DNA of 62,623 nt from Synechococcales cyanobacterium M55_K2018_004 (GTDB lineage Bacteria > Cyanobacteriota > Cyanobacteriia > Elainellales > Elainellaceae): positions 1 through 62,623 of the forward strand of contig DVEB01000055.1 in the NCBI GenBank assembly GCA_015295905.1, given 5' to 3'. Positions within the stretch are counted from its first letter, which is position 1; the number at the start of each line of letters is the position of its first letter. The notes below the pieces were generated by a model, which saw nothing but the letters and a program-made list of their open reading frames with translations, had not been told where the DNA came from and did not search any database. A program made the translations under genes and the position numbers. Of this stretch, positions 1 through 62,623 are shown one piece after another.

Positions 1-66
1 CCCTTGCTGTTCCGTGCGTGTCACGCACGGAACAGCAAGGGTTTCAGCGCATCCCGAATTCACATT
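1..66. repeat. Family A palindromic element, cut by the window edge
   Basis: The sequence holds the second hairpin of family A (CCCTTGCTGTTCCGTGCG paired with its complement) and the outer end reading TCCCGAATTCACATT. The first hairpin and the other terminus lie outside the window. The same hairpin and end recur many times downstream, for example at 42996-43119. Confidence 0.85.
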
Positions 67-454
67 AAGAAACATCATGGGGAACCCATCCTTAAGACAA
101 TCCCCCGCACTCATCACAACTCAAACGAGGATCAGGGTGTGGCACACTGGTCTCTCTGGGGTATGGCATCTTTTGGGCACGCACCGTACCCCCAAAGCCT
201 GCCATTTTCGAACAACCAAATCCTCACAAGTTCCTCAACTTGTTTGACTACGTTAAAGATAGGACACCTCCCAGAGCAATAGTTCTTTGCCAATCAGTGC
301 AACTGGTCCAAGCAATTCAATAGCTTTGCAGTCTTGTTTTTGGGGGCAGTGCACTGTCGGCGCTGACTGAAAAATGAGGACTGCCAGAGCAATGCAGGGT
401 AGTGGTCCTGTTTATGAATTTCACCGATAATAACTAGACTCAAGGAGTTCACCT
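67..454. other. Gene-free stretch
   Basis: Short open frames start here, but they run through the family A repeat and show no recognisable protein character. I see no RNA gene. The last 60 bases must hold the promoter of the small gene that follows, but I cannot point to a clear one. Confidence 0.5.
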
Positions 455-622
455 ATGTCTACATTCGATAAGATTCGTCAGGCCACTGAAAACACTATTC
501 ATTATCTTTGGGGTGGACTTTCACGGATATTTAGCCCTACCGATGATGAATACCCCAGCACGGGAGTTCAGCCTTATGAGGGTGATCCTGCAACCGACAA
601 GAGACATAGAAGACATGGCTAG
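455..622 (+). CDS. Small conserved cyanobacterial protein, 55 aa
   Basis: A 55-residue acidic protein that starts MSTFDKIRQATENT. It has a central aromatic stretch (HYLWGGLSRIFSP) and a DDEYP...GVQPYEGDP segment, and ends in a basic tail. The start is supported by an AAGGAG ribosome binding site nine bases upstream. I recognise the pattern (amphipathic N-terminus, then IFxPxDDxYPxTGVQPxEG) as a small hypothetical protein common in cyanobacteria, sometimes misannotated as isochorismate synthase. No function is known to me. It is a lone gene, with the next coding start about 500 bases away. Confidence 0.7.
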   Translation: MSTFDKIRQATENTIHYLWGGLSRIFSPTDDEYPSTGVQPYEGDPATDKRHRRHG

Positions 623-1125
623 GGCTTGCTTTGAGGGGAGCAAGGCAGCTTTGATGGGTTTTGCAATCAGCTTTTGGTGATGAGGAGTGATTGTTTCGTT
701 CAGATTCGCTTGGTTAAGGCTTCAATGGAAGACGACCATGGTTCAAACACCATCAGAGGATCAGCGACCATTCAGCGTTTTCCATTGAAGTCAAAGACTC
801 TCCTTGTATAGCAACCGCTAGAGTGGTTAGGACAAGAGCACGATTGTAAACTTGCTCCACAGGTTCACAATCGTGCTCTAACCCAAATAATGGTAGCTAT
901 AGATGATGAGGTTGTGTGGATGAGGCTATGTGGATGCATCAAGTATGTCCACGTAACTATTAAGGATATTCAGTAGGGTATTCGGTAAGGGGGGTAAACG
1001 TTCTGTCATCGTTGAGTTCATATCTTCCTCAATGCTTGTTTTCCCTAATCCTCGGAAGAACCATACTCGATTGAGTCCAGAATATTGCTTTTCCATTGAC
1101 ATCAGTCTGCGTTGAGGAGGCATTT
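623..1125. other. Gene-free stretch
   Basis: No convincing coding region. A short imperfect direct repeat around the phrase ACAATCGTGCTCTAAC/GAGCACGATTGT forms an inverted pair near 833-882, which could terminate the small gene upstream. The end of this stretch carries the GAGGAGG ribosome binding site of the phosphatase-like gene. Confidence 0.4.
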
Positions 1126-1533
1126 ATGCAGACGATTCGCAAAATTAACGATGAGATTGCGATCGCCGGACAAATTACCTCTGACCAGTTACAGCAGCTT
1201 ACCCAGGATGGCTTTCGCTCGGTGCTCAATTTGCGATCGCCCGATGAGCCAACTTTCTTTCCAGACGAACCCGAGAAGGCTGCCTATCTTGACTTGCAGT
1301 ACTGCAACTTCCCAGTCCGATCAGAAGCGTTGGATGACCAAACGGCGACTGGAGTGTTGCTAAAGGTGGCAGAACTACCCAAACCCCTACTCATCCACTG
1401 TCATACCGCCACGAGAGCTGCTGCGATCGCACTGATCTATGTGGCGACGCAACAGGGCATTGCACTGGAAAATGCCCTAGCCCAAGTCAAGCAATTCGGG
1501 CTGATTGGCATACCAAACTCCACAAATGCGTAA
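1126..1533 (+). CDS. DSP/PTP-like phosphatase family protein (beta-lactamase-hydrolase-like)
   Basis: A 135-residue protein of the DUF442-type tyrosine-phosphatase-like family, often called beta-lactamase hydrolase-like protein. The N-terminal part (KINDEIAIAGQIT followed by QLTQDGFRSVLNLRSPDE) is the usual beginning of the fold, and the P-loop reads HCHTATRA, giving the Cys and Arg of the short CX4R signature of this family. The substrate is unknown; family relatives are linked to thiol or sulfide handling or protein dephosphorylation. I chose ATG 1126 because GAGGAGG lies just upstream; an in-frame start at 1096 would add ten residues without a ribosome site. It appears monocistronic. Confidence 0.8.
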   Translation: MQTIRKINDEIAIAGQITSDQLQQLTQDGFRSVLNLRSPDEPTFFPDEPEKAAYLDLQYCNFPVRSEALDDQTATGVLLKVAELPKPLLIHCHTATRAAAIALIYVATQQGIALENALAQVKQFGLIGIPNSTNA

Positions 1534-1705
1534 TCGCGTTAACGTCAATTCGGTAAGCGCCGCTCAAGGGGTGTCACACAACCGCTCGTCGAACTCACGT
1601 CGCGTTAGAGTTGAAGTTAGTATAAGAATTTTTGCTGGGGCGGTGTGCAGAGCACACCGCCCCAGCAAAAATTCAGCAGTCAGATGAGCGCTGCTGACTA
1701 TTTTT

Positions 1706-4306
1706 CTACTTTTCTACCTGTCCTTTTGCCTCCAGCGCTTCCAGCCGACTCCGTAGGTCGCGGTTGTCCTTCTTCAGTTGTTCCAAGTCATCCTGCAAGG
1801 ATTTCATCGCTTGTTCAGAGCCGGAGTTTTTGCGGACGCGCCGAACCGCCTCTTCCGCCATGCGACGCACCCTGCCATCGGCGGTACGGTCTGCTAGGGC
1901 ACTCAGAATCTTGGCTGCACGAGGAGTCTTCATCTGTCCCAGTGCCGTCACCACTGCTACCTGGGTGAGGAAAAAGGGTTCGTCCGCCAGTTCCGCTAGC
2001 CGATCAAGAATGCGATCGCCATTGGCATCCGCTTGTCCTGCTGAGATGGGGCCAAGTGCCCGCACCGCCGCCAGCCGCAAGGCCTGGGGAGTGCCCAGGA
2101 CGGTATACCGGAGGATGAGGTCAAGTGCTGCCTCAGACGTTTTCAGCTTGCTGAGTCCGGCGATCGCCCCACCCCGCACTATCTCATTCCATCCGGCTCG
2201 CTGCTCCAGAGCGTCCTGCAACAGGGCAATGGTTTCTGCCTCAGGAGATTGACCGTTGAGGGAACTGGCGGCGATCGCGCCCAACACGCGCAGAGCAGCG
2301 GCTTCGGTATAGTAGCTGGGGTCACCGTGGATGGCGATCGCCTTCACTGCGTCATAGCTTGCAGGCGTCTTGATCTCCCCCAACGCATTGACCACAGCCC
2401 GGCGTACCCGCGCCTCTGGGTCTTTCAACCCCTCCACAAGGGCGGCAAAGGCTTGGTCAAGCTTGATCGAGGCCAGCACCTCTGCCACCTCTGCCCGCAC
2501 TCCCCAGAAAGGGTCTGTCGTCAGGGCATGGCCCAGGGCTTTGACGGCCTCCAGGTTACCTTTTTTACCGAGGGCGATCGCTGCGTAGATACGAGAAACG
2601 GGGTCAGGATCATACCGCAGTTGTGCCTTCAGTTCTGGAACTGGAAATTCCAAGGAGACAGTTTTGAGGATATTGTTTCCGACATCAAAGCTAACAAAAT
2701 TAGGTTTCTCAGCTAACGGAAAGTAGAAAGCTTGTTCCCGCTCGTGGATACGCACCGTAAAGGTGTTTAAGTCCTTTAATTGATCATCCTGAACAAGGCC
2801 AAAGCCAATGGGAACTTTCAGATCAAACAGCCCACTGCTCAATCCGGTTTCGCCTTCCTTGGCCTGGGTCTGGGTCACCGTGACTTTTGCTAGTTTGCTG
2901 TCAGCATCCCAAGAGTAGGCCACTTTATAGTCGGGGTGCCCACCGCGATAGACGTACTGGTCAAATAGGAATTGCAGGTTGCGTCCCGTCGCTGTTTCAA
3001 TCGCCCGCAACAGATCAACGGTTTCCACTGTCCTATGGGCATGGTCGTTGACAAACCTGTGAATGGCCTTGAAGAATAACTCCTCCCCCAACTCTGCCCG
3101 GATCATGTGATAGACGCAGGACCCTTTCTCGTAGAGGTGGCGATCATACAACTCGATCGCCTCTCGGTAGATATGGGTGACGATGGGACGACGATAGCGC
3201 GAACTATCTTCTGAGATGTAACTGCGGGCTTCCTTTAGGCGATAGTAAGCCGCTTCCTCAGAACCATACTCGTGATCTGTCCACAGCACCTCTGAATAGG
3301 AGGCCATGCCTTCCTTAATCCACGCGTGAGACCAGTGTTTGATCACAATCAGATCCCCAAACCATTGATGCGCCAACTCATGCGCCACCAAGCTTTCGGT
3401 ATGGCGATTATCCAACGCAGCACGTTCATCAAGTAAACACCGATCGGTTAATAACGTTGTGGATGTATTCTCCATGCCACCGAAGATAAAATCATCCACA
3501 CAGACCTGGGCATATTTGGGAAAGGGATAGACATACCCAAAGGCTTGACTAAAGAATTCCAACATCCGCGGAGTTTTTCCCATGCTGCGACGGGCATCCG
3601 CCTCTCGGCCTTTTTCGACGTAATAGGTGACAGGCTTGCCCTGCCACTCGTCCTGCAATTCGGCAAAATCGCCTACTGCCAGAGCCATCAAGTAGGTGGG
3701 ATGGACTTCGTTTTGTTGCCAGTGAAAGATCTTGTCATCTCCCTCTGCCTGAGTCTCGATCAGTGCTCCATTGGAAATGGCAATGAAGGGCTTGGGCACC
3801 CGGACGCGAATTTCGCTAGTGGCTAGTTGTCCTGGATAGTCAAAACAGGGAAACCAGAAGCGAGAGTCCTCATCTTCGCCTTGGGTCCACACTTGCACCG
3901 GTTTGTGCGGGTAGTGCTGGTCAGGGGCAATGAAGTAAATACCGCGCTGAGGATTGTCGTTGGCGTAGGCGATCGCCACATCTAACCGCTCTCCAGCCTT
4001 TGTGGGTTGCGTTAGGTGAATATGCAACTGTTCGCCATCGTAGTCAAACGTCTGTTGGGTGTTCCCAATCTGGACAGAGGCGATCGCCAAGTTGACCGCA
4101 TCCAGCGTCAGGCTCTCGATGCCGTCGCGTACTGGGTTGAGGCGAATGGTGCAGGTGCCATCATAGCGTTTGCGGGGGATATCGAGGTGAAGATCCAGAA
4201 CAATATGCTCCACCTGACCGGGCCGATCAGGATTGTAGTGGGGTTTGGCACCAGGCAATTCAAACTTACGACCGTTGTTGTCAGTATCAAAAAACCAATA
4301 GGACAT
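1706..4306 (-). CDS. M1 family aminopeptidase with C-terminal HEAT repeats
   Basis: An 866-residue zinc aminopeptidase expected to remove N-terminal residues from peptides in the cytoplasm. The exopeptidase motif GGMEN is at residues 276-280, the zinc site HELAH at 309-313 and the third ligand Glu at 332 (inside WIKEGMASYSE), which is the spacing of the M1 family. Instead of the ERAP-type domain, the region from about 560 to 815 consists of HEAT-like helical repeats (for example PEARVRRAVVNALGEI). The last 35 residues are predicted coiled coil (LEQLKKDNRDLRSRLEALEA). This layout is common for cyanobacterial M1 enzymes. It is transcribed in the same direction as the MscS gene upstream, 76 bases away. 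Confidence 0.92.
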   Translation of the reverse strand: MSYWFFDTDNNGRKFELPGAKPHYNPDRPGQVEHIVLDLHLDIPRKRYDGTCTIRLNPVRDGIESLTLDAVNLAIASVQIGNTQQTFDYDGEQLHIHLTQPTKAGERLDVAIAYANDNPQRGIYFIAPDQHYPHKPVQVWTQGEDEDSRFWFPCFDYPGQLATSEIRVRVPKPFIAISNGALIETQAEGDDKIFHWQQNEVHPTYLMALAVGDFAELQDEWQGKPVTYYVEKGREADARRSMGKTPRMLEFFSQAFGYVYPFPKYAQVCVDDFIFGGMENTSTTLLTDRCLLDERAALDNRHTESLVAHELAHQWFGDLIVIKHWSHAWIKEGMASYSEVLWTDHEYGSEEAAYYRLKEARSYISEDSSRYRRPIVTHIYREAIELYDRHLYEKGSCVYHMIRAELGEELFFKAIHRFVNDHAHRTVETVDLLRAIETATGRNLQFLFDQYVYRGGHPDYKVAYSWDADSKLAKVTVTQTQAKEGETGLSSGLFDLKVPIGFGLVQDDQLKDLNTFTVRIHEREQAFYFPLAEKPNFVSFDVGNNILKTVSLEFPVPELKAQLRYDPDPVSRIYAAIALGKKGNLEAVKALGHALTTDPFWGVRAEVAEVLASIKLDQAFAALVEGLKDPEARVRRAVVNALGEIKTPASYDAVKAIAIHGDPSYYTEAAALRVLGAIAASSLNGQSPEAETIALLQDALEQRAGWNEIVRGGAIAGLSKLKTSEAALDLILRYTVLGTPQALRLAAVRALGPISAGQADANGDRILDRLAELADEPFFLTQVAVVTALGQMKTPRAAKILSALADRTADGRVRRMAEEAVRRVRKNSGSEQAMKSLQDDLEQLKKDNRDLRSRLEALEAKGQVEK

Positions 4307-4382
4307 GAGGAAGCCAGATTGCTTACAAACTAAGGATTATGCCTGATTGTATCGAACAAATCTAACCTCCTGAGACTCTGAT

Positions 4383-6056
4383 CTACTGAGACTGGATGTG
4401 AAACCCAGGAGCAGTGTAGTCCTCTGGCAAATAATCGGCGGGAATTGTCGTGTGATTGCCGTCGCGCAGTGAGGTGTAAGTGGGAGAGAGGATCTCAATC
4501 CCAGCCTGGTTACAGTAGTCCTGAATATTCTGGTGCAATTCAGAATAGACGATCGGTAGAATATCGGGGCGATCGGTAAACGCATTGATTTCATAACTGA
4601 CATTGAAATCATTTAACGCCGTTTGTAACACAAAGGGTTGTGGCTCTGCGACAATTCCAGGAGTAGCCAAGGCAGCCTGAATCAGCACATCGTGGACTTT
4701 ACGCCAGGGCAAGTCATAGCCCAGCGTCACTTTTGTATAGAGGACAAGGTAACTGTCTGTCAGGCGGGGGGCTGCATTGAAGTTCAGCACATTGTTGTTG
4801 AGCACCGATGCATTGGGGATAGTGATTACCTCATGTTTAAAGGTGAACAGACGGGTGACAAACAAAGATTTTTCGATGACCTTACCACTGGTCTCACCAA
4901 TGCGAATAATGTCTCCAATGCGGAAGGCTCGCGTGTAGATCAGGATGATCCCTGCGATCGCATTGGCAACCGCAGACGATGACCCCAGGGTGAAGAGCGC
5001 TCCCAAAAACAGCGAAATTCCCTGGAAGGCAGGAGAGTCGAAGCCTGGCAAAAAAGGAGCAGCAATAATAAGGGCGATCGCCACCAAAAGAAATGTGGCT
5101 AGTCGTTTAGTAGGCTCAACCCATTCAGGGTAGAACCAGGGATAGACATCATCACGCCCTAGTTCACTAATAACCAACTCAGCGAATCGAATGACGTAGT
5201 CAGTAATAAACCCAATGATCAGAATTATGATCAGATTAGGGAGATAGTGAACCACAGCAATTGCTGCCTGATTGATACGATTGGCAATATCACTGAGAAC
5301 CGATTGACCAATCGCCCGTGTTGCCGGAAATTGACTCAGGAGAAAGGGAACGTAGACATAGAAAGCGCCTAGAATAAGTGCCAACCGTAGCAAACTGAGC
5401 AGACCAGAGAGTAAATAGCCTGATGCATTGGAGCTTAGGACTTGAAAATCTTGAATTCGGAAATTTAACCGATCGGCCTGTCGAGCTGCCCGAATCCGAA
5501 TAAGCAGGCGAGAACTGAGTCGTTGCACCAGAATCAGGAAAATAATCAAAATAATAGTGCTGAGAATTGCCAAGACAATCCCTTGAATAATCTGTCTCGC
5601 ACTGCGATCATGGCGATATTGGATCACGGCTGCTTGGATCAATTCGGCAGCTTTCTTTGCAGCAGCTTGGTGGGTCAGATTATTCGTGCGATCGCCCTCT
5701 CTCACCGTCATCAGAATCGTCTCTCCGGCAATCACCACTGAGGCATTGTCCTTGTCTTCTACCCGAATCATGTCAGGGGTAATCGCAGGATCGGCCGCCA
5801 CCTGTTCCAGCCGGCGGGTAATCAGCCTTGCCCGCTCTTCTGCCGAGGCAATCCCTGGGATCCCCTGCCTGACTCGAAATACTTCGTTACCGTCTAAAAC
5901 CACCGGAAAGCCATCCACTCGGTTTCCTGCCAGATCACTCTGTTGAGCCATCGCAGCGTAGGGGACGATTGCCAGGAAACACACTGTGACTCCCATCAGT
6001 AGGTAGGCCCATAACCGTCGGTAGGTCACCGAAAACCAAACACCAGAAGGTCGCAT
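4383..6056 (-). CDS. MscS family mechanosensitive ion channel with long N-terminal extension
   Basis: A channel of 557 residues that would release small solutes on hypo-osmotic shock. A signal-like N-terminus (YLLMGVTVCFLAIVPYAAMAQ) is followed by a periplasmic segment of about 110 residues, then several membrane helices, and the MscS pore and beta domain (GSSSAVANAIAGIILIYTRAFRIGD, then a beta-rich domain with ITIPNASVLNNNVLNFN). The C-terminus resembles the MscS alpha/beta domain. Start choice is uncertain: ATG at 6056 is preferred, while a TTG at 6092 would add 12 residues, and neither has a strong ribosome site. It is probably transcribed with the aminopeptidase downstream. Confidence 0.88.
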   Translation of the reverse strand: MRPSGVWFSVTYRRLWAYLLMGVTVCFLAIVPYAAMAQQSDLAGNRVDGFPVVLDGNEVFRVRQGIPGIASAEERARLITRRLEQVAADPAITPDMIRVEDKDNASVVIAGETILMTVREGDRTNNLTHQAAAKKAAELIQAAVIQYRHDRSARQIIQGIVLAILSTIILIIFLILVQRLSSRLLIRIRAARQADRLNFRIQDFQVLSSNASGYLLSGLLSLLRLALILGAFYVYVPFLLSQFPATRAIGQSVLSDIANRINQAAIAVVHYLPNLIIILIIGFITDYVIRFAELVISELGRDDVYPWFYPEWVEPTKRLATFLLVAIALIIAAPFLPGFDSPAFQGISLFLGALFTLGSSSAVANAIAGIILIYTRAFRIGDIIRIGETSGKVIEKSLFVTRLFTFKHEVITIPNASVLNNNVLNFNAAPRLTDSYLVLYTKVTLGYDLPWRKVHDVLIQAALATPGIVAEPQPFVLQTALNDFNVSYEINAFTDRPDILPIVYSELHQNIQDYCNQAGIEILSPTYTSLRDGNHTTIPADYLPEDYTAPGFHIQSQ

Positions 6057-6429
6057 AGTCAACCAAACCACAGCAAACACGGAATTAGACAATGGCTGTT
6101 AGCTACAGTAACCGCGATCGCCTGCAAAATCCCGTTTATACATCCTGATTTAACAAGACACGTCACAAGAACACAGGTCTCTGTTGGTGGAGACACTGCA
6201 TCCTCCGCACAAACTCAAAATGAGTCGGCATCGCTGATTTGGCCAATGATGTTTTGCAGGGGAGGCGTGCTTCGCAAAACATCTTATCTGGATTAAGCAA
6301 CGCCAACGAGTCGTATGTAGCCCTACGCGCTCATGAGCGTAAATTTTGAGCCGTTGCTCACGAAATCCTTTCCGACCGACAAGATTAAATGCTAAAACCA
6401 GGGTAATCTCGCTTCCCTGCGATCGCGCT
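6057..6429. other. Gene-free stretch with a palindrome and a family B fragment
   Basis: GATGTTTTGC at 6248-6257 pairs with GCAAAACATC at 6274-6283, a 10-bp stem with a 16-base loop. At about 6311-6345 the phrase CCCTACGCGCTCATGAGCG matches the end of palindromic family B. No coding region is supported. Confidence 0.5.
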
Positions 6430-6749
6430 ATGCACCAGCCCCCCGACGCTCCTGAGGCAGCCCCCGCCTATGCCATCGGCAAGAACGATGTGTTCATCTC
6501 CTACTCGCGTAAGGATAAAGTCTTCAAAGTTGGGTCTCGACCTACGGTCCCATTCGCAACCAAGCAGGTGCAGTAGTAGGGATCTTCGGACTGGCCTACG
6601 GGTCAACCTACTGGACCGATTTAGGAAACAAGATCAGGCAAGCAATGGCGATCGCCTTTGGGATTGCATTCATCTGGTTTATCGCTTCGAGCGGGCTGAT
6701 CCTGCAAGCCACCCGCCCTCCCCGCGAACTGTTGAGTGAGCAGCGCTAA
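6430..6749 (+). pseudogene. Decayed locus: TIR-domain N-terminus joined to a membrane-protein C-terminus
   Basis: From ATG 6430 the frame encodes a Pro/Ala-rich leader and then NDVFISYSRKDKVF, the first strand and BB-side motif of a TIR domain, but it runs out at 6576 after about 12 unrelated residues. A second frame, in a different register, is open from about 6519 to TAA 6747. It encodes YGPIRNQAGAVVGIFGLAYG, a hydrophobic helix (AMAIAFGIAFIWFIASSG) and a polar tail, and looks like the C-terminal end of a small membrane protein that I cannot name. The two parts appear to be remnants of two genes joined by a deletion or frameshift. The call is inference from reading frames. Confidence 0.55.
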
Positions 6750-6780
6750 CAGATGACGACTACCAAGATTGACTACAGCC

Positions 6781-6794
6781 CTCGAATTCACGTT
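6781..6794. repeat. Solo family A terminus
   Basis: CTCGAATTCACGTTCC matches the outer end of family A (CCCGAATTCACGTT) without any of the internal hairpins. Probably a remnant end. Confidence 0.4.
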
Positions 6795-6926
6795 CCTTTA
6801 CAAAAGAAACCACACGTTCAGCTACGCCTATGAGGCTGAGAGGGGTTGTCCCATGTTTGGCGATCGCTTCCAGCACAAATGTTCAAACGGCTGATTTTTC
6901 AGGATTGATTTTTCAGTAGACGTGCT

Positions 6927-7053
6927 AGCAATTCTTATCTCGGACATCTAGTGTGGTTTTGGTCTACGGATCGGCAAAACCACACTAGATGTGGGATGTT
7001 TGCATCCTGCGGGTGCAAACATCCCACATCTAATTTCTATCCTGAGAATTGCT
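6927..7053. repeat. Family C: overlapping double palindrome with terminal inverted repeat
   Basis: An 18-bp perfect stem (6944-6961 with 6975-6992) is followed by a second 18-bp perfect stem (6987-7004 with 7014-7031). The two share AGATGT at 6987-6992, so in single-stranded form they compete. The whole is framed by AGCAATTCT at 6927-6935 and AGAATTGCT at 7045-7053. This is a MITE-like layout, lying 80 bases before folD. Confidence 0.75.
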
Positions 7054-7132
7054 GTAGAAGTGCAACTTCATCATGCAAAAACCAGGAGAACCTGATAGGG
7101 TTGGGGGTTGGGAACCATAAAGAGAATTGAGT

Positions 7133-7990
7133 ATGGCAGAAATCCTTGATGGCAAGGCACTCGCCCGCAAAATGCAGGAGCAGTTGGCTCAAAAGGTTGC
7201 AGGTTATGTTTCAGCCGGTCACCGTCCACCGGGGCTAGCCGTGTTGATGGTGGGCGACAATCCCGCCAGTGCAGCCTACGTGAAAAATAAGGAGCGCTCC
7301 TGCGAAAAAGTGGGGATCGCTTCCTTTGGCAAGCATTTGCCCAAAGATGTGGATCAGACCGAACTAGAGGGAATCATTGACGAACTCAATGCCGATGAAC
7401 GAGTAGACGGCATCCTTGTGCAACTGCCCCTGCCGCAGCACCTCGATGCCGTTGCCCTGCTGAACCGCATTCACCCCGACAAAGATGCCGATGGTCTACA
7501 TCCCACAAATCTGGGTCGCCTGCTGCGGGGCGAACCGGGCCTCCGGAGTTGCACCCCGGCTGGCGTGATGCGGTTACTAGAGGAGTACAACATCAATCCT
7601 GCTGGCAAACACGCGGTTGTGATTGGGCGCAGCATCTTGGTAGGCAAACCTCTAGCGATGCTGCTGCTGGAACAAAACGCCACCGTCACCATAGCTCATT
7701 CCAAAACCGCAGACTTAGCCGCTGTGGCTCGTTCTGCCGACATCCTAGTCGCCGCGGTGGGGCGTGCGGAACTGGTGACCCCCGACATGGTGAAACCGGG
7801 CGCAGTGGTTGTGGATGTGGGGATTAATCGAGTGGGCGACAAGTTGGTTGGCGATGTGGCCTTTGACTCGGTGCAGGCGATCGCCTCTTGGATTACCCCT
7901 GTCCCCGGAGGCATTGGTCCAATGACCGTGACCCTGTTGCTCTACAACACCGTTTGGAGTTACGAGCAGAAACTAAACCTTGGCAGGTGA
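7133..7990 (+). CDS. folD: Bifunctional methylenetetrahydrofolate dehydrogenase/cyclohydrolase
   Basis: A 285-residue cytosolic enzyme that converts 5,10-methylene-THF to 10-formyl-THF in one-carbon metabolism, using NADP. The catalytic-domain segment [14 protein letters not shown] carries the essential Lys. The signatures [19 protein letters not shown] (dinucleotide-binding turn) and [10 protein letters not shown] are all intact and length is typical. ATG 7133 is preferred over an in-frame TTG six bases earlier. It is followed by crtE (95 bases) and a PAP2-like gene, an order seen in many cyanobacteria. Confidence 0.96.
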
Positions 7991-8085
7991 GAGAGTGAAG
8001 TCACTCATTCAAAATTCAGCAAATTTTAGGTTCAGGAATCCTTTAGGATTGCTATAGCTGAAACGAGTCTCTGAATGGTGAGGAC

Positions 8086-9009
8086 ATGACAAGTTTGCAA
8101 AATCAAGGCGCAGTGGCAACAGAGACATTTGACCTAGCGAGCTATCTAACAGAGCGGGCGGCGCTTGTAGAAGCAGCCCTCGATCGCTCGATTCCCCTGG
8201 TCTACCCAGAAAAAATTTACGAGTCAATGCGCTATTCCCTCCTGGCCGGTGGCAAGCGGCTGCGCCCGGTGCTATGTCTTGCCACCTGTGAACTGGTGGG
8301 TGGCACCATCGAGATGGCGATGCCAACGGCCTGTGCCCTTGAGATGATCCACACCATGTCGCTGATTCACGATGACCTGCCAGCGATGGATAACGATGAC
8401 TACCGCCGTGGCAAACTGACCAACCACAAAGTCTATGGCGAAGATATTGCCATTCTGGCTGGGGACGGTCTGCTAGCCTATGCGTTTGAATACATTGCCC
8501 GTGAGACGAAGGGCGTTCCGGCAGAACGGGTCCTTCAGGTAATTGCTCACCTAGGGCGGGCAGTCGGTGCAGCCGGCCTAGTGGGAGGGCAGGTGGTGGA
8601 TCTGGAGTCGGAGGGTAAGTCTGATGTGTCGATCGAAACCCTGAACTTCATTCACCGCCACAAAACCGGCGCGTTGCTGGAAGCCTGCGTGGTCAGTGGG
8701 GCGGTGCTGGGCGGGGCAGGGGAAGAGGAACGCCAGCGGCTCTCGCGCTATGCTCAAAACATTGGCCTGGCCTTTCAGATTGTGGATGACATCCTAGACA
8801 TCACTGCCACCCCTGAAGAACTGGGGAAAACCGCAGGGAAAGATTTGCAGGCACAGAAAGTGACCTACCCCAGTTTGTGGGGCATTGAGGAGTCGCGTCG
8901 GCAGGCAGCACAACTGATTGCCGATGCCAAGGCAGAACTCCAGGGGTATGGGACTGCGGCTCAACCGTTGCAGGCGATCGCTGATTTCATTACCGCACGC
9001 AAGAACTAG
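8086..9009 (+). CDS. crtE: Geranylgeranyl diphosphate synthase
   Basis: A trans-prenyltransferase of 307 residues that elongates with isopentenyl diphosphate to make the C20 precursor of carotenoids, the chlorophyll phytyl tail and quinones. The first Asp-rich motif begins at residue 96 ([10 protein letters not shown]) and the second at 234 (DDILD). The chain-length region upstream of the first motif ([14 protein letters not shown]) is of the usual bacterial GGPP type. A GGKRLRP motif binds IPP. The stop lies six bases before the next gene, so the two are very likely cotranscribed. Confidence 0.95.
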
Positions 9010-9015
9010 AAGACC

Positions 9016-9474
9016 ATGCAGGACTTTAGCGACATTCTGCACAACACCATTCTGTGGGTCTCCCTGGCAGCTTGCGTCATTGCCCAAATGCTGAAGCTGG
9101 TGGTTGAATTGGTGCGTCACGGTAAAGTCACGTTTCGCACCCTGGTCGAGACTGGTGGGATGCCCAGTGCCCACTCCGCCTTTGTGGCCGCTTTGGCCAC
9201 TGGGGTAGGACAGAGTGTCGGGTGGGACAGCCCAGAGTTTGCGATCGCCGCTATCTTTGCCATTATCGTTATGTACGACGCCGCGGGAGTTCGGCAGGCT
9301 GCTGGCAAGCAGGCCCGCATCCTTAATCAGATCGTGGATGAACTGTTTCGCAAAGACCCTGAGTTCAACGAAGACCGTCTGAAGGAGTTGCTGGGGCACA
9401 CTCGCTTTCAGGTAATTATTGGCTGTTCCTTGGGTGTGGCAATTTCCTGTGTAGCGACCCAACTCGGATATTAA
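9016..9474 (+). CDS. Divergent PAP2 family membrane protein (DUF212, YuiD-like)
   Basis: A 152-residue membrane protein related to acid phosphatases and vanadium haloperoxidases. The family hallmark GGMPSAHSAFVAALAT is present, as is the second motif MYDAAGVRQAAGKQA. Three to four hydrophobic segments are visible. It starts six bases after crtE, which suggests a role with isoprenoid diphosphates (for example dephosphorylation), but that is an inference from position; no substrate is established for the family. Confidence 0.88.
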   Translation: MQDFSDILHNTILWVSLAACVIAQMLKLVVELVRHGKVTFRTLVETGGMPSAHSAFVAALATGVGQSVGWDSPEFAIAAIFAIIVMYDAAGVRQAAGKQARILNQIVDELFRKDPEFNEDRLKELLGHTRFQVIIGCSLGVAISCVATQLGY

Positions 9475-9568
9475 TTGTTTTGGCTCGTGTTGGCCTCACG
9501 TGATTCAAATGATTGGTTTAATGCTTGGTTAAGCCAGCAACGCCTCGTTTAGATCAGTTCTAGCTCAG

Positions 9569-9688
9569 CCAGTTCTAGTTCAGCGGGTTTTGGGGCGCTG
9601 CGCCGGGCGCAGTGCCCCAAAACCCTTGATGTTTTGTGTGCGTCGCGCACAGAACATCAAGGGTTTCCGCTGATCCGGAATTCACGTT
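9569..9688. repeat. Family A element
   Basis: Both hairpins are present: GGGTTTTGGGGCGCTGCG with its partner, then CCCTTGATGTTTTGTGTG with its partner. The right end reads CCGGAATTCACGTT. The left terminus is eroded: the AACGTC is replaced and a short AGTTCTAG(C/T)TCAG phrase is duplicated. Confidence 0.85.
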
Positions 9689-9823
9689 CATTTTTTTCAG
9701 GACAATTCATCAAGTCTGGTCTAGAATCTCACTGTATGCAACTGTATACAATTGTTCGTTGCGAATGCTCCCTCAGCCCACCAAATTGGGGCCAATTCGG
9801 GGGTATTGACACAGGAGTGTATT

Positions 9824-10696
9824 GTGGACAACGCAGGTCTGCCTGAGCAGCCAATTGAATTTAAGAAGGTTTCCCCGCTAGATATTCCCGAAGCCCAGCG
9901 AGATGGCGTGCCTCAGGCGATCGCCCCTGTCTCTCGCTTTAATGGCAAGGTCTGGCGGTTCTGGTTGTTGGGGCTGCTGGGAATGGCGATCGCCCTGTTT
10001 GCTGGAGTCCTCGTCCAACTCTCCCAGACTCCCGTGGCTGATTCCTCTCCCGCCCTTCCCGTCTCTATTGCCCAGTCTCCCTCCCCTCTGCCGCAGCAGG
10101 CCACTCCCCTGCCTCAGCCCACGGTGCCGGCGGACACTCTGCTCGGCCACTTTCCCTACAAAGAAGCCCCCCCGGAAACTCTCCGCCCTGTTTCCCGGGA
10201 TGGACAAGTCAAGCTGAGGGTCGCTGCTGCTGCAAAATTTCAGGAGATGGCACTGGCAGCGCGGCGGGCTGGAGTGTTCTTGGTGCCCATCTCTGGTTTC
10301 CGCTCCCTAGATGACCAAAATTATCTGTTTTTCGAGGTCAAAGCCCAGCAAGGCGCAACCCCACGCGAACGGGCTGAAGTTAGCGCTCCTCCCGGCTACA
10401 GCGAACACCACACCGGCTATGCCATTGATATTGGCGATGGTGGCCGTCCTGCAACGAACCTGCAAGTCGCTTTTGAAACAACCCCCGCCTTTCGCTGGCT
10501 GATGGCCAACGCTGTTCGCTATTCCTTTGAACTCTCCTTCCCCCGCAACAACCCCCAAGGAGTCAGCTACGAACCTTGGCACTGGCGCTTCGTGGGCGAT
10601 CGCGATAGCCTCGAAACCTTCTACCGCGCCCGCCCCCCCTCACCCTCCGCCTCACCTCTCTCGTCTACCCCTCTCACCTCACCCACGGCCCCGTGA
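9824..10696 (+). CDS. VanY-type D-alanyl-D-alanine carboxypeptidase (M15B)
   Basis: A 290-residue peptidoglycan peptidase that trims the terminal D-Ala. After about 40 cytoplasmic residues a single membrane anchor (FWLLGLLGMAIALFAGVLVQL) and a Pro/Ser-rich linker lead to the catalytic domain. There the SxHxxGxAxD zinc motif is S193-E-H195-H-T-G-Y-A-I-D202, and the final Glu and His ligands lie in E250-P-W-H253-W. GTG 9824 is taken as the start because AGGAG precedes it by seven bases; a TTG at 9752 lacks one. Its stop overlaps the start of the next gene by four bases (GTGA), so translation is probably coupled. Confidence 0.88.
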   Translation: MDNAGLPEQPIEFKKVSPLDIPEAQRDGVPQAIAPVSRFNGKVWRFWLLGLLGMAIALFAGVLVQLSQTPVADSSPALPVSIAQSPSPLPQQATPLPQPTVPADTLLGHFPYKEAPPETLRPVSRDGQVKLRVAAAAKFQEMALAARRAGVFLVPISGFRSLDDQNYLFFEVKAQQGATPRERAEVSAPPGYSEHHTGYAIDIGDGGRPATNLQVAFETTPAFRWLMANAVRYSFELSFPRNNPQGVSYEPWHWRFVGDRDSLETFYRARPPSPSASPLSSTPLTSPTAP

Positions 10697-11382
10697 ACCA
10701 AACTGCACTCAACCTCACTGCCATCACTCTCTTCACCCTGGTCATGACCTCGCTGCTAGGGCCGCTGCTGCACATCCCACCCACCGTTCCAGCGATCGCC
10801 GTGGCCGTGGTTATGGGACTGGGCACCCTAGACACCTTCGCATGGCAGGGCCAGGGGAGCAACTTACTGTTGGACTGGGTTGCCGGGTTTTCTCCAGAAC
10901 ACCGCGATCGCATCATCCGCCACGAAGCCGGACACTTTCTGGTCGCTTACCTGCTCAACATTCCCGTAACGGGCTACACTCTCAGCGCCTGGGAAAGCGT
11001 TCGCCAAGGACAACCGGGGTTGGGTGGGGTGACCTTCGACACTACGGAACTGGAAACGGAACTAGCTCAGGGTAACCTTTCACCACAACTAGTTGATCGC
11101 TTTTGCACGGTGTGGATGGCCGGCATCGCGGCTGAGACCATGATTTACGGCAGTGCCGAGGGGGGAGCGGACGACCGCCAGAAGCTACAGATGTTATGGG
11201 CTAGTTTGAGGCGATCGCCCAGTGAAAGCGATCTGAAAACTCGGCTGTCGATCCTGCGGGCGAAAACTCTGCTCGAACAGAACCAGGATGCCTACAACAC
11301 GCTGGTGGCAGCCCTAAAACGACGTGCTTCCCCAGAGGAATGCCGCCAACTCCTAGCCTCACGTGAATCCGAGATCAGCTAA
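10693..11382 (+). CDS. Membrane-bound M41-like zinc protease without AAA domain
   Basis: A 229-residue protein with one or two N-terminal membrane helices and an FtsH-type protease core. The zinc motif is H77-E-A-G-H81 and a candidate third ligand is Asp160 or Asp161 (in GGADDRQKL), close to the FtsH spacing. There is no Walker A/B ATPase module, so it cannot unfold substrates by itself. It starts with GTG overlapping the VanY stop. The last residues (SRESEIS) and the TAA stop are encoded by a remnant of repeat family A, so the C-terminus is probably not ancestral. Similar AAA-less proteins occur across cyanobacteria; their job is not known to me. Confidence 0.78.
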   Translation: MNQTALNLTAITLFTLVMTSLLGPLLHIPPTVPAIAVAVVMGLGTLDTFAWQGQGSNLLLDWVAGFSPEHRDRIIRHEAGHFLVAYLLNIPVTGYTLSAWESVRQGQPGLGGVTFDTTELETELAQGNLSPQLVDRFCTVWMAGIAAETMIYGSAEGGADDRQKLQMLWASLRRSPSESDLKTRLSILRAKTLLEQNQDAYNTLVAALKRRASPEECRQLLASRESEIS

Positions 11383-11411
11383 AAAAAACCCGCTTCACCT
11401 AAACTGATGTT
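11360..11411. repeat. Internally deleted family A element overlapping a gene end
   Basis: The left terminus ACGTGAATCCGAGATCAGCT is followed after a short A-run by the right terminus ACCCGCTTCACCTAAACTGA and TGTT. Both hairpins are missing. The left terminus is read as coding sequence for the end of the M41-like protein. Confidence 0.65.
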
Positions 11412-11632
11412 CATCAAGCTTGACAAAAGTCGGACAACATATTTTTTTGTGCTTCTCAATACAAATCCTAAGAAAGCATTACGAATTAAGAGTCCACCCC
11501 AACCTTCTGACATTCTTGGTAAAGGATAAATTGAGGTCAGCACCATAAAGACCTTAACTATAGATCACCTTAAATATCGTGTAGAGCGTCAGACCTAGCT
11601 TCTAAGGTGCTGGCGCTTTACTGTGTTGATTG
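11412..11632. other. AT-rich non-coding stretch
   Basis: No coding region or RNA gene is visible. The stretch is richer in A and T than its surroundings and leads into the B and A repeats. Confidence 0.4.
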
Positions 11633-11735
11633 GCCCACTAGTGTTGATCACCCTGTACAGATCTACACACAACACCTCGCTGTGCGGGGTTTCCCACAAA
11701 ACGTGTTTTACATCATGAGCGCCTAGCGTCATATT
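11633..11735. repeat. Family B palindromic element, degenerate
   Basis: The core hairpin arms (AACACCTCGCTGTGCGGGG with GTTTCCCACAAAACGTGTT) and the trailing ACATCATGAGCGCCTAGCGTCAT match family B, but the left end is poorly conserved. It abuts the family A copy that follows. Confidence 0.55.
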
Positions 11736-11736
11736 A

Positions 11737-11860
11737 AACGTGAGTTCGAGATAAGCTGAAACCCTCGAGGTCTCCTGCGCACCGCGCATGGAACATTCAG
11801 AGTTTGAGAGCATCGGGCAATGCGCGGTGCCCTCAAACCCGCTTCATCTAAGCCGACGTT
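11737..11860. repeat. Family A element, degenerate
   Basis: Both termini are recognisable (AACGTGAGTTCGAGATAAGC and CGCTTCATCTAAGCCGACGTT), but the two internal hairpins have diverged so that they pair only in part. It immediately follows a family B copy. Confidence 0.7.
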
Positions 11861-11944
11861 AGCACTACTAGTCCAAAATCCAACTGAAACCTACAGGCCC
11901 GATCTGTCGTCATAGAGCAGGTTGCAATCGGGTGTACCTGAAAA

Positions 11945-12526
11945 ATGAGACGAATAAAGCGGATCGAATCGGTTTTAGTCGCCAGAATTGGGGGGGCGAT
12001 CGCCCTCTGGAGTGCAGTTGCATGTTTCACCATGCCCGGTCAATTGGCTCAGGCGGCTGAGCGAGTGGTGTTGCGCTATGGCCCATTGCAGCGATCGCTC
12101 ACCGTGCAGGAGCTATCAGAATTTGCGAGGACTGGTGAGATCTCTCCTAGCTTGCAGTCCTATCTCAACCGGACCCAGAGCAATCCAGAGGATCTGCGTC
12201 GTCTACTGAACCGACAAGCTGAGGTTCATGGTGCAATGCTTGATCGCCTACTGAGAACCCCCCTAGGCGACCTCGCACTTGACCGCGTCAGCCGAGGAAT
12301 TCACACGCGCTCTCGTCGAGCTGACCGGCAGGCAATGCGCTCTGCCCTGATCCTCTCTGCCACTGACGACAATCGCATCAGTTTGATTGAGGTGTTGGAG
12401 AATTATCCGACTCGCGAAGTCTATCTAGATGGTGAGGAAATCAGCAATACAGTACAGGAAATCAGCAAACTGCAACAGCAAATCCGTCGAATTGGGGACT
12501 TGCTTGAGCAGTTGCCTGGCTTTTAA
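11945..12526 (+). CDS. DUF1400-type exported protein
   Basis: A 193-residue protein with a signal peptide (about residues 1-38, ending near AQAAE). The domain that follows (RVVLRYGPLQRSLTVQELSEFARTGE, then SPSLQSYLNRTQSNPEDLRRLLNR) is the cyanobacterial DUF1400 domain. That domain usually sits in front of an alpha/beta hydrolase; here it stands alone and the protein ends in a coiled-coil-like helix (EISKLQQQIRRIGDLLEQL). Function is unknown, and the location is probably the periplasm. Confidence 0.75.
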   Translation: MRRIKRIESVLVARIGGAIALWSAVACFTMPGQLAQAAERVVLRYGPLQRSLTVQELSEFARTGEISPSLQSYLNRTQSNPEDLRRLLNRQAEVHGAMLDRLLRTPLGDLALDRVSRGIHTRSRRADRQAMRSALILSATDDNRISLIEVLENYPTREVYLDGEEISNTVQEISKLQQQIRRIGDLLEQLPGF

Positions 12527-12580
12527 TGGTCTTTAAAGTGAATTCGCTGCCACTCAAGTGTTGAGTACTGCTGTAACGCG

Positions 12581-13423
12581 CTAGTTCTTAGGCATTGCTT
12601 GAGCCGTGATAATAGCCACAGCAGCAGGCTGAGAAGCAGGTTGAGCAGCAGCAGGCTGAGAAGCAGGCTGAGCAGCAGCAGGCTGCTGAGGCACACCCCC
12701 TTCACCCACAGCCGTCACCACGCGCACCCCATTCTGTTCCAGCACGACTTCAGGCGCAAGACCCCTCATATCAATACTGCGAACAATCACCTGACCATTG
12801 GACAGTGCTTGCCCCGCCCGAACATAACGAGTACTCGGTTCATTAGGGGCTTGAACAATTGCGTGGGGAACACTCCCAATCTGGATCACACCCAACACTT
12901 TCACAGCACGAGCCAGATCAGTAGGCGGCGGCGGCGGGGGAACAGGGCGGTTGGGAACCAGCGTAGGAATAGGAGCTAATTGACCATTGCCCTGGGGACG
13001 TTGCGCTTGGGTTCCTGCGTTCGGTTGGGGTTGAGAACCACCCTGCACCCCAGGAACACTCCCTGTAGCCCCAGGACTAACTGTAGGAGTGGTCTGGGGA
13101 GCCTGTACCACTACTGGACTGGTAGGCACTAGCGAAAAGGGATCAGGACGGTTCCGACGAATTTCTTGCAACCTAGCATTGGGATCGGTGGAACTAATTA
13201 ATTCGGGAGGCAACGTTCCCTGTGGAGGGGCAGGGGGCGTTGCCTGGGCAGTGGGGGCATCATTAGGCTGTTCTGCGGCAGGTGTGCCCTCAGTCGGAGC
13301 GGGGATAGGAACTTCCGTTGTTTGATTAACAGCCTGGTCAGTGCCAGGGCCAGTTGCACAACCCCCTAACCCCAGGATCACAACTCCAGCGATCGCAAAC
13401 CAAGTATTTTGGCGCATCCCCAT
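12581..13423 (-). CDS. Pro/Gln/Ala-rich lipoprotein with a PilP-like segment
   Basis: A 280-residue secreted protein with a lipobox (VILGLGGC, acylated Cys near residue 21). A disordered Pro/Thr/Gln linker follows. A compact region then contains RRNRPDPFSLVP and, further on, VLGVIQIGSVPHAIVQAPNEPS...YVRAGQALSNGQVIVRSID. The order RxDPF followed by a short beta-domain recalls type IV pilus assembly protein PilP, so a role near the pilus secretin is possible, but this is inference. The C-terminus is a repeat of AAQPASQPA units encoded by a GC-rich tandem repeat. No pilus genes are adjacent. Confidence 0.7.
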   Translation of the reverse strand: MGMRQNTWFAIAGVVILGLGGCATGPGTDQAVNQTTEVPIPAPTEGTPAAEQPNDAPTAQATPPAPPQGTLPPELISSTDPNARLQEIRRNRPDPFSLVPTSPVVVQAPQTTPTVSPGATGSVPGVQGGSQPQPNAGTQAQRPQGNGQLAPIPTLVPNRPVPPPPPPTDLARAVKVLGVIQIGSVPHAIVQAPNEPSTRYVRAGQALSNGQVIVRSIDMRGLAPEVVLEQNGVRVVTAVGEGGVPQQPAAAQPASQPAAAQPASQPAAVAIITAQAMPKN

Positions 13424-13862
13424 ATCCCCACTCCTGTTCCAGAAAAAGGAAGTTTACCCACTACGATAATGCAAAATTCAACAAATGTAGCGACTTCTCT
13501 GATAGAAAACTGTCCATAAAAATTGCCTCTGCAAAAGTAGGTTAACGTTCAAGTGAGAACCCGTTATTTTCCAGAAAGCTTCCTTCTCTGCTGCTGCCAA
13601 ATCGGTTTTTGATCCTCCTAAGAGTTTAGACAAAACTCAGTTGCTCGAGTGCTCAAAATCCTTAGTGGTTCTAGGGAGCCACAGTTTCCTATACAAGCAA
13701 ATAGGGACAAGGATTCTCAACCTTCCAAACAATGGCAAACTCCTTCACACCCTCAAGCAAGCATTCATGCAGGCAGTTTGGCGACTATAGCGCTGTGCGC
13801 GTTGATCAAGCACAGTCCTGTAGCCAGCGAAGCGCGCTCCCCTATCTCGTTTGTAGGGAGCA
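13424..13862. other. Gene-free stretch
   Basis: Upstream region of the lipoprotein gene, with no coding region I can support. Frames open toward the family D repeat are low in protein character. Confidence 0.4.
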
Positions 13863-13974
13863 TGTCACCTTTGCAGGCTCTCATCCCCCAGTCCCTGCTC
13901 CCAAGTTGGGATCAGGAGAGCCGAGCATCTCAAAGTCTCTCTCCCAGCTTGAGAGAGGGATGTAGGGTGAGGGC
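13863..13974. repeat. Family D repeat
   Basis: The phrase CACCTTTGCAGGCTCTCATC begins a unit with two copies of CTCCCAAGTTGGGA/CTCCCAGCTTGAGAG palindromes separated by GAGCATCTCAAAGTCTCT. The same layout occurs at 26311-26418 (opposite orientation) and 31619-31712. No open frame is conserved among the three. Confidence 0.7.
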
Positions 13975-14132
13975 AAAGGCGACATCCCCCCTTCTGTACC
14001 TTAATAAGGCGACACACTGCTACAGACAAAAGTTGGAAGGCTTTACCCAAAAACCTGGCCCCTTTAGCACAAATTCCATAGTCAGCAGTTGAAGCGCTCA
14101 ACCGCTGGTCGTTCCTACGCTGTGAGCGGCCA

Positions 14133-14726
14133 TCATCGGTTTGGTCGTTGAGCCGCCTGAACAGGTAAGGAAAAGGGGATTCTAGAGGTAGGCTGAGTAT
14201 CGCTGACACTTCCCTGAATCGTGCGAGTCGTGCCCTGCACCAACAGCGTTAGCGTGTAGGGAATGGGTTGATTCCCAGGGTTGCAACGGGTATAGAGGTT
14301 GACCTCAATGCGGTATTGCCCACGCGGAGCCTGTCCTGGTGGCCAAAAGATATTCTCAATTGGGCTGCTGTTCGGTTCGCTACAGCCTGCGTTTGCGTCT
14401 ACGTCTAGCTGACCGCGCGAAGGGACAGCACGGTTGAAGTAAGCAACAGTATCTCCAGCAGGGTCAATGACCGCCAAATCGAGGTCATCAGTCGTTGTCC
14501 AGCGCAGTGTGACCTGAATATCTCCTGTGCCCAGGGTTTGCGTGCGGGTTTGCTGGACAGTATAGGTTGGGCTAGGACAGAGCACGCCCAGATCAATCAA
14601 TCGACCGGCTGAGTTGATCATGAAACACCCCTGCCGCTCCTGGGCAAGGGTAGGAGACTGGCCTTCAAGCGTCAGAGGCAACAGCAGCGAGGAGGCAAGG
14701 AGCGCGGAACGCAACAGCTTAGACAT
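14133..14726 (-). CDS. Exported DUF2135-like protein
   Basis: A 197-residue protein with a signal peptide (SALLASSLLLPLTLEG, cleavage near LAQ). One beta-sandwich domain follows, with the DUF2135/YfaP signature: VTLRWTTTDDLDLAVIDPAG, then FNRAVPSRGQLDVDANAGC and ENIFWPPGQAPRGQYRIEVN. The Asp and Asn residues in these loops would suit calcium binding. Four Cys residues may form disulfides in the periplasm. ATG 14726 is chosen because it gives a clean signal peptide; longer in-frame extensions do not. Role unknown. Confidence 0.75.
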   Translation of the reverse strand: MSKLLRSALLASSLLLPLTLEGQSPTLAQERQGCFMINSAGRLIDLGVLCPSPTYTVQQTRTQTLGTGDIQVTLRWTTTDDLDLAVIDPAGDTVAYFNRAVPSRGQLDVDANAGCSEPNSSPIENIFWPPGQAPRGQYRIEVNLYTRCNPGNQPIPYTLTLLVQGTTRTIQGSVSDTQPTSRIPFSLPVQAAQRPNR

Positions 14727-14844
14727 AGAATTGATTGGTTCGTCAATGGGTGAAGGCGAGACTCCCAACCGACGGGAGCAAGGTTGGCGTTTTGAACCTG
14801 AGCAGGCGGCTCTTCTGGGCTTTACGCATAACGAGTTTATGCAT

Positions 14845-14910
14845 AACGTCAGTTCTGGGTGAGAGGGTTTTGGGGCACCGCACATGGCGCAGTGCTTCAA
14901 AACCCTTGAT
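14845..14910. repeat. Family A element, truncated
   Basis: AACGTCAGTTCTGGGTGAG is followed by the first hairpin (AGGGTTTTGGGGCACCGCAC paired with GTGCTTCAAAACCCTT). The second hairpin and the opposite end are missing. Confidence 0.75.
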
Positions 14911-15530
14911 TTTACACAGGGCCACTACGTAACCCCACACAATCAAAACGAGCCAAGAGTGAAGAACTGCATTGCTTAAGACTTGCACTACTTAGGAAGA
15001 GAATGCCCCTTTTCCGACAGAAATTCATCAAGCGCTACATAATTTCGCGGTAGAAGACAGCCCCGATCGCCCCAATTCACCTAGTCAACTTACGCAAACG
15101 AGAAGTGCCAGCAATTCTCTAGAAGCGTTTGGGCTGCCAAGGCATCTCCCTCCTGCCAACAAAAATTAAGCTGGTTAGATGATTTGCTCAGAAGTTGACT
15201 AATCTGAAACAGTATAAAAACATCTGGAGATATCTTAGCCCTTTGGCTCAGACCTCAGGTGTCGTGTGAGCTAGCGTAGATAAATTTACATACAAAATCT
15301 GCTGAAAACAGGTACGAAATTCCAATTTTGGCGCTATGCTATGGGGCAGATTTAAAAATATCCTGATTTTCAAACTGAGTGCTCTGAAAAAAATCGTGTT
15401 CTACAAAAATCGCGTTGAGAAGCCTGTAACTCTGTAAGGGGGGTCTTAGAAAGGGGGGTTAGGCGTATTTAGGGTTATCCTTTCCTAGGCTGCTGTTTTG
15501 GAGGCAGGGGGGCATTGTCGGCTACCCGAT
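14911..15530. other. Gene-free stretch
   Basis: About 620 bases with no credible coding region. Near 15437-15472 a G-rich phrase, AAGGGGGGTC and AAAGGGGGGTT, is repeated. Confidence 0.45.
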
Positions 15531-15602
15531 ATGTCCTTCAAATATGTCCTTCAAATGTGTCCTGCAAAAAATGTGTCCTGCAAAAAGTGCGTCCTGCAAA
15601 AT
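15531..15602. repeat. Short tandem repeat, about 13-16 bp unit, five copies
   Basis: Two identical units ATGTCCTTCAAAT are followed by three longer variants of the form GTGTCCTGCAAAAA. It lies about 90 bases upstream of a beta-barrel gene, where it could affect the leader. Confidence 0.75.
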
Positions 15603-15692
15603 TGTTCAGTGAAGTTGTTAGGCAAAGTTGTTCAAGTCGTGTAGATGAATTGCCGGTGACAGGTTTAGCGTAAGGAGTGTTGAGGAGTTGCC

Positions 15693-16250
15693 ATGATGAA
15701 TAGCCTGAGTACAGTACAAAATCGTCTTTTGCATACAGGAGCGACCCTGCTGGGAGGTCTGTTGCTGGCACTTGGTGTCAATTTGCTAACCACGGAGCAA
15801 GCTTCAGCCCAGGCCGCCTATGGAAGTTATGTGGGGATTGGGGGGGCTTTCGGTCTCAGCAGCGGCGACGATGCTGCCGGAGAAGACAGTAGTTCTGGGG
15901 TCGTGCTGGCCTTCCGCTATCGCATTCTAGAGGCTCCTATCTCATTGCGGGCACAAGCATTAATTGGCAATGGGGTTGCCTTAGTGCCCACGATTTCCTA
16001 CGACATCCCCCTGAACTGGCAAACTGACCTCTACGTGGGGGCTGGTATTTCCCTACCCTTGGGATCAGACACTGACCGCCCCACCCCTGTCGGCAATCAG
16101 ACAGCCTTCGTCTTGCAACCCGGCGTTGATTACAGTTTCCCCTTTAGCGACTTGGTGCTGTTTGGCAACGCCATTATTGCCTTCGATGCTTACGAAGTGG
16201 GTGGAGATACTGCTTTCTCGCTCCAGGGTGGATTGGGTCTGCGCTTCTGA
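15693..16250 (+). CDS. Small outer-membrane beta-barrel-like protein
   Basis: A 185-residue protein with a signal peptide (residues 1-40, ending ASAQA). The rest has alternating hydrophobic strands with Gly-rich turns (AYGSYVGIGGAFGLSSGD, QTDLYVGAGISLPLGSD) and ends in Phe (LQGGLGLRF), as outer-membrane barrels do. About eight strands would fit. GAGGAG lies five bases upstream of the ATG. No family name is evident. It ends five bases before the convergent SDR gene. Confidence 0.75.
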   Translation: MMNSLSTVQNRLLHTGATLLGGLLLALGVNLLTTEQASAQAAYGSYVGIGGAFGLSSGDDAAGEDSSSGVVLAFRYRILEAPISLRAQALIGNGVALVPTISYDIPLNWQTDLYVGAGISLPLGSDTDRPTPVGNQTAFVLQPGVDYSFPFSDLVLFGNAIIAFDAYEVGGDTAFSLQGGLGLRF

Positions 16251-16255
16251 TGCGC

Positions 16256-17035
16256 TTACCCAATTGGATGGCGGTTCACCATCGTTGTGCTGGCTTGGTC
16301 AACAGGCATGAGGATGACATTGTTAATGTTGACATGGGCAGGGCGAGTGGCGCAGAAAACGACAACATCGGCTATGTCTTCTGCTGTCAGAGGGGTGAGT
16401 CCCCGGTAAACCTGGGCAGCGCGATCGCCATCGCCATGAAACCGTACTGCACTGAATTCTGTCTCCACCAAGCCCGGATCCACTGAACTGACGCGGATGG
16501 CAGTCCCCAGTAGATCGAGCTTTAACCCTTCTGAGAGGGCACGAACAGCGGCTTTGCTGGCGCAGTACACATTGCCGCCGGGGTAGGTCTGGTGTCCAGC
16601 GATAGACCCGATGTTAATAATATGGCCACGGTTGCGCTGCACCATGCCAGGGAGGATGGCCCGTGTGACGTAGAGCAAGCCCTTGATATTGGTGTCAAGC
16701 ATTTCCTCCCAGTCTTGCACGAGGCCTTCGTGTAGTTTGTCAAGGCCACGGCTGAGACCGGCATTGTTCACCAGAATATCGATTGCCTGCCAGTCATCAG
16801 GTAAAGTTGCCAGGACAGATTCGACCTGAGTGCGATCGCGCACATCCAGCGCTGCCACCTGCACCTCAACAGCAAATTTTTCAGTCAGTTTCCTGGCCAA
16901 GGTCTCTAATCGGTTGAGCCGTCGAGCCGTAAGAATCAACCGGGCACCCTGCTCAGCAAACCGATGAGCACAGGCTTCACCGATGCCGCTACTGGCTCCG
17001 GTAATCAAAACAATCTGGTTGTTAAGGGAAGGCAT
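16256..17035 (-). CDS. Short-chain dehydrogenase/reductase
   Basis: A 259-residue classical SDR. The cofactor motif TGASSGIGEA is close to the N-terminus, an Arg in the following loop (TARRLNRLE) favours NADP, and NNAGLSRG, the catalytic Ser region (INIGSIAG) and YCASKAAV are all present. It is similar to the YdfG/serine 3-dehydrogenase group that acts on small hydroxy acids, but the substrate cannot be read from sequence. ATG 17035 is preferred over GTG 17056. It is convergent with the barrel gene. Confidence 0.9.
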   Translation of the reverse strand: MPSLNNQIVLITGASSGIGEACAHRFAEQGARLILTARRLNRLETLARKLTEKFAVEVQVAALDVRDRTQVESVLATLPDDWQAIDILVNNAGLSRGLDKLHEGLVQDWEEMLDTNIKGLLYVTRAILPGMVQRNRGHIINIGSIAGHQTYPGGNVYCASKAAVRALSEGLKLDLLGTAIRVSSVDPGLVETEFSAVRFHGDGDRAAQVYRGLTPLTAEDIADVVVFCATRPAHVNINNVILMPVDQASTTMVNRHPIG

Positions 17036-17096
17036 GGGCAGAATAGAAAGCGACACTAGGATTCAACTCAAAGTCTATAGCACTCGCAGGATTGGT

Positions 17097-17199
17097 TATG
17101 GCGCTACACGCTCATGCTGTCCAAGACGTTTTGTGAGAAACCTCGCTGCGCGAGGTTTCTCACAAAAACGTTGTCCTAACCAATGCGTGTAGCGCCATA
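17097..17199. repeat. Family B palindromic element, best copy
   Basis: TATGGCGCTAC at the left end is mirrored by GTAGCGCCATA at the right end. The centre is a strong hairpin, AGAAACCTCGCTGCGCGAGG flanked by ACGTTTTGTG and CACAAAAACGT. A TA dinucleotide at each end would fit a TA-targeting transposase. Confidence 0.85.
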
Positions 17200-17339
17200 G
17201 GACGGGGCAGACGGAGGGAAACTTCAGCATCTTGCGAGAGATTGCACAGATGGTCACAATCGTATGCAATAATTTAATGCTCAAGCCATTATTAAGGTTT
17301 GCGATCGCCAAGTTGTCCCATTGAACCAAACGCAAGACT

Positions 17340-17422
17340 GGGGGTGTGGCGGAATGGTAGACGCTACGGACTTAAAATCCGTTGACCGCAAGGTCGTGAG
17401 GGTTCAAGTCCCTCCACCCCCA
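17340..17422 (+). tRNA. trnL-UAA: tRNA-Leu (anticodon UAA), without intron
   Basis: An 83-base tRNA with a seven-pair acceptor stem (GGGGGTG with CACCCCC), discriminator A, no encoded CCA, the leucine D-arm (TGGCGGAATGGTAGACGC), anticodon arm ACGGACTTAAAATCCGT with anticodon TAA, a long variable arm (TGACCGCAAGGTCGT) and a standard T-arm (GGGTTCAAGTCCC). The anticodon loop is continuous, so the group I intron found in this gene in many cyanobacteria is absent. Confidence 0.97.
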
Positions 17423-17438
17423 TCACCAAAATCTGCAG

Positions 17439-17470
17439 CGAAGGGCGCTCCAGCAGTGCCCTTCGTTGTC
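17439..17470 (+). terminator. Hairpin downstream of tRNA-Leu
   Basis: CGAAGGGC (17439-17446) pairs with GCCCTTCG (17458-17465), followed by TTGTC. It lies 17 bases after the tRNA and is a likely terminator or processing stop. Confidence 0.6.
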
Positions 17471-17506
17471 TGGTCATCAGTTTGGTCTGCACTCTAGTCA
17501 CTCGGC

Positions 17507-18268
17507 ATGACATTGTTTCAAAGCTTCCAACCGATGGCGGCGATCGCCACAACACCCACTGCAATGCGAGCCTTGACTCCTCTCTGGCAGTCTGGCGTGC
17601 TGTCCCTCTGGGTTCCTGCCAATTTACAGATCGAGGACGCTGGGAAACCGATCCAGCGCTATCAGGGTTCCCTGAAGGAGGTTTTGCCGACACTGTGGCA
17701 TAGCCATCGGAGCCTAGTCTTTGGGCTGGCGCTAGGGGCAACGGTGCGCCTCATTGCCCCCTTGTTGCAAGACAAAGCAACGGACCCAGCGGTGGTGCTA
17801 GTCGATGCTACAGGGCAGTGGGTCGTTAGCCTGTGTGGAGGGCACCAGGGCGGAGCAGACCGACTTACTTGGGCGATCGCTCAGGCCCTCAACGCCACCC
17901 CTATCGTGACGGGAGGGAGTCATGCCCTCGATCTTCTAGGAGTCGATGTGCTGGGTGTTCCCTTTGGCTGGCAGCGGGGAAGTGGCGACTGGGCCGGGGT
18001 GAGTGCAGCCGTTGCGCGGGGGGAACCAGTGCAGGTGATTCAGGAAGCAGGCTGCGACCTGTGGCAGCAAACCCTCCCTGCTGACCATCCGTTCACCTTC
18101 GGCTTTCCTGATTTCCCGCAGTCACCCCCATCCCCGCCCAAGCCCGTATCTGGATTAGCCCTGTGCAGCGCCGTTTCGCAGCAACAACGGATTGTCCCAA
18201 AGCACAGTGGCATCCTCGCGTGCTGTGGGTGGGAGTTGGCTGTGAACGGGGGACTCCCCGCCGCGTGA
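17507..18268 (+). CDS. cbiG: Cobalamin biosynthesis CbiG part of a broken CbiG-CobJ fusion
   Basis: This frame encodes the N-terminal and central CbiG region (cobalt-precorrin-5A hydrolase, anaerobic B12 route): AIATTPTAMRAL, LVFGLALGATVRLIAPLLQDK and VVSLCGGHQGGADRLTWAIAQAL followed by IVTGGSHALDLLG. Homology ends near 18112-18140. The remaining 40 or so residues to the stop are out-of-frame noise, while the natural continuation (QARIWISPVQRRF) is found in another frame. In cyanobacteria CbiG and CobJ are usually one polypeptide, so a one-base loss in the C-rich run at 18121-18139 is the simplest explanation. Confidence 0.8.
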   Translation: MTLFQSFQPMAAIATTPTAMRALTPLWQSGVLSLWVPANLQIEDAGKPIQRYQGSLKEVLPTLWHSHRSLVFGLALGATVRLIAPLLQDKATDPAVVLVDATGQWVVSLCGGHQGGADRLTWAIAQALNATPIVTGGSHALDLLGVDVLGVPFGWQRGSGDWAGVSAAVARGEPVQVIQEAGCDLWQQTLPADHPFTFGFPDFPQSPPSPPKPVSGLALCSAVSQQQRIVPKHSGILACCGWELAVNGGLPAA

Positions 18269-19395
18269 TTGAAGCAGCAGTGCAGCAGGTCTTCCGGGCA
18301 AACCATTTGGCAGAAAGTGCGATCGCCCAAGTGTGCACAATTGACCTGAAGGGCGACGAACCAGGGCTGCTAGAGTTTTGCCGCGATCGCACCTTACCGC
18401 TGCAATGCTTTTCTGCTGTCGATCTGCGATCAGTGACTGTTCCCAATCCCTCAGCCATTGTTGAGGCCGAGGTAGGTACACCTAGCGTGGCAGAAGCGGC
18501 AGCAATCCTGGGAGCAAGTCGGCAGAGTGGAGCAGATGCCCAGGTGACTTTGCGGGTCGCCAAGCAAATTTTCCGTCAGGCAGGCCAGCCTGGAGCGGTG
18601 ACCATTGCCGTTGCCCAGGGAGAGCGGGAATGGACGGGGCGGACGGGGCAATTGTGGCTGGTGGGCACCGGGCCAGGGCAACTGGACCAGATGACGCCAG
18701 CCGCCCAGACGGCAATCGCCCAGGCAGATGTGGTCATTGGCTACTCGCTCTATGTGGATCTGGTGCGATCGCTGCTGCGCCCGGGACAACTGGTGGAGGC
18801 CTTGCCGATCACGCAGGAGCGTCAGCGGGCAACGCGGGCGATTGAGTTGGCCCAGTGGGGGATGACGGTGGCGGTCATCTCGTCCGGCGATTGCGGTATC
18901 TATGGCATGGCGGGGCTAGTGTTAGAGGAGTTGCGATCGCAGGGATGGGATGGTAAAACGCCTAGTGTGCAGGTGTTTCCAGGAATTTCAGCGCTACAGT
19001 CGGCTGCCTCGCGAGTGGGGGCGCCCCTGATGCACGATTTTTGTGCCATCAGCTTAAGCGATCTGTTGACTCCCTGGGAGGTGATTGAAAAACGACTGAC
19101 TGCGGCAGCCCAGGCCGATTTTGTAATTGCATTATACAATCCCAAATCAAAGCACCGGACAGAACAGATTGCCATCGCCCAGCACATTCTTCTCCAGCAT
19201 CGCGCCCCCCACACGCCAGTGGCCCTCGTGCGATCGGCCTATCGTCCAGATGAGCAAATCATCCTTGCCACCCTCGCCACCTTACTCGACCACCCCATCG
19301 ATATGCTGACTACGGTCCTCATTGGTAACCAAAGCACCCGGTTTCACGCAGGCTGGATGGTGACACCACGAGGATACCTAGGCTTTGAGGGATGA
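18163..19395 (+). CDS. cobJ: CbiG C-terminal domain and CobJ precorrin-3B C17-methyltransferase
   Basis: A 410-residue frame opening with GTG. Residues about 20-140 are the CbiG C-terminal domain (PRVLWVGVGCERGTPRRVIE). From about 165 onward it is CobJ/CbiH, which methylates C17 and contracts the corrin ring: LWLVGTGPGQLDQMTP, the SAM-site motif ISSGDCGIYGMAG, then VQVFPGISALQSAASRVGAP and YNPKSKHR. The frame is the missing continuation of the preceding CbiG frame, with an overlap of 106 bases. If the split is real, the CobJ half might still be translated from the internal GTG. Confidence 0.85.
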   Translation: MQRRFAATTDCPKAQWHPRVLWVGVGCERGTPRRVIEAAVQQVFRANHLAESAIAQVCTIDLKGDEPGLLEFCRDRTLPLQCFSAVDLRSVTVPNPSAIVEAEVGTPSVAEAAAILGASRQSGADAQVTLRVAKQIFRQAGQPGAVTIAVAQGEREWTGRTGQLWLVGTGPGQLDQMTPAAQTAIAQADVVIGYSLYVDLVRSLLRPGQLVEALPITQERQRATRAIELAQWGMTVAVISSGDCGIYGMAGLVLEELRSQGWDGKTPSVQVFPGISALQSAASRVGAPLMHDFCAISLSDLLTPWEVIEKRLTAAAQADFVIALYNPKSKHRTEQIAIAQHILLQHRAPHTPVALVRSAYRPDEQIILATLATLLDHPIDMLTTVLIGNQSTRFHAGWMVTPRGYLGFEG

Positions 19396-19434
19396 GCAGG
19401 ACTTGAGCAGGCCTCTAATGTTGGACGGTGCTTA

Positions 19435-19560
19435 ACGTGACGTGAATTCGGAATAAGCTGAAACCCTTGCTGTTCCGTGCGCGACGCGCACGGAACAGCA
19501 AGGGTTTGGGGGCACCGCGCATGACGTAGCGCCCCCAACCCGCTTAACCAAAACTGGCGT
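19435..19560. repeat. Family A element with direct repeats
   Basis: Complete termini and both hairpins (the second is AACCCTTGCTGTTCCGTGCG with its complement). TGCTTA occurs at 19429-19434 and again at 19561-19566, a probable target-site duplication. An extra ACGTG is present at the left end. Confidence 0.85.
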
Positions 19561-19653
19561 TGCTTAGGGATTTGCCATTGGAATCCCATGATGCGCTGCG
19601 AGTGCTACAGGATCGGCGTCATCAACGCTCACAGCGCCATCAATCAGCCACGC

Positions 19654-20586
19654 CTAACGTTTCACCAGATCCGTTGCCGGTGTCGGGCTAGCTGGTTCCA
19701 GTGAGGGCTGAAGGCTGCGCAGATAAGTAGTGCCCATGATGCTGAGGAATGTGACGTAGGCGATCGCCTGCACCAGATAAAGCCGCTGGGTGTAACCAAA
19801 GAATGCTTTCAGGATGACACCAGGAAATTGCTTGTCCGGGAGAATCTGGCTCAAGTCCCATACTTGGGGACCGAGGAAACAGGAGCCACTGACTGGGCAA
19901 AGGTTGGCAAACCTAGGATAGGTTTGGGTGAGGGCGAGCGCAGCTGCATCGAAGTGGCGCAGAGCAGAGACGACCAGTCCTGATACGATCAGCAGCAGCA
20001 GGACGCCCATGACTTGAAAAAACAGCCGCAGGTTAATCTTGATGCCCATCTGAAAGATCAAAAAACCAATGCAGATGGCGCCAACGAGTCCAGCGATCGC
20101 TCCTGTCGTAGGCATCCATCCTTGCTGAAACTTGGCTGCAATAAACAGCACTGTTTCAAAGCCTTCACGTAACACTGCAATGGTGACTAGGCCAAACACA
20201 CCCCAGCCAGCTTGCTCCTGCTGCAGCGCTGCCGCAATCGTTCCTTCCACTTCGGCCTTGAGTGCCCGTGCCTGCTGGGTCATCCACACCAGCATCCAAC
20301 TCAACAGGGCGATCGCCACAATGCCGAAGGTTCCCTCAAGCAACTGTTTGGCGACCTGCGCACCATCCTGACTAGAGGTATCGAGCCAGGACAACAACCC
20401 GCTGAACAACACTCCCACCAGCAGGCTAGTACCGATTCCCGCAGCAATGCCCGCCCAGACCCAGGTGTTAAGCTGCGACTGACCCGCTTTCTTCAAGTAG
20501 GCCAACACGATGCCCACGACCAAGGCTGCTTCAACGCCTTCTCGCAGGGTGACAACAAAAGTGGGGAGAGCCGCAGCAAAGTCCAT
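19654..20586 (-). CDS. FTR1/EfeU family iron permease
   Basis: A 310-residue inner-membrane protein with about seven hydrophobic helices. It carries the two REXXE iron-passage motifs: REGVE near residue 16 and REGFE near residue 140. A periplasmic loop contains NLCPVSGSC. Proteins of this family take up ferric iron after oxidation, usually with an EfeO-like partner or multicopper oxidase. No partner gene is adjacent here. ATG 20586 gives the standard N-terminus (MDFAAALPTFVVTLREGVEA). Confidence 0.9.
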   Translation of the reverse strand: MDFAAALPTFVVTLREGVEAALVVGIVLAYLKKAGQSQLNTWVWAGIAAGIGTSLLVGVLFSGLLSWLDTSSQDGAQVAKQLLEGTFGIVAIALLSWMLVWMTQQARALKAEVEGTIAAALQQEQAGWGVFGLVTIAVLREGFETVLFIAAKFQQGWMPTTGAIAGLVGAICIGFLIFQMGIKINLRLFFQVMGVLLLLIVSGLVVSALRHFDAAALALTQTYPRFANLCPVSGSCFLGPQVWDLSQILPDKQFPGVILKAFFGYTQRLYLVQAIAYVTFLSIMGTTYLRSLQPSLEPASPTPATDLVKR

Positions 20587-20770
20587 CGTAGAGTTACTGA
20601 ACTGGGTTGATCATAGCGTTCCTCATTCAAACGATAGCTGCTAGCGCGGCTTCACTGCGCCAACACCTATCGTTCAATATACAGAGTCAACCTACCGTGT
20701 TTGGATTGGCCAAGTTTGGCGTGATCAAATGAGCAAGATCACAAGACCAAATGAGCAAATCTGAAACAGC

Positions 20771-21013
20771 CTACTTACCAACTGGAATGGTTTCAGGGGC
20801 TGCTAGAGCAAGAATGTGGTAGCAGGAGGGCGTTTCAACTCCCAATACTTCGTTGATGCGATCGCGAATTTTGACGTGTAAGTCACGAATACTGTCGTTA
20901 AAGCTGTGTTCAACATGCAAAACGCCAGTTTGCTTCTGGTAATCGCGACCGTAGTAGGCGACGAAGTAGGTATAGCGATCGCCCACGGGGGCATCTAGAA
21001 CAAAATCTCTCAT
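20771..21013 (-). CDS. Conserved hypothetical protein, 80 aa
   Basis: A small soluble protein with a clear alpha/beta character: MRDFVLDAPVGDRYTYFVAYYGRD, then GVLHVEHSFNDSIRDLHVKI and a final hydrophobic strand (CYHILALAAP). No signal peptide or membrane helix and no catalytic motif. I do not recognise the family. Codon use and HIP1 content are like the neighbours. Confidence 0.65.
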   Translation of the reverse strand: MRDFVLDAPVGDRYTYFVAYYGRDYQKQTGVLHVEHSFNDSIRDLHVKIRDRINEVLGVETPSCYHILALAAPETIPVGK

Positions 21014-21470
21014 AGCGTTTGGGTTTCCTAATGAAGCGGCAGAACAAAGGGCGAGAGCAATGTAGCGACGCAGACCTTTGTTGGAAAGACAAAATGCGGG
21101 GAAGATAAGAACTCAATACAACAGGAGCAATGGCCATTCCGGTCAAAACTCTCCGGCTTGCTCAACCAACCCGAAGGGCGAGAATAACAACAAGCTATGC
21201 TGTCACCGATGTTAGGCAGGTTTAGCCCAGCTGAGCCAATGTCCAAGGAATTTATCCAAGGCATGACACCTGCTTTACATAGTCTCGTCTCTAAACAGAG
21301 GGAATGTTGTCTGAACAGTACCTCAGTACTGCCACGGCTAGTTTAGCGCAATTGGCTTAGACTTGCCGCTAAAATTCCTTCTATATCATAGGCAAGGGAT
21401 CTCCTGTGTGGGAGATAACTATGTGTGGGTTTCCTAACCTAGGAGAATTCCCAGTCTGCCGGGAGATCAA
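21014..21470. other. Gene-free stretch
   Basis: No coding region with support. The sequence may hold the promoter of the 80-residue gene on the minus strand. A weak inverted pair TCTCCTGTGTGGGAGA is seen at about 21400-21415. Confidence 0.4.
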
Positions 21471-22010
21471 TCAGGCGAGGCGTTTTTCTAGATATTGCCC
21501 AATCATCTGCTGCTCGCCCTCTTGGGTAATGATAGTTTGGCGAGTGCGATAGAGTTGCCCAACTAATTTAATCTCTTCTTCAAAGGAGGAACCTTTGTAT
21601 TCAGTCCGTAAGCAGAGGGTCTGGGGATTGGTGAAGTAGAAGTCGGCAGTGACAGGCTTAGTGGTGGCAAAGCCGCGATCGCGGTACAGCAGAGAACCAA
21701 AAGCCCCAAATAAGGTCGATCCCCGCGACTGCTTTCGACCACTGACGGAATCTGTACTGTCCCAGGTGACTGCTGCACCACAGGAGAGAACGCTAGCATC
21801 GGCAAGCTGATGCAGGTTAGCTAAGTGAACCAACTGAGGCGATCCCTGCTCTAGAAACTCAATCGTGATGATGCTGACCATTTCCTTCGCCTCACCATCT
21901 GGCAGAGTGTAGTAGCGCCGTTCTGAGCGCCACTCTCCCGCAGATTTCTTGAAAAATTCTGCGATCAACGAATCACCAGTGGTTGAGATTAACAGCAGGG
22001 GCGTGGTCAC
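21471..22010 (-). CDS. CpcS/CpeS-family phycobiliprotein lyase-like protein
   Basis: A 179-residue lipocalin-like protein. The core IAEFFKKSAGEWRSERRYYT is the family start, and VTWDSTDS, GSTLFGAFGSLLYRDRGFAT, ADFYFTNPQTLCLRTEY and TRQTIITQEGEQQMIGQYLEKR follow. The family attaches phycocyanobilin or phycoerythrobilin to Cys of phycobiliproteins. Which subunit this one serves cannot be read from sequence; it differs from the canonical CpcS and CpcU. The start is GTG; the first 17 residues may be extra, because family homology begins at the IAEFF segment. Confidence 0.78.
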   Translation of the reverse strand: MTTPLLLISTTGDSLIAEFFKKSAGEWRSERRYYTLPDGEAKEMVSIITIEFLEQGSPQLVHLANLHQLADASVLSCGAAVTWDSTDSVSGRKQSRGSTLFGAFGSLLYRDRGFATTKPVTADFYFTNPQTLCLRTEYKGSSFEEEIKLVGQLYRTRQTIITQEGEQQMIGQYLEKRLA

Positions 22011-22189
22011 AGGCCAGAGTCCTCACATACATCACATACAACAGGTTTTGGAAGAAGTGTTCCCAGTTGTAATCTGGGGATACAATTTCCTTGTAATAAT
22101 TCTTAATATACTGACAACCTTTTGGAGTTGACAACTCTCTGTCTAAGTAAAGTTGCCTAAGGGCGATCGCCCGTTTTCCCGTTTGGTTT

Positions 22190-22939
22190 ATGAAACCCTA
22201 CCAGCAAGTTCCTATTCAGGACTGTAACGAACCACTCGTTTTTATCCCCTCTCAAGCTTTTGTCCTGGAAACTCCCCACCCCTACGAAAAACTGGGTGCC
22301 CCCTACGGCGATCGCTCTCCCTACGTCTTGCGCCAGGGCGTGCTTGAGCGATTAATTACCGCACAACAGCACTTAGAAGTCCTGCGGCCGGGTTGGCGCA
22401 TTCTTGTTTTCGATGCCTACCGCCCAGTCGCGGTTCAGCAATTTATGGTGGACTATACCTTTATGGAATTGGTGCGATCGCACAATCGTATTCCAGCGGA
22501 ACTGACCGAACCCGAACGCCAGAACTTTTGGCAGCAGGTCTACCAGTTTTGGGCAGTGCCCAACCTCGACCCCCACACGCCGCCCCCCCACAGCACAGGG
22601 GCTGCCATTGATGTGTCACTGGTGGATGAAACGGGGGCAGTGGTGGATATGGGGTCTCCCATCGATGAAGTTTCTCCTCGCTCATTTCCCAACGCTTTTG
22701 CGGCAGCAGCAGACCCCAACAGTGCAACCTATGATGCGGCGATCGCCCCTTTCCACCAGCGCCGCCAACTCTTGCATGAAGTCATGACTCGAGCCGGCTT
22801 TCGGCGTCATTTGGAGGAGTGGTGGCACTTCTCCTACGGCGACCAGATGTGGGTGTGGCTAGGGATGCAAATGGGCGAACCCGCTCAAGCAGCCATCTAC
22901 GGCAGAGTCATGGACGCAGAGAATAGCGTGATCGATTGA
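22190..22939 (+). CDS. VanX-like D-alanyl-D-alanine dipeptidase (M15D)
   Basis: A 249-residue enzyme that hydrolyses D-Ala-D-Ala or related dipeptides in peptidoglycan recycling. The substrate-binding Arg is at 78 in DAYRP. The zinc site consists of H134 and D141 (HSTGAAID) and H213, with catalytic Glu near 210 (EEWWHFSYGD). No signal peptide is present, so it acts in the cytoplasm. It has no vancomycin-resistance neighbours, and cyanobacterial VanX homologues are housekeeping. It stands alone. Confidence 0.88.
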   Translation: MKPYQQVPIQDCNEPLVFIPSQAFVLETPHPYEKLGAPYGDRSPYVLRQGVLERLITAQQHLEVLRPGWRILVFDAYRPVAVQQFMVDYTFMELVRSHNRIPAELTEPERQNFWQQVYQFWAVPNLDPHTPPPHSTGAAIDVSLVDETGAVVDMGSPIDEVSPRSFPNAFAAAADPNSATYDAAIAPFHQRRQLLHEVMTRAGFRRHLEEWWHFSYGDQMWVWLGMQMGEPAQAAIYGRVMDAENSVID

Positions 22940-23038
22940 GGGCGATCTCTCCTCCTTTAACGAGGCGTCAACAACGATGCATCAACAATGCGTCACCACT
23001 TTTCTCTAAACTGAAAGAGGACTTTTCTCCCAAAGGCA

Positions 23039-23395
23039 ATGGCGGCTAACCGTAAAAAGGATCCTCCTAGACCGAGTGGCATGGTCTGGCAAGAATTTGG
23101 TGAGGTCAGTAATGATGCCGTCTTTGAGCGTGCCACCCCTGACCTGCCCCCCAACCAGCAGCAGCTTCGCGTCCAGGCCACTCGCGCCGGACGTGGTGGT
23201 AAGACAGTCACAGTGATCACGGGATTTCAGAGTAGACCCGAAACGCTCAATGCCCTGCTCAAGCAACTGAAAACCCAGTGTGGCACTGGCGGCACCCTAA
23301 AGGACAACGAACTGGAGATCCAGGGCGATCACCGCCAGAAGGTTTTAGAACTGTTGTTGAAGCAAGGCTACAAAGCAAAAATCAGTGGTGGTTAG
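23039..23395 (+). CDS. SUI1/eIF1 family translation factor (YciH-like)
   Basis: A 118-residue protein with a disordered basic N-terminus and the SUI1 domain from about residue 40: LRVQATRAGRGGKTVTVITGF, then LLKQLKTQCGTGGTLKDNELEIQGDH and VLELLLKQGYKAKISGG. Bacterial members influence the fidelity of initiation in vitro; the physiological role is unsettled. Length and motifs are typical. Confidence 0.92.
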   Translation: MAANRKKDPPRPSGMVWQEFGEVSNDAVFERATPDLPPNQQQLRVQATRAGRGGKTVTVITGFQSRPETLNALLKQLKTQCGTGGTLKDNELEIQGDHRQKVLELLLKQGYKAKISGG

Positions 23396-23449
23396 AGCAT
23401 GGTCTGAGCGTTACTGATCGATCGCACAAGCCAGTCTTGTCCTCATACC

Positions 23450-23506
23450 ACGTCAGTTCGGGTTAAGCGGGTTTTGGGGTATCGTGTGCTGCGCGGTGCA
23501 CCAAAT
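23450..23506. repeat. Family A fragment
   Basis: ACGTCAGTTCGGGTTAAGCG plus part of the first hairpin; the rest is absent. A separate hairpin, TGGGGGCGACGCCCCCA, follows at about 23520-23536 and may terminate the SUI1 gene or the convergent gene. Confidence 0.7.
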
Positions 23507-23569
23507 CTGATGAGAGGGGTGGGGGCGACGCCCCCATCAGGAAGCGTTGCCCCTTCGATTTCAAGAGTC

Positions 23570-24769
23570 TTAGCGGCGAATGGGAGTGCCACAGGGATAA
23601 GTGGCAACCGGTTGCCGCTCAGACTGCTGGGCAGCCTTGGGGGGCATCGCCAACACTTTCTCTTCAGTGCGGCTCTCGCGAGCTGCCAGATAATCGTTCC
23701 GCAGCGTTGCCAGCATGTCCTCACGGCGGTCATACAAACGCTTGAGGGCACGGGGTTCACACTGTTGCATGACGTAAGCCCCAATAATGGGTAGGGCGAT
23801 CGTGCTGTCGGTATAGCAAACAATGGTGCTGGGCAGTTCATCGGGGTCAACCTTACCCCAACTGACGGCTTCGCTGGGGGTTGCGCCGGAGAGTCCGCCA
23901 GTGTCAGGACGGGCATCAGTGATCTGCACAAAATAGTCGTGACCGCGCTCCTCCAACCCCAAGACTTCGTGGAGTTGGGGTTGGGTCTGCAACAGAAAGT
24001 TTTTAGGGCTCCCACCGCCGATGATCACTGCTGCGCTCTTGCCTTCAACTCCCTCAATGCCAGACTTACGGGCAGCGTAGGCGATCGCCGCTGTCTCGTT
24101 GACATCCAGCGAAGGGTCGATGACAAGCTGGGATCCTTCCAGCGCCAGAGCCGCAACGTTCATCCCAATCGAGCTGTCGCCAGGGGAGGAGGTGTAGATG
24201 GGGACGCCACACTCGTAGGCGGTGGAGAGGAGGCAGGGGTGCTTCACACCGACCTGCTTCTCAACCGCATTGACATACTTGCCCAGCAGATAGTGGAATT
24301 CTGCAGTACCCATGCGCTTTTGGAAGGGTTCTGCCCGCAGTAGCTCCCGGATAAAAGCATCGGTTTCGAGTAGCACATCGTAGCCAAAGACAATGTCATA
24401 GATACGAATGCGGCCTTCTTGACGCAATTTCACATCATCCACAAAGGGGTGGCTGGAGTAGAGATCCATGCCTAAGCCATAGTGCAGGTCGTGGTAGAGG
24501 TTTGCTCCGGTGCTGATCATCCAGTCGATGAAGCCCTGTCGCATCAGCGGCGCCAGCACAGAAACGCCAAAACCAGCAGGAGTCATGGCCCCCGATAGAC
24601 TGACTCCCACGGTAACGCCCGGTTGCAAGATTTCCTGACTCATCAGATGGCAAATTTCCCGCAGACGAGCCGAGTTATAGGCAGTGAAGTAGCCGTCGAT
24701 CAGGTCTACTACATTGAGTTGGGTAGGGAGAGGGGCAGGGGCGATCTTACGGCTCAACAGTGTAGTCAT
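23570..24769 (-). CDS. Deoxyhypusine synthase family protein
   Basis: A 399-residue protein of the deoxyhypusine/homospermidine synthase superfamily. Visible features are SLSGAMTPAGFGVSVLAPL, ISTGANLYHDLHYGLG, YTSSPGDSSIGMNVAAL, VIIGGGSPKNFLLQTQPQL and QITDARPDTGGLSGATPSEA followed by SWGKV, with the reactive Lys in the last. Bacteria have no eIF5A, so family members are thought to use spermidine to make homospermidine or another polyamine. The C-terminal 40 residues are a charged extension. Monocistronic. Confidence 0.85.
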   Translation of the reverse strand: MTTLLSRKIAPAPLPTQLNVVDLIDGYFTAYNSARLREICHLMSQEILQPGVTVGVSLSGAMTPAGFGVSVLAPLMRQGFIDWMISTGANLYHDLHYGLGMDLYSSHPFVDDVKLRQEGRIRIYDIVFGYDVLLETDAFIRELLRAEPFQKRMGTAEFHYLLGKYVNAVEKQVGVKHPCLLSTAYECGVPIYTSSPGDSSIGMNVAALALEGSQLVIDPSLDVNETAAIAYAARKSGIEGVEGKSAAVIIGGGSPKNFLLQTQPQLHEVLGLEERGHDYFVQITDARPDTGGLSGATPSEAVSWGKVDPDELPSTIVCYTDSTIALPIIGAYVMQQCEPRALKRLYDRREDMLATLRNDYLAARESRTEEKVLAMPPKAAQQSERQPVATYPCGTPIRR

Positions 24770-25392
24770 GGCAAAACTCCCAAATTATTTAGACACTCAG
24801 AAAAACCAGGCATTGCAAACGAAAAAGCGTTGCAAACGATCAGCAGATTGCAACCATCAAACAATTGCGAAAACTCTGCACAAGGTGGCACTCGACCGCT
24901 CCTAGGGGCGATCGCTCCGTTTCTATCGATGAGCCGTGTCTAGCCATCTCTGCTTCGCAGAGTGCCCAGATTCCTCCACTGTCACACATTGATGACTACA
25001 CCGCAGACCAGGCTAACTGACCGGGCAATCGCCCTCAATCCATAGACGGGAGAAACCTGCTGCCCAGACAAGCACGCTCTTCCGCAAAGTGATTCACTTG
25101 TAGAAACTTTGTCTAGAGTCCTGATCGACCGAGTTTGCGAGAGATGTTCTGGAGACGCGAGAAACACCTCAGCAAACCTAAACAGTTGCAGGGCCGATCA
25201 GTTGATACTGGGTCCTTCGCAGCGATCCGCCCAGGAGAGCGCTGGGTCGGAGAGTCGTCTACGCTGCAACTTCATTTCCAGATGCCATCCAGTAAATCTG
25301 GAGTGTCCAGTTAACGAGAGAGTGTTCAACGCTCTGTAACCTTTTGAAACGATAGTCTCCTCTAGTTTATCACCAATCTCAGCAAGGGGACT
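24770..25392. other. Gene-free stretch
   Basis: About 620 bases with no supported gene. Open frames near 25109-25339 lack any recognisable sequence pattern. The direct phrase TTGCAAACGA...TTGCAAACGATC recurs at 24814-24841 close to the promoter region of the deoxyhypusine synthase homologue. Confidence 0.45.
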
Positions 25393-25398
25393 TTGCCT

Positions 25399-25521
25399 AA
25401 CGTGAATTCCGGATCAGCTGAAACCCTTGATGTTCCGCACGCAACGCCCATGCAACATCCAAGGTTTTGGGGCACCGCGCCGGGCACAGTGCCCCAAAAC
25501 CCGCTTAACCAGAACTGACGG
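25399..25521. repeat. Family A element with direct repeats
   Basis: Complete copy. TTGCCT at 25393-25398 and again at 25522-25527 frames it as a probable target duplication. The second hairpin has accumulated mismatches (GATGTTCCGCACGCAACGCC). Confidence 0.85.
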
Positions 25522-25603
25522 TTGCCTCAGTTTCGACGAAAGCTGCAGAGGCGATCGCACATTGATACCAAATCAGGGGAGAATAGAAAAAATGAATTTA
25601 TGT

Positions 25604-25724
25604 AACGTGAATTTGGCATGAGGTGAAACTGCTGGCTTTTCGTGTGCGTCACACACGGACAATTAACAGTTTTGTGGCCCTGAGCACCGCGCGGAGCCCA
25701 AAGTCCTCTTGATCCACCATGACG
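25604..25724. repeat. Family A element with direct repeats, diverged
   Basis: The termini read AACGTGAATTTGGCATGAGG and TTGATCCACCATGACG. TTATGT is found at 25598-25603 and 25725-25730. Both hairpins are partly decayed. It lies only 80 bases after the preceding copy. Confidence 0.75.
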
Positions 25725-25850
25725 TTATGTAAACAAATTGATGTAAGCACGAGGCAAACAGCGCAGCTTGGGCAAATCTACTTGCCGCGCTGCATTCGTT
25801 TGAGTTGTTCAAACCCTTTTGAGTGTTCAGACACCTTCCAGGAGCGCACC

Positions 25851-26222
25851 GTGGAATATTACTACAATCCTCCCTACTTCCTTTTGGTTGCAGGCTTGTT
25901 CATTAGCGTGACTTCAGGCGCAGCGTTTGAGGCCACCCTCAAAAGTTCAGTCGGCAACTGGGCGAAAAGTCGCTCAACTCGAATTCTAGCCACGATGAAG
26001 GGGCCTCAGTTGTTGCTGCCGTTCCTGGGCATCACGATTGGCGTTTGTCTATTCCTGGCCTCTGGTGTGCAAATCTTTGGGTTTTCAGCGGCGATCGCTT
26101 ACGCCATCGCCCTCCCCCTCACCGTGTTGACTAGCCTCCTCGTGTGGTATCAGCTTGGTCGTATCCTCACCCAAATTGAAGAGGGTGGCTCGGAGGCGCT
26201 GGACCTAGACTCACTTGTCTAA
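25851..26222 (+). CDS. Conserved small membrane protein, 123 aa
   Basis: Two or three membrane helices are visible: YFLLVAGLFISVTSGAAFE, LLLPFLGITIGVCLFLASGV and AIAYAIALPLTVLTSLLVWY. The C-terminus is acidic (EEGGSEALDLDSLV). I choose GTG 25851 because AGGAG precedes it by six bases and homology-like character begins there; a longer frame opens at 25719 inside a repeat. The family is not known to me. A terminator at 26462 follows. Confidence 0.7.
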   Translation: MEYYYNPPYFLLVAGLFISVTSGAAFEATLKSSVGNWAKSRSTRILATMKGPQLLLPFLGITIGVCLFLASGVQIFGFSAAIAYAIALPLTVLTSLLVWYQLGRILTQIEEGGSEALDLDSLV

Positions 26223-26310
26223 CACGCATTCAAAAACTGCCGCGTCACGACTCGGTCTGCCCCCCTTGCGGGAAGCGAGCTACACCCTTTCATTCGAAAG
26301 CATCTTAAAA

Positions 26311-26418
26311 TTCCTCTCCCAAGTTGGGGAAGAGACTTTGAGATGTTCGTCTCTCCTTCTCCCAAGTTGGGAGAAGTTGGGAGAAGGGACTAGGGGATGA
26401 GAGCCTGCAAAGGTGGCA
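26311..26418. repeat. Family D repeat
   Basis: It carries CTCTCCCAAGTTGGGG and CTCCCAAGTTGGGAG palindromes, a duplicated AGTTGGGAGAAG and the end GAGCCTGCAAAGGTGGCAGG, the reverse of the copy at 13863-13974. Confidence 0.7.
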
Positions 26419-26461
26419 GGCTCTCGGTTTAGTCTGCCCGTGGCAGGCTAAAGCCCACGAG

Positions 26462-26510
26462 AAGTAGGAGGTTCACATCCGCAGAGTACGAACCTCCTAC
26501 TTTTAGTTTT
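26462..26510 (+). terminator. Intrinsic terminator
   Basis: AAGTAGGAGGTTC (26462-26474) pairs with GAACCTCCTACTT (26490-26502), followed by TTAGTTTT. It probably ends transcripts of the membrane-protein gene upstream; the stem could also work for the convergent gene. Confidence 0.7.
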
Positions 26511-26542
26511 CACACTGAGCGTGGCTGATGCAGTGTCTCTAA

Positions 26543-26562
26543 ACTTGACCCAAATGAACGTT
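26543..26562. repeat. Solo family A terminus at a stop codon
   Basis: On the minus strand AACGTTCATTTGGGTCAAG resembles the family A end AACGTCAGTTTGGGTTAAG. Its first two bases are the last two of the TAA stop of the minus-strand gene that ends at 26561. Confidence 0.5.
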
Positions 26563-27100
26563 AATGATGAATCTCTAGGTTCAACACATAATGTCCTAGC
26601 TGAACTTTGTCTGACCACAGCTCATACTCCACCCGTAGGGTCTGAGGCAATGGGGCGCTGACCAACTTCAGGCTGCGGGTATAGTTTCTCAGACGCACCT
26701 GGTTGTTTTCCCCCAACTGATCTGACTGTAACCAGTAGCGGCTCAGCCCATAGATGCCTTGTTCCCAAAAATGACGATAGCTGTACCTGCCGTTGCCCTG
26801 CATCGTCATAATCACCCGGTAGGGAGAAAGTTCGAGCCAGAGGAGTCGAGGCGATGACTGAGGCCGTAGGTCAAGGGCAGAGGTACTGGAGGATGGAGAT
26901 GGTACGCCAGTGGGCTGTTGTGTTTCCTCTTCAAATCCAGGCAATCCGCTGGGGTCAAGCACAACCGGTTCCGTAAGCAGGAGATGGAACCGCTCGGCAT
27001 CCTTTTGGTACAGCGTCGCAGAGGTTTCGACAACTGACCAGAGTGGCATATCAAGCGACATAAAGGAGAGGCTAACGGGCTTCCGGTGGTGAGTCAGCAT
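26561..27100 (-). CDS. Conserved hypothetical protein
   Basis: About 179 residues from ATG 27100; a GTG at 27211 would give 216 residues, but the added part looks non-coding. The N-terminal region (PVSLSFMSLDMPLWSVVETSATLYQKDAERFH) is followed by a low-complexity Ser/Pro linker and a beta-rich region (LLWLELSPYRVIMTMQG, YGLSRYWLQSDQLG, LRVEYELWSDKVQLGHYVLNLEIHH). I do not recognise the family. It is divergent from aroA. The stop codon is partly formed by a remnant repeat end. Confidence 0.6.
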   Translation of the reverse strand: MLTHHRKPVSLSFMSLDMPLWSVVETSATLYQKDAERFHLLLTEPVVLDPSGLPGFEEETQQPTGVPSPSSSTSALDLRPQSSPRLLWLELSPYRVIMTMQGNGRYSYRHFWEQGIYGLSRYWLQSDQLGENNQVRLRNYTRSLKLVSAPLPQTLRVEYELWSDKVQLGHYVLNLEIHH

Positions 27101-27269
27101 GGCGGAGAAAAGCGGAGAGAGGGTGAGGATGAGCCGTTGTGAGGGGGGAACCGTGTGTAGAGGTGAGGCGTTATCGAAGCAAGCAGGGGGCAGAGAATAA
27201 TCTGGCGACACTACGCGGTGCTGGATACGGTAGGATGGCTAGACGATACATCCATGCCAGTCTATCGCA

Positions 27270-28616
27270 ATGCTATCGGCACCTATCACCCAAAATTCGA
27301 TCGCAGATCATCAATCCTTAACTATTCGTTCCCACGGCAATCTAGCTCTACAGGGAAGAATTCGGGTGCCTGGAGATAAATCAATCTCACACCGAGCCTT
27401 GATGTTGGGAGCGCTGGCAGAAGGGGAAACCCAGATCGAAGGGCTATTGCTGGGAGAAGACCCGCGCAGTACTGCTGCCTGCTTTCAGGCCATGGGGGCA
27501 ATAATTTCGGAACTCAACTCACAGCGGGTAACTGTGCAGGGCATTGGGTTGGGGAACTTGCGCGAACCAGACGATGTGCTAAATGCAGGCAACTCAGGCA
27601 CAACCATGCGGCTGATGTTGGGGATCTTGGCTTCCCATGCAGGCCGATTTTTTACTGTGACGGGGGATCAATCGTTGCGATCGCGCCCCATGTCACGCGT
27701 GATCCAACCACTGCAGCAGATGGGAGCCACTATTTGGAGTCGGCAAGGAGGATTTGCGCCACTTGCCGTGCAGGGACAGCCCCTCAAATCGTTTCACTAT
27801 CATTCTCCCATTGCCTCGGCCCAGGTCAAGTCTTGTATCTTACTTGCAGGGCTAGCAACGGAAGGAAAAACCACCGTCACGGAACCAGCTCTTTCGCGAG
27901 ACCACAGTGAACGAATGCTGCGAGCCTTTGGTGCAGAGGTGCTGGTGGATCCAGAGACCTGCAGCGCTACGGTGGTAGGGCCTGCTCGCCTGACGGGACA
28001 ATCTGTGGTGGTGCCCGGAGACATTAGCTCTGCTGCCTTCTGGCTGGTGGCAGGGGCGATCGTGCCCGGGTCTGACCTAGTGATTGAAAATGTAGGGGTG
28101 AATCCGACGCGGACTGGAATTCTCGACGCCTTAGCGGCAATGGAGGCCAATGTCACCCTAGAAAATCAGCGGCAAGTTGCAGGCGAACCCGTAGCTGACC
28201 TGCGGGTGCGGCATTCATCCCTGCAAGCCTGTACGATCGCGGGTGATTTGGTCCCGCGGCTGATCGATGAGATCCCTATCCTGGCCGTTGCTGCGGCCTT
28301 TGCTCGGGGAACAACGGTGATCCGGGATGCCGCAGAACTGCGGGTAAAAGAGAGCGATCGCATTGCCGTGATGGCGGCCCAACTCACCCGCATGGGTGCC
28401 CAGGTGTCTGAACGCCCCGATGGGCTGGAAATCACCGGCGGTTCACTGCTGAAAGGCGCAGAGGTCGATAGTCATACTGACCACCGGATTGCCATGAGTC
28501 TGGCGATCGCCGCTCTCAACGCTCAGGGCAGCACGACTATCCACCGAGCCGAAGCAGCCTCCATCTCCTATCCTGACTTTGTGAAAACCCTAGAATCGCT
28601 CCTGGCTAACGGCTAG
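27270..28616 (+). CDS. aroA: 3-phosphoshikimate 1-carboxyvinyltransferase (EPSP synthase)
   Basis: A 448-residue enzyme of the shikimate pathway that joins shikimate-3-phosphate and PEP. Motifs present: [19 protein letters not shown] near the N-terminus, [31 protein letters not shown], the RDHSERML site, [26 protein letters not shown] and [13 protein letters not shown], then [14 protein letters not shown] near the C-terminus. Both domains are complete. The Ala in the [13 protein letters not shown] region places it with class II-like enzymes. The N-terminal 20 residues vary among cyanobacteria. Confidence 0.96.
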
Positions 28617-28754
28617 GATGTACTCTGTGTCACATCGGGTCTTGATTGCTTGAGTGGCCTTCAAGATTCAGGTTTTACGGCTTTTCTGAAGATCCTGGGA
28701 GAATACTTTCCAGGTGGGAACACTGAGAACAAGCGCAGATGAGAGACGTTCTGA

Positions 28755-29246
28755 ATGCTTGTTTTTATGTGGCAAAGGCTGAAAAATTTACTGTTGAGCT
28801 TTCAGACCTATGGTGCCTTAAGCCCCGATTTGAGGGTGCGTCGCCAGGTGAACCGGGCTTTGCGCGATCGCCCTTCCCTCAATGTTGAGCAATGGTATGT
28901 GGCCCATTGCCAACCTCAGGACATCCCCTACGATGTGGCTAGTTTCGCCTATACCCACCTCGAGAAGTACTCTGGCCTGAATTTTGCCAGAGTAGTGCCG
29001 AGCGATCGCCTTGACGAAGACCTGCAATGGACGCGGGTATGCTGGTTTGATTGGGCCGTGTCACTCTGCGATGATGTATTGGACGAGTTTGGCGTAGATA
29101 TTAGCGACAGCTTTGACGAAATGAGTCTAGATACAGTTGGGGACTTACTTCTTGCTTTGAATGACAGTCTGAACCCTGACGTAGGGGCCATTCCCCATAC
29201 CGACCTCTCGTTCCACAACGATGTCCCCTCCAGTCAAAAACTATAG
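28755..29246 (+). CDS. Conserved hypothetical protein, 163 aa
   Basis: A soluble acidic protein. Features are an N-terminal helix (MWQRLKNLLLSFQTYG), a central section with RPSLNVEQWYVAHCQPQDI and FAYTHLEKYSGLNFARVVPSDRL, and a C-terminal helical stretch (DDVLDEFGVDISDSFDEMSLDTVGDLLLAL). The last part recalls helices of acyl-carrier-like bundles, but the Ser attachment motif is missing. No function can be assigned. ATG at 28767 is an alternative start. Confidence 0.65.
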   Translation: MLVFMWQRLKNLLLSFQTYGALSPDLRVRRQVNRALRDRPSLNVEQWYVAHCQPQDIPYDVASFAYTHLEKYSGLNFARVVPSDRLDEDLQWTRVCWFDWAVSLCDDVLDEFGVDISDSFDEMSLDTVGDLLLALNDSLNPDVGAIPHTDLSFHNDVPSSQKL

Positions 29247-29298
29247 CGGCCACCATCCACAGCACTGTGTTCCTTAACTCAGGACAGCATTGTAGCGG

Positions 29299-29435
29299 CC
29301 ATAGTAGGCGCTATGCGCTCATGATGTAGAAGGGTTTTGGGGCATCGCACCGTGTGTGGTGCCCCAAAACCCTTGCTGTTCCGTGCACGACGCGCACGGA
29401 ACAGCAAGGGGTTTAGCTTATCCCGAATTCACGTT
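29299..29435. repeat. Chimeric repeat: family B end fused to family A
   Basis: The left end CATAGTAGGCGCTATGCGCTC plus ATGATGTAG is a family B terminus. It passes directly into the family A hairpins (AGGGTTTTGGGGCATCGC..., then CCCTTGCTGTTCCGTGCACG...) and the family A end TCCCGAATTCACGTT. The family A left terminus is missing. Confidence 0.75.
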
Positions 29436-29786
29436 ATGCGAGACATCACGTAGTACACGATCCCGCTGGTTAAGGGGGTGAGTCGTGGGATCACAGACCC
29501 CACAACTGCAAGCAGCTATAACCCGAACTGATGTCATTACAGCGGGGATGCCTTAATGAAAATCTTTTGCAAAAAGTGAGCAATGTGTCGTATTGTGGGT
29601 GTAAGAGTTAATTGAATATTATTCTCAATAGTGAGTCGCAGATGACACCGGTAGCAAGGTTGGCCGGGTTGATTCACTCTGAGTTTTCAATCGTTTGAGG
29701 ACTGCTGGATGGGTTGAGGTTAGCCTGCGATCGCAGTCTTCGCTCAGATTTTCACTCCTAGTTACGACGTATTTTCATAGGTTTCC
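29436..29786. other. Gene-free stretch
   Basis: No coding region or RNA gene is seen. Two short motifs related to family A ends (GGTTAAGGGGGTGAG and AACCCGAACTGATGTC) flank about 60 bases at 29469-29535 and may be a decayed copy. Confidence 0.4.
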
Positions 29787-30029
29787 ATGGCTGATTTCTC
29801 GACCACCGCTGAGGATTTTCCAGGTCAAATCATTCACCTGCCACTGGGCGATCGCTGGCAGGTTTTGCAACGCTTACAGGAACTCGATATTCCCTGCCGT
29901 TGCTTGGCAGACGGTAGCGTGCAGGTCACAATTCATACCCCCGTTGCTGCCATTCAACTCTGGAGTGTGGTTCATCGACTCACGGCTCCTCGTCAGGCAC
30001 TCCTAAACTGGCTCAAACGCTGCTGGTAA
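29787..30029 (+). CDS. Conserved hypothetical protein, 80 aa
   Basis: A compact protein containing QIIHLPLGDRWQVLQRLQEL, then IPCRCLADGSVQVTIHTPVA and QLWSVVHRLTAPRQALLNWL. The pattern suggests a small alpha/beta fold with two Cys. I know of no function. It is 79 bases upstream of the [2Fe-2S] protein gene and may be cotranscribed with it. Confidence 0.7.
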   Translation: MADFSTTAEDFPGQIIHLPLGDRWQVLQRLQELDIPCRCLADGSVQVTIHTPVAAIQLWSVVHRLTAPRQALLNWLKRCW

Positions 30030-30108
30030 TGCCTGGTACTCCTGATGGAACACCAGTTTTCAAGTACGTTGTCAGCGCCACCTCAAGACACCTCCAAAGA
30101 CCCCCACC

Positions 30109-30729
30109 ATGAGCAAATCGAAACACCCATCACAGCCATTTATCCTGGAAGGGCAGTTTGTTGGGTTCCTTATCAAGGACGGCTACAAGATTAAAGGGCT
30201 AAGATTGTTGACCAAAACTGGCGAGCAGTCGATTAAGTTATCCAAGATTGCCCGCGCATCCTGCCCTACGCGCCTGACCTACGGACTCTGGTTGCAGATT
30301 TGGGGAGTCCAAAAAGGAGACGACGCAGACCAGTGCTACAAAGCGGAACGCATTCTGGTGATGCCCACACCGCCACAAGCACCATGGTCAGAGGAGCAAG
30401 ATTGTCCTGCTGTTGCAGCCAGCAAATCGGCAAATTGCCAAAAGACACGGATTCTCGTTTGCAAAAAATCTGACTGCTGTAAGCGCGGAGGAACAGCAGT
30501 GACAGAGGCGCTCGAGCAGGCTTTGCGCGATCGCCAACTGACCGATCAAGTCAGCATTCAATTCACAGGCTGCATGAAGCAGTGTAAAGCTGGCCCCAAT
30601 ATTGTCATGCCTGACAAGACTCGCTACAGCCGAATTTCAGCCCATGAGGTGCCCGAAATTATTGATCGGCACTTCCAGAGCCAGCCAAGCAACCATCAAC
30701 CTAGCGCAGAGAATGTCACTCCAAAATAG
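30109..30729 (+). CDS. Thioredoxin-like [2Fe-2S] ferredoxin domain protein
   Basis: A 206-residue protein. The first 85 residues form a beta-rich domain (EGQFVGFLIKDGYKIKGLRL) resembling an OB-fold-like unit. The C-terminal half is the thioredoxin-like [2Fe-2S] domain: ILVCKKSDCCKRGG supplies the first Cys ligands and FTGCMKQCKAGPNIVM the second pair. This domain is found in NuoE-type subunits and hydrogenase diaphorases; as a free protein in cyanobacteria it is thought to act in electron transfer, partner unknown. A strong hairpin at 30784-30831 follows. Confidence 0.85.
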   Translation: MSKSKHPSQPFILEGQFVGFLIKDGYKIKGLRLLTKTGEQSIKLSKIARASCPTRLTYGLWLQIWGVQKGDDADQCYKAERILVMPTPPQAPWSEEQDCPAVAASKSANCQKTRILVCKKSDCCKRGGTAVTEALEQALRDRQLTDQVSIQFTGCMKQCKAGPNIVMPDKTRYSRISAHEVPEIIDRHFQSQPSNHQPSAENVTPK

Positions 30730-30783
30730 GTCTGTGTTGTCTCCTGAGCCTTGAATATTCGGCCATGAACTAATGAACACCTC

Positions 30784-30831
30784 GAATGATTGAGTGGGCA
30801 ACCACCAGGGTGATTGCCCACTCAATCATTC
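30784..30831. terminator. Strong 18-bp hairpin
   Basis: GAATGATTGAGTGGGCAA (30784-30801) pairs perfectly with 30814-30831. There is no T-run after it, so it may be a two-way terminator or RNA stabiliser between the [2Fe-2S] gene and the convergent CURT1 gene. Confidence 0.55.
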
Positions 30832-30958
30832 ATGTTCAGAGCTTGATCTGCCATTGAAGTCGGCCCCTTCAATAAAAGCACAGCCACTGTGTAGACGGAG
30901 ACAGCCTTCTACACAAATTAGCAGCTTTTCTGCGATCGCCCCTCAGCAGGAAGAGCCA

Positions 30959-31393
30959 TCAGAGGTTTTTGTTGGCCTGCCCCAGCACTTGCTCTTTGAG
31001 CGATTTGAAATCTTCACTCAATTCTTTGCGCGTCGAGGCTTTTAACAAATAGCGATACACAAACCAAAACGTGTATCCCAGACCAATCAACTCAAACGTC
31101 GGTTCGAGCAGGGGAACATCATTGACGGCATCGAGGACTGCCAGCGTCAGTTTCACGGCGATGATAGCACCGATAACCAGACCAACTGTGACAATGGGGC
31201 GCTTGTATTCACCAAAAAACTCACCCAAATATTCGGGCAAGTCTGCCAGAAACTCCGTCACCTTACTGACAGCCGCTTGAAACTGTTGACCGGTGTTCGA
31301 GTTGGCAGAGAAGGGTGTCAAGCCGCCTGCGTCTTCCGTATTCAGGAAGTCCGATGAAGTCGTTTCTTGTTTTACTTCAGGCTCCATAACCAT
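30959..31393 (-). CDS. CURT1/CAAD domain thylakoid membrane protein
   Basis: A 144-residue protein with a disordered acidic N-terminus, an amphipathic helix (VSKVTEFLADLPEYLGEFF), two membrane helices (PIVTVGLVIGAIIAVKLTLAVLDA and LLEPTFELIGLGYTFWFVYRYLL) and a basic amphipathic C-terminal helix (STRKELSEDFKSLKEQVLG). This is the CAAD/CURT1 layout. The family bends thylakoid membranes at grana margins or, in cyanobacteria, thylakoid convergence zones; some members carry an aminoacyl-tRNA synthetase. Here it stands alone. Confidence 0.88.
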   Translation of the reverse strand: MVMEPEVKQETTSSDFLNTEDAGGLTPFSANSNTGQQFQAAVSKVTEFLADLPEYLGEFFGEYKRPIVTVGLVIGAIIAVKLTLAVLDAVNDVPLLEPTFELIGLGYTFWFVYRYLLKASTRKELSEDFKSLKEQVLGQANKNL

Positions 31394-31618
31394 ACCTTCT
31401 ATCCACCTTGTTGCTTGCTAGAGGACATCCTGACAAATGCAGGATTGTAGCAAATTACTTTGATTGGGTTTAGACCTAATTGACAGTAAATCAGTCTTTC
31501 CAGAATTGCAAGTGTAGAGCGATGATACCAATGCTACTTTGCCGAAGGAAGATCATCGGATTTTAGACTTTGGATTTCCAGTTTCAGCTTGGGCGTATGT
31601 CACGGCTGCTCCTACCCT
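31394..31618. other. Upstream region of the CURT1 gene
   Basis: No coding region. AT-rich segments could hold the minus-strand promoter, but no clear hexamers are seen. Confidence 0.3.
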
Positions 31619-31712
31619 TAAATCCCTCTCCCCAATTGGAGCGGGGCTTTGAGCAGGCTCGGCTCCCCTTCTCTTAGGTTGGGAGAAGAGGCTAGGGAAT
31701 GAGGATCTGCAA
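31619..31712. repeat. Family D repeat
   Basis: It contains AATCCCTCTCCCCAATTGGA, then CTTCTCTTAGGTTGGGAGAAG and GGGAATGAGGATCTGCAAAG, matching the other two family D copies with some divergence. Confidence 0.65.
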
Positions 31713-31762
31713 AGGCGATATGCGCCCTTCGATACCTGCCATTTGAGGAGTGTCGAGTTAAT

Positions 31763-31788
31763 AAAAAAGCCACACAGGGTGTGGCTTC
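31763..31788 (-). terminator. Intrinsic terminator on the minus strand with no obvious gene
   Basis: On the minus strand AGCCACAC and GTGTGGCT form an 8-bp stem with a short loop, followed by a run of six T. No minus-strand gene ends nearby: chlP has its own terminator 330 bases upstream. It may close a small RNA starting somewhere in 31790-32110. Confidence 0.5.
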
Positions 31789-32118
31789 AGGAGCATGATC
31801 GTTGTCCAGTGATTTGAGGAGGAAGTTTGATCGGACAATAGGCTTTATCAGGTGATCAAAAGCTATCAATCAAAAGCTATTAGATGATCAAAAGAGAGAT
31901 TGAAGGCATTTGTGACTTTCAGTTCTCTGACTTTCAGTTCTCTTTAGTATGGCTGGGACACCCCCCCTCTGTAGGTGACAGCGATCCAGACTCAGACGTG
32001 ATATCGATCACTGTTGGTGAGCCTTTCCAGTTTCAGAACCTTAAGGCCGCGTATTTTCAATCCACCGACCAAACCCACAAAGCATCGGTGTGGATGTCAG
32101 AGGTCAGCACGCTGGCCG

Positions 32119-32150
32119 CAAAAAAAGCGATCGCCCGAACAGGCAATCGC
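32119..32150 (-). terminator. Intrinsic terminator of chlP
   Basis: On the minus strand GCGATTGCC and GGCGATCGC form the stem (one G-T pair), followed by seven T. It lies 45 bases after the chlP stop. Part of the stem is a HIP1 octamer. Confidence 0.75.
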
Positions 32151-32194
32151 CCTTCAACTGTCAGCCCAACGAGTGGCTTCGCTCAAACTCTGGC

Positions 32195-33418
32195 CTAGGG
32201 CGCTAGGGCATTCCCCCGCAACAGGCTACCGATGGTCTTAGCGGTAATCTTTAACTGAGTGAGGGGGTTAGCAGGCACCACCGTCTTGTAAAGGTAGCTG
32301 TCGAAGGTCAGCTTTTGGACGTCGATGTCAGCACACATTTCCACGAAGGCTTCGCGGGTTGCATCGGAACGATAGAACACCCGTTGCAGCAGGTCCAGCA
32401 CCAAGTAAGTCGATCCGTAGGTGCGATCCCAGCGTTTCAGGTAAACCTTCAGGTCATTCTCAGTGGGAATGCGATCGCCCTGGTTGGAGAGTTCCACAAT
32501 CGTCTCCGCGCACATCCGACCGGACTTAGCAGCGAAGTAAATCCCTTCGCCGGAAGACTTGGTGACATAGCCAGCAGCATCGCCCACCAGCGCTACCCGA
32601 CCCACCACCCGGCGAGGACGGGGGTGTTCAGGGATCGGATGCGCTTCAACCTTAATGATTTTGCCACCTTCCAGTTTCTGGGCAGCACGGGCGCGGATCC
32701 CCGCTTGCAGGTCTTTGATGATGGCCTTATTCACCTTCATCGTGCCTGTTCCCACCGCAACGTGGTCGTACTTGGGGAAGACCCAGGCGTAGAAATCGGG
32801 CGAAACATCATTCCCCACATACATTTCGGCCAATTCATGGTAATAAGCCATCTTGTCTTCCGGTAAGCGAATCCGCTCTTGGAAGGCGATCGCATAGTTG
32901 TAGTCACCTGCATCAATGGCTTTGGCAATCCGAGAGTTGGCTCCATCTGCACCAATCACCAGATCAACCTGGAGCGTCTGAGCCGTTCCTTCCACACTGC
33001 CGTTGGAGTGATCTGCGTAGTGTAGGGTGTAGGCCCCATTGGTTGTGGTGGGAATGTCCAACCCGTAAACAGTACCGTTGATCAGCTTGGCCCCCAACTT
33101 GGCAGCGCGATCGCGCATAAAGCCATCCAGCACCTCCCGGCGACACATACCAATGTACTCGTCATCCTTGAGTGTGCTGCCAATATTGACCTCAATGTTG
33201 GAGGGCGAGATCATTTTCATTTTACGGACGCGCCGATCGATGATCTCTGGCGGCAGATCAAACTCGCCCACCATGCAAAGGGGAATGGCACCCCCACAGG
33301 GCTTGGCGTTGTCTAACTTGCGTTCAATTAAATAAGTTTCGATACCTGCTTTTGCTAAAGTCTCGGCTGCAGAAGAACCCGCCGGACCCGAACCAACGAC
33401 AGCAACCCGTAGTGCCAA
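32195..33418 (-). CDS. chlP: Geranylgeranyl reductase
   Basis: A 407-residue FAD enzyme that reduces the geranylgeranyl group to phytyl for chlorophyll a (and tocopherol). The FAD-binding VVGSGPAGSSAAETLAKAG is at the N-terminus; LVIGADGANSRIAKAID and VALVGDAAGYVTKSSGEGIYFA are the second and third flavoprotein motifs. Length is typical. The start appears to be TTG 33418: the standard N-terminus ALRVAVVGSG begins right after it and GGGAG is about eight bases upstream. Substrate GGPP is made by crtE elsewhere in this window. Confidence 0.95.
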   Translation of the reverse strand: MALRVAVVGSGPAGSSAAETLAKAGIETYLIERKLDNAKPCGGAIPLCMVGEFDLPPEIIDRRVRKMKMISPSNIEVNIGSTLKDDEYIGMCRREVLDGFMRDRAAKLGAKLINGTVYGLDIPTTTNGAYTLHYADHSNGSVEGTAQTLQVDLVIGADGANSRIAKAIDAGDYNYAIAFQERIRLPEDKMAYYHELAEMYVGNDVSPDFYAWVFPKYDHVAVGTGTMKVNKAIIKDLQAGIRARAAQKLEGGKIIKVEAHPIPEHPRPRRVVGRVALVGDAAGYVTKSSGEGIYFAAKSGRMCAETIVELSNQGDRIPTENDLKVYLKRWDRTYGSTYLVLDLLQRVFYRSDATREAFVEMCADIDVQKLTFDSYLYKTVVPANPLTQLKITAKTIGSLLRGNALAP

Positions 33419-33628
33419 AGTGTCGTCTCCCTATCTCTAGAAAGATTTACGAAACGCATACTACCACGGTATTTCAGCCACTTTTGCGAGTTCTCGCCAG
33501 ATATAACTAAATTGATATAGACCTTAATATTCCGTTACAAGGTGCTGTTACAAGGCGCTCGATGGCTTGAGCGCACTCACCGTCTGCAAGGCAAGCTAGA
33601 TTAAAACAAGTGCGCTCTTGCCCCAGTT

Positions 33629-33904
33629 ATGCAGCCTTCAGACCAGTCCTCTGCCTACCCCGTCACACCAACCGTTGACCAAGTGGATGATTATCACGGG
33701 GTCAAGGTTGCTGACCCATACCGTTGGCTAGAAGACCCTAACTCCGATCAGACCCGGGCGTGGGTAGAGGCCCAGAACCGGGTAACGTTTGGCTATCTGG
33801 AGGGCATTGCCGAGCGCGATCGCCTCAAGCGACGCTTGACCGAATTGTGGGACTACGAGAAATACGGCATTCCCTTCAAGCAGGGGGAACAGTATTTTTT
33901 TTAA
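33629..33904 (+). pseudogene. Prolyl oligopeptidase (S9A) truncated by a repeat element
   Basis: The first 91 residues of a prolyl endopeptidase: [22 protein letters not shown], then [21 protein letters not shown] and [19 protein letters not shown]. Family members have about 690 residues, so the rest of the propeller and the whole catalytic domain are missing. The frame closes in TAA contributed by a family A element that begins at 33903. I find no remnant of the missing part after the repeat, so a deletion accompanied or followed the insertion. Confidence 0.88.
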
Positions 33905-34025
33905 CGTGAATGCCAGATACGCTGCCCCCCTTGCTGTTTCGTGCGTGTCGCGTACGGAACAGCAAGAGGGTCGGGGCACCGCGCGGTGCGCGGTGCCCTG
34001 AAATCTGCTTAACCCAAATGAAGGT
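33903..34025. repeat. Family A element that interrupts the prolyl oligopeptidase gene
   Basis: The left end AACGTGAATGCCAGATACGC is followed by both hairpins (the second one first in this orientation). The right end is degenerate (TGCTTAACCCAAATGAAGGT). No direct repeat can be seen at the flanks. Confidence 0.85.
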
Positions 34026-34413
34026 GAATGAGGTTAATAAAGATACGTCAGGCTGATGGGACAGTCGATGCAATGTCCCCGCCAGTCAGAAAATTACCGA
34101 CCGACCCGACTCGCGTGCAAAGTCCTGAGAGGCTAGCAGGATCAGTCCTTCAGGATTTTGGGCACCGCTCATGCCTTAGCAGTGCCCAAGCTGTTCTGAG
34201 AGCAGCTTGGGCACCGCGATCGCAGCCTAATCAGGGAAAATCGTCTGAAATCTATGAAAAAACGCGGGGGGTGTAAGTTTTATCAATTCTGGGGGAATTC
34301 TCAAAAACTGTAAGCGGCTCGTTGCAATTCTACGGAGCTCCTTCGCCCCAGATAAGTGGCGATCGCAACCTCTTCCTTCTCAGTATCATTCCCTAGCGTG
34401 AGGACAACACCCA
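34026..34413. other. Gene-free stretch with hairpins
   Basis: Two small palindromes at about 34163-34218 (TTGGGCACCGCTCATGCC...AGTGCCCAA and CAAGCTGTTCTGAGAGCAGCTTG). No part matches the lost prolyl oligopeptidase. The last 100 bases lead to the large RTX gene and should hold its promoter. Confidence 0.45.
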
Positions 34414-37400
34414 ATGGCGACTCTGATTGGAACTTCAGGTGATGATTTTCTTGTTGGTACTTCCCTCGCAAACCTGATTCTGGGTGAAGCTGGAGATGAT
34501 GTTCTCCTGGGAGAGGGAGATAGCGACAGAATTGTTGGGGGTGCGGGCAACGACTTTATCAATGGTGGAGCAGGTAACGATGAAGTTGATGGCGACGATG
34601 GCGACGATACCCTCTTAGGGGGCGAGGGCAACGATATCCTGCGCGGCGGCTCAGGCAACGACTTCCTGGAGGGGGGGCTCGGCAATGATGTACTGGAAGG
34701 GGGCGATGGGGACGACTTTCTGTTTGGCGGGCCGGGACGCGACATCCTGACGGGCGGTTTTGGTAATGACAGCTTTGTTATTAGCAATGGCTCCGGTGGG
34801 CCACGACTTGGCAATGCGAATATCATCACCGACTACGTAGATGGGCAGGACAAGATCTTGCTGGCCAATGGTCTACGATTTGGTCAACTCAACATCTTTC
34901 AGGGCACTGGCGCTCAGGCCAGAAATACCATCATTCAAAACCGTCTGACGGGAGAGTTTCTGGCCATTTTGCAGGGAGTCAACCGTCGAGTCATTAACTC
35001 CGCCGATTTTGTGGCGCGCACTCTGCCTCGGCCTGACACTGCTCCCCCCCAACCCGGCAGACTGTTTATCCAAAACATCACCACTTCAGGCATTTCGGAA
35101 CAGGTCTTCAGTGTCCAATTTGCTGATGCAGTGCAGTTGAATAGCAGAAGTTTCCGTAGTGGCAATGTCGCTGTCACTGGGCCAAACGGGTTTCAGCAAC
35201 TGGCAGAACTAGTCAGTGTCGATCAACCCGGAAATGGTACATCGCGCACTGTAACCTACAGAATTATCGCTCCCAATGGCGACTGGAACGCAAATAATAA
35301 TGGTACCTATCAGGTCACGCTCCTGGCAGGGCAGATCTTTGATACCAGTGGCAATTTTGCCAGAACCGCTGCTTTGGGTAGCTTCACGGTCAATGTTCCA
35401 ATTCCCGTAGTGCCAGTTTCTATCTCTGTTTCATCCGATCAGGTGGTAGAAGACAGTGGCACCACCATGACCTTTACCTTTACCCGCGAGGAATACCTGC
35501 TTAACGCCCTTGCAGTCTCGTTTAACCTCAGCGGTTCTGCAACCGTCAACCGAGACTTTACGATCGCTGGGGCAACTTTCAATAATGGCGTGTGGACGGT
35601 GAACTTCGCCCCCAATGCAGCCACGGCAACCGTCCAAATCACTCCCCTCGCAGACAACCTACGGGAGGGGGATGAATCCATCATTGTCAGCCTGGTACCT
35701 GGTGCTGCCTATCGTCCTGGTTCCTCCGATATTGTTTCAGCAGTAATTCTGGACGATGAGAGCGACATCACCCTAACCGTCGAACCGGCCAGCGTGTTGG
35801 AGGACAGTACCGGCGCGATGGTTTATACGTTCACTCGCAGTGGCTTCGCGGAACGAAACATCACTGTCAACTTTGCCATTTCTGGCACGGCTAGTTTCGG
35901 CAGTGACTATACAGTGTCAGCCCCCACAGGCACCCTCTTCAGCTTTAATGGGACAACGGGCAGCATTAGTTTTGCGGCGGGGGAATCGAGCAAAACCCTC
36001 TTGATTAGCCCAATTGCGGACACCACCTTTGAAGACAATGAGACCGTAGCATTGCAACTCAGTGCTGGGGTAGGTTATGCGCCTGCAACAACGAGTCCCG
36101 TCGTTGGCACCATCCTAAACGATGAGGCGGCGATCGCCCTGTCCGTCTCCCCTGGCGAAGTAGCAGAAGACAGCGGCACTTCGCTGGTCTATACCTTCAC
36201 CCGCACCGGCTTCACAGGCAATCCCCTCGCGGTTCGATTTACCCTCAGTGGCACGGCCAGCCCAACAGACTACACGCTTAGTGGAGCCACTATCTCTGGT
36301 AATAGCGGCATCATCTCCTTCGGCCCCGGCGACACCACCGCCACCGTTATCGTGACGCCGAATGCCGATGCCGTCCTGGAGGACAACGAAAGCCTGACAC
36401 TCACCCTCGATGCCGGGACTGGCTATGTGTTGGGCAACCAGACCACGGCAACTGGAATAATTTTGAACGACGAAGGCAGTGTCAGCCTGACCGTCACGCC
36501 CGAAAGCGTCATCGAAAATAGTGGTACGTCCTTAGTTTATACCTTCACCCGCAGCGGCTTTATTGACCGGGCCATTACCGTCATCTTTGATGTGGGCGGC
36601 ACGGCTACTTTTGGTGGTGCTGGCAGCGACTACACTGTGACGCCTGGGCCTGGTACCACTGCAACCTTCGGGGTCAGTGGCGGAAGCGTCAGTTTTGCGG
36701 CAGGCGAAACTGTCAAGACCTTGCGCATTAGGCCCATCGGCGATATCAACCGCGAGAGTGATGAAACTGTCAGCCTGCAACTGCGCAGCAACAATGGCTA
36801 TGTTGTGACAACACCGGACCCAGTGATAGGGACGTTTATCGATGACGATGCTGCTGTTTCCCTTTCAGTCAATACTCCAGCGATTGAGGAAGACACAGGC
36901 ACGATTATCTATACCTTTACTCGTGCAGGCTTCCTGGGCAATGCGCTGACGGTTCGCTTTAGTGTCGGTGGGACAGCAACCCCTGGCAGCGACTATACGG
37001 CTTCTAGTGATGCTGCCAACTTAGACTTTGCCGCTGGTGCGATTACCTTTGCCCCCGGACAGGACACTGTCCGCCTCACCCTCACGCCCACTCGCGATAC
37101 CAACCTGATTGAGCAAGACGAAACGGTCTCGCTGCAATTGCTGCCTAGCACAACCTACGAAGTCAGCACCACTGGTGCTGTGACCTCAACTATCCTGAAC
37201 GACGACGGCATCGTCCGAAATACGGCAGACAGTGGGGCGGGCTCTTTGCGTGAGGCCATTTTTGCTGCCCTCAATCCGCTCTCCACCAGTTCTGTGATCA
37301 CCTTCGCCCCTACTGTCTCCGGGACGATCAACCTGTCTTCAGCCCTGCCCGTTCTGAGTCGCAATGTCACGATCATTGGGCCGGGGTCTGCTGTGTTGGA

Positions 37401-37995
37401 GGTGCGCCGCAGTTCTGGCGAGAACTTCCGTATCTTCCAGGTCAGCCGTAATGCAACGGTATCCCTTCAGGGACTGGCGATCGCCAACGGCAATGCCAGC
37501 CTAGGTGGAGGCATCTTAAATGAAGGTACGCTAACCCTAACAGATACCTTAATTACCGGAAACACTGCCACCATCGGTGGCGGCATTCACAACACGGGTG
37601 ACCTGTTGCTCAGCAATGGCAACGACATTGTGAACAATACAGCAACTCTTCAGGGTGGTGGTATCTATAACAACGGCACCCTCAACATTGCGGCTCAGGA
37701 TAATACTCTGGCAAACATCAACGTAATTGCTGGTAACTCCGCTATCAACTTTACGGGGGGTGGTATTTATAATGACCGGACAGCAACCATCATCAACGCT
37801 AGCTTCTCGAACAACCGAGCCAGCCTCGATGTCAGAAATAGTAGCGGTGCAATCTACAACGCGGCGTCTGCTAGTCAACTTCAGGTCGGCAATAGTTTCT
37901 TTAACCGGGGAACGCTCAACTCTCCCAACATAATTGGTGGCCCTAACGGGATTGGGGCGATCGCCTATACTGACCTAGGCGGCAATGAGTTCTAA
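34414..37995 (+). CDS. RTX/Calx-beta repeat protein with C-terminal beta-helix
   Basis: A 1193-residue extracellular-type protein. Residues about 5-120 are RTX nonapeptides (GGxGxDxxx, for example GGAGNDFINGGAGNDEVDG), which bind calcium. Residues 120-215 are an RTX-associated beta domain (IITDYVDGQDKILL). Residues 215-330 are an Ig-like SwmB-type domain. From about 335 to 930 there are five Calx-beta domains, each opening like VSPGEVAEDSGTSLVYTFTR and closing with ILNDE. The last 260 residues are a right-handed beta-helix of polymorphic-outer-membrane-protein type (GGGIYNNGTL). No Sec signal is present, so type I export is likely. Adhesin or surface protein is an inference. Confidence 0.88.
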   Translation: MATLIGTSGDDFLVGTSLANLILGEAGDDVLLGEGDSDRIVGGAGNDFINGGAGNDEVDGDDGDDTLLGGEGNDILRGGSGNDFLEGGLGNDVLEGGDGDDFLFGGPGRDILTGGFGNDSFVISNGSGGPRLGNANIITDYVDGQDKILLANGLRFGQLNIFQGTGAQARNTIIQNRLTGEFLAILQGVNRRVINSADFVARTLPRPDTAPPQPGRLFIQNITTSGISEQVFSVQFADAVQLNSRSFRSGNVAVTGPNGFQQLAELVSVDQPGNGTSRTVTYRIIAPNGDWNANNNGTYQVTLLAGQIFDTSGNFARTAALGSFTVNVPIPVVPVSISVSSDQVVEDSGTTMTFTFTREEYLLNALAVSFNLSGSATVNRDFTIAGATFNNGVWTVNFAPNAATATVQITPLADNLREGDESIIVSLVPGAAYRPGSSDIVSAVILDDESDITLTVEPASVLEDSTGAMVYTFTRSGFAERNITVNFAISGTASFGSDYTVSAPTGTLFSFNGTTGSISFAAGESSKTLLISPIADTTFEDNETVALQLSAGVGYAPATTSPVVGTILNDEAAIALSVSPGEVAEDSGTSLVYTFTRTGFTGNPLAVRFTLSGTASPTDYTLSGATISGNSGIISFGPGDTTATVIVTPNADAVLEDNESLTLTLDAGTGYVLGNQTTATGIILNDEGSVSLTVTPESVIENSGTSLVYTFTRSGFIDRAITVIFDVGGTATFGGAGSDYTVTPGPGTTATFGVSGGSVSFAAGETVKTLRIRPIGDINRESDETVSLQLRSNNGYVVTTPDPVIGTFIDDDAAVSLSVNTPAIEEDTGTIIYTFTRAGFLGNALTVRFSVGGTATPGSDYTASSDAANLDFAAGAITFAPGQDTVRLTLTPTRDTNLIEQDETVSLQLLPSTTYEVSTTGAVTSTILNDDGIVRNTADSGAGSLREAIFAALNPLSTSSVITFAPTVSGTINLSSALPVLSRNVTIIGPGSAVLEVRRSSGENFRIFQVSRNATVSLQGLAIANGNASLGGGILNEGTLTLTDTLITGNTATIGGGIHNTGDLLLSNGNDIVNNTATLQGGGIYNNGTLNIAAQDNTLANINVIAGNSAINFTGGGIYNDRTATIINASFSNNRASLDVRNSSGAIYNAASASQLQVGNSFFNRGTLNSPNIIGGPNGIGAIAYTDLGGNEF

Positions 37996-38038
37996 TCACG
38001 CTTTGCAAATTGCTTAGTATGGCGCTACGCGCTATGTG

Positions 38039-38077
38039 GATGGGGGGCAAGGGTGTATTATCTCCTTGCCCCCCATC
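38039..38077 (+). terminator. Hairpin after the RTX gene
   Basis: GATGGGGGGCAAGG (38039-38052) pairs with CCTTGCCCCCCATC (38064-38077). It lies 43 bases after the stop and has no T-run. A short family B phrase (TATGGCGCTACGCGCT) precedes it at 38018. Confidence 0.65.
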
Positions 38078-38239
38078 TGTCGCTCTCGCTTTTGGCATGG
38101 TGTAACTGTCGCTTAACCCTGTCGCTTCACCGCAGTGTAGTGTGCCATGCAGCGCACCACTGTCTTTGCCAGTCAAGGTACTCTTTGCCAGCCAATACAC
38201 TCCTCCTGATGATTCTGCCTGATGATCCTGGTAGCTGAG

Positions 38240-38284
38240 GATAGTTGAGAGGGAGCAGGCACTGCCCACTCCCTCTCAACTATC
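38240..38284. terminator. 16-bp hairpin between convergent genes
   Basis: GATAGTTGAGAGGGAG pairs perfectly with CTCCCTCTCAACTATC. It lies 24 bases beyond the stop of ndhD1 on the minus strand and can act in both directions. Confidence 0.65.
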
Positions 38285-38308
38285 AGATGGAAAATCAACC
38301 TGACGCAA

Positions 38309-39907
38309 CTACTCAACTAGACCAGCCTGCGCCTCTACACCCAAAACAGTAGGGGCAAAAAGCTGAGGCGAGAACTCAAAGGGATGGTCTGCTACAGTTG
38401 GCAAGGCATGACGTACCTGAGCCGCCACTTGGACTGTCTTGACATCGTAGGTCTGAGTTGCCAGCTTAGGGTAGACCCCGATTGCAATGATGGGCACCAG
38501 CAGGCAGAGAGCAATGAACGCTTCGCGGGGCTTTGCATCCGTCAGGTTAAGGTTAGCCAGATCGGGATTCTTCAAACCGTAGAAGACTTCGCGCAACATT
38601 GACAACAGATAGATTGGTGTCAAGATCACACCAACGGCAGCGAGAATCACCACAACAGTTTTGAACGAGGTGCTGTAGGCATCGCTGCTAGTCAATCCCA
38701 GAAAAACAGTGAGTTCACTAACAAATCCACTCATTCCCGGTAGAGCCAGCGAAGCCATGGAGGCCGCGGTGAACAGAGCAAATACTGTCGGCATTTGCTG
38801 ACCCATGCCTCCCAACTTATCCATCATCAGGGTGTGTGTGCGTTCATAGGTAACCCCCGATAGGAAAAACAACGCTGCAGCGATCAGACCGTGGGACACC
38901 ATTTGCAGCATGGCACCGCTCATGCCCAGTGTTGTAAAGGAAGCCAAGCCCAACAACACAAAACCCATGTGAGCAACCGAAGAATAAGCCATACGGCGCT
39001 TTAGGTTGGTTTGACCAAAGGCTGTCAGTGAGGCGTAAATGATATTGACAACACCCAGGACTGCCAAGGCTGGCGCAAAGGAGGTATGTGCTTCCGGGAA
39101 TAGCTCGATATTGAAACGGATCAATCCATACCCGGCCATTTTCAGCAGCACACCGGCCAGAATCATGGAGACGGGAGCCGGAGCTTCACTGTGGGCATCG
39201 GGCAACCAAGTGTGTAGCGGGAAAATGGGCAGCTTCACCCCGAAAGCAATCAGCAGTGCTGTATACATCAGCAACTGGAAGCCAAAAGAGTAGTCTTTCA
39301 GACCCAGTTCCGTGATGTTGAAGGTGACCGTATCGCCGTAGAAGGCCATTGCCAAGGCTGCCACCAGAATGAAGATGGAAGCAGCAGCAGTATAAAGAAT
39401 AAACTTCGTAGCAGCGTAGAGACGCTTTTGTCCACCCCAGTTGGCGATCAGAAGATAGACTGGCACCAACTCCAACTCCCACATGAGGAAGAAGAGGAGC
39501 ATATCCTGCGCCGCGAATACTCCAATCTGGGCACTATACATCACCAGCATGAGGGCATAGAAGAGGCGCGGCTTGTTGGTGACCTTCCAGGAGGCCAAAA
39601 TTGCCAAGGTCGTGATCAGTCCAGATAGGATGATCAGAGGCAAAGAGAGGCCATCAACGGCCAATGACCAGTTGAGGCCAATCTGAGGAATCCACGAAAA
39701 ACTTTCCACCAGTTGAAAACCGGGATTCTGGAAATCGTAGAACTCTGAGAAGATGTAGAGGATTGCAGCGAACTCTGTCAGGGCAACTCCCAAGGTGTAC
39801 CAGCGGACTGTTTTGCCAGACTTATCGGGCAATACCGGGAGTGGTAGTGCCGCAATCAGGGGAAAAAGAATCAGGGCAGTGAGCCAAGGAAATTGCATGC
39901 TAATCAT
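38309..39907 (-). CDS. ndhD1: NAD(P)H-quinone oxidoreductase subunit 4 (NdhD1-type)
   Basis: A proton-pumping, antiporter-like subunit of the NDH-1 complex in the thylakoid membrane, about 532 residues with 14 membrane helices. Typical segments are [18 protein letters not shown] (with the essential Glu), [43 protein letters not shown] (with the key Lys and His) and [16 protein letters not shown]. The sequence resembles NdhD1/2 of the respiratory and cyclic complex rather than the CO2-uptake NdhD3/4. ATG 39907 fits the usual N-terminus; a start at 39943 would add 12 residues. It is not next to ndhF or other ndh genes. Confidence 0.92.
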
Positions 39908-40520
39908 GTGAGAGCCTACCCAAAGATGCTGTGAGAAGGGCATTGACAGGTCGTTCAGTTGTTGCAGCGAGACCCTGCTCAGTCTGTTAAGAAGCGCACC
40001 GTAACCAGTGGGGAGGCCAAAATGCTAGACGCTCAACTACAGCAGATGGAAAAAGGAAGTAGTCCAGAGACCAGAGAGCGTGTGATGCAGAGTCGCCCCC
40101 ATAGACCTATTCTTGACAGACCAAGCGAAACTAATGAACCAACAAACCAGATGAACGTGTAGGGATAACTAAGGATTAGTACCTACTACAGCATAACTCC
40201 GATTGTTAAGTTTGGTAAACCTCCGCGAGAAAAATTATGACTTTTTTTGAACTAATTATTCCCACAGGTTGACTCAGAGCCATTACGGAATCTAGGGAAA
40301 GAGGCTTATCCAGGTGATTTTTTCCGGTTGAGCCTTTACTCTGTCTCTGAGGTCTTAATTCCGCAAGGGTTGTGGGTCTCAAGTCGGGCGATCGCCCTAC
40401 CAGACCAGCCCTTACGAATCAGGCCACACTAAAGTAAATTGTAAAAAATTCTTAATATTTACCCTCTTGTGTATAAGTGACTGCTCACCGTTATCACGAC
40501 GGCCTTGCTGAATCTAAATG
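39908..40520. other. Gene-free stretch
   Basis: Upstream region of ndhD1. A short frame at 40022-40162 starts [20 protein letters not shown], but it has no ribosome site and no family resemblance, so I do not call it. Otherwise nothing is seen. Confidence 0.4.
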
Positions 40521-40643
40521 ACCTGAATGCCAGATAAGCTAAACCCCTTGCTGTTCCGTGCGCGTCGCGCACGGAACAGCAAGGGGTTTAGGGCATCGCG
40601 TGCGACGCGGCGCCCCAAAACCCTCTTAACCCAAACTGATGTT
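40521..40643. repeat. Family A element
   Basis: It carries the perfect second hairpin (CCCCTTGCTGTTCCGTGCGC with its complement) and a diverged first hairpin. The ends read ACCTGAATGCCAGATAAGCT and TTAACCCAAACTGATGTT. The right end sits four bases from the stop of the convergent cnfR-like gene. Confidence 0.85.
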
Positions 40644-40647
40644 AAGA

Positions 40648-42282
40648 CTAGCCAAGCCCAAGAATGCGGCTGAGGAGAAGCTGATCTTCCTGTTTGGCCT
40701 GAAAGCGCCCGTTTTCCACATCGCGAATCCAACTCTGACTTTTACCAGTACGCGCTGCTAGTTCACGCTGGCTAATGCCTTGACGTTTGCGAGCATTCAT
40801 GATCTGTTCGCCTGTGAGGAAGACCTGGGGCTGGGACACCTCTGGCTTGACGGGCTGAGAGGTCATTGAACGGCGTTGCCGCTGGCGAGACGTCTGCCGC
40901 TTCTGCTTAAGCGCAATAATGGGTTGTTCCCAGTCACGCGGCAGAGAAAACCCAGAAATGCGGGCGTTCATTAGCAGGTTCCACTTCCCGCGTGGGCCAG
41001 CATCAGTCAAACGATTGGCCTGACTACCATCCTTTGTCCAGAACTCTAGAGCGGCCTCAGCATCATCGGGCAGATCTGCCAGTTTCGCCCACAGGGGTTG
41101 AATTTCAGGGGGATAGGTTGTGGGGTCAAACTGGGGTTGGATGCCGTAGTGGGCCATCACCTCCAGATCGCTCTCAAAGGTACGGATCAGGCGTTTGCGC
41201 TCCTCCCGGTGGACGGCAGCATGGGTAATTTTCTCCTCCCCATAGGCGATCCGCATCAGCGTTGGCACCATAACTCGTTGTTCCTTGCCGATGCGCACCT
41301 TAAACAGTAACCACAACATCATCCGGGCCGCTCCCTCGTGCTGTTGCCATAAGCTCATAACAGCTCCGAGCAGCGACTTGGGTAGAATGCCGTACTGATA
41401 AAAGGCCGTTCGCTCTCTACACCCCTCGCGATTGAGAAAGTATTGCGTCCAAACACCGGGACGAATACGGAAGGTTAGACCGACGAGGTGTTTGCAGCCT
41501 TGATCGTCCTCCTGGAAGTGATGTTGTATGTCGAGCAAATGCCAGAGGCGACTATGTTCTGCGGCAAAGCTCTTGACTCGCCCCTGGGCTGGACAGTGGA
41601 TTGTCAGCTTTAACAGACAGGGTTGTTGAGCGATTTCCTTGATGAGGGAGAGTTTGGTCGGTTTGCTGAGATCCTTACGCTTGTCGAGTCCTAGGTATTC
41701 TTCAATTTGGCGATCGGTGATAACAAATTCCTGTTCCCAAGGGCGATCGAGCGCTGTGGCGTAGGCCGCGTAGATCAGGTGCATACAGGCCGACCGGATA
41801 TCCATCATGCCGAGGGTTGCCAGCGCTCTGGAACCCTTGAGGGCAGGCGGGGGGGGGTCATCCACACTGTCTGTGAGTTTAAGGGTCAGAGTGCAGTGTT
41901 GGTTGAAGGTGCGACGATAGGAGAGTGCTCCCGTTTCTTCTTCCTCTTGCCACAGCAGCGATCGCCGTTGTGCCAGTAGGTTACAGGCTTCCCACATCAC
42001 AATGGACGAGGCGAAGGGATGGCTACGACCATTGGGAAACAAATCTTGACTGGTGGGCGGATATTGAGTGATGCGAGTGCGCCCCTTTTTGGCCTGGATG
42101 GGCGCAGGAACACTGATGGGACAGCGCACAACACACTGAGGTTCATCTGCATGGCCTTCGCACTGGTTACACAACTCTTGGTTGATGGAGTATTGGCCTT
42201 TGACGATCTCAATCGCTCCGGTGGGGCATTCGGGGCGACAAGTGTCACAGCGGATACAGTCTGTGGAGATTTTGTACGACAT
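40648..42282 (-). CDS. cnfR: CnfR/PatB-type ferredoxin-HTH transcriptional regulator
   Basis: A 544-residue protein with two [4Fe-4S] clusters at its N-terminus (Cys 9, 12, 15, 19 and 38, 41, 50, 54) and an XRE-type helix-turn-helix at the C-terminus (NARKRQGISQRELAARTGKS plus SWIRDVENGR). The long middle part has no motif I know. This architecture is that of CnfR of Leptolyngbya boryana, an oxygen-sensitive activator of nif genes, and PatB of Anabaena. No nif gene lies in the window. ATG 42282 is preferred: AAAGGAA lies about ten bases upstream and the first cluster follows immediately, whereas the longer frame adds 32 residues. Confidence 0.85.
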   Translation of the reverse strand: MSYKISTDCIRCDTCRPECPTGAIEIVKGQYSINQELCNQCEGHADEPQCVVRCPISVPAPIQAKKGRTRITQYPPTSQDLFPNGRSHPFASSIVMWEACNLLAQRRSLLWQEEEETGALSYRRTFNQHCTLTLKLTDSVDDPPPPALKGSRALATLGMMDIRSACMHLIYAAYATALDRPWEQEFVITDRQIEEYLGLDKRKDLSKPTKLSLIKEIAQQPCLLKLTIHCPAQGRVKSFAAEHSRLWHLLDIQHHFQEDDQGCKHLVGLTFRIRPGVWTQYFLNREGCRERTAFYQYGILPKSLLGAVMSLWQQHEGAARMMLWLLFKVRIGKEQRVMVPTLMRIAYGEEKITHAAVHREERKRLIRTFESDLEVMAHYGIQPQFDPTTYPPEIQPLWAKLADLPDDAEAALEFWTKDGSQANRLTDAGPRGKWNLLMNARISGFSLPRDWEQPIIALKQKRQTSRQRQRRSMTSQPVKPEVSQPQVFLTGEQIMNARKRQGISQRELAARTGKSQSWIRDVENGRFQAKQEDQLLLSRILGLG

Positions 42283-42988
42283 TGCACCGGGAATTCCTTT
42301 CGTGCAGAGGGCAGTTGAGTGGTGGACAAGATCCCCAAGTCGGATGAATACGTGGAGAAATAAGTTATCTCCAATCAATTTGGATTTGGATATAGAGGCG
42401 CCTCTTAAACCCGGTTGTTATGGTGCGATCGCTCGTGATAGTTGCATTATCCCTAGACGTTGAACCACTGCAAGCCTTCAGCAAGGGCAAGCCCTATCGG
42501 AAAAGGAGCCAGTGCAGACTGTCAACAGTAGAGGTCATCATGCCTTCATTGAGACTGAAAACAAAAATATATAACATTACAGAAGAGGCATCAGTGACTC
42601 GCAGGTGAATCAACCAACGGTTCCTTCACAGCACGGATACTGTAACCAGGCGTGAGGACTGTGTGATCATCGGAGAACCATGTACTCTTCCAGACGGTAA
42701 AACACTTGAGTGAGTGTGGGGAAGACAATCAATCAGAGAACACATTGAAAAATAAGGACAGCCTAAAAACAGAACCGCCTGAAAATAAAGGCGAGTCTGA
42801 TAAAGACGATGAATCCAAAATATAAATTGAGTTATTTCTATCATTTTTCAAGTGAGACACGCTTTCTGTTCAGTCTGAGCGATTACAGATTATTTTAATA
42901 TTTTTTTAATTTTTCCTTACCATAGCCCCTATTGTGGCCATCGCTCCCACAAGACTATCGCTCCCTCAGCAGGGCAACCTCCAAAGCT
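42283..42988. other. Gene-free stretch
   Basis: About 700 bases. The first part should carry the cnfR promoter on the minus strand. A Lys/Glu-rich frame at about 42745-42825 (KTEPPENKGESDKDDESK) has no credible start codon and no ribosome site. The last 150 bases are very AT-rich. Confidence 0.4.
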
Positions 42989-42995
42989 CTGACAT

Positions 42996-43119
42996 AACGT
43001 CAGTTCGGGTTAAGCGGGTTTTGGGGCACCGCGCCGGGCGCGGTGCCCCAAAACCCTTTCTGTTCCGTGCGCGTCGCGCACGGAACAGAAAGGGTTTCAA
43101 CTTATCCCGAATTCACGTT
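42996..43119. repeat. Family A element, most perfect copy, with target duplication
   Basis: This 124-bp copy has termini AACGTCAGTTCGGGTTAAG and the mirrored CTTATCCCGAATTCACGTT, a first hairpin (GGGTTTTGGGGCACCGCGCC with its complement) and a second (CCCTTTCTGTTCCGTGCGCG with its complement). CTGACAT at 42989-42995 is repeated at 43120-43126. I use it as the reference for the family. Confidence 0.93.
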
Positions 43120-43126
43120 CTGACAT

Positions 43127-43486
43127 AGGAGTAGACAAAACGCTCATACTTTGTAGCACGCACTACTCATCTGCTTTATTTATGGGTTGCAAGGTGAAGT
43201 AAATCAAAAGATTTATGGGTCATTTGAAATCGGGTGGTAGACATAGAAGAAGTATGTCGAAAGTGTTACCCCAAAAATCCCGGTAAATAGGGAGATTAGC
43301 AAATACGTATACATACTTCCTTCATGCGAATCGACTTTTGTGTTGAGGCCGATGGGTGTGGTGCTAGGCACTGCACCTTGTGGGCCAAGTCATTCCACTC
43401 TGGTGCAGGAGCATACGAGTCGTAACAGCCCCGTTGTTTTGCACTCACTGGAACCGCTCTCGTTCCCTCTCCGAAGCCAGTCCCTG
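43127..43486. other. Upstream region of the cta operon
   Basis: AT-rich at first, with no supported gene. It should hold the operon promoter. Confidence 0.4.
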
Positions 43487-43541
43487 TTGCAATCTCCTTC
43501 AATTGCAGTTGCTTGCAAATTGTTGCAGTTCATTTGTTGCA
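43487..43541 (+). promoter_or_regulatory. Five TTGCA motifs upstream of ctaC
   Basis: TTGCA occurs at 43487, 43503, 43513, 43523 and 43537, with spacings of 16, 10, 10 and 14 bases. The cluster ends 30 bases before the ctaC start. Near-helical spacing suggests a protein-binding array, but the binding factor is not known. Confidence 0.35.
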
Positions 43542-43571
43542 GCTTACCTCCCAATTCCCTGAGAAGCACTC

Positions 43572-44540
43572 ATGAAACAAATTCCAGCCTCAATCCTGAC
43601 CCTGGTGGCTGGCGTCTTGGTCGCGCTAATTAGCCTCTGGTATGGTCAACACCACGGTCTGCTGCCAGAGCAGGCATCGGTTCAGGCTCCCCTGATCGAC
43701 AGCATGTTTAACCTGATGGTAACGATGAGTACCGCGTTGTTGCTGGTCGTCCTGGGAGCTTTAGTCCTCTTTATTATTCAATTCCGTCGTCGCCCCGGTG
43801 ATGATGGAGATGGTGTCCCCATCGACGGTAGCCTTGCACTGGAAGCCTTCTGGACGCTGATCCCCGCCGTGCTCATTATTATTCTGGCGGTCTATAGCGT
43901 CGATGTTTTCCAACAAGTCGGTGGTTTTAATCCCGGGGATCATATGTCCCATGGGCAGGCCGCAGAAGCCTCGGACGATGGTGGGGCGATCGCCACTAGC
44001 ACGCCTGCTAACAAGCTACCCACCTACGGCTTGGGGTCTGCGACAGACTCTGGCCAGGATTTAGTCGTCAATGTCACTGGCATCCAGTACGCCTGGTTGT
44101 TTAACTACCCCAGTGAAGGGATCACCACGGGGGAACTCCATGTTCCAGTGGGGCGCGAGGTGCAGTTGAAGCTGGCTGCCAACGATGTTATCCATTCCTT
44201 TTGGGTGCCTCAGTTTCGCTTGAAACAAGATGCCATCCCTGGTGAAGCGACGGAACTACACTTCACTGCCACGAAAGTGGGCACCTATCCAATTGTCTGC
44301 GCCGAATTGTGTGGCGCTTATCACGGCGGTATGCGGAGCCAGGTGATTGTGCATACGCCAGAAGACTATGAGCAGTGGGTGCAGCAGAACGTCGTCGCCC
44401 ATCATCCCAACGAATCGCCTGCGATCGCGCTTCAGGCTGCCGACAAGCACCCCGCAGAATTCTTGGCTCCCTACGCTGAGGAAATACCAGTCACAGCCAA
44501 AGAACTCGCCCAACTGCCGCACCATCACAGCATGAACTAG
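43572..44540 (+). CDS. ctaC: Cytochrome c oxidase subunit II
   Basis: The 322-residue CuA-bearing subunit of the aa3-type terminal oxidase. Two N-terminal membrane helices (ILTLVAGVLVALISLWYG and a pair around LLLVVLGALVLFIIQF / LEAFWTLIPAVLIIILAVYS) anchor a soluble cupredoxin domain. CuA ligands are H208, C243, E245, C247, H251 and M254 (CAELCGAYHGGM). A His/Asp-rich insertion sits between the helices and the cupredoxin core. It is the first gene of ctaCDE, four bases before ctaD. Confidence 0.96.
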   Translation: MKQIPASILTLVAGVLVALISLWYGQHHGLLPEQASVQAPLIDSMFNLMVTMSTALLLVVLGALVLFIIQFRRRPGDDGDGVPIDGSLALEAFWTLIPAVLIIILAVYSVDVFQQVGGFNPGDHMSHGQAAEASDDGGAIATSTPANKLPTYGLGSATDSGQDLVVNVTGIQYAWLFNYPSEGITTGELHVPVGREVQLKLAANDVIHSFWVPQFRLKQDAIPGEATELHFTATKVGTYPIVCAELCGAYHGGMRSQVIVHTPEDYEQWVQQNVVAHHPNESPAIALQAADKHPAEFLAPYAEEIPVTAKELAQLPHHHSMN

Positions 44541-44544
44541 GTCT

Positions 44545-46224
44545 ATGACACAAGCAGAAATCCCCCTGACAACTCCAGCGGCGATCGCTGAACAAAAGCC
44601 TGCCCATCCCAAAGCCTGGAAGTGGTACGACTACTTCACGTTTAATACTGACCACAAGGTTATCGGTATCCAGTACATCGTCACTGGCTTCGTCTTCTAC
44701 ATAATCGGTGGCCTGATGGCGGAAGTGATGCGGACAGAACTGGCTACCCCTGACCCCAATGTGGTCGCTCCCAATGTCTATAACTCCCTGATGACCAACC
44801 ACGGGACGATCATGATCTTCTTCTGGGTGGTGCCGGCTGCCATTGGTGGCTTTGGCAACTACTTGGTGCCCCTGATGATTGGCGCAAAGGACATGGCCTT
44901 TCCGCGTCTGAATGCTGCCGCCTTCTGGCTCAACCCGGTGGCAGGACTGCTGCTAGGGGCCAGTTTCCTGTTTGGCGGCAGCCAGTCCGGTTGGACGGCC
45001 TATCCCCCCCTGAGTCTGATCACCGCTCCCACGGCCCAGTCCTTCTGGTGCCTAGCGATCGCCCTAGTAGGGACTTCCTCCATCCTGGGATCGGTCAACT
45101 TCATTGTCACCATCCTGATGATGCGCGCTCCGGACATGAAGTGGAACCAAGTGCCCCTATTTTGCTGGGCCATGATGGCCACCGGGATCCTAGCGCTGAT
45201 CTCAACACCTGCCCTAGCAGCTGGTCTCATCCTGCTGCTGTTTGACCTCAACTTCGGCACATCCTTCTTCAAGCCCGATGCCGGCGGTAATGTGGTCATC
45301 TACCAACACCTGTTCTGGTTCTACTCACACCCGGCAGTCTACCTCATGATCCTGCCCATTTTTGGGCTGATGTCGGAGGTGGTCTCGACCCACGCTCGCA
45401 AACCCATCTTTGGCTATAAGGCGATCGCCTACTCCAGCATTGCTATCTGCTTGGTGGGAACCGTCGTCTGGGCACACCACATGTTCACGAGCGGCATCTC
45501 TCCTTGGTTGCGCGTCTACTTCACCATCGCCACCATGATTGTGGCGGTGCCTACCGGGGTGAAGGTTCTAAGTTGGATCGCGACCCTATGGGGCGGCAAG
45601 ATCCGCTTTACCAGCGCCATGCTGTTTGCCCTAGGCTTCCTGTCCATGTTTGTGTTTGCTGGCATCACCGGGATTATGCTGGCATCGTCGGCCTTTGACC
45701 TGCACGTCCACGATACCTACTTTGTGGTGGGACACTTCCACTACACTCTGTTCGGTGGCTCTGTGTTTGGCATCTACGCTGGCCTTTACCACTGGTTCCC
45801 CAAGATGACAGGTCGCATGATGAACGAGCCACTAGGCCGACTTCACTTCGTGCTCACCTTCATCGGCACCCACCTGACGTTTATGCCGATGCATGAGCTC
45901 GGTCTGCTGGGAATGCCTCGTCGGATCGCCCTCTACGACCCTCAATTTCAGACTCTCAACCAAATCTGCACCTACGGTGCCTATATTTTAGGCATTTCAG
46001 TATTGCCATTCCTGATTAACGTGATCTGGAGCTGGATGAAGGGGCCTGCCGCAGGCGATAACCCTTGGAACTCGTTGTCTTTGGAATGGACCACGAGTTC
46101 CCCACCGCCTATCGAAAACTGGGACGTGGTGCCTGCAATTACCCATGGCCCTTACGATTATGGGATGAACGGTCGCAGCGCTGAGGCAGCAACGTCTGAT
46201 GAAGCGACAGCAGGCGTCAGTTAA
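44545..46224 (+). CDS. ctaD: Cytochrome c oxidase subunit I
   Basis: The 559-residue catalytic subunit carrying heme a and the heme a3-CuB centre. Twelve membrane helices are visible. The helix-VI CuB region reads WFYSHPAVYLMILPIFG (His and Tyr of the cross-link), the CuB His pair is in WAHHMFTSG, and the heme His ligands are in HDTYFVVGHFHYTLFGG. The proton-path motif GNYLVPLMIGAKDMAFPRLN is present. It takes electrons from soluble cytochrome c or plastocyanin and pumps protons. Confidence 0.97.
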   Translation: MTQAEIPLTTPAAIAEQKPAHPKAWKWYDYFTFNTDHKVIGIQYIVTGFVFYIIGGLMAEVMRTELATPDPNVVAPNVYNSLMTNHGTIMIFFWVVPAAIGGFGNYLVPLMIGAKDMAFPRLNAAAFWLNPVAGLLLGASFLFGGSQSGWTAYPPLSLITAPTAQSFWCLAIALVGTSSILGSVNFIVTILMMRAPDMKWNQVPLFCWAMMATGILALISTPALAAGLILLLFDLNFGTSFFKPDAGGNVVIYQHLFWFYSHPAVYLMILPIFGLMSEVVSTHARKPIFGYKAIAYSSIAICLVGTVVWAHHMFTSGISPWLRVYFTIATMIVAVPTGVKVLSWIATLWGGKIRFTSAMLFALGFLSMFVFAGITGIMLASSAFDLHVHDTYFVVGHFHYTLFGGSVFGIYAGLYHWFPKMTGRMMNEPLGRLHFVLTFIGTHLTFMPMHELGLLGMPRRIALYDPQFQTLNQICTYGAYILGISVLPFLINVIWSWMKGPAAGDNPWNSLSLEWTTSSPPPIENWDVVPAITHGPYDYGMNGRSAEAATSDEATAGVS

Positions 46225-46332
46225 CCGGTAATCCTGATTCATGCCGGCACGATGGCAGGACTGATGCTACTGTCCTGCCATCGGCCCCCAATTCATCCTC
46301 CCCATTTCTTACCCATCACTCCTCCCCTCACT

Positions 46333-46965
46333 ATGCAAGGTTTTACTGTCGATTCTTCCGAAGCAGTCCTGAATTCTTCCCATCCTTCGGTGGCTGCCGC
46401 AACTCACCATGAGGAACACCAGGATCTACGTGTTTGGGGGCTGTTGACCTTCCTGATTTCTGAATCTGTCATGTTCCTGGGTTTCTTCACCGCCTACCTG
46501 TTGCTCCGCAATATGGCGGCGGAGTGGCCCCCCGAAGGAACGGAGGTGGAGCTACTGGTGCCCACCATCAACACCATTATTCTGGTGTCCAGCAGTTTTG
46601 TGATTCATATGGGCGATGTAGCCATTAAGCAAGGCGATGTCAATGGCCTCCGCAAGTGGTACATCATTACCGCCATCATGGGGGCTGTGTTCCTTGCAGG
46701 TCAGGTCTACGAATACGCGACGCTGGGCTATGGCCTTACCACCAATGTCTTCTCCAATTGCTTCTATCTCATGACGGGCTTCCATGGTCTGCACGTCTTT
46801 GTCGGGCTGTTGTTGATCCTGGGTGTGCTATGGCGATCGCGCCGAGAAGGTCACTACAGTGCCACCAAGCACACCGGCGTTGAGATGGCTGAGATCTATT
46901 GGCACTTTGTAGACATTATCTGGATCATTCTGTTCACCCTGCTCTACATCCTCACGCTGTTCTAG
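46333..46965 (+). CDS. ctaE: Cytochrome c oxidase subunit III
   Basis: A 210-residue membrane subunit with five helices, of the short cyanobacterial type. LLTFLISESVMFLGFFTAYL, MTGFHGLHVFVGLLLILGV and VEMAEIYWHFVDIIWIILFTLLYIL are typical. ATG 46333 (MQGFTVDSSEAVLN) fits the family; a frame from 46252 would add 27 Pro-rich residues. The last residues (TLF) are followed by TAG whose last two bases are the first of a family A element. Third gene of ctaCDE. Confidence 0.95.
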   Translation: MQGFTVDSSEAVLNSSHPSVAAATHHEEHQDLRVWGLLTFLISESVMFLGFFTAYLLLRNMAAEWPPEGTEVELLVPTINTIILVSSSFVIHMGDVAIKQGDVNGLRKWYIITAIMGAVFLAGQVYEYATLGYGLTTNVFSNCFYLMTGFHGLHVFVGLLLILGVLWRSRREGHYSATKHTGVEMAEIYWHFVDIIWIILFTLLYILTLF

Positions 46966-47090
46966 CGTCAGCTCGTCTTATTCAGAGGGGTTTGGAGCAC
47001 CACGCATGGCGAGGTGCTCCAAACCCCTTGCTTCTCTGCATGGGTCGCCAGGGAAACATCAAGGGTTTCAGTTTATCCCAAATTCACGTC
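46964..47090. repeat. Family A element starting inside the ctaE stop codon
   Basis: The left end AGCGTCAGCTCGTCTTATTC is a mutated terminus; the first hairpin (GGGGTTTGGAGCACCACGC) is good, the second is decayed. The right end is TTTATCCCAAATTCACGTC. Confidence 0.8.
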
Positions 47091-47117
47091 CTACTGACTC
47101 CAGCGGTTATTGAGTCG

Positions 47118-47170
47118 GTTTGATGTGGTGTCAAACGTCTGCTGCGCAAACGTTTGACACCACATCAAAC
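47118..47170. repeat. Perfect 20-bp palindrome
   Basis: GTTTGATGTGGTGTCAAACG at 47118-47137 pairs perfectly with 47151-47170 around a 13-base loop. No T-run follows. It may belong to the palindromic family C seen at 6927-7053, whose arms have a similar size. Confidence 0.7.
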
Positions 47171-47509
47171 TGTTACTTTACAGACGGATTCCATATCACA
47201 TTAACTTCATCACAATTTGTCAACATTTCCAAAAAACTGAAGATCCTCTCGGAATTTCTTGGAACACTATAGGTAGAGACATTAATCACCTTGGGAGTCG
47301 TTACGCTTAACTCTTGCCATCGGTGATGATTGCCAAGAAACACCGCTGCCGCTGCATTGGGTGCTCCTTGGCATGATTAAATACCGGGTTTTGATCCAGA
47401 TATGGTCTGACTGAGCACCCCTGTGGAATTTCCATTCTCTTAAAGATGCTTCGCTTTGACCCACGATAGAGTTGAGGAACGACCCTCGCCACGAGAAGGA
47501 GTTCAGGTC
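47171..47509. other. Upstream region of the SSADH gene
   Basis: No coding region is supported. AGAAGGAG at 47494-47501 is the ribosome site of the next gene. Confidence 0.4.
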
Positions 47510-48901
47510 ATGGGGATTGCTAGTATTAATCCCGCGACTGGGGAAACGATTCAAACTTTTGAGCCACTAACGGATGAGGCGATCGCCCTGAAGCTCGACC
47601 AAGCCCAACACGCCTTTGAGCGCTATCGCACTATCCCCTTTTCCCAACGCGCCCAATGGCTGAGTGCAGCCGCCCAAATTTTAGAGCATGAAAAGGAACA
47701 ATTCGGCAAGCTGATGACCCTAGAGATGGGGAAACCCATTGGGCCATCGATCGCCGAAGTCGAAAAGTCAGCCTGGGTATGCCGCTACTATGCTGAGAAC
47801 GCCGAGAAATTTCTCGCACCTGTTGCCATCGAGACTGATGCTAGCCAGAGTTATGTGATCTATCAACCGCTGGGCATTGTGTTGGCGGTGATGCCGTGGA
47901 ATTTTCCCTTCTGGCAGGTCTTCCGCTTCCTGGCTCCGGCGTTGATGGCAGGCAATGTGGGGTTGCTGAAACACGCCTCCAACGTGCCACAGTCGGCCCT
48001 GGCGATCGAAGACATCTGCCGTCGGGCTGGCTTCCCCGCTGGTGTCTTTCAAACGTTGCTGATCGGAGCAGACAAGGTGGCCCAGATCGTCAATGACGAC
48101 CGCGTCAAAGCGGCTACCCTAACAGGCAGCGAACCCGCTGGAGCCAGCCTCGCAGCGGCCTGTGGCAAGCAAATCAAGAAAACAGTGCTGGAACTGGGGG
48201 GCAGCGATCCATTCATTGTGATGGAGAGCGCCAACCTAGACGAGGCCGTTTCCACTGCGGTGACTGCCCGCATGATCAACAGTGGTCAGTCCTGTATCGC
48301 GGCCAAACGCTTCATTGTGCAAGAGTCGATCGCCGATGAATTTCTCACTCGGCTAGTAGACAAGTACGCGGCCTTAAAGGTGGGCGACCCACTGCAACGG
48401 GATACCCAGATCGGCCCCCTAGCAACTGCTTCGATCCTGCATGAAATTGCCCATCAGGTGCAATTGTGCCAGGAAGCAGGTGGCAAGGTGCTAATCGGCG
48501 GCGACCCGTCCGCTCTGCCTACCTACGCAGACCCTAGGCTGAAGCACGGTAACTTCTATCCGCCCACCATTGTTGTTGATGTGCCGATAGATGCAGCGAT
48601 CGCCCAGGAAGAGATCTTCGGCCCTGTTGCGATGGTTTTCCGAGTACCCGATGTGGAGGCAGCAATTCGGCTGGCCAATCACTCGCCCTTCGGTCTTGGT
48701 TCTTCCGCCTGGACGAATATAGACTCTGAACGCGATCGCTTCATTCAGGACATTGAAGCCGGGTGTGTCTTTATTAATGGCATGGTGAAGTCAGATCCGC
48801 GTCTCCCCTTTGGCGGCATCAAACGCTCTGGCTATGGGCGCGAACTGGGCGAACCTGGCATTCGGGAGTTTGTCAACATCAAAACCGTCTGGGTGAAGTA
48901 G
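47510..48901 (+). CDS. Succinate-semialdehyde dehydrogenase
   Basis: A 463-residue NAD(P)-dependent aldehyde dehydrogenase oxidising succinic semialdehyde to succinate. It starts [18 protein letters not shown]. The base E228 (ELGGSDPF) and nucleophile C262 ([12 protein letters not shown]) are in place, and the NPF-like segment [13 protein letters not shown] follows. ATG 47510 has AGAAGGAG upstream. The next gene encodes a TPP-dependent decarboxylase of the 2-oxoglutarate type; the two correspond to A2771 and A2770 of Synechococcus PCC 7002, which together replace 2-oxoglutarate dehydrogenase and succinyl-CoA synthetase. Confidence 0.9.
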
Positions 48902-49107
48902 TTGGCCGTGAAGTTTAGATCCCAGGTATCCGTCGCTTGAAACCTTGAGACTTGCAGCGTTGTTTGAAGAGTCAAAGCCTCTTCAAACAATACTTGACGG
49001 AACACTAGAGCAGAGATCAGAACCGCTTTTGGGTTGGATTATGCCGCAATCGTCCAGCCGAAACGCATCCAACGACTCCCTAACCCCCCAAAAAAGCAGG
49101 TGAAACT

Positions 49108-50754
49108 ATGACAGAACTGAATACCGCAGAACTATTAGTGCAATGTTTAGAGAACGAAGGTGTAGAGTACGTTTTTGGCCTCCCCGGTGAAGAAAACCTA
49201 CACGTTTTACAGGCCCTACACCAGTCCTCCATCCAGTTCATTACCACACGCCATGAACAGGGGGCTGCCTTTATGGCCGATGTGTACGGTCGCCTGACTG
49301 GTAAGGCCGGGGTTTGTCTTTCCACCCTAGGGCCAGGCGCCACCAACCTGATGACGGGGGTAGCCGATGCCAATTTAGACAAGGCTCCCCTAGTGGCAAT
49401 CACGGGCCAAGTGGGAACAGACCGAATGCACATTGAGTCGCACCAGTACCTCGACTTGGTGGCAATGTTTGCCCCCGTCACCAAGTGGAACGCTCAGATT
49501 GTTCGCCCCAGTATTACGCCAGAAATTGTGCGGAAGGCGTTTAAGCTGGCGCAGACAGAAGAACCGGGAGCCGTCCACATTGATCTGCCGGAAAACATCG
49601 CAGCCATGCCCGCGACCGGCTCTCCCCTACGGAAAGAGGCGATCGAGAAGGTCTATGCCTCCTACAAGTGCCTGGACCGAGCGGCTGAAACCATTTCGAA
49701 AGCCCGTAATCCGATTATTTTGGTGGGCAATGGAGCAATCCGTGCCCACGCCAGTCAGGCGGTGACCGAATTTGCCACCCAACTCAATATTCCTGTGGCC
49801 AATACCTTCATGGGTAAGGGCGTGATTCGCTACACTCACCCGCTGGCGCTGTGGTCGGTTGGTCTACAGCAACGGGACCACATCAACTGCGGGTTTGACA
49901 ACACCGACCTGGTGATCGCCATTGGCTATGACTTGATCGAGTATTCACCCAAGCGCTGGAACCCCGATGGCAAAACACCGATTATCCACATCAGCCAGAC
50001 TCCGGCAGAAATTGACAGTAGCTACATCCCGCTGACGGAGGTGGTGGGAGACATCAGTGACTCGTTGCAGGAGATTCTGAAGCGGGCAGACCGCACTGGC
50101 AAACCCGAACCCTACGCTGTGCACTTGCGAGCCGATATTCTCAAGTCCTACGAGGAACACGCAAAAGATGAAAGTTTTCCCATCAAACCTCAGAAGCTGA
50201 TCTACGACCTACGGCAGGTGATGGGGCCAGAGGATATCGTCATCTCTGATGTGGGTGCCCACAAGATGTGGATGGCACGGCACTACCATTGCGATCGCCC
50301 CAACACTTGCATCATCTCCAACGGCTTTGCTGCAATGGGCATTGCCATCCCAGGGGCGATCGCGGCTAAACTAGTGGCTCCTGACCGCAAAGTCGTGGCA
50401 GTCACAGGGGATGGCGGTTTCATGATGAACAACCAGGAACTTGAAACAGCCCTGCGTGTAGGCACGCCCTTTGTGGTGATCATCTTTAACGATGGCGGCT
50501 ACGGCTTGATCGAGTGGAAGCAGATGAACCAATTCCATGAGTCTCACTTCGTCAAATTCACCAACCCCGACTTTGTGAAATTTGCCGAAAGTATGGGCTT
50601 GAAGGGATATCGGGTGGAATCAGCAACAGACTTTGTGCCTATGCTGAAGAATGCCCTGCTAGAGGACGTTCCCGTTGTGATCGATTGCCCGGTGGACTAT
50701 ACCGAAAATCTACGATTCACCAAAAAGGCGGGTGACCTCACCTGCGAAATTTAA
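49108..50754 (+). CDS. 2-oxoglutarate decarboxylase (TPP enzyme, acetolactate-synthase-like)
   Basis: A 548-residue thiamine-diphosphate enzyme. Residues 1-170 are the PYR domain with the cofactor Glu in YVFGLPGEENLHVLQAL followed by TTRHEQGAAFMADVYGRLTG. The central domain follows, then the PP domain with the metal motif GDGGFMMNNQELETAL...NDGGYGLIEWKQ. It is often annotated acetolactate synthase, but the position directly after SSADH and overall likeness to Synechococcus A2770 favour 2-oxoglutarate decarboxylase, yielding succinic semialdehyde. The spacing from SSADH is 206 bases, so transcription may be separate. Confidence 0.85.
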   Translation: MTELNTAELLVQCLENEGVEYVFGLPGEENLHVLQALHQSSIQFITTRHEQGAAFMADVYGRLTGKAGVCLSTLGPGATNLMTGVADANLDKAPLVAITGQVGTDRMHIESHQYLDLVAMFAPVTKWNAQIVRPSITPEIVRKAFKLAQTEEPGAVHIDLPENIAAMPATGSPLRKEAIEKVYASYKCLDRAAETISKARNPIILVGNGAIRAHASQAVTEFATQLNIPVANTFMGKGVIRYTHPLALWSVGLQQRDHINCGFDNTDLVIAIGYDLIEYSPKRWNPDGKTPIIHISQTPAEIDSSYIPLTEVVGDISDSLQEILKRADRTGKPEPYAVHLRADILKSYEEHAKDESFPIKPQKLIYDLRQVMGPEDIVISDVGAHKMWMARHYHCDRPNTCIISNGFAAMGIAIPGAIAAKLVAPDRKVVAVTGDGGFMMNNQELETALRVGTPFVVIIFNDGGYGLIEWKQMNQFHESHFVKFTNPDFVKFAESMGLKGYRVESATDFVPMLKNALLEDVPVVIDCPVDYTENLRFTKKAGDLTCEI

Positions 50755-50775
50755 ACTGCCCGTGATGTGCCTTTT

Positions 50776-50854
50776 AACGTGAATTCCGGATAGGCAGGTA
50801 GTGGGGCACCGCACCGGGCGCAGCGCCCCACCACCCGCTTAACCAGAACTGATA
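50776..50854. repeat. Family A minimal form with only the first hairpin, with direct repeats
   Basis: It is 79 bp. The ends AACGTGAATTCCGGATAGGC and CGCTTAACCAGAACTGATA enclose only the GGTAGTGGGGCACCGCACC hairpin. TGCCTTT occurs at 50768-50774 and again at 50855-50861, so the short form itself may have moved. Confidence 0.85.
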
Positions 50855-50920
50855 TGCCTTTGACGCGAGAGAGATGATTGATTGCTGGCACAGCCGTGGT
50901 TTCGCATAGCCATTTCTCCC

Positions 50921-51688
50921 CTAACGACTCTCAGCCGTGCGCGACAATGGCCGCGAGCCATTGCGGGAAGTGTTGACACTGCTACCAACTGTTTCTAGCG
51001 CACTCACCATTTCCGAGTTGAACCGATATCCCACATTTCGCACGGTTTGAATCAAGTGGGGTTGGCGAGGGTCAGCTTCGATTTTCTTGCGGAGGGACAG
51101 CACATGAGTATCAACCGTGCGATGATTATCGATCGCATCGGGCCATGCCTTCCGCAACAGTTCGGTGCGGCTGAGGGGGATCCCACCCGCTTGGGCCAAC
51201 ACATAGAGCAAGCTGAATTCCTGCGGAGTGAGATCGATGAGTTCGCCCTTCAGTTGCACCCGTCGCTGCACGAGGTCGATCTTCAGATCGCCGTAGTCTA
51301 GCAAGGCCGGAATGGTGACAGTGCGACTACGACGGATGAGGGCTTCTACTCTCGCCAGAAATTCCTGCATGCCAAAGGGCTTAGTGAGGTAGTCGTCGGC
51401 CCCAGCTCGCAGCCCGGCAACAATGTCAGCTTCAGAGTTGCGGGCTGAAAGCATCAGGATGAGAGCATGATGCTGGTGCTGGAGCCAGCGGCAATAGTCT
51501 AGCCCGTCTCCATCGGGTAGCTCAGAATCAAGGATAATCAGATTGGGTTGTCGGCTCAGAAATAGGTCTCTAGCCTGCTGGAGGCTAGCAGCCTGGTGTA
51601 CGATATAGCCCACTTGCTGCAAATGCCAACCCAGTAGCGATCGCAAATGCGGATTTCCTTCAACAATTTGAATGCAAACAGACCCCAC
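50921..51688 (-). CDS. nblR: OmpR-family response regulator, NblR-like
   Basis: A DNA-binding response regulator of about 255 residues. The receiver has the phosphoacceptor D54 (LIILDSELPDGDGLDYC), the Ser of LMLSARN and the Lys of LTKPFGMQEF. The usual pair of acidic residues at the start is reduced to one (VEGN). The winged-helix domain includes LIDLTPQEFSLLYVLAQAGG and RTVDTHVLSLRKKI, ending NVGYRFN. The overall sequence resembles NblR, which controls phycobilisome degradation under nutrient stress and high light and can act without phosphorylation. The symbol is tentative. GTG 51688 or TTG 51697 may be the start. Confidence 0.7.
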   Translation of the reverse strand: MGSVCIQIVEGNPHLRSLLGWHLQQVGYIVHQAASLQQARDLFLSRQPNLIILDSELPDGDGLDYCRWLQHQHHALILMLSARNSEADIVAGLRAGADDYLTKPFGMQEFLARVEALIRRSRTVTIPALLDYGDLKIDLVQRRVQLKGELIDLTPQEFSLLYVLAQAGGIPLSRTELLRKAWPDAIDNHRTVDTHVLSLRKKIEADPRQPHLIQTVRNVGYRFNSEMVSALETVGSSVNTSRNGSRPLSRTAESR

Positions 51689-52090
51689 GGCCAGCAATAC
51701 CCCGACTGGTTAGCGATTCCAGGGTAACAGAAGGAATTGTCAAGATTTTGTAACTGATGTTACGCCCAATCATCAGACAGGACTGCTAGTCCATTGACTT
51801 TGAGATTTGGACTTAAGGAATACTGACTACAAATCGGTTAAGGGTAAAATAAATGTAAGGTTAAATTTTGGAGTACAAACTTTCCCTACTGCAATCATTA
51901 ACAAATCCTAAGAAATTACACCATCTCTGGATTCCAGGTTTTGTTCTAGTGAAGGGGTTGCAATAATTGAAGATCCTGTTGATCGGTTGATCTAGGGGTT
52001 TGTTGAGCCAAGGTCTTGCTACAGAGGGTTTTGTCGTCGTCCTCTGTTGAGCTTCCCTCAGACGACCATTGGGTACACCACATTGATTCT
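51689..52090. other. Gene-free divergent promoter region
   Basis: About 400 AT-rich bases between the response regulator and a small gene on the plus strand. A possible upstream frame extension of the small gene from TTG 52016 is not supported. I see no clear binding site. Confidence 0.4.
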
Positions 52091-52342
52091 ATGCTTCAGG
52101 ACACTCAAACCATCCGCTATTACCAACGGGTTACCGATGCCCTCAACGAGCAGTGGAATCGTGGCTATCGCTTCGACGAGCTGCGTCTCTACCTAGACGG
52201 CTACCTAGCTGCCCTCCGGCATGCTAACGCCCTTGAACCGTACCTGATCCACCGACTTGAAGAAGAGGCAACCCGTTACCTTTACGATCCGTCTAGCTTC
52301 GAAATGCCTCAGCCTGAGTCAGAACCCGATTACTATCAATAA
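52091..52342 (+). CDS. Conserved small cyanobacterial protein, 83 aa (DUF6761-like)
   Basis: An all-helical acidic protein: MLQDTQTIRYYQRVTDALNE, then QWNRGYRFDELRLYLDGYLA, ALRHANALEPYLIHRLEEEA and TRYLYDPSSFEMP. I recognise the pattern as a family conserved among cyanobacteria that has no known role. The stop codon TAA consists of one base of the gene and the first two of a family A element. Confidence 0.75.
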   Translation: MLQDTQTIRYYQRVTDALNEQWNRGYRFDELRLYLDGYLAALRHANALEPYLIHRLEEEATRYLYDPSSFEMPQPESEPDYYQ

Positions 52343-52464
52343 CGTCAGTTCTGGTTAAGCGGGTGTTGGGACACCGCGTCGGGCTCCGTGCCCCAACACC
52401 TTGGCTGTTCCGTGCGCGACGCGCAGGGAACAGCCAGGGTTGCAGCGTATCAGGAATTCCTGTT
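52341..52464. repeat. Family A element starting inside a stop codon
   Basis: The left end AACGTCAGTTCTGGTTAAGC is intact and follows a T, forming TAA. The first hairpin is GGTGTTGGGACACCGCG with its partner; the second is CTTGGCTGTTCCGTGCGCG with partial mismatches. The right end is eroded (CAGGAATTCCTGTT). A further terminus remnant (CCGAATTCACGGT) is at about 52514-52526. Confidence 0.85.
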
Positions 52465-52560
52465 GTTTATGGCTCGCCCATGGTGAGGAATGCAAAGTTG
52501 ACTAGGGAGTTTCCGAATTCACGGTAAACTGAATGCGGTTCCCCTTTCACGGTCATTCGC

Positions 52561-53484
52561 GTGCTTCAAGATAATCGAAAAGCAGTGCGGCGAGTTCTCC
52601 TGATTACGCTGGGTTTGAACTTGGTTGTGATGGCACTCAAGGCATTCATTGGCTTGGTGACTGGCTCCCTCAGTCTATTAGCAGATGCCCTCCACAGCGT
52701 GACTGACAGCGCTAACAATGTGCTGGGACTCGTTGCCAGTCAGTTTTCCTCTCCCGAACCCGATCGTGATCATCCCTACGGCCACCAAAAGTTTGAGGCG
52801 ATCGGGGCACTAGGAATTGCTGCCTTTCTAGGCATTGCCTGTTTTGAAATTTTGCAAAGTGCGGTCGAACGGATCTTTTCTCAGGCCGACCCGGTCAGAA
52901 TTTCTGAAACAGAACTCTGGTTGCTCCTAATTGTGTTAGGCATCAATATTTTTGTGGCCTTCTACGAAAGAAGTGTGGGACGGCGGGTGGGCAGTCCGAT
53001 TCTGATTGCCGATGCCAAACATACTATGAGTGATGTGTGGGTCACCATCAGTGTGTTGGCGGGGTTGATCGGGGTCTGGGCATGGGGATTGCAGTGGCTC
53101 GATGTGGTGCTGGCCTTTCCGGTGGCGCTGCTGGTGTTCTGGAGTGGGTGGTCGGTGCTGCGGGAAAACCTGCCCTGGTTGGTAGATGAGGTGGCGATCG
53201 CCCCGGAAGCCATCCACACTGTTGTTATGCAGGTGCCGGGTGTGTTGAACTGCCACAGCATTGCCTCACGCGGCCTGCTGGGTCGGCAAGTGTTCATCGA
53301 GATGCACTTAATCGTGGATGCCAGCGACGTGGAAGCAGCTCATGCCATCACCGAGGCTGTGGAGGAACGGTTAGAAGAGGAATACCGCCCAGTCCGTATC
53401 AACATCCACGTTGAACCTCCCCACTACAAGTCTGACCAGATCAGCTACACGCCTCAGGCGGAGAACAAGAAGCACTCGCGCTGA
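52561..53484 (+). CDS. Cation diffusion facilitator (CDF) transporter
   Basis: A 307-residue exporter of divalent metals with six membrane helices. The first zinc-site pair appears as LLADALHSVTDSANNVLGL (D and D/N pattern) and the second as ADAKHTMSDVWVTISVLAGL with H and D. The PYGHQKFEAIGAL segment is a family hallmark. The cytoplasmic C-terminal domain (VMQVPGVLNCHSIASRGLLG...HVEPPHY) is of the usual alpha/beta type. Start GTG 52561. The last residue and TGA stop are inside the remnant of a family A element (CGCTGAAACCCC), so the C-terminal tail beyond HVEPP may be altered. Confidence 0.88.
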   Translation: MLQDNRKAVRRVLLITLGLNLVVMALKAFIGLVTGSLSLLADALHSVTDSANNVLGLVASQFSSPEPDRDHPYGHQKFEAIGALGIAAFLGIACFEILQSAVERIFSQADPVRISETELWLLLIVLGINIFVAFYERSVGRRVGSPILIADAKHTMSDVWVTISVLAGLIGVWAWGLQWLDVVLAFPVALLVFWSGWSVLRENLPWLVDEVAIAPEAIHTVVMQVPGVLNCHSIASRGLLGRQVFIEMHLIVDASDVEAAHAITEAVEERLEEEYRPVRINIHVEPPHYKSDQISYTPQAENKKHSR

Positions 53485-53625
53485 AACCCCTACTGTTCCG
53501 TACGCGACGCGCACGGAACAGTAAGGGTTTTGGGTCACCGCGCTGGGCGCGGTGCCCCCAAACCCGCTTAACCAGAACTGACGGTTTTTTACATCATTTT
53601 TTACATCATGAGGACGTAGCGCCAT
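53479..53625. repeat. Family A copy (left end lost) followed by a family B end
   Basis: GCTGAAACCCCTACTGTTCC begins a copy with both hairpins and the right end CGCTTAACCAGAACTGACGG TT (to 53586). Then TTTTTACATCATGAGGACG and TAGCGCCAT, part of family B, run to about 53625 with a duplicated ACATCAT phrase. Confidence 0.8.
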
Positions 53626-53642
53626 CAGCCCTACCGAGCCCC

Positions 53643-55085
53643 CTACCCCTTGGCCTGCACGATCGCCTCAATCTCTGTAGCCTGGGTTGGTAGGGCAGCA
53701 GTGAGGACTTCACTGCCCGCGTCGGTGACTAGCACATCATCTTCAATCCGAATCCCCCGGACATCGGCGAAGGCTGCCAGCCGCTCCCAGTCCACAACGT
53801 CGTGATATTTGGCGCGGCGATCGCCATCCTCTAGCAACGCTGGCACCTGGTAGAAGCCCGGTTCAATTGTCACAACCATACCAGCACGCAACGGACGGTC
53901 TAGCCGCAGGTAGCAGAGGCCAAAGCGATCGCTGCGTTGCCGTCCCTCCTCATAGCCCGCTAGGTCGCCCAAGTCTTCCATATCATGCACGTCTAGACCC
54001 AACAGATGCCCCACCCCATGCGGAAAAAACAACGCATGGGCATCCCTTTCAACCAACTCTTCGGGTTGTCCGCGTAAAATCCCCAGGTCTACTAGCCCTT
54101 CTGCAATGACCTTTGCGGCCAACAGATGAATGTCCCGATATTCCACACCTGGTTTCACCTGAGCAATACACTGGTCGTGGGCCACCAGCACCACATCATA
54201 GATGGCTCGCTGCGTCGGGGAAAATTGACCCGATACAGGCCAAGTCCGGGTAACATCCGCAGCCCACCCCGACTCGGCCTCTGCTCCTACATCGGCCAGC
54301 AACAGGTCGCCTGGCTGCAACGCATGGGAGTAAACCGAGTTATGCAATACCTCCCCATGCACGGTCACAATGCTGCTGTAGGCAGGGGTCATGTTGTAAC
54401 CTATAATCACCTGCTCCATGGCCGCTCGCACTTCGGCTTCGGTGCTCACAAACGGGGTGTTGGCCATGCCTGCGTGGTGGGCCTGCACAGTTACTGCTGC
54501 GGCTTTGCGAATTTCCGCGAGGGCTGCTGAGTCGTGGATGAGGCGAATTGCGGCGATCGCCCTGACTAACTCAAGATCCTGCGCCTTGGATTGCTCTGGC
54601 TGTACCATCGTGCGGTTGAGCAGGTTCGACTGTTGCCAGCGAGTAAAGGCATCCTGCACCGCGATCGTGGCAGCTCCCTCGGCAAAGGCTTTGAGTTCTG
54701 AGAGCGGCAAGGCGGCATCGGCCCCAATCTGAGCAGCGACCTCCTCGCAGGTGGGAGATGCCCCATGCCAGAGTATGTCTGCTGGTGTAGGGTCATCCAT
54801 AAACAGTTCTAACCTGCCATTGCTCAGGCGGATCGCCGCGTTGTTGAGCGGCACCCCGGCAAAGTAGAGGAAGTGGCTGCTGGCCCGAAACGGGTAGGTA
54901 TTGGCCGGAAAGTTGCGCGAACTGCTGCACCCAGACCACAACACGACGGGAAAGTTAATCCGCTCGGCCAGCCTTTGTCGGCGCTGGCGTAACGTTCCTG
55001 CCAGAGTGCCCGGCAGGGGAAGAGGAGCAAGAGTTGCCTCTGCTTGGGTGAGATCGGATCGTATAGAGTGGTCTGGCGTTGGCAT
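53643..55085 (-). CDS. pepP: Xaa-Pro aminopeptidase (aminopeptidase P)
   Basis: A 480-residue M24B metallopeptidase that removes the N-terminal residue before Pro. An N-terminal domain (RINFPVVLWSGCSSSRNFPANTYPFRASSHFLYFAG) is followed by the pita-bread domain. Metal ligands are the two Asp in LLADVGAEAESGWAADVTRTWP, the His of FFPHGVGHLLGLDVHD, the Glu of VVTIEPGFY and the Glu of RIEDDVLV. The length is slightly above that of E. coli PepP. It lies four bases downstream of the DUF3110 gene, so the two form an operon. Confidence 0.95.
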   Translation of the reverse strand: MPTPDHSIRSDLTQAEATLAPLPLPGTLAGTLRQRRQRLAERINFPVVLWSGCSSSRNFPANTYPFRASSHFLYFAGVPLNNAAIRLSNGRLELFMDDPTPADILWHGASPTCEEVAAQIGADAALPLSELKAFAEGAATIAVQDAFTRWQQSNLLNRTMVQPEQSKAQDLELVRAIAAIRLIHDSAALAEIRKAAAVTVQAHHAGMANTPFVSTEAEVRAAMEQVIIGYNMTPAYSSIVTVHGEVLHNSVYSHALQPGDLLLADVGAEAESGWAADVTRTWPVSGQFSPTQRAIYDVVLVAHDQCIAQVKPGVEYRDIHLLAAKVIAEGLVDLGILRGQPEELVERDAHALFFPHGVGHLLGLDVHDMEDLGDLAGYEEGRQRSDRFGLCYLRLDRPLRAGMVVTIEPGFYQVPALLEDGDRRAKYHDVVDWERLAAFADVRGIRIEDDVLVTDAGSEVLTAALPTQATEIEAIVQAKG

Positions 55086-55089
55086 GGTT

Positions 55090-55476
55090 CTACAGCAGTC
55101 CTTCTAGGCGGCGACGGATGCGTTCCAGTTCAGCGTCAGAGAACTCTGAGGCTGCGCTTGGACTAGGCGATCGCGTCTCATCCGGTGACCAATCCATTTC
55201 TGCCACAGTCTCTTCGGGCGGCAAAAACAGCGTCCCTGCCGGCACCATCACACAGTCATAGTCTGCATCCTGGCAAAACTCTTCAATCTCTTCGGTTTCC
55301 ATACATTCCACTGCCGGAGTCATAAAGTCCTGCGCCTCCAGCATCAGGCCATAACGGGTCGCGTCGTCCTCAGATTCAAACATCAGCACAATGTTGCGCC
55401 CGTCTTCCTTGAGTTTGAGGGTATGAATTCCCTCATTATCAGTGCCAACGTTAAACAGTAGGACGTATACACGCAT
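55090..55476 (-). CDS. DUF3110 family protein
   Basis: A 128-residue acidic protein: MRVYVLLFNVGTDNEGIHTL, then NIVLMFESEDDATRYGLMLEAQDF, EIEEFCQDADYDCVMVPAGT and an acidic linker to a C-terminal helix (SDAELERIRRRLEGLL). This is the cyanobacterial and plastid DUF3110 family, which has no established role. First gene of a two-gene operon with pepP. Confidence 0.85.
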   Translation of the reverse strand: MRVYVLLFNVGTDNEGIHTLKLKEDGRNIVLMFESEDDATRYGLMLEAQDFMTPAVECMETEEIEEFCQDADYDCVMVPAGTLFLPPEETVAEMDWSPDETRSPSPSAASEFSDAELERIRRRLEGLL

Positions 55477-55621
55477 AAACCCGAACCCGGACTGAATGAA
55501 TAAGCAACTCGTTGCATCTATCCCAATCTTATAGAGCGCTGTGCTGCTTTGTTAAGTCTGTTCAGTGCGACGGTATCGAGTGACCTGCTATAAAAACTGC
55601 TACAGCGGTGTGCAGCGTCAT

Positions 55622-55730
55622 TATGGGGCGCTACGCGCTCATGATGTAAAACACTGTTTGTGGGAACCCTCGCTGCGCGGCGTTTCCCACAAACAGCATG
55701 CTCCTAACCTAGGCGTGTAGCACTACAATA
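55622..55730. repeat. Family B palindromic element
   Basis: TATGGGGCGCTACGCGCTCA at the left and GGCGTGTAGCACTACAATA at the right enclose the hairpin GGGAACCCTCGCTGCGCGG with flanking TTTGTG and CACAAA arms. Confidence 0.8.
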
Positions 55731-55732
55731 TA

Positions 55733-55817
55733 AATTCGGAATACGCTGAAGCCCTTGCTTTTCCGGGCGCGGCGCGTAGGAAACATACAGGGTTTCAGCG
55801 TATCTGGAATTCACGTT
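55733..55817. repeat. Family A minimal form with only the second hairpin
   Basis: It is 85 bp. AATTCGGAATACGCTGAAGC at the left is mirrored by TTCAGCGTATCTGGAATTCA at the right, so the whole is one long inverted repeat around the second hairpin. The first hairpin and its terminus are absent. Three bases separate it from the family B copy. Confidence 0.8.
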
Positions 55818-56205
55818 AAAAATCATTGCTCTCCCAGGATATAAAGCATCAATTGGCCCCTTCTTCAGCAAGGAGAGACCTCCCTGATTGAATCAACTCC
55901 AGCCTCCCTTTGGTGCATGCAAGTGGGTTAAACAAGGCTCTGCTTGATCTTTTAAGACTAGATGGTATTCCTTCATCCAAACTATGATTTTTGAGAGAGA
56001 CACCCACTTCGTGCACCGCTCTCACAAAAATCATGGGTTCAATCGGCAACACCCGACTAGATAGAGCAATTCTCATTTTTGGCTTCTAGGTTTCATCCTG
56101 AGCATTGCTCGATGCGCGATTGGGTCATTGCTGCTCTGTCGTTCAGGACTTGCTTTCAGGACTGTTGACGGCTGTAACCCCACTCACCTGCTCTGGTTTT
56201 AACCA
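55818..56205. other. Gene-free stretch with a palindrome
   Basis: ATGATTTTTGAGAG (55984-55997) pairs with CTCTCACAAAAATCAT (56019-56034) apart from one bulge. No coding region is supported. Confidence 0.45.
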
Positions 56206-56520
56206 ATGGACGATACGCCCACGCTGCAAACGTCTCAAACTATTGCTCAAAACATCGATGCCCAGGCCATTCAACGTTGCATTTTGCAGAAGCTCAAGCA
56301 ACGAGGAACGGAAAAAAGCATCTGTCCTTCCGAGGTGGCACGAGAACTGGGGGGTGAGCAGTGGCGATCGCTCATGCCGCTGGTTCGTCAGGTGGGCATT
56401 GAACTGGCGGACGCGGGCCGCCTTGTGATCACTCAGCAGGGACATCCAATTCATCCCCATGCCATCAAAGGTCCAGTGCGATTTCAGCAAATTCGTCAGC
56501 ATGAGTGTCCTGATTCATAG
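56206..56520 (+). CDS. DUF3253 family protein
   Basis: A 104-residue protein of winged-helix-like appearance: [27 protein letters not shown], then [27 protein letters not shown] and a short basic tail ([11 protein letters not shown]). This matches DUF3253, small bacterial proteins possibly binding DNA; the role is not known. It lies 91 bases upstream of cysC and may share its transcript. Confidence 0.82.
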
Positions 56521-56611
56521 TCCACTGCCTTGCAAAGTGAATCAGAGCCGCCGGGGTAAGATCTCTGACGACGTGGCTGCTGACTCCAACAAATTCCGCG
56601 AAGGGAACGTT

Positions 56612-57169
56612 ATGGAAAATCAAGGTTTAGTGCTGTGGTTAACTGGCTTGAGCGGTGCAGGAAAGACCACCATTGCCCGAGGCGTGGAGCATGAATTAAA
56701 GAGGCGCGCTTGTCTGGTTGAAGTTCTGGATGGCGATGTCATGCGAACCAACCTCTGCAAGGGGCTGGGCTTCAGCCGCGAAGACCGGGAAACCAATATT
56801 CGTCGCATTGGGTTTGTGGCAAATCTGCTCAGCCGCAACGGCGTAATTGCGATCGCCGCAGTCATCAGTCCCTACCGCAGCATCCGCGACGAAATCCGTG
56901 ATATGAGCGATCGCTTTATGGAAGTTTACGTCAACGCCCCCCTAGAAGTCTGCGAGGCACGCGACCCCAAAGGACTCTACGCCATGGCGCGAGCAGGGGA
57001 ACTGCTGGCCTTTACTGGGATCGATGATCCCTACGAGCCTCCCCTCGAACCCGACCTCGTATGTCATACCGATATCGAAACCCCAGAGGAGAGCATCCGC
57101 AAGATTGTAGACAAGTTGGAATATCTAGAACTGGTTCCACCCCCACCCCACGTTGAGTTTTTCATCTAG
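56612..57169 (+). CDS. cysC: Adenylylsulfate kinase
   Basis: A 185-residue enzyme that phosphorylates APS to PAPS in sulfate assimilation. The P-loop is GLSGAGKTT (residues 12-20), [20 protein letters not shown] binds APS, and [14 protein letters not shown] and [22 protein letters not shown] follow. The lid segment [14 protein letters not shown] is also present. ATG 56612 with GAAGGGAA upstream is chosen; the longer frame overlaps the preceding gene. Confidence 0.95.
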
Positions 57170-57215
57170 CGTGGTTCCATCTCAACCAAACGCCGATCTT
57201 TGAGCGGGCGCAGGG

Positions 57216-57320
57216 TACAGCGCTAAACGCATAGGTTAGACCAACGCTTTTGGTGGGAACCCCCACTGCGCGGGATTTCCCACCAAAAGCGTTTTACCTT
57301 ATGAGTGCGGAGCGGCATAA
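57216..57320. repeat. Family B palindromic element, diverged
   Basis: The central hairpin is CGCTTTTGGTGGGAACCCCC with GGGATTTCCCACCAAAAGCG. Ends read TACAGCGCTAAACGCATAGG and TTATGAGTGCGGAGCGGCAT. Confidence 0.75.
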
Positions 57321-57440
57321 GAGTGAACCGGAGCAGTGTCCCCCGGCAAGGAACACCGCCCTCTAGCCCCCCACCCCTAGCAACCCTGCGGTTGTGCCAT
57401 GGCTAGAGTATGGACCAAATTGCACAAAATGCACGTCCAA

Positions 57441-58682
57441 TTACTGCAACTTACCTGGAGAACCAACTGCAACATTCGTCAGTGCCTCCAGGCCAGCATC
57501 GTAGCGGATGCCTGCCTGTTTCAGACGACGCAATGCTTCACCCAGGCGATCGCAATCGGCAATCAAGCTCACCCGCACGTAGCCTTCTCCACCAGTACCA
57601 AAGGCATTCCCTGGCGTGACCACCACTCCAGTCTGCTGCAAAACGTTCAAAGCAAAATCAGTTGAGCCAACTCCCGGTGGGCAAGGCACCCAGAGATACA
57701 TGGTGGCATTGGGCTTCGGCACATCCCACCCCAGTTCTGCAAAGCCCTGGATGAGGAAGTCGCGACGGGTGCGGTAACGAACCTGAACCTCGTGCAGGTA
57801 GACGTCGGGAAGTTGCAGGGCCGTTTCAGCCGCTTTCTGCAGGGCTGCGAAGATGCCGTAGTCTAGGTTGGTCTTCAGGGTCCGCAAGCCTTGGATGATA
57901 TGGCGATTCCCCACCACGAAGCCAACCCGCCAACCCGCCATATTATAGGTCTTCGACATGGTATGGAACTCTACCCCAATCTCCTTAGCACCGGGGATTT
58001 CTAACAGGCTAGTGGGCTGATAGCCATCGAAGGCCAGTTCTGCGTAGGCCATGTCATGCACCAGCAGAATCTCGTATTTGCGGGCAAAGGCAACGATCTC
58101 TTCAAAAAACTCGCGGGGAGCCGTAGCCGCCGTGGGGTTATTCGGATAGTTGAAGTAAAGCACCTTCGCGGCCTGAGCGACCGCTTCGGGGATGGCCGAC
58201 AGGTCAATCAACCAGTCCTTCTCAGCCCTCAGCGGCATAGGATAGATGTTGCCGCCTGCGATCGCTGGTCCACGGAAGTGAGCCGGATAAGACGGACTGG
58301 GTACCAGCACCACATCCCCTGGATTCACGTAGGCCATGGCCAAGTGGGTGAGTCCTTCTTTAGACCCCAGCAAGGGCAAGGCTTCTCCATCGGGGTCAAG
58401 CTGCACGCCGTAGCGGCGACCATACCAGTCGGTAATTGCTTTGCGGAAACTCGTTGTCCCTTCAAAGGGCGGGTAACCGTGATTCGACGGATCTTTCAGG
58501 GCGGCGATCGCCGCTTCAACGACGGGAGTTGGGGTGGGGCCATCCGGGTTGCCCATGCCCAAGTCGATCAGATCTAGTCCCTGTTCTCGTGCTCTTGCCT
58601 TCAGTTCATCTAGACGGGCAAAGACGTAGGGGGGCAGCGCACTCAGGCGATCAGCGCGACGGCTCGTCCAATCTACACTCAT
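57441..58682 (-). CDS. Class I/II PLP-dependent aminotransferase (DapL/AspC-like)
   Basis: A 413-residue aminotransferase. N-terminal DRLSALPPYVFARLDELKA and DLIDLGMGNPDGPTP are followed by the cofactor motif GSKEGLTHLAMAYVNPGD, then YFNYPNNPTAATA (Asn/Pro), HDMAYAELAFDG (Asp and Tyr) and the Schiff-base Lys in FHTMSKTYNMAGWRVGF. It resembles the LL-diaminopimelate aminotransferase/alanine-aspartate group, but the substrate cannot be settled from sequence. The start codon overlaps the stop of the upstream GldA-like gene by four bases (ATGA), so the two are coupled. Confidence 0.88.
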   Translation of the reverse strand: MSVDWTSRRADRLSALPPYVFARLDELKARAREQGLDLIDLGMGNPDGPTPTPVVEAAIAALKDPSNHGYPPFEGTTSFRKAITDWYGRRYGVQLDPDGEALPLLGSKEGLTHLAMAYVNPGDVVLVPSPSYPAHFRGPAIAGGNIYPMPLRAEKDWLIDLSAIPEAVAQAAKVLYFNYPNNPTAATAPREFFEEIVAFARKYEILLVHDMAYAELAFDGYQPTSLLEIPGAKEIGVEFHTMSKTYNMAGWRVGFVVGNRHIIQGLRTLKTNLDYGIFAALQKAAETALQLPDVYLHEVQVRYRTRRDFLIQGFAELGWDVPKPNATMYLWVPCPPGVGSTDFALNVLQQTGVVVTPGNAFGTGGEGYVRVSLIADCDRLGEALRRLKQAGIRYDAGLEALTNVAVGSPGKLQ

Positions 58683-59893
58683 GCGTCTACCTCCAGGTCA
58701 GTGATTACGGTAGGGGAAGGGGGTTGGCTAGGGTGAGCAGCCCCCTCAAAACTCAAGTTGGCGGCAGCAACGAGGGTCGGAGCCTGGGTAGACACCATCG
58801 CGGCAACCACCTGTTCCGGCGTGACCGGGAAGGGCAGGTGATGAATATCTGACCCTGGACGGCAGGCGAACTCGGCAGCGCGGTACAGATCCGACAGACG
58901 AATGTCAGCTAGCCCCAGGTCTTGCAGGGTTTCGGGGAGGCCGATCTGCCGATAGAATTGGCTGAGTTGCTGGCGGGCTGCGCTGGCCAACCGGTTCCCA
59001 GCAACCATTTCCTCTAGCCGTAGTTGCACCAGAATGCCATACGCTACCTTCTCGCCGTGCAAACTATCATGGCATTCGGGCAGTTGGGTGAGGCCATTAT
59101 GAACCGCATGGGCAGCAACGGTGCGGCACTGGGCACCGCCCATGCCACCAATCACCCCCGCCATCAGCACCGTTGCATCGACAACGTCACGCCAGGTTTC
59201 ACTGCCAGGATTGTCTAGGGCGGCAACGGCCTTTTGCAGCAGGATGTCGCGCAGCACTCGCGCCTGTTGTACTGCGGCGATCACGAGAGTTTGCTGGGAG
59301 TGTCCACTGCTGACGGAAGCTTCGTACCACTTGGCCAGGGCATCGCCAATGCCAGCAACCAGGGTACGCCGAGGGGCTGTCTGTACCACGTCGTAGTCCA
59401 AAACCAGTAGGTCGGGACAGCGAGGCAGACCCACATCATACTGGAACGCCCCCACATCAGAGTAGACATTGGAGAGAGCAGTCCAAGCAGCACAGGTGGC
59501 CGCAGACGTAGGCATGGTGACAATGGGAAGCTGGCACTGGTAGGCCACTAGTTTCGCGGCATCGAGCGCTTTGCCTCCCCCCACGCCAATGATGAAATCG
59601 GCCTGATGCTGGGCGATCGCCTCCTTCAGTGTTGCCAATCCCGTCTCACTGCAATCGGCTCCGTAGGAGGCGGGTTGTGCCTGAAGCGAGTGTTGCTTAA
59701 GGACGGGGTTCAGGAAAGGCTTAATGACTTTGAGTGTGCGATCGCCCCCAATCACCAAAGGACGTTGACCGAAGCGGGCGATCGCATCTCCTGCCTGGGC
59801 GATCGCCCCCGCCCCGCGTAGCACCTGTGCAGGTGCAATCATGGCCGTGATTAGGGGAGAATCTGTAGCAGGCAGCGATGATGAACTCGACAT
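58679..59893 (-). CDS. Iron-containing alcohol dehydrogenase family protein, glycerol dehydrogenase-like
   Basis: A 404-residue protein with an N-terminal NAD-binding domain (ADFIIGVGGGKALDAAKLVAY, then TMPTSAATCAAWTALSNVYS) and a C-terminal metal domain with candidate ligands Asp in GIGDALAKWYE and His in HAVHNGLTQLPE and HGEKVAYGI. It is closest in pattern to GldA and related polyol dehydrogenases. Its coupling to the aminotransferase suggests joint work on a shared carbon skeleton, but no pathway can be named. Confidence 0.88.
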   Translation of the reverse strand: MSSSSSLPATDSPLITAMIAPAQVLRGAGAIAQAGDAIARFGQRPLVIGGDRTLKVIKPFLNPVLKQHSLQAQPASYGADCSETGLATLKEAIAQHQADFIIGVGGGKALDAAKLVAYQCQLPIVTMPTSAATCAAWTALSNVYSDVGAFQYDVGLPRCPDLLVLDYDVVQTAPRRTLVAGIGDALAKWYEASVSSGHSQQTLVIAAVQQARVLRDILLQKAVAALDNPGSETWRDVVDATVLMAGVIGGMGGAQCRTVAAHAVHNGLTQLPECHDSLHGEKVAYGILVQLRLEEMVAGNRLASAARQQLSQFYRQIGLPETLQDLGLADIRLSDLYRAAEFACRPGSDIHHLPFPVTPEQVVAAMVSTQAPTLVAAANLSFEGAAHPSQPPSPTVITDLEVDA

Positions 59894-59983
59894 AGACTGA
59901 GCAGTGTGGAAACCCTCGATGAGGAAGGATGAAACTAGTAATAGCGAATCCGCTAGGGTAATGCCGTAAACCCTCTACTTCAT

Positions 59984-60523
59984 TTAACCGTTGTTAACAT
60001 CTGTTGACTTCGGCAATTTGGCGAGATTGTCGCGGTAAATCGTGATCTCCATATTGGGGTCATTGCGCTCTAGCAGCGATCGCCGAATTTGGCCAAGGTA
60101 GATGGGTTGTGACACCCCCGGTCGGGGATGGGTAATGGTGCGTGCGCGGATCAACAGTTTGTCTTGCCCGACGCTTAACCGACCGACCGAGAAAAGATTG
60201 CTAGCAGCTTGCTGTAGCGTTGCTGTCAGTTCTTCCTCAGTGATGGGGGGGTCAACGGCAATCACTGCTAATCCAGCCCCTGAGTCATACACTGTTGAAA
60301 ACCGGACAGCACCAGGGATGACCGTGCGCGTCAGGGGCACCAGCCCCAGCGCAAACAGCCCAACCGTCAAGACAATCATGAAGCCTGTCACGCCCACAAA
60401 GCGGAAGCGAATGCCCCACTGAAAGAGAAAGCCGGCGGCGGCGATCGCCCCACACACCAGTGTCAGAATGGCTGACCACTGAGCAGCCTGGAGAAAGTCG
60501 GCAGTTGTTGGAACAGAGATCAT
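59984..60523 (-). CDS. ycf51: Ycf51 (DUF2518) family membrane protein
   Basis: A 179-residue protein with two or three N-terminal membrane helices (ILTLVCGAIAAAGFLFQWGI and VTGFMIVLTVGLFALGLVP) and a soluble C-terminal domain (GLAVIAVDPPITEEELTATL, LLIRARTITHPRPGVSQPIY LG). Ycf51 is shared by cyanobacteria and some algal plastids. The function is not known. Confidence 0.85.
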   Translation of the reverse strand: MISVPTTADFLQAAQWSAILTLVCGAIAAAGFLFQWGIRFRFVGVTGFMIVLTVGLFALGLVPLTRTVIPGAVRFSTVYDSGAGLAVIAVDPPITEEELTATLQQAASNLFSVGRLSVGQDKLLIRARTITHPRPGVSQPIYLGQIRRSLLERNDPNMEITIYRDNLAKLPKSTDVNNG

Positions 60524-60686
60524 ACAGAGATCAGTGAGGGAGTTAAGGAAAAAAGAAGCGATCGCGTTCTTGGGGAAGCACCCTTAAGACAAACTGGTAA
60601 CAGTCACTGGTAACAGTCAACAGAAACGGGGACGTATCACTCCCAAATCCTGTAATCTGCAATACTAACTTATCAGAAAGCAGCAA

Positions 60687-61157
60687 TTACTCGTTGCTGA
60701 CCACATCAATCGGCTCACTGCCCTGGGCGGCCTCTAGCGCTGCCTTCAAGGTGTGCCAACTGAGATTGGCACACTTAATACGCACAGGAAACTGGGCAAC
60801 CCCCTGCATCACATTCAGCTTCCTGAATTCGCTGGGAAACTCCACTTCGCCGCGCATCATTGCCTGAAACTTTTGGACCATTTCTAGAGCTTCGTCAACA
60901 GTGCGCCCGCGCAAGGCATCCGCCATCAGGTCGGCAGAGGCCATTGAGATAGCACATCCTTCGCCCTCAAACTTCACGTCTTCAATGCGGTTACCTTCGG
61001 CTGCCATCTTCAGGGTCAGTTCAATCGTGTCGCCACAGGAGGGATTGTGTCCCTTCTGGTAACGGTCAACCGGGTTGGTCTTCCCCTTGTTGCGAGGCTT
61101 CTTATAGCGTTCTAGGATGACCTGCTGATACAGGTCGCGCAGATTATCCAGAGACAT
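60687..61157 (-). CDS. sufU: SufU-type iron-sulfur cluster assembly protein
   Basis: A 156-residue IscU-like protein. Cys41 (NPSCGD), Cys68 (GEGCAIS) and Cys129 (RIKCANLSW) are the three conserved Cys, with Asp43 next to the first. The insertion between the second and third Cys (GRTVDEALEMVQKFQAMMRG) is typical of SufU. In Firmicutes SufU binds zinc and accepts sulfur from SufS; cyanobacterial members probably do likewise. No suf neighbours are adjacent. Confidence 0.93.
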   Translation of the reverse strand: MSLDNLRDLYQQVILERYKKPRNKGKTNPVDRYQKGHNPSCGDTIELTLKMAAEGNRIEDVKFEGEGCAISMASADLMADALRGRTVDEALEMVQKFQAMMRGEVEFPSEFRKLNVMQGVAQFPVRIKCANLSWHTLKAALEAAQGSEPIDVVSNE

Positions 61158-61214
61158 GATGGTAGGCTAATTTGCTTATTCTTCTAACGATCCTATCAGG
61201 GGCAAGGAGCTTCG

Positions 61215-61230
61215 GGCGAAATTCACGTTC
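61215..61230. repeat. Solo family A terminus at a stop codon
   Basis: GGCGAAATTCACGTT is a family A outer end. On the minus strand the TGA stop of the EamA gene runs into ACGTGAATTTCG, so the last base of the stop is also the first of AACGT. Confidence 0.45.
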
Positions 61231-62176
61231 ATGAGGTTGTGTGGGCTTTTTCCTGACTCAACAGGACAATTCCCAGAGTGACAATACCAATACCCACAAT
61301 TTGCACAACGTGCAGGGTTTCACCGAGGGTCAGCCAAGCGAGCAGCGCAGTTAGGCAGGGGTTGGTCACACCGACCATCGCCGCAGTGGTAGCTCCCACT
61401 CGTTGAATGCCGATATTGTTCAGCGTATGACCGACAAAGGTGACCAGTCCCGAAGCAAGGCCACCAATCCACAGCGGAGTCCACGGCATATCAGCAGTGT
61501 GAATTTGCCAACCCAGCAGGAACACAGCGCATAGAATCAGCGTGGTGGTGAAGCTAATCCAGGTGAATGGGAAGGGATGGAGCCGCTCAAAACATTTCTG
61601 AGCAACAACGGTATAGAGAGCATAGGCAACCCCGGAAAGCACGCCTGTGACAACCCCGATCAGGATCTGATCGTCGGTTTTGAGGGAGAACTGGGGGATT
61701 GTGAGCAATCCCCCCAACAGCACAATCGCCATGATCAGCCAGCGAAAGGCTGTGGGGCGATCGCCAAACCCTACCCAGGAAAACAACGCCGTGAAGAGGG
61801 GATAGGTAAAAAATAGGGTCAACGCAATCCCGGTTGGAATCATCCCAACCGACAGGTAGAGTAACGCCAGATAGAGAAACATCAGCCCTCCGCAGCAGAG
61901 CGCCAACCTCAAAGTAGGGCGCTGGTTAGGTTGGCCCAAGGCTCGTAGATCGTGTTGCATGAGCGGATACAGTCGGGGAGACAGAGAGGCCATAAGCGGC
62001 ACCACCAACAGCATCCGCATCAACAACAGCAGGAAAGAATGCTGAATCTCAGGAGCAACGTACCCTCCTAGGGGAATGGCTCCAAGCACAAGGTGTTCTG
62101 AAAACAACACCCGCACAATCACGTTTTGAAAACAGAAGAAAAATGAGGCGATCAGAATGATGAATAAACCCGACAC
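61229..62176 (-). CDS. EamA/DMT family transporter
   Basis: A 315-residue membrane protein with ten hydrophobic helices in two EamA halves: GLMFLYLALLYLSVGMIPTG and TLFFTYPLFTALFSWVGFGD in the first, GLVTFVGHTLNNIGIQRVG followed by AAMVGVTNPCLTALLAWLTLGE in the second. The family exports or takes up small metabolites. The start is GTG 62176. It lies divergent from psbD with about 390 bases between. Confidence 0.88.
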   Translation of the reverse strand: MSGLFIILIASFFFCFQNVIVRVLFSEHLVLGAIPLGGYVAPEIQHSFLLLLMRMLLVVPLMASLSPRLYPLMQHDLRALGQPNQRPTLRLALCCGGLMFLYLALLYLSVGMIPTGIALTLFFTYPLFTALFSWVGFGDRPTAFRWLIMAIVLLGGLLTIPQFSLKTDDQILIGVVTGVLSGVAYALYTVVAQKCFERLHPFPFTWISFTTTLILCAVFLLGWQIHTADMPWTPLWIGGLASGLVTFVGHTLNNIGIQRVGATTAAMVGVTNPCLTALLAWLTLGETLHVVQIVGIGIVTLGIVLLSQEKAHTTS

Positions 62177-62568
62177 AAGCGATTCTCAGCAGCAGTACTG
62201 CTTGATTCTAATGAGTTGCACTTGTCTGAGAGGGCCAATCAGAGCAATAAGTCTAAATACTTATTTGGAGACAACTCCCTCGAACGGTTGATTCATGAGA
62301 ATCTACGTATCGGATTGTAAAAGTTTTCGTCACTCATTATCATATATACACACCTAGCGATACCTGGTAGCACTTCCAGTCTCCTTCTTCAGGAGCATGG
62401 ACTCCGTGCTTAGCTTAAGCAACTAGCGACCCACGGCCTACCTGGATGTGCGCTCTCTACCTAACAGAAATGCCCTGGCGATCGCACCAATGCATCTGTC
62501 CGGTGGATCAGTCAGGATGACTCTGTAAGGGTGCTTAGATTCCCACTGCCATATTAAGAGGATATGAA
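62177..62568. other. Divergent promoter region between EamA gene and psbD
   Basis: No coding region. It holds the regulatory site described at 62304-62343 and the ribosome site AAGAGG at 62556-62561. Confidence 0.5.
62304..62343 (+). promoter_or_regulatory. Candidate psbD promoter with an HLR1-like site
   Basis: TTGTAA at 62315-62320 and TATCAT at 62338-62343 are 17 bases apart, as in a sigma-70-type promoter. On the minus strand TTTACAAT-CC-GATACGTA (62321 to 62304) matches 14 of the 16 specified positions of the RpaB-binding HLR1 consensus (two KTTACAWW half sites spaced by two bases). It would overlap the -35 box. It lies about 220 bases before the psbD start. Confidence 0.35.
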
Positions 62569-62623
62569 ATGACCATAGCAATGGGACGCGCGCAAACCAC
62601 ACGAGGATGGTTCGACGTCCTCG
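62569..62623 (+). CDS. psbD: Photosystem II D2 protein (5' end only)
   Basis: The first 18 codons read MTIAMGRAQTTRGWFDVL, the well-known N-terminus of D2, the reaction-centre subunit that binds QA and pheophytin partners with D1. The window ends before the first helix. AAGAGG lies seven bases upstream of the ATG. In most cyanobacteria psbC follows with an overlap, but that is beyond the window. Confidence 0.93.
   Translation, partial: MTIAMGRAQTTRGWFDVL

Follow-up and report, generated by a model that had tools for sequence, protein, structure and literature searches.

Previously described systems

MITEs can outlive their autonomous partner, and a partner in the same genome is not a strict defining feature of such elements. 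The double-hairpin elements of fungal mitochondria consist of two adjacent hairpins, are apparently mobile and are not known to have transposase ends. Among bacterial insertion sequences, the ends of the IS982 family start with 5'-AC and its direct repeats vary in length (PMC7335449). MITECca01 of a Cardinium endosymbiont is described as an IS982-derived MITE of about 240 bp, with its parental IS intact in the same genome (PMC9769881). In cyanobacteria, the MITE Nezha has been proposed to move by means of a resident ISNpu3-like IS (Zhou 2008, cited in PMC3049150 and PMC10969869). As a yardstick for copy number, a review puts ERIC at 711 copies in Photorhabdus luminescens (PMC10969869).

Here we describe a 122-bp repeated element in a window of 62,623 nt (the whole stretch of DNA that was analyzed) and in the cyanobacterial genome to which that window belongs, referred to below as the host genome. 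Its two adjacent hairpins and apparent mobility recall the fungal mitochondrial elements, a likeness of layout. As in the IS982 family (PMC7335449), the ends begin with AC, the 18-bp inverted repeats are those found around the IS982 transposase genes of relatives and the direct repeats are variable, but the element has no transposase gene, measures 122 bp rather than approximately 966 bp and is similar only at its ends. With MITECca01 it shares a non-autonomous nature, IS982 inverted repeats, a mostly intergenic location and many copies, whereas no hairpin body is mentioned for MITECca01 (PMC9769881), and the parental IS is intact there while none was found here. The likeness to Nezha, another cyanobacterial MITE with a proposed IS mover, is one of published description only. 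The element is of an ordinary kind, an IS982-type MITE, but its body is unusual and its copies are very numerous; what is new here is the body of two adjacent palindromes, which differs in sequence between genera and is constant in size.

Architecture of the reference copy

The top-scoring match to the family profile in the window, taken as the reference copy, is a 122-bp core (ACGTCAG...TTCACGT) at 42997–43118 on the plus strand. The target duplication at its flanks, given as CTGACAT in the initial annotation, is visible by eye and is really 9 bp long, TCTGACATA at both 42988–42996 and 43119–43127 (plus strand), although the final A of the left copy may be part of the element end. The inverted termini and two stems claimed for this copy are present as described. 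The left terminal inverted repeat (TIR), ACGTCAGTTCGGGTTAAG at 42997–43014 (plus strand), is identical to IS982-family element ends in relatives, and the right TIR at 43101–43118 (minus strand) reads ACGTGAATTCGGGATAAG inward, so that the inverted ends match imperfectly over 18–20 bp. Between them, two near-perfect palindromes abut: hairpin 1 (GGGTTTTGGGGCACCGCGCC / GCGCGGTGCCCCAAAACCC) at 43016–43056 and hairpin 2 (CCCTTTCTGTTCCGTGCGCG / CGCGCACGGAACAGAAAGGG) at 43054–43094, the latter extending to 43051–43097 through an AAACCC segment common to both. Folded as single-stranded DNA, the copy reaches −56.3 kcal/mol, whereas shuffled sequences average −22.2 (z = −13.2). The 122-bp core consists of TIRs and palindromes and has no coding capacity, and an Rfam search at the element matched no known RNA family.

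Copies in the window

The window holds 18 copies. Every place listed in the initial annotation proved genuine, but several are one-hairpin or half copies; the profile search recovered 17 of the 18, and the remaining one (11360–11411, minus strand) is a remnant that retains both TIRs, 50 bp apart, and no hairpin. Besides the reference copy, full copies lie on the plus strand at 9569–9688 (with a degenerate left end), 46963–47089 and 52340–52463, and on the minus strand at 11737–11861, 19440–19561, 25400–25522, 25605–25727 (diverged), 33904–34021 and 40521–40644, the last of these 3 bp past the stop of a minus-strand gene ending at 40648. The copy at 1–66 (plus strand) is truncated by the contig start to hairpin 2 and the right end, those at 14844–14915 and 23450–23511 (both plus) are half copies with the left end and hairpin 1, and the copies at 29331–29435 (plus) and 53480–53586 (minus) lack the left and the right end, respectively. 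One-hairpin copies are found at 50777–50855 (minus, hairpin 1 only) and 55728–55817 (plus, hairpin 2 only). The flanking repeats previously noted for four copies were confirmed by eye: TGCTTA at 19440–19561, TTGCCT at 25400–25522, TTATGT at 25605–25727 and TGCCTTT at 50777–50855. In two cases, the upstream ORF ends on a stop codon contributed by the copy itself: the initial TAG of one copy (46963–46965) closes ORF 46252–46965, and the initial TAA of the other (52340–52342) closes ORF 52016–52342.

Copy number, size classes and age

Allowing two mismatches at most, a search of the 5.0-Mb host genome for the terminal pattern gave 1,277 matches (644 + 633), compared with one for a reversed control pattern. 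By profile, we found 240 copies in 985 kb of this genome (123 of them full length, 2.3% of bases), or one per 4.1 kb, close to the one per 3.7 kb claimed from the window. Extrapolation from the 985 kb gives approximately 1,200 copies and 2% of the DNA for the whole genome, a rough figure because the sampled stretches include contigs chosen for good matches. Inward-facing ends lie most often 46, about 77–81 or 121–123 bp apart, corresponding to no, about one and two hairpins; a class near 77 bp is chimeric, with one arm from each hairpin.

Host-genome copies have a median identity of 86% to their own consensus. Younger copies, at about 97% identity, occur in Kaiparowitsia implicata and Leptolyngbya sp. 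FACHB-8. Roughly 1,000 copies of one double palindrome in a small genome, together with younger bursts in two relatives, constitute a natural experiment. Many contigs of the host assembly start or stop some 20–100 bp from the end of a copy (for example C10, C44, C136 and C145), and the repeat therefore probably fragments the assembly.

Target duplications, empty sites and genomic context

In the host genome, 42 of the 139 full copies analyzed have a flanking direct repeat of 5–9 bp, where shuffling the right flanks among copies gives about 1.6. The young copies of K. implicata and FACHB-8 have flanking repeats in 84 of 99 cases (about 2 expected), with lengths of 6 (46 copies), 7 (34), 8 (2) and 9 bp (2); 81 of the 84 begin with T and 66 end in TA. 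The target duplications are therefore variable in length (6–9 bp) and of the form T(N3-6)TA. The comparison with shuffled positions proposed in the initial annotation was thus run, and the repeats stand far above it. The empty sites it proposed to look for in sister strains were found instead in paralogous repeats within the host genome: when the two flanks of the 46-bp copy L068 are joined, they align across the junction, with no gap, to many uninterrupted members of another repeat family, and the flanks of the full copy L012 do the same with a repeat in L058. The element is short and non-coding, with TIRs, target duplications above chance and empty sites, and so the earlier description of it as MITE-like holds.

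Copies avoid genes and sit just downstream of stop codons. Using gene calls from a simple codon-score script, we found none of the 240 host-genome copies well inside a predicted gene, compared with 63% of random positions, and 72 of the 192 placed copies (37.5%) lie between convergent genes, compared with 15.5% expected by length. Stops are a median of 62 bp away and starts 287 bp; 49 copies have a stop within 10 bp, and 2 have a start that close. The young copies show the same tendency, with 0 of 85 inside genes.

IS982-family transposases as the probable movers

The initial annotation held that mobility must be supplied from elsewhere and proposed a search for a full-length insertion sequence with the same ends. 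Such elements were found in relatives, as IS982 elements, and not in the host assembly. In five genomes (G013, G019, G020, G024 and G034), genes for IS982-family transposases, some of them broken, are enclosed by ends of the form ACGTSAGTTCGGGWTAAG, which are the 18-bp ends of our element, set approximately 966–988 bp apart. These genes score up to 262 bits with NF033520 (cut-off 130), and the protein is a DDE transposase (PF13612, E 5.6e-73). Around one IS982 copy we saw the duplication TAGCTA in the same register, the sole intact target duplication seen around an IS982 copy. The ends of the element, ACGT/ACCT, have the initial AC of the family, and the duplications of 6–9 bp fit IS982 because direct repeats of variable length are published for it. 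Compared with the published inverted-repeat consensus AC(N)6T(N)5TT, the ends agree in the AC and in the T at position 9, while the TT is one base off. Identification of the element as an IS982-type MITE, a known kind, is well supported, and it names a transposase family for a large share of the intergenic repeats in these cyanobacteria.

The presence of a transposase differs among the genomes with copies. K. implicata (G024) has an IS982 transposase, whereas in FACHB-8 (G035) none was detectable at E 0.1 despite its young copies, and the driver there is therefore missing or unassembled. The IS982 protein had no tblastn match at E 0.1 in the whole host genome, an absence that is not final because the assembly is a draft of 362 contigs, and in the fifth of that genome sampled as stretches, none of 49 distant TIR pairs looked like an autonomous element with these ends. 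Without an IS982 transposase in its genome, the family looks orphaned, and it seems to have outlived its transposase there.

Two other accounts of the repeat have very little left to them. Many copies are partial, as would be expected of dispersed chance or ancestral repeats that never moved, but the excess of target duplications over shuffled partners and the empty sites in paralogous repeats rule this out for practical purposes. REPIN or BIME elements moved by a RAYT (Y1) transposase are likewise short, intergenic and present in many copies, with paired palindromes, but our element has DDE-type TIRs and target duplications, and Y1_Tnp (PF01797) is absent from the host genome by a search in which the controls were detected; we consider a REPIN origin extremely improbable. 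The joint explanation that we favor, with a probability of about 0.88, is a non-autonomous MITE that would be moved in trans by IS982-family DDE transposases and whose arms would be kept up at the DNA level. The transposase would bind the 18-bp ends, cut, and join them at the target as in IS982, and fold-back copying by template switching, with one arm as the template for the other, would keep the arms complementary and invert the loop, as covariation and flipped loops suggest. In the host genome, where no transposase was found, most copies would now decay neutrally, and they may persist just past gene ends because they are least harmful there.

Distribution of related elements

Among 390 sampled genomes of the class, the exact two-ended pattern occurs in 5 and the two-hairpin body in only 3. 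A contig scan found IS982-ended elements of 112–133 bp with target duplications and weak folds in Nostoc, Calothrix, Fischerella, Gloeocapsa and others, and their right ends resemble the AAGGGTTTCAGCTTATCCCGAA of the host-genome family; the two-hairpin form may therefore derive from this wider IS982-ended set. Those of Nostoc and Calothrix may or may not be Nezha. Longer forms (about 135–165 bp) with the exact ends were found nowhere across the phylum.

IS982-ended elements of Nostoc, Calothrix, Fischerella and others (L222–L294) fall mainly into lengths of 112, 122 and 133 bp, in steps of roughly one helical turn. Helical phasing of the length is suggestive only, since without the 122-bp class it is not significant by a rough hand estimate and the genomes are related. 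One genome (G014, L150–L161) has a separate MITE family, whose 163-bp and 267-bp forms have IS982 ends and target duplications and contain several short hairpins.

Maintenance of the palindrome arms

The terminal repeats are nearly identical across the three genomes, whereas the arm sequences diverge, those of FACHB-8 the furthest; between genera, palindrome sequence varies while palindrome size and the 122-bp length stay constant. In host-genome stems, we counted 310 paired double-change cells, where independent arms would give about 42 that are both changed and paired, and in the 99 young copies 83 paired double cells (about 17 both-changed expected) and a single unpaired double, although such counts overstate independent events, as many changes are common by descent. 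Counted as distinct changes, the young copies have 24 doubles (11 of them transversions) beside 28 one-sided. One young copy (L167) carries a paired insertion in both arms. The loops, too, are found in either reverse-complement orientation in each of the three genomes, with GAC/GTC at 40:11 and TTC/GAA at 18:7 in young copies and GTC/GAC at 30:23 in the host genome. Traces of the rewriting of inverted repeats by bacterial DNA, whether paired changes, the paired indel or a flipped loop, can thus be counted copy by copy. By eye, the AAACCC segment common to both hairpins shows three-way covariation (for example GTG/CAC/GTG in L012 at 1503–1624; also L017 at 1501–1625 and L025 at 1501–1626). An apparent lack of one-sided inner-stem changes in K. 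implicata, from a first small young sample, was dropped when a larger sample showed some.

Template switching between inverted repeats is reported to homogenize arms and invert spacers (PMC8604942), and the covariation and flipped loops therefore point to DNA-level homogenization of this kind rather than to selection on RNA. We regard template-switch copying as the likeliest reason that the arms stay complementary, and selection for pairing may act alongside it. Selection could instead act on the palindromes as transcribed RNA hairpins that protect or terminate mRNA 3' ends, as the position of copies just past stop codons and between convergent genes, the very stable fold and a lean of one-sided changes to G.T in FACHB-8 (17 vs 4 cells) would allow. 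That lean is absent from the other two genomes, and in the host genome one-sided G.T and A.C are about equal (273 vs 284), which indicates no RNA-strand bias. The 11 transversions among the 24 young double changes have no route through G.U, the loops flip orientation and no U-tract follows either hairpin in the sequence, all of which make an RNA function unlikely.

A slightly better, but still doubtful, alternative is that so short an element needs its palindromes to transpose, with DNA-level selection for a cruciform or single-stranded form that lets the ends meet. The two-palindrome body would then be a selected device that pairs the ends in IS982 transposition, each cycle rewriting one arm from the other. 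The 122-bp plan of two abutting palindromes that persists in three genera with differing arm sequences is consistent with this, as is the rarity of hairpin-less 46-bp forms in the host genome, but 46-bp and 80-bp forms bear target duplications too, and so do the 112–133-bp IS982-ended elements of other cyanobacteria, which have no strong hairpins.

Other repeats in the window

Two further repeats were seen in the window. The GCGCTACGCGCTCATGATGTA repeat (11675–11732, 17100–17166, 29308, 53599–53625, 55627–55693 and 57261–57318), often adjoined by a CCTCGCTGCGCGAGG hairpin, has 57 matches in 985 kb of the host genome, never as a close inverted pair. A third family, rich in CTCCCAASTTGGGAGA (13898, 13941, 26308–26413 and 31620–31715), has 33 matches in the same 985 kb, and one of its repeats is the empty-site target for one 46-bp copy. 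In addition, four tandem coding repeats with a spacing of about 350 bp lie at 35449–36560, inside ORF 34414–37995.
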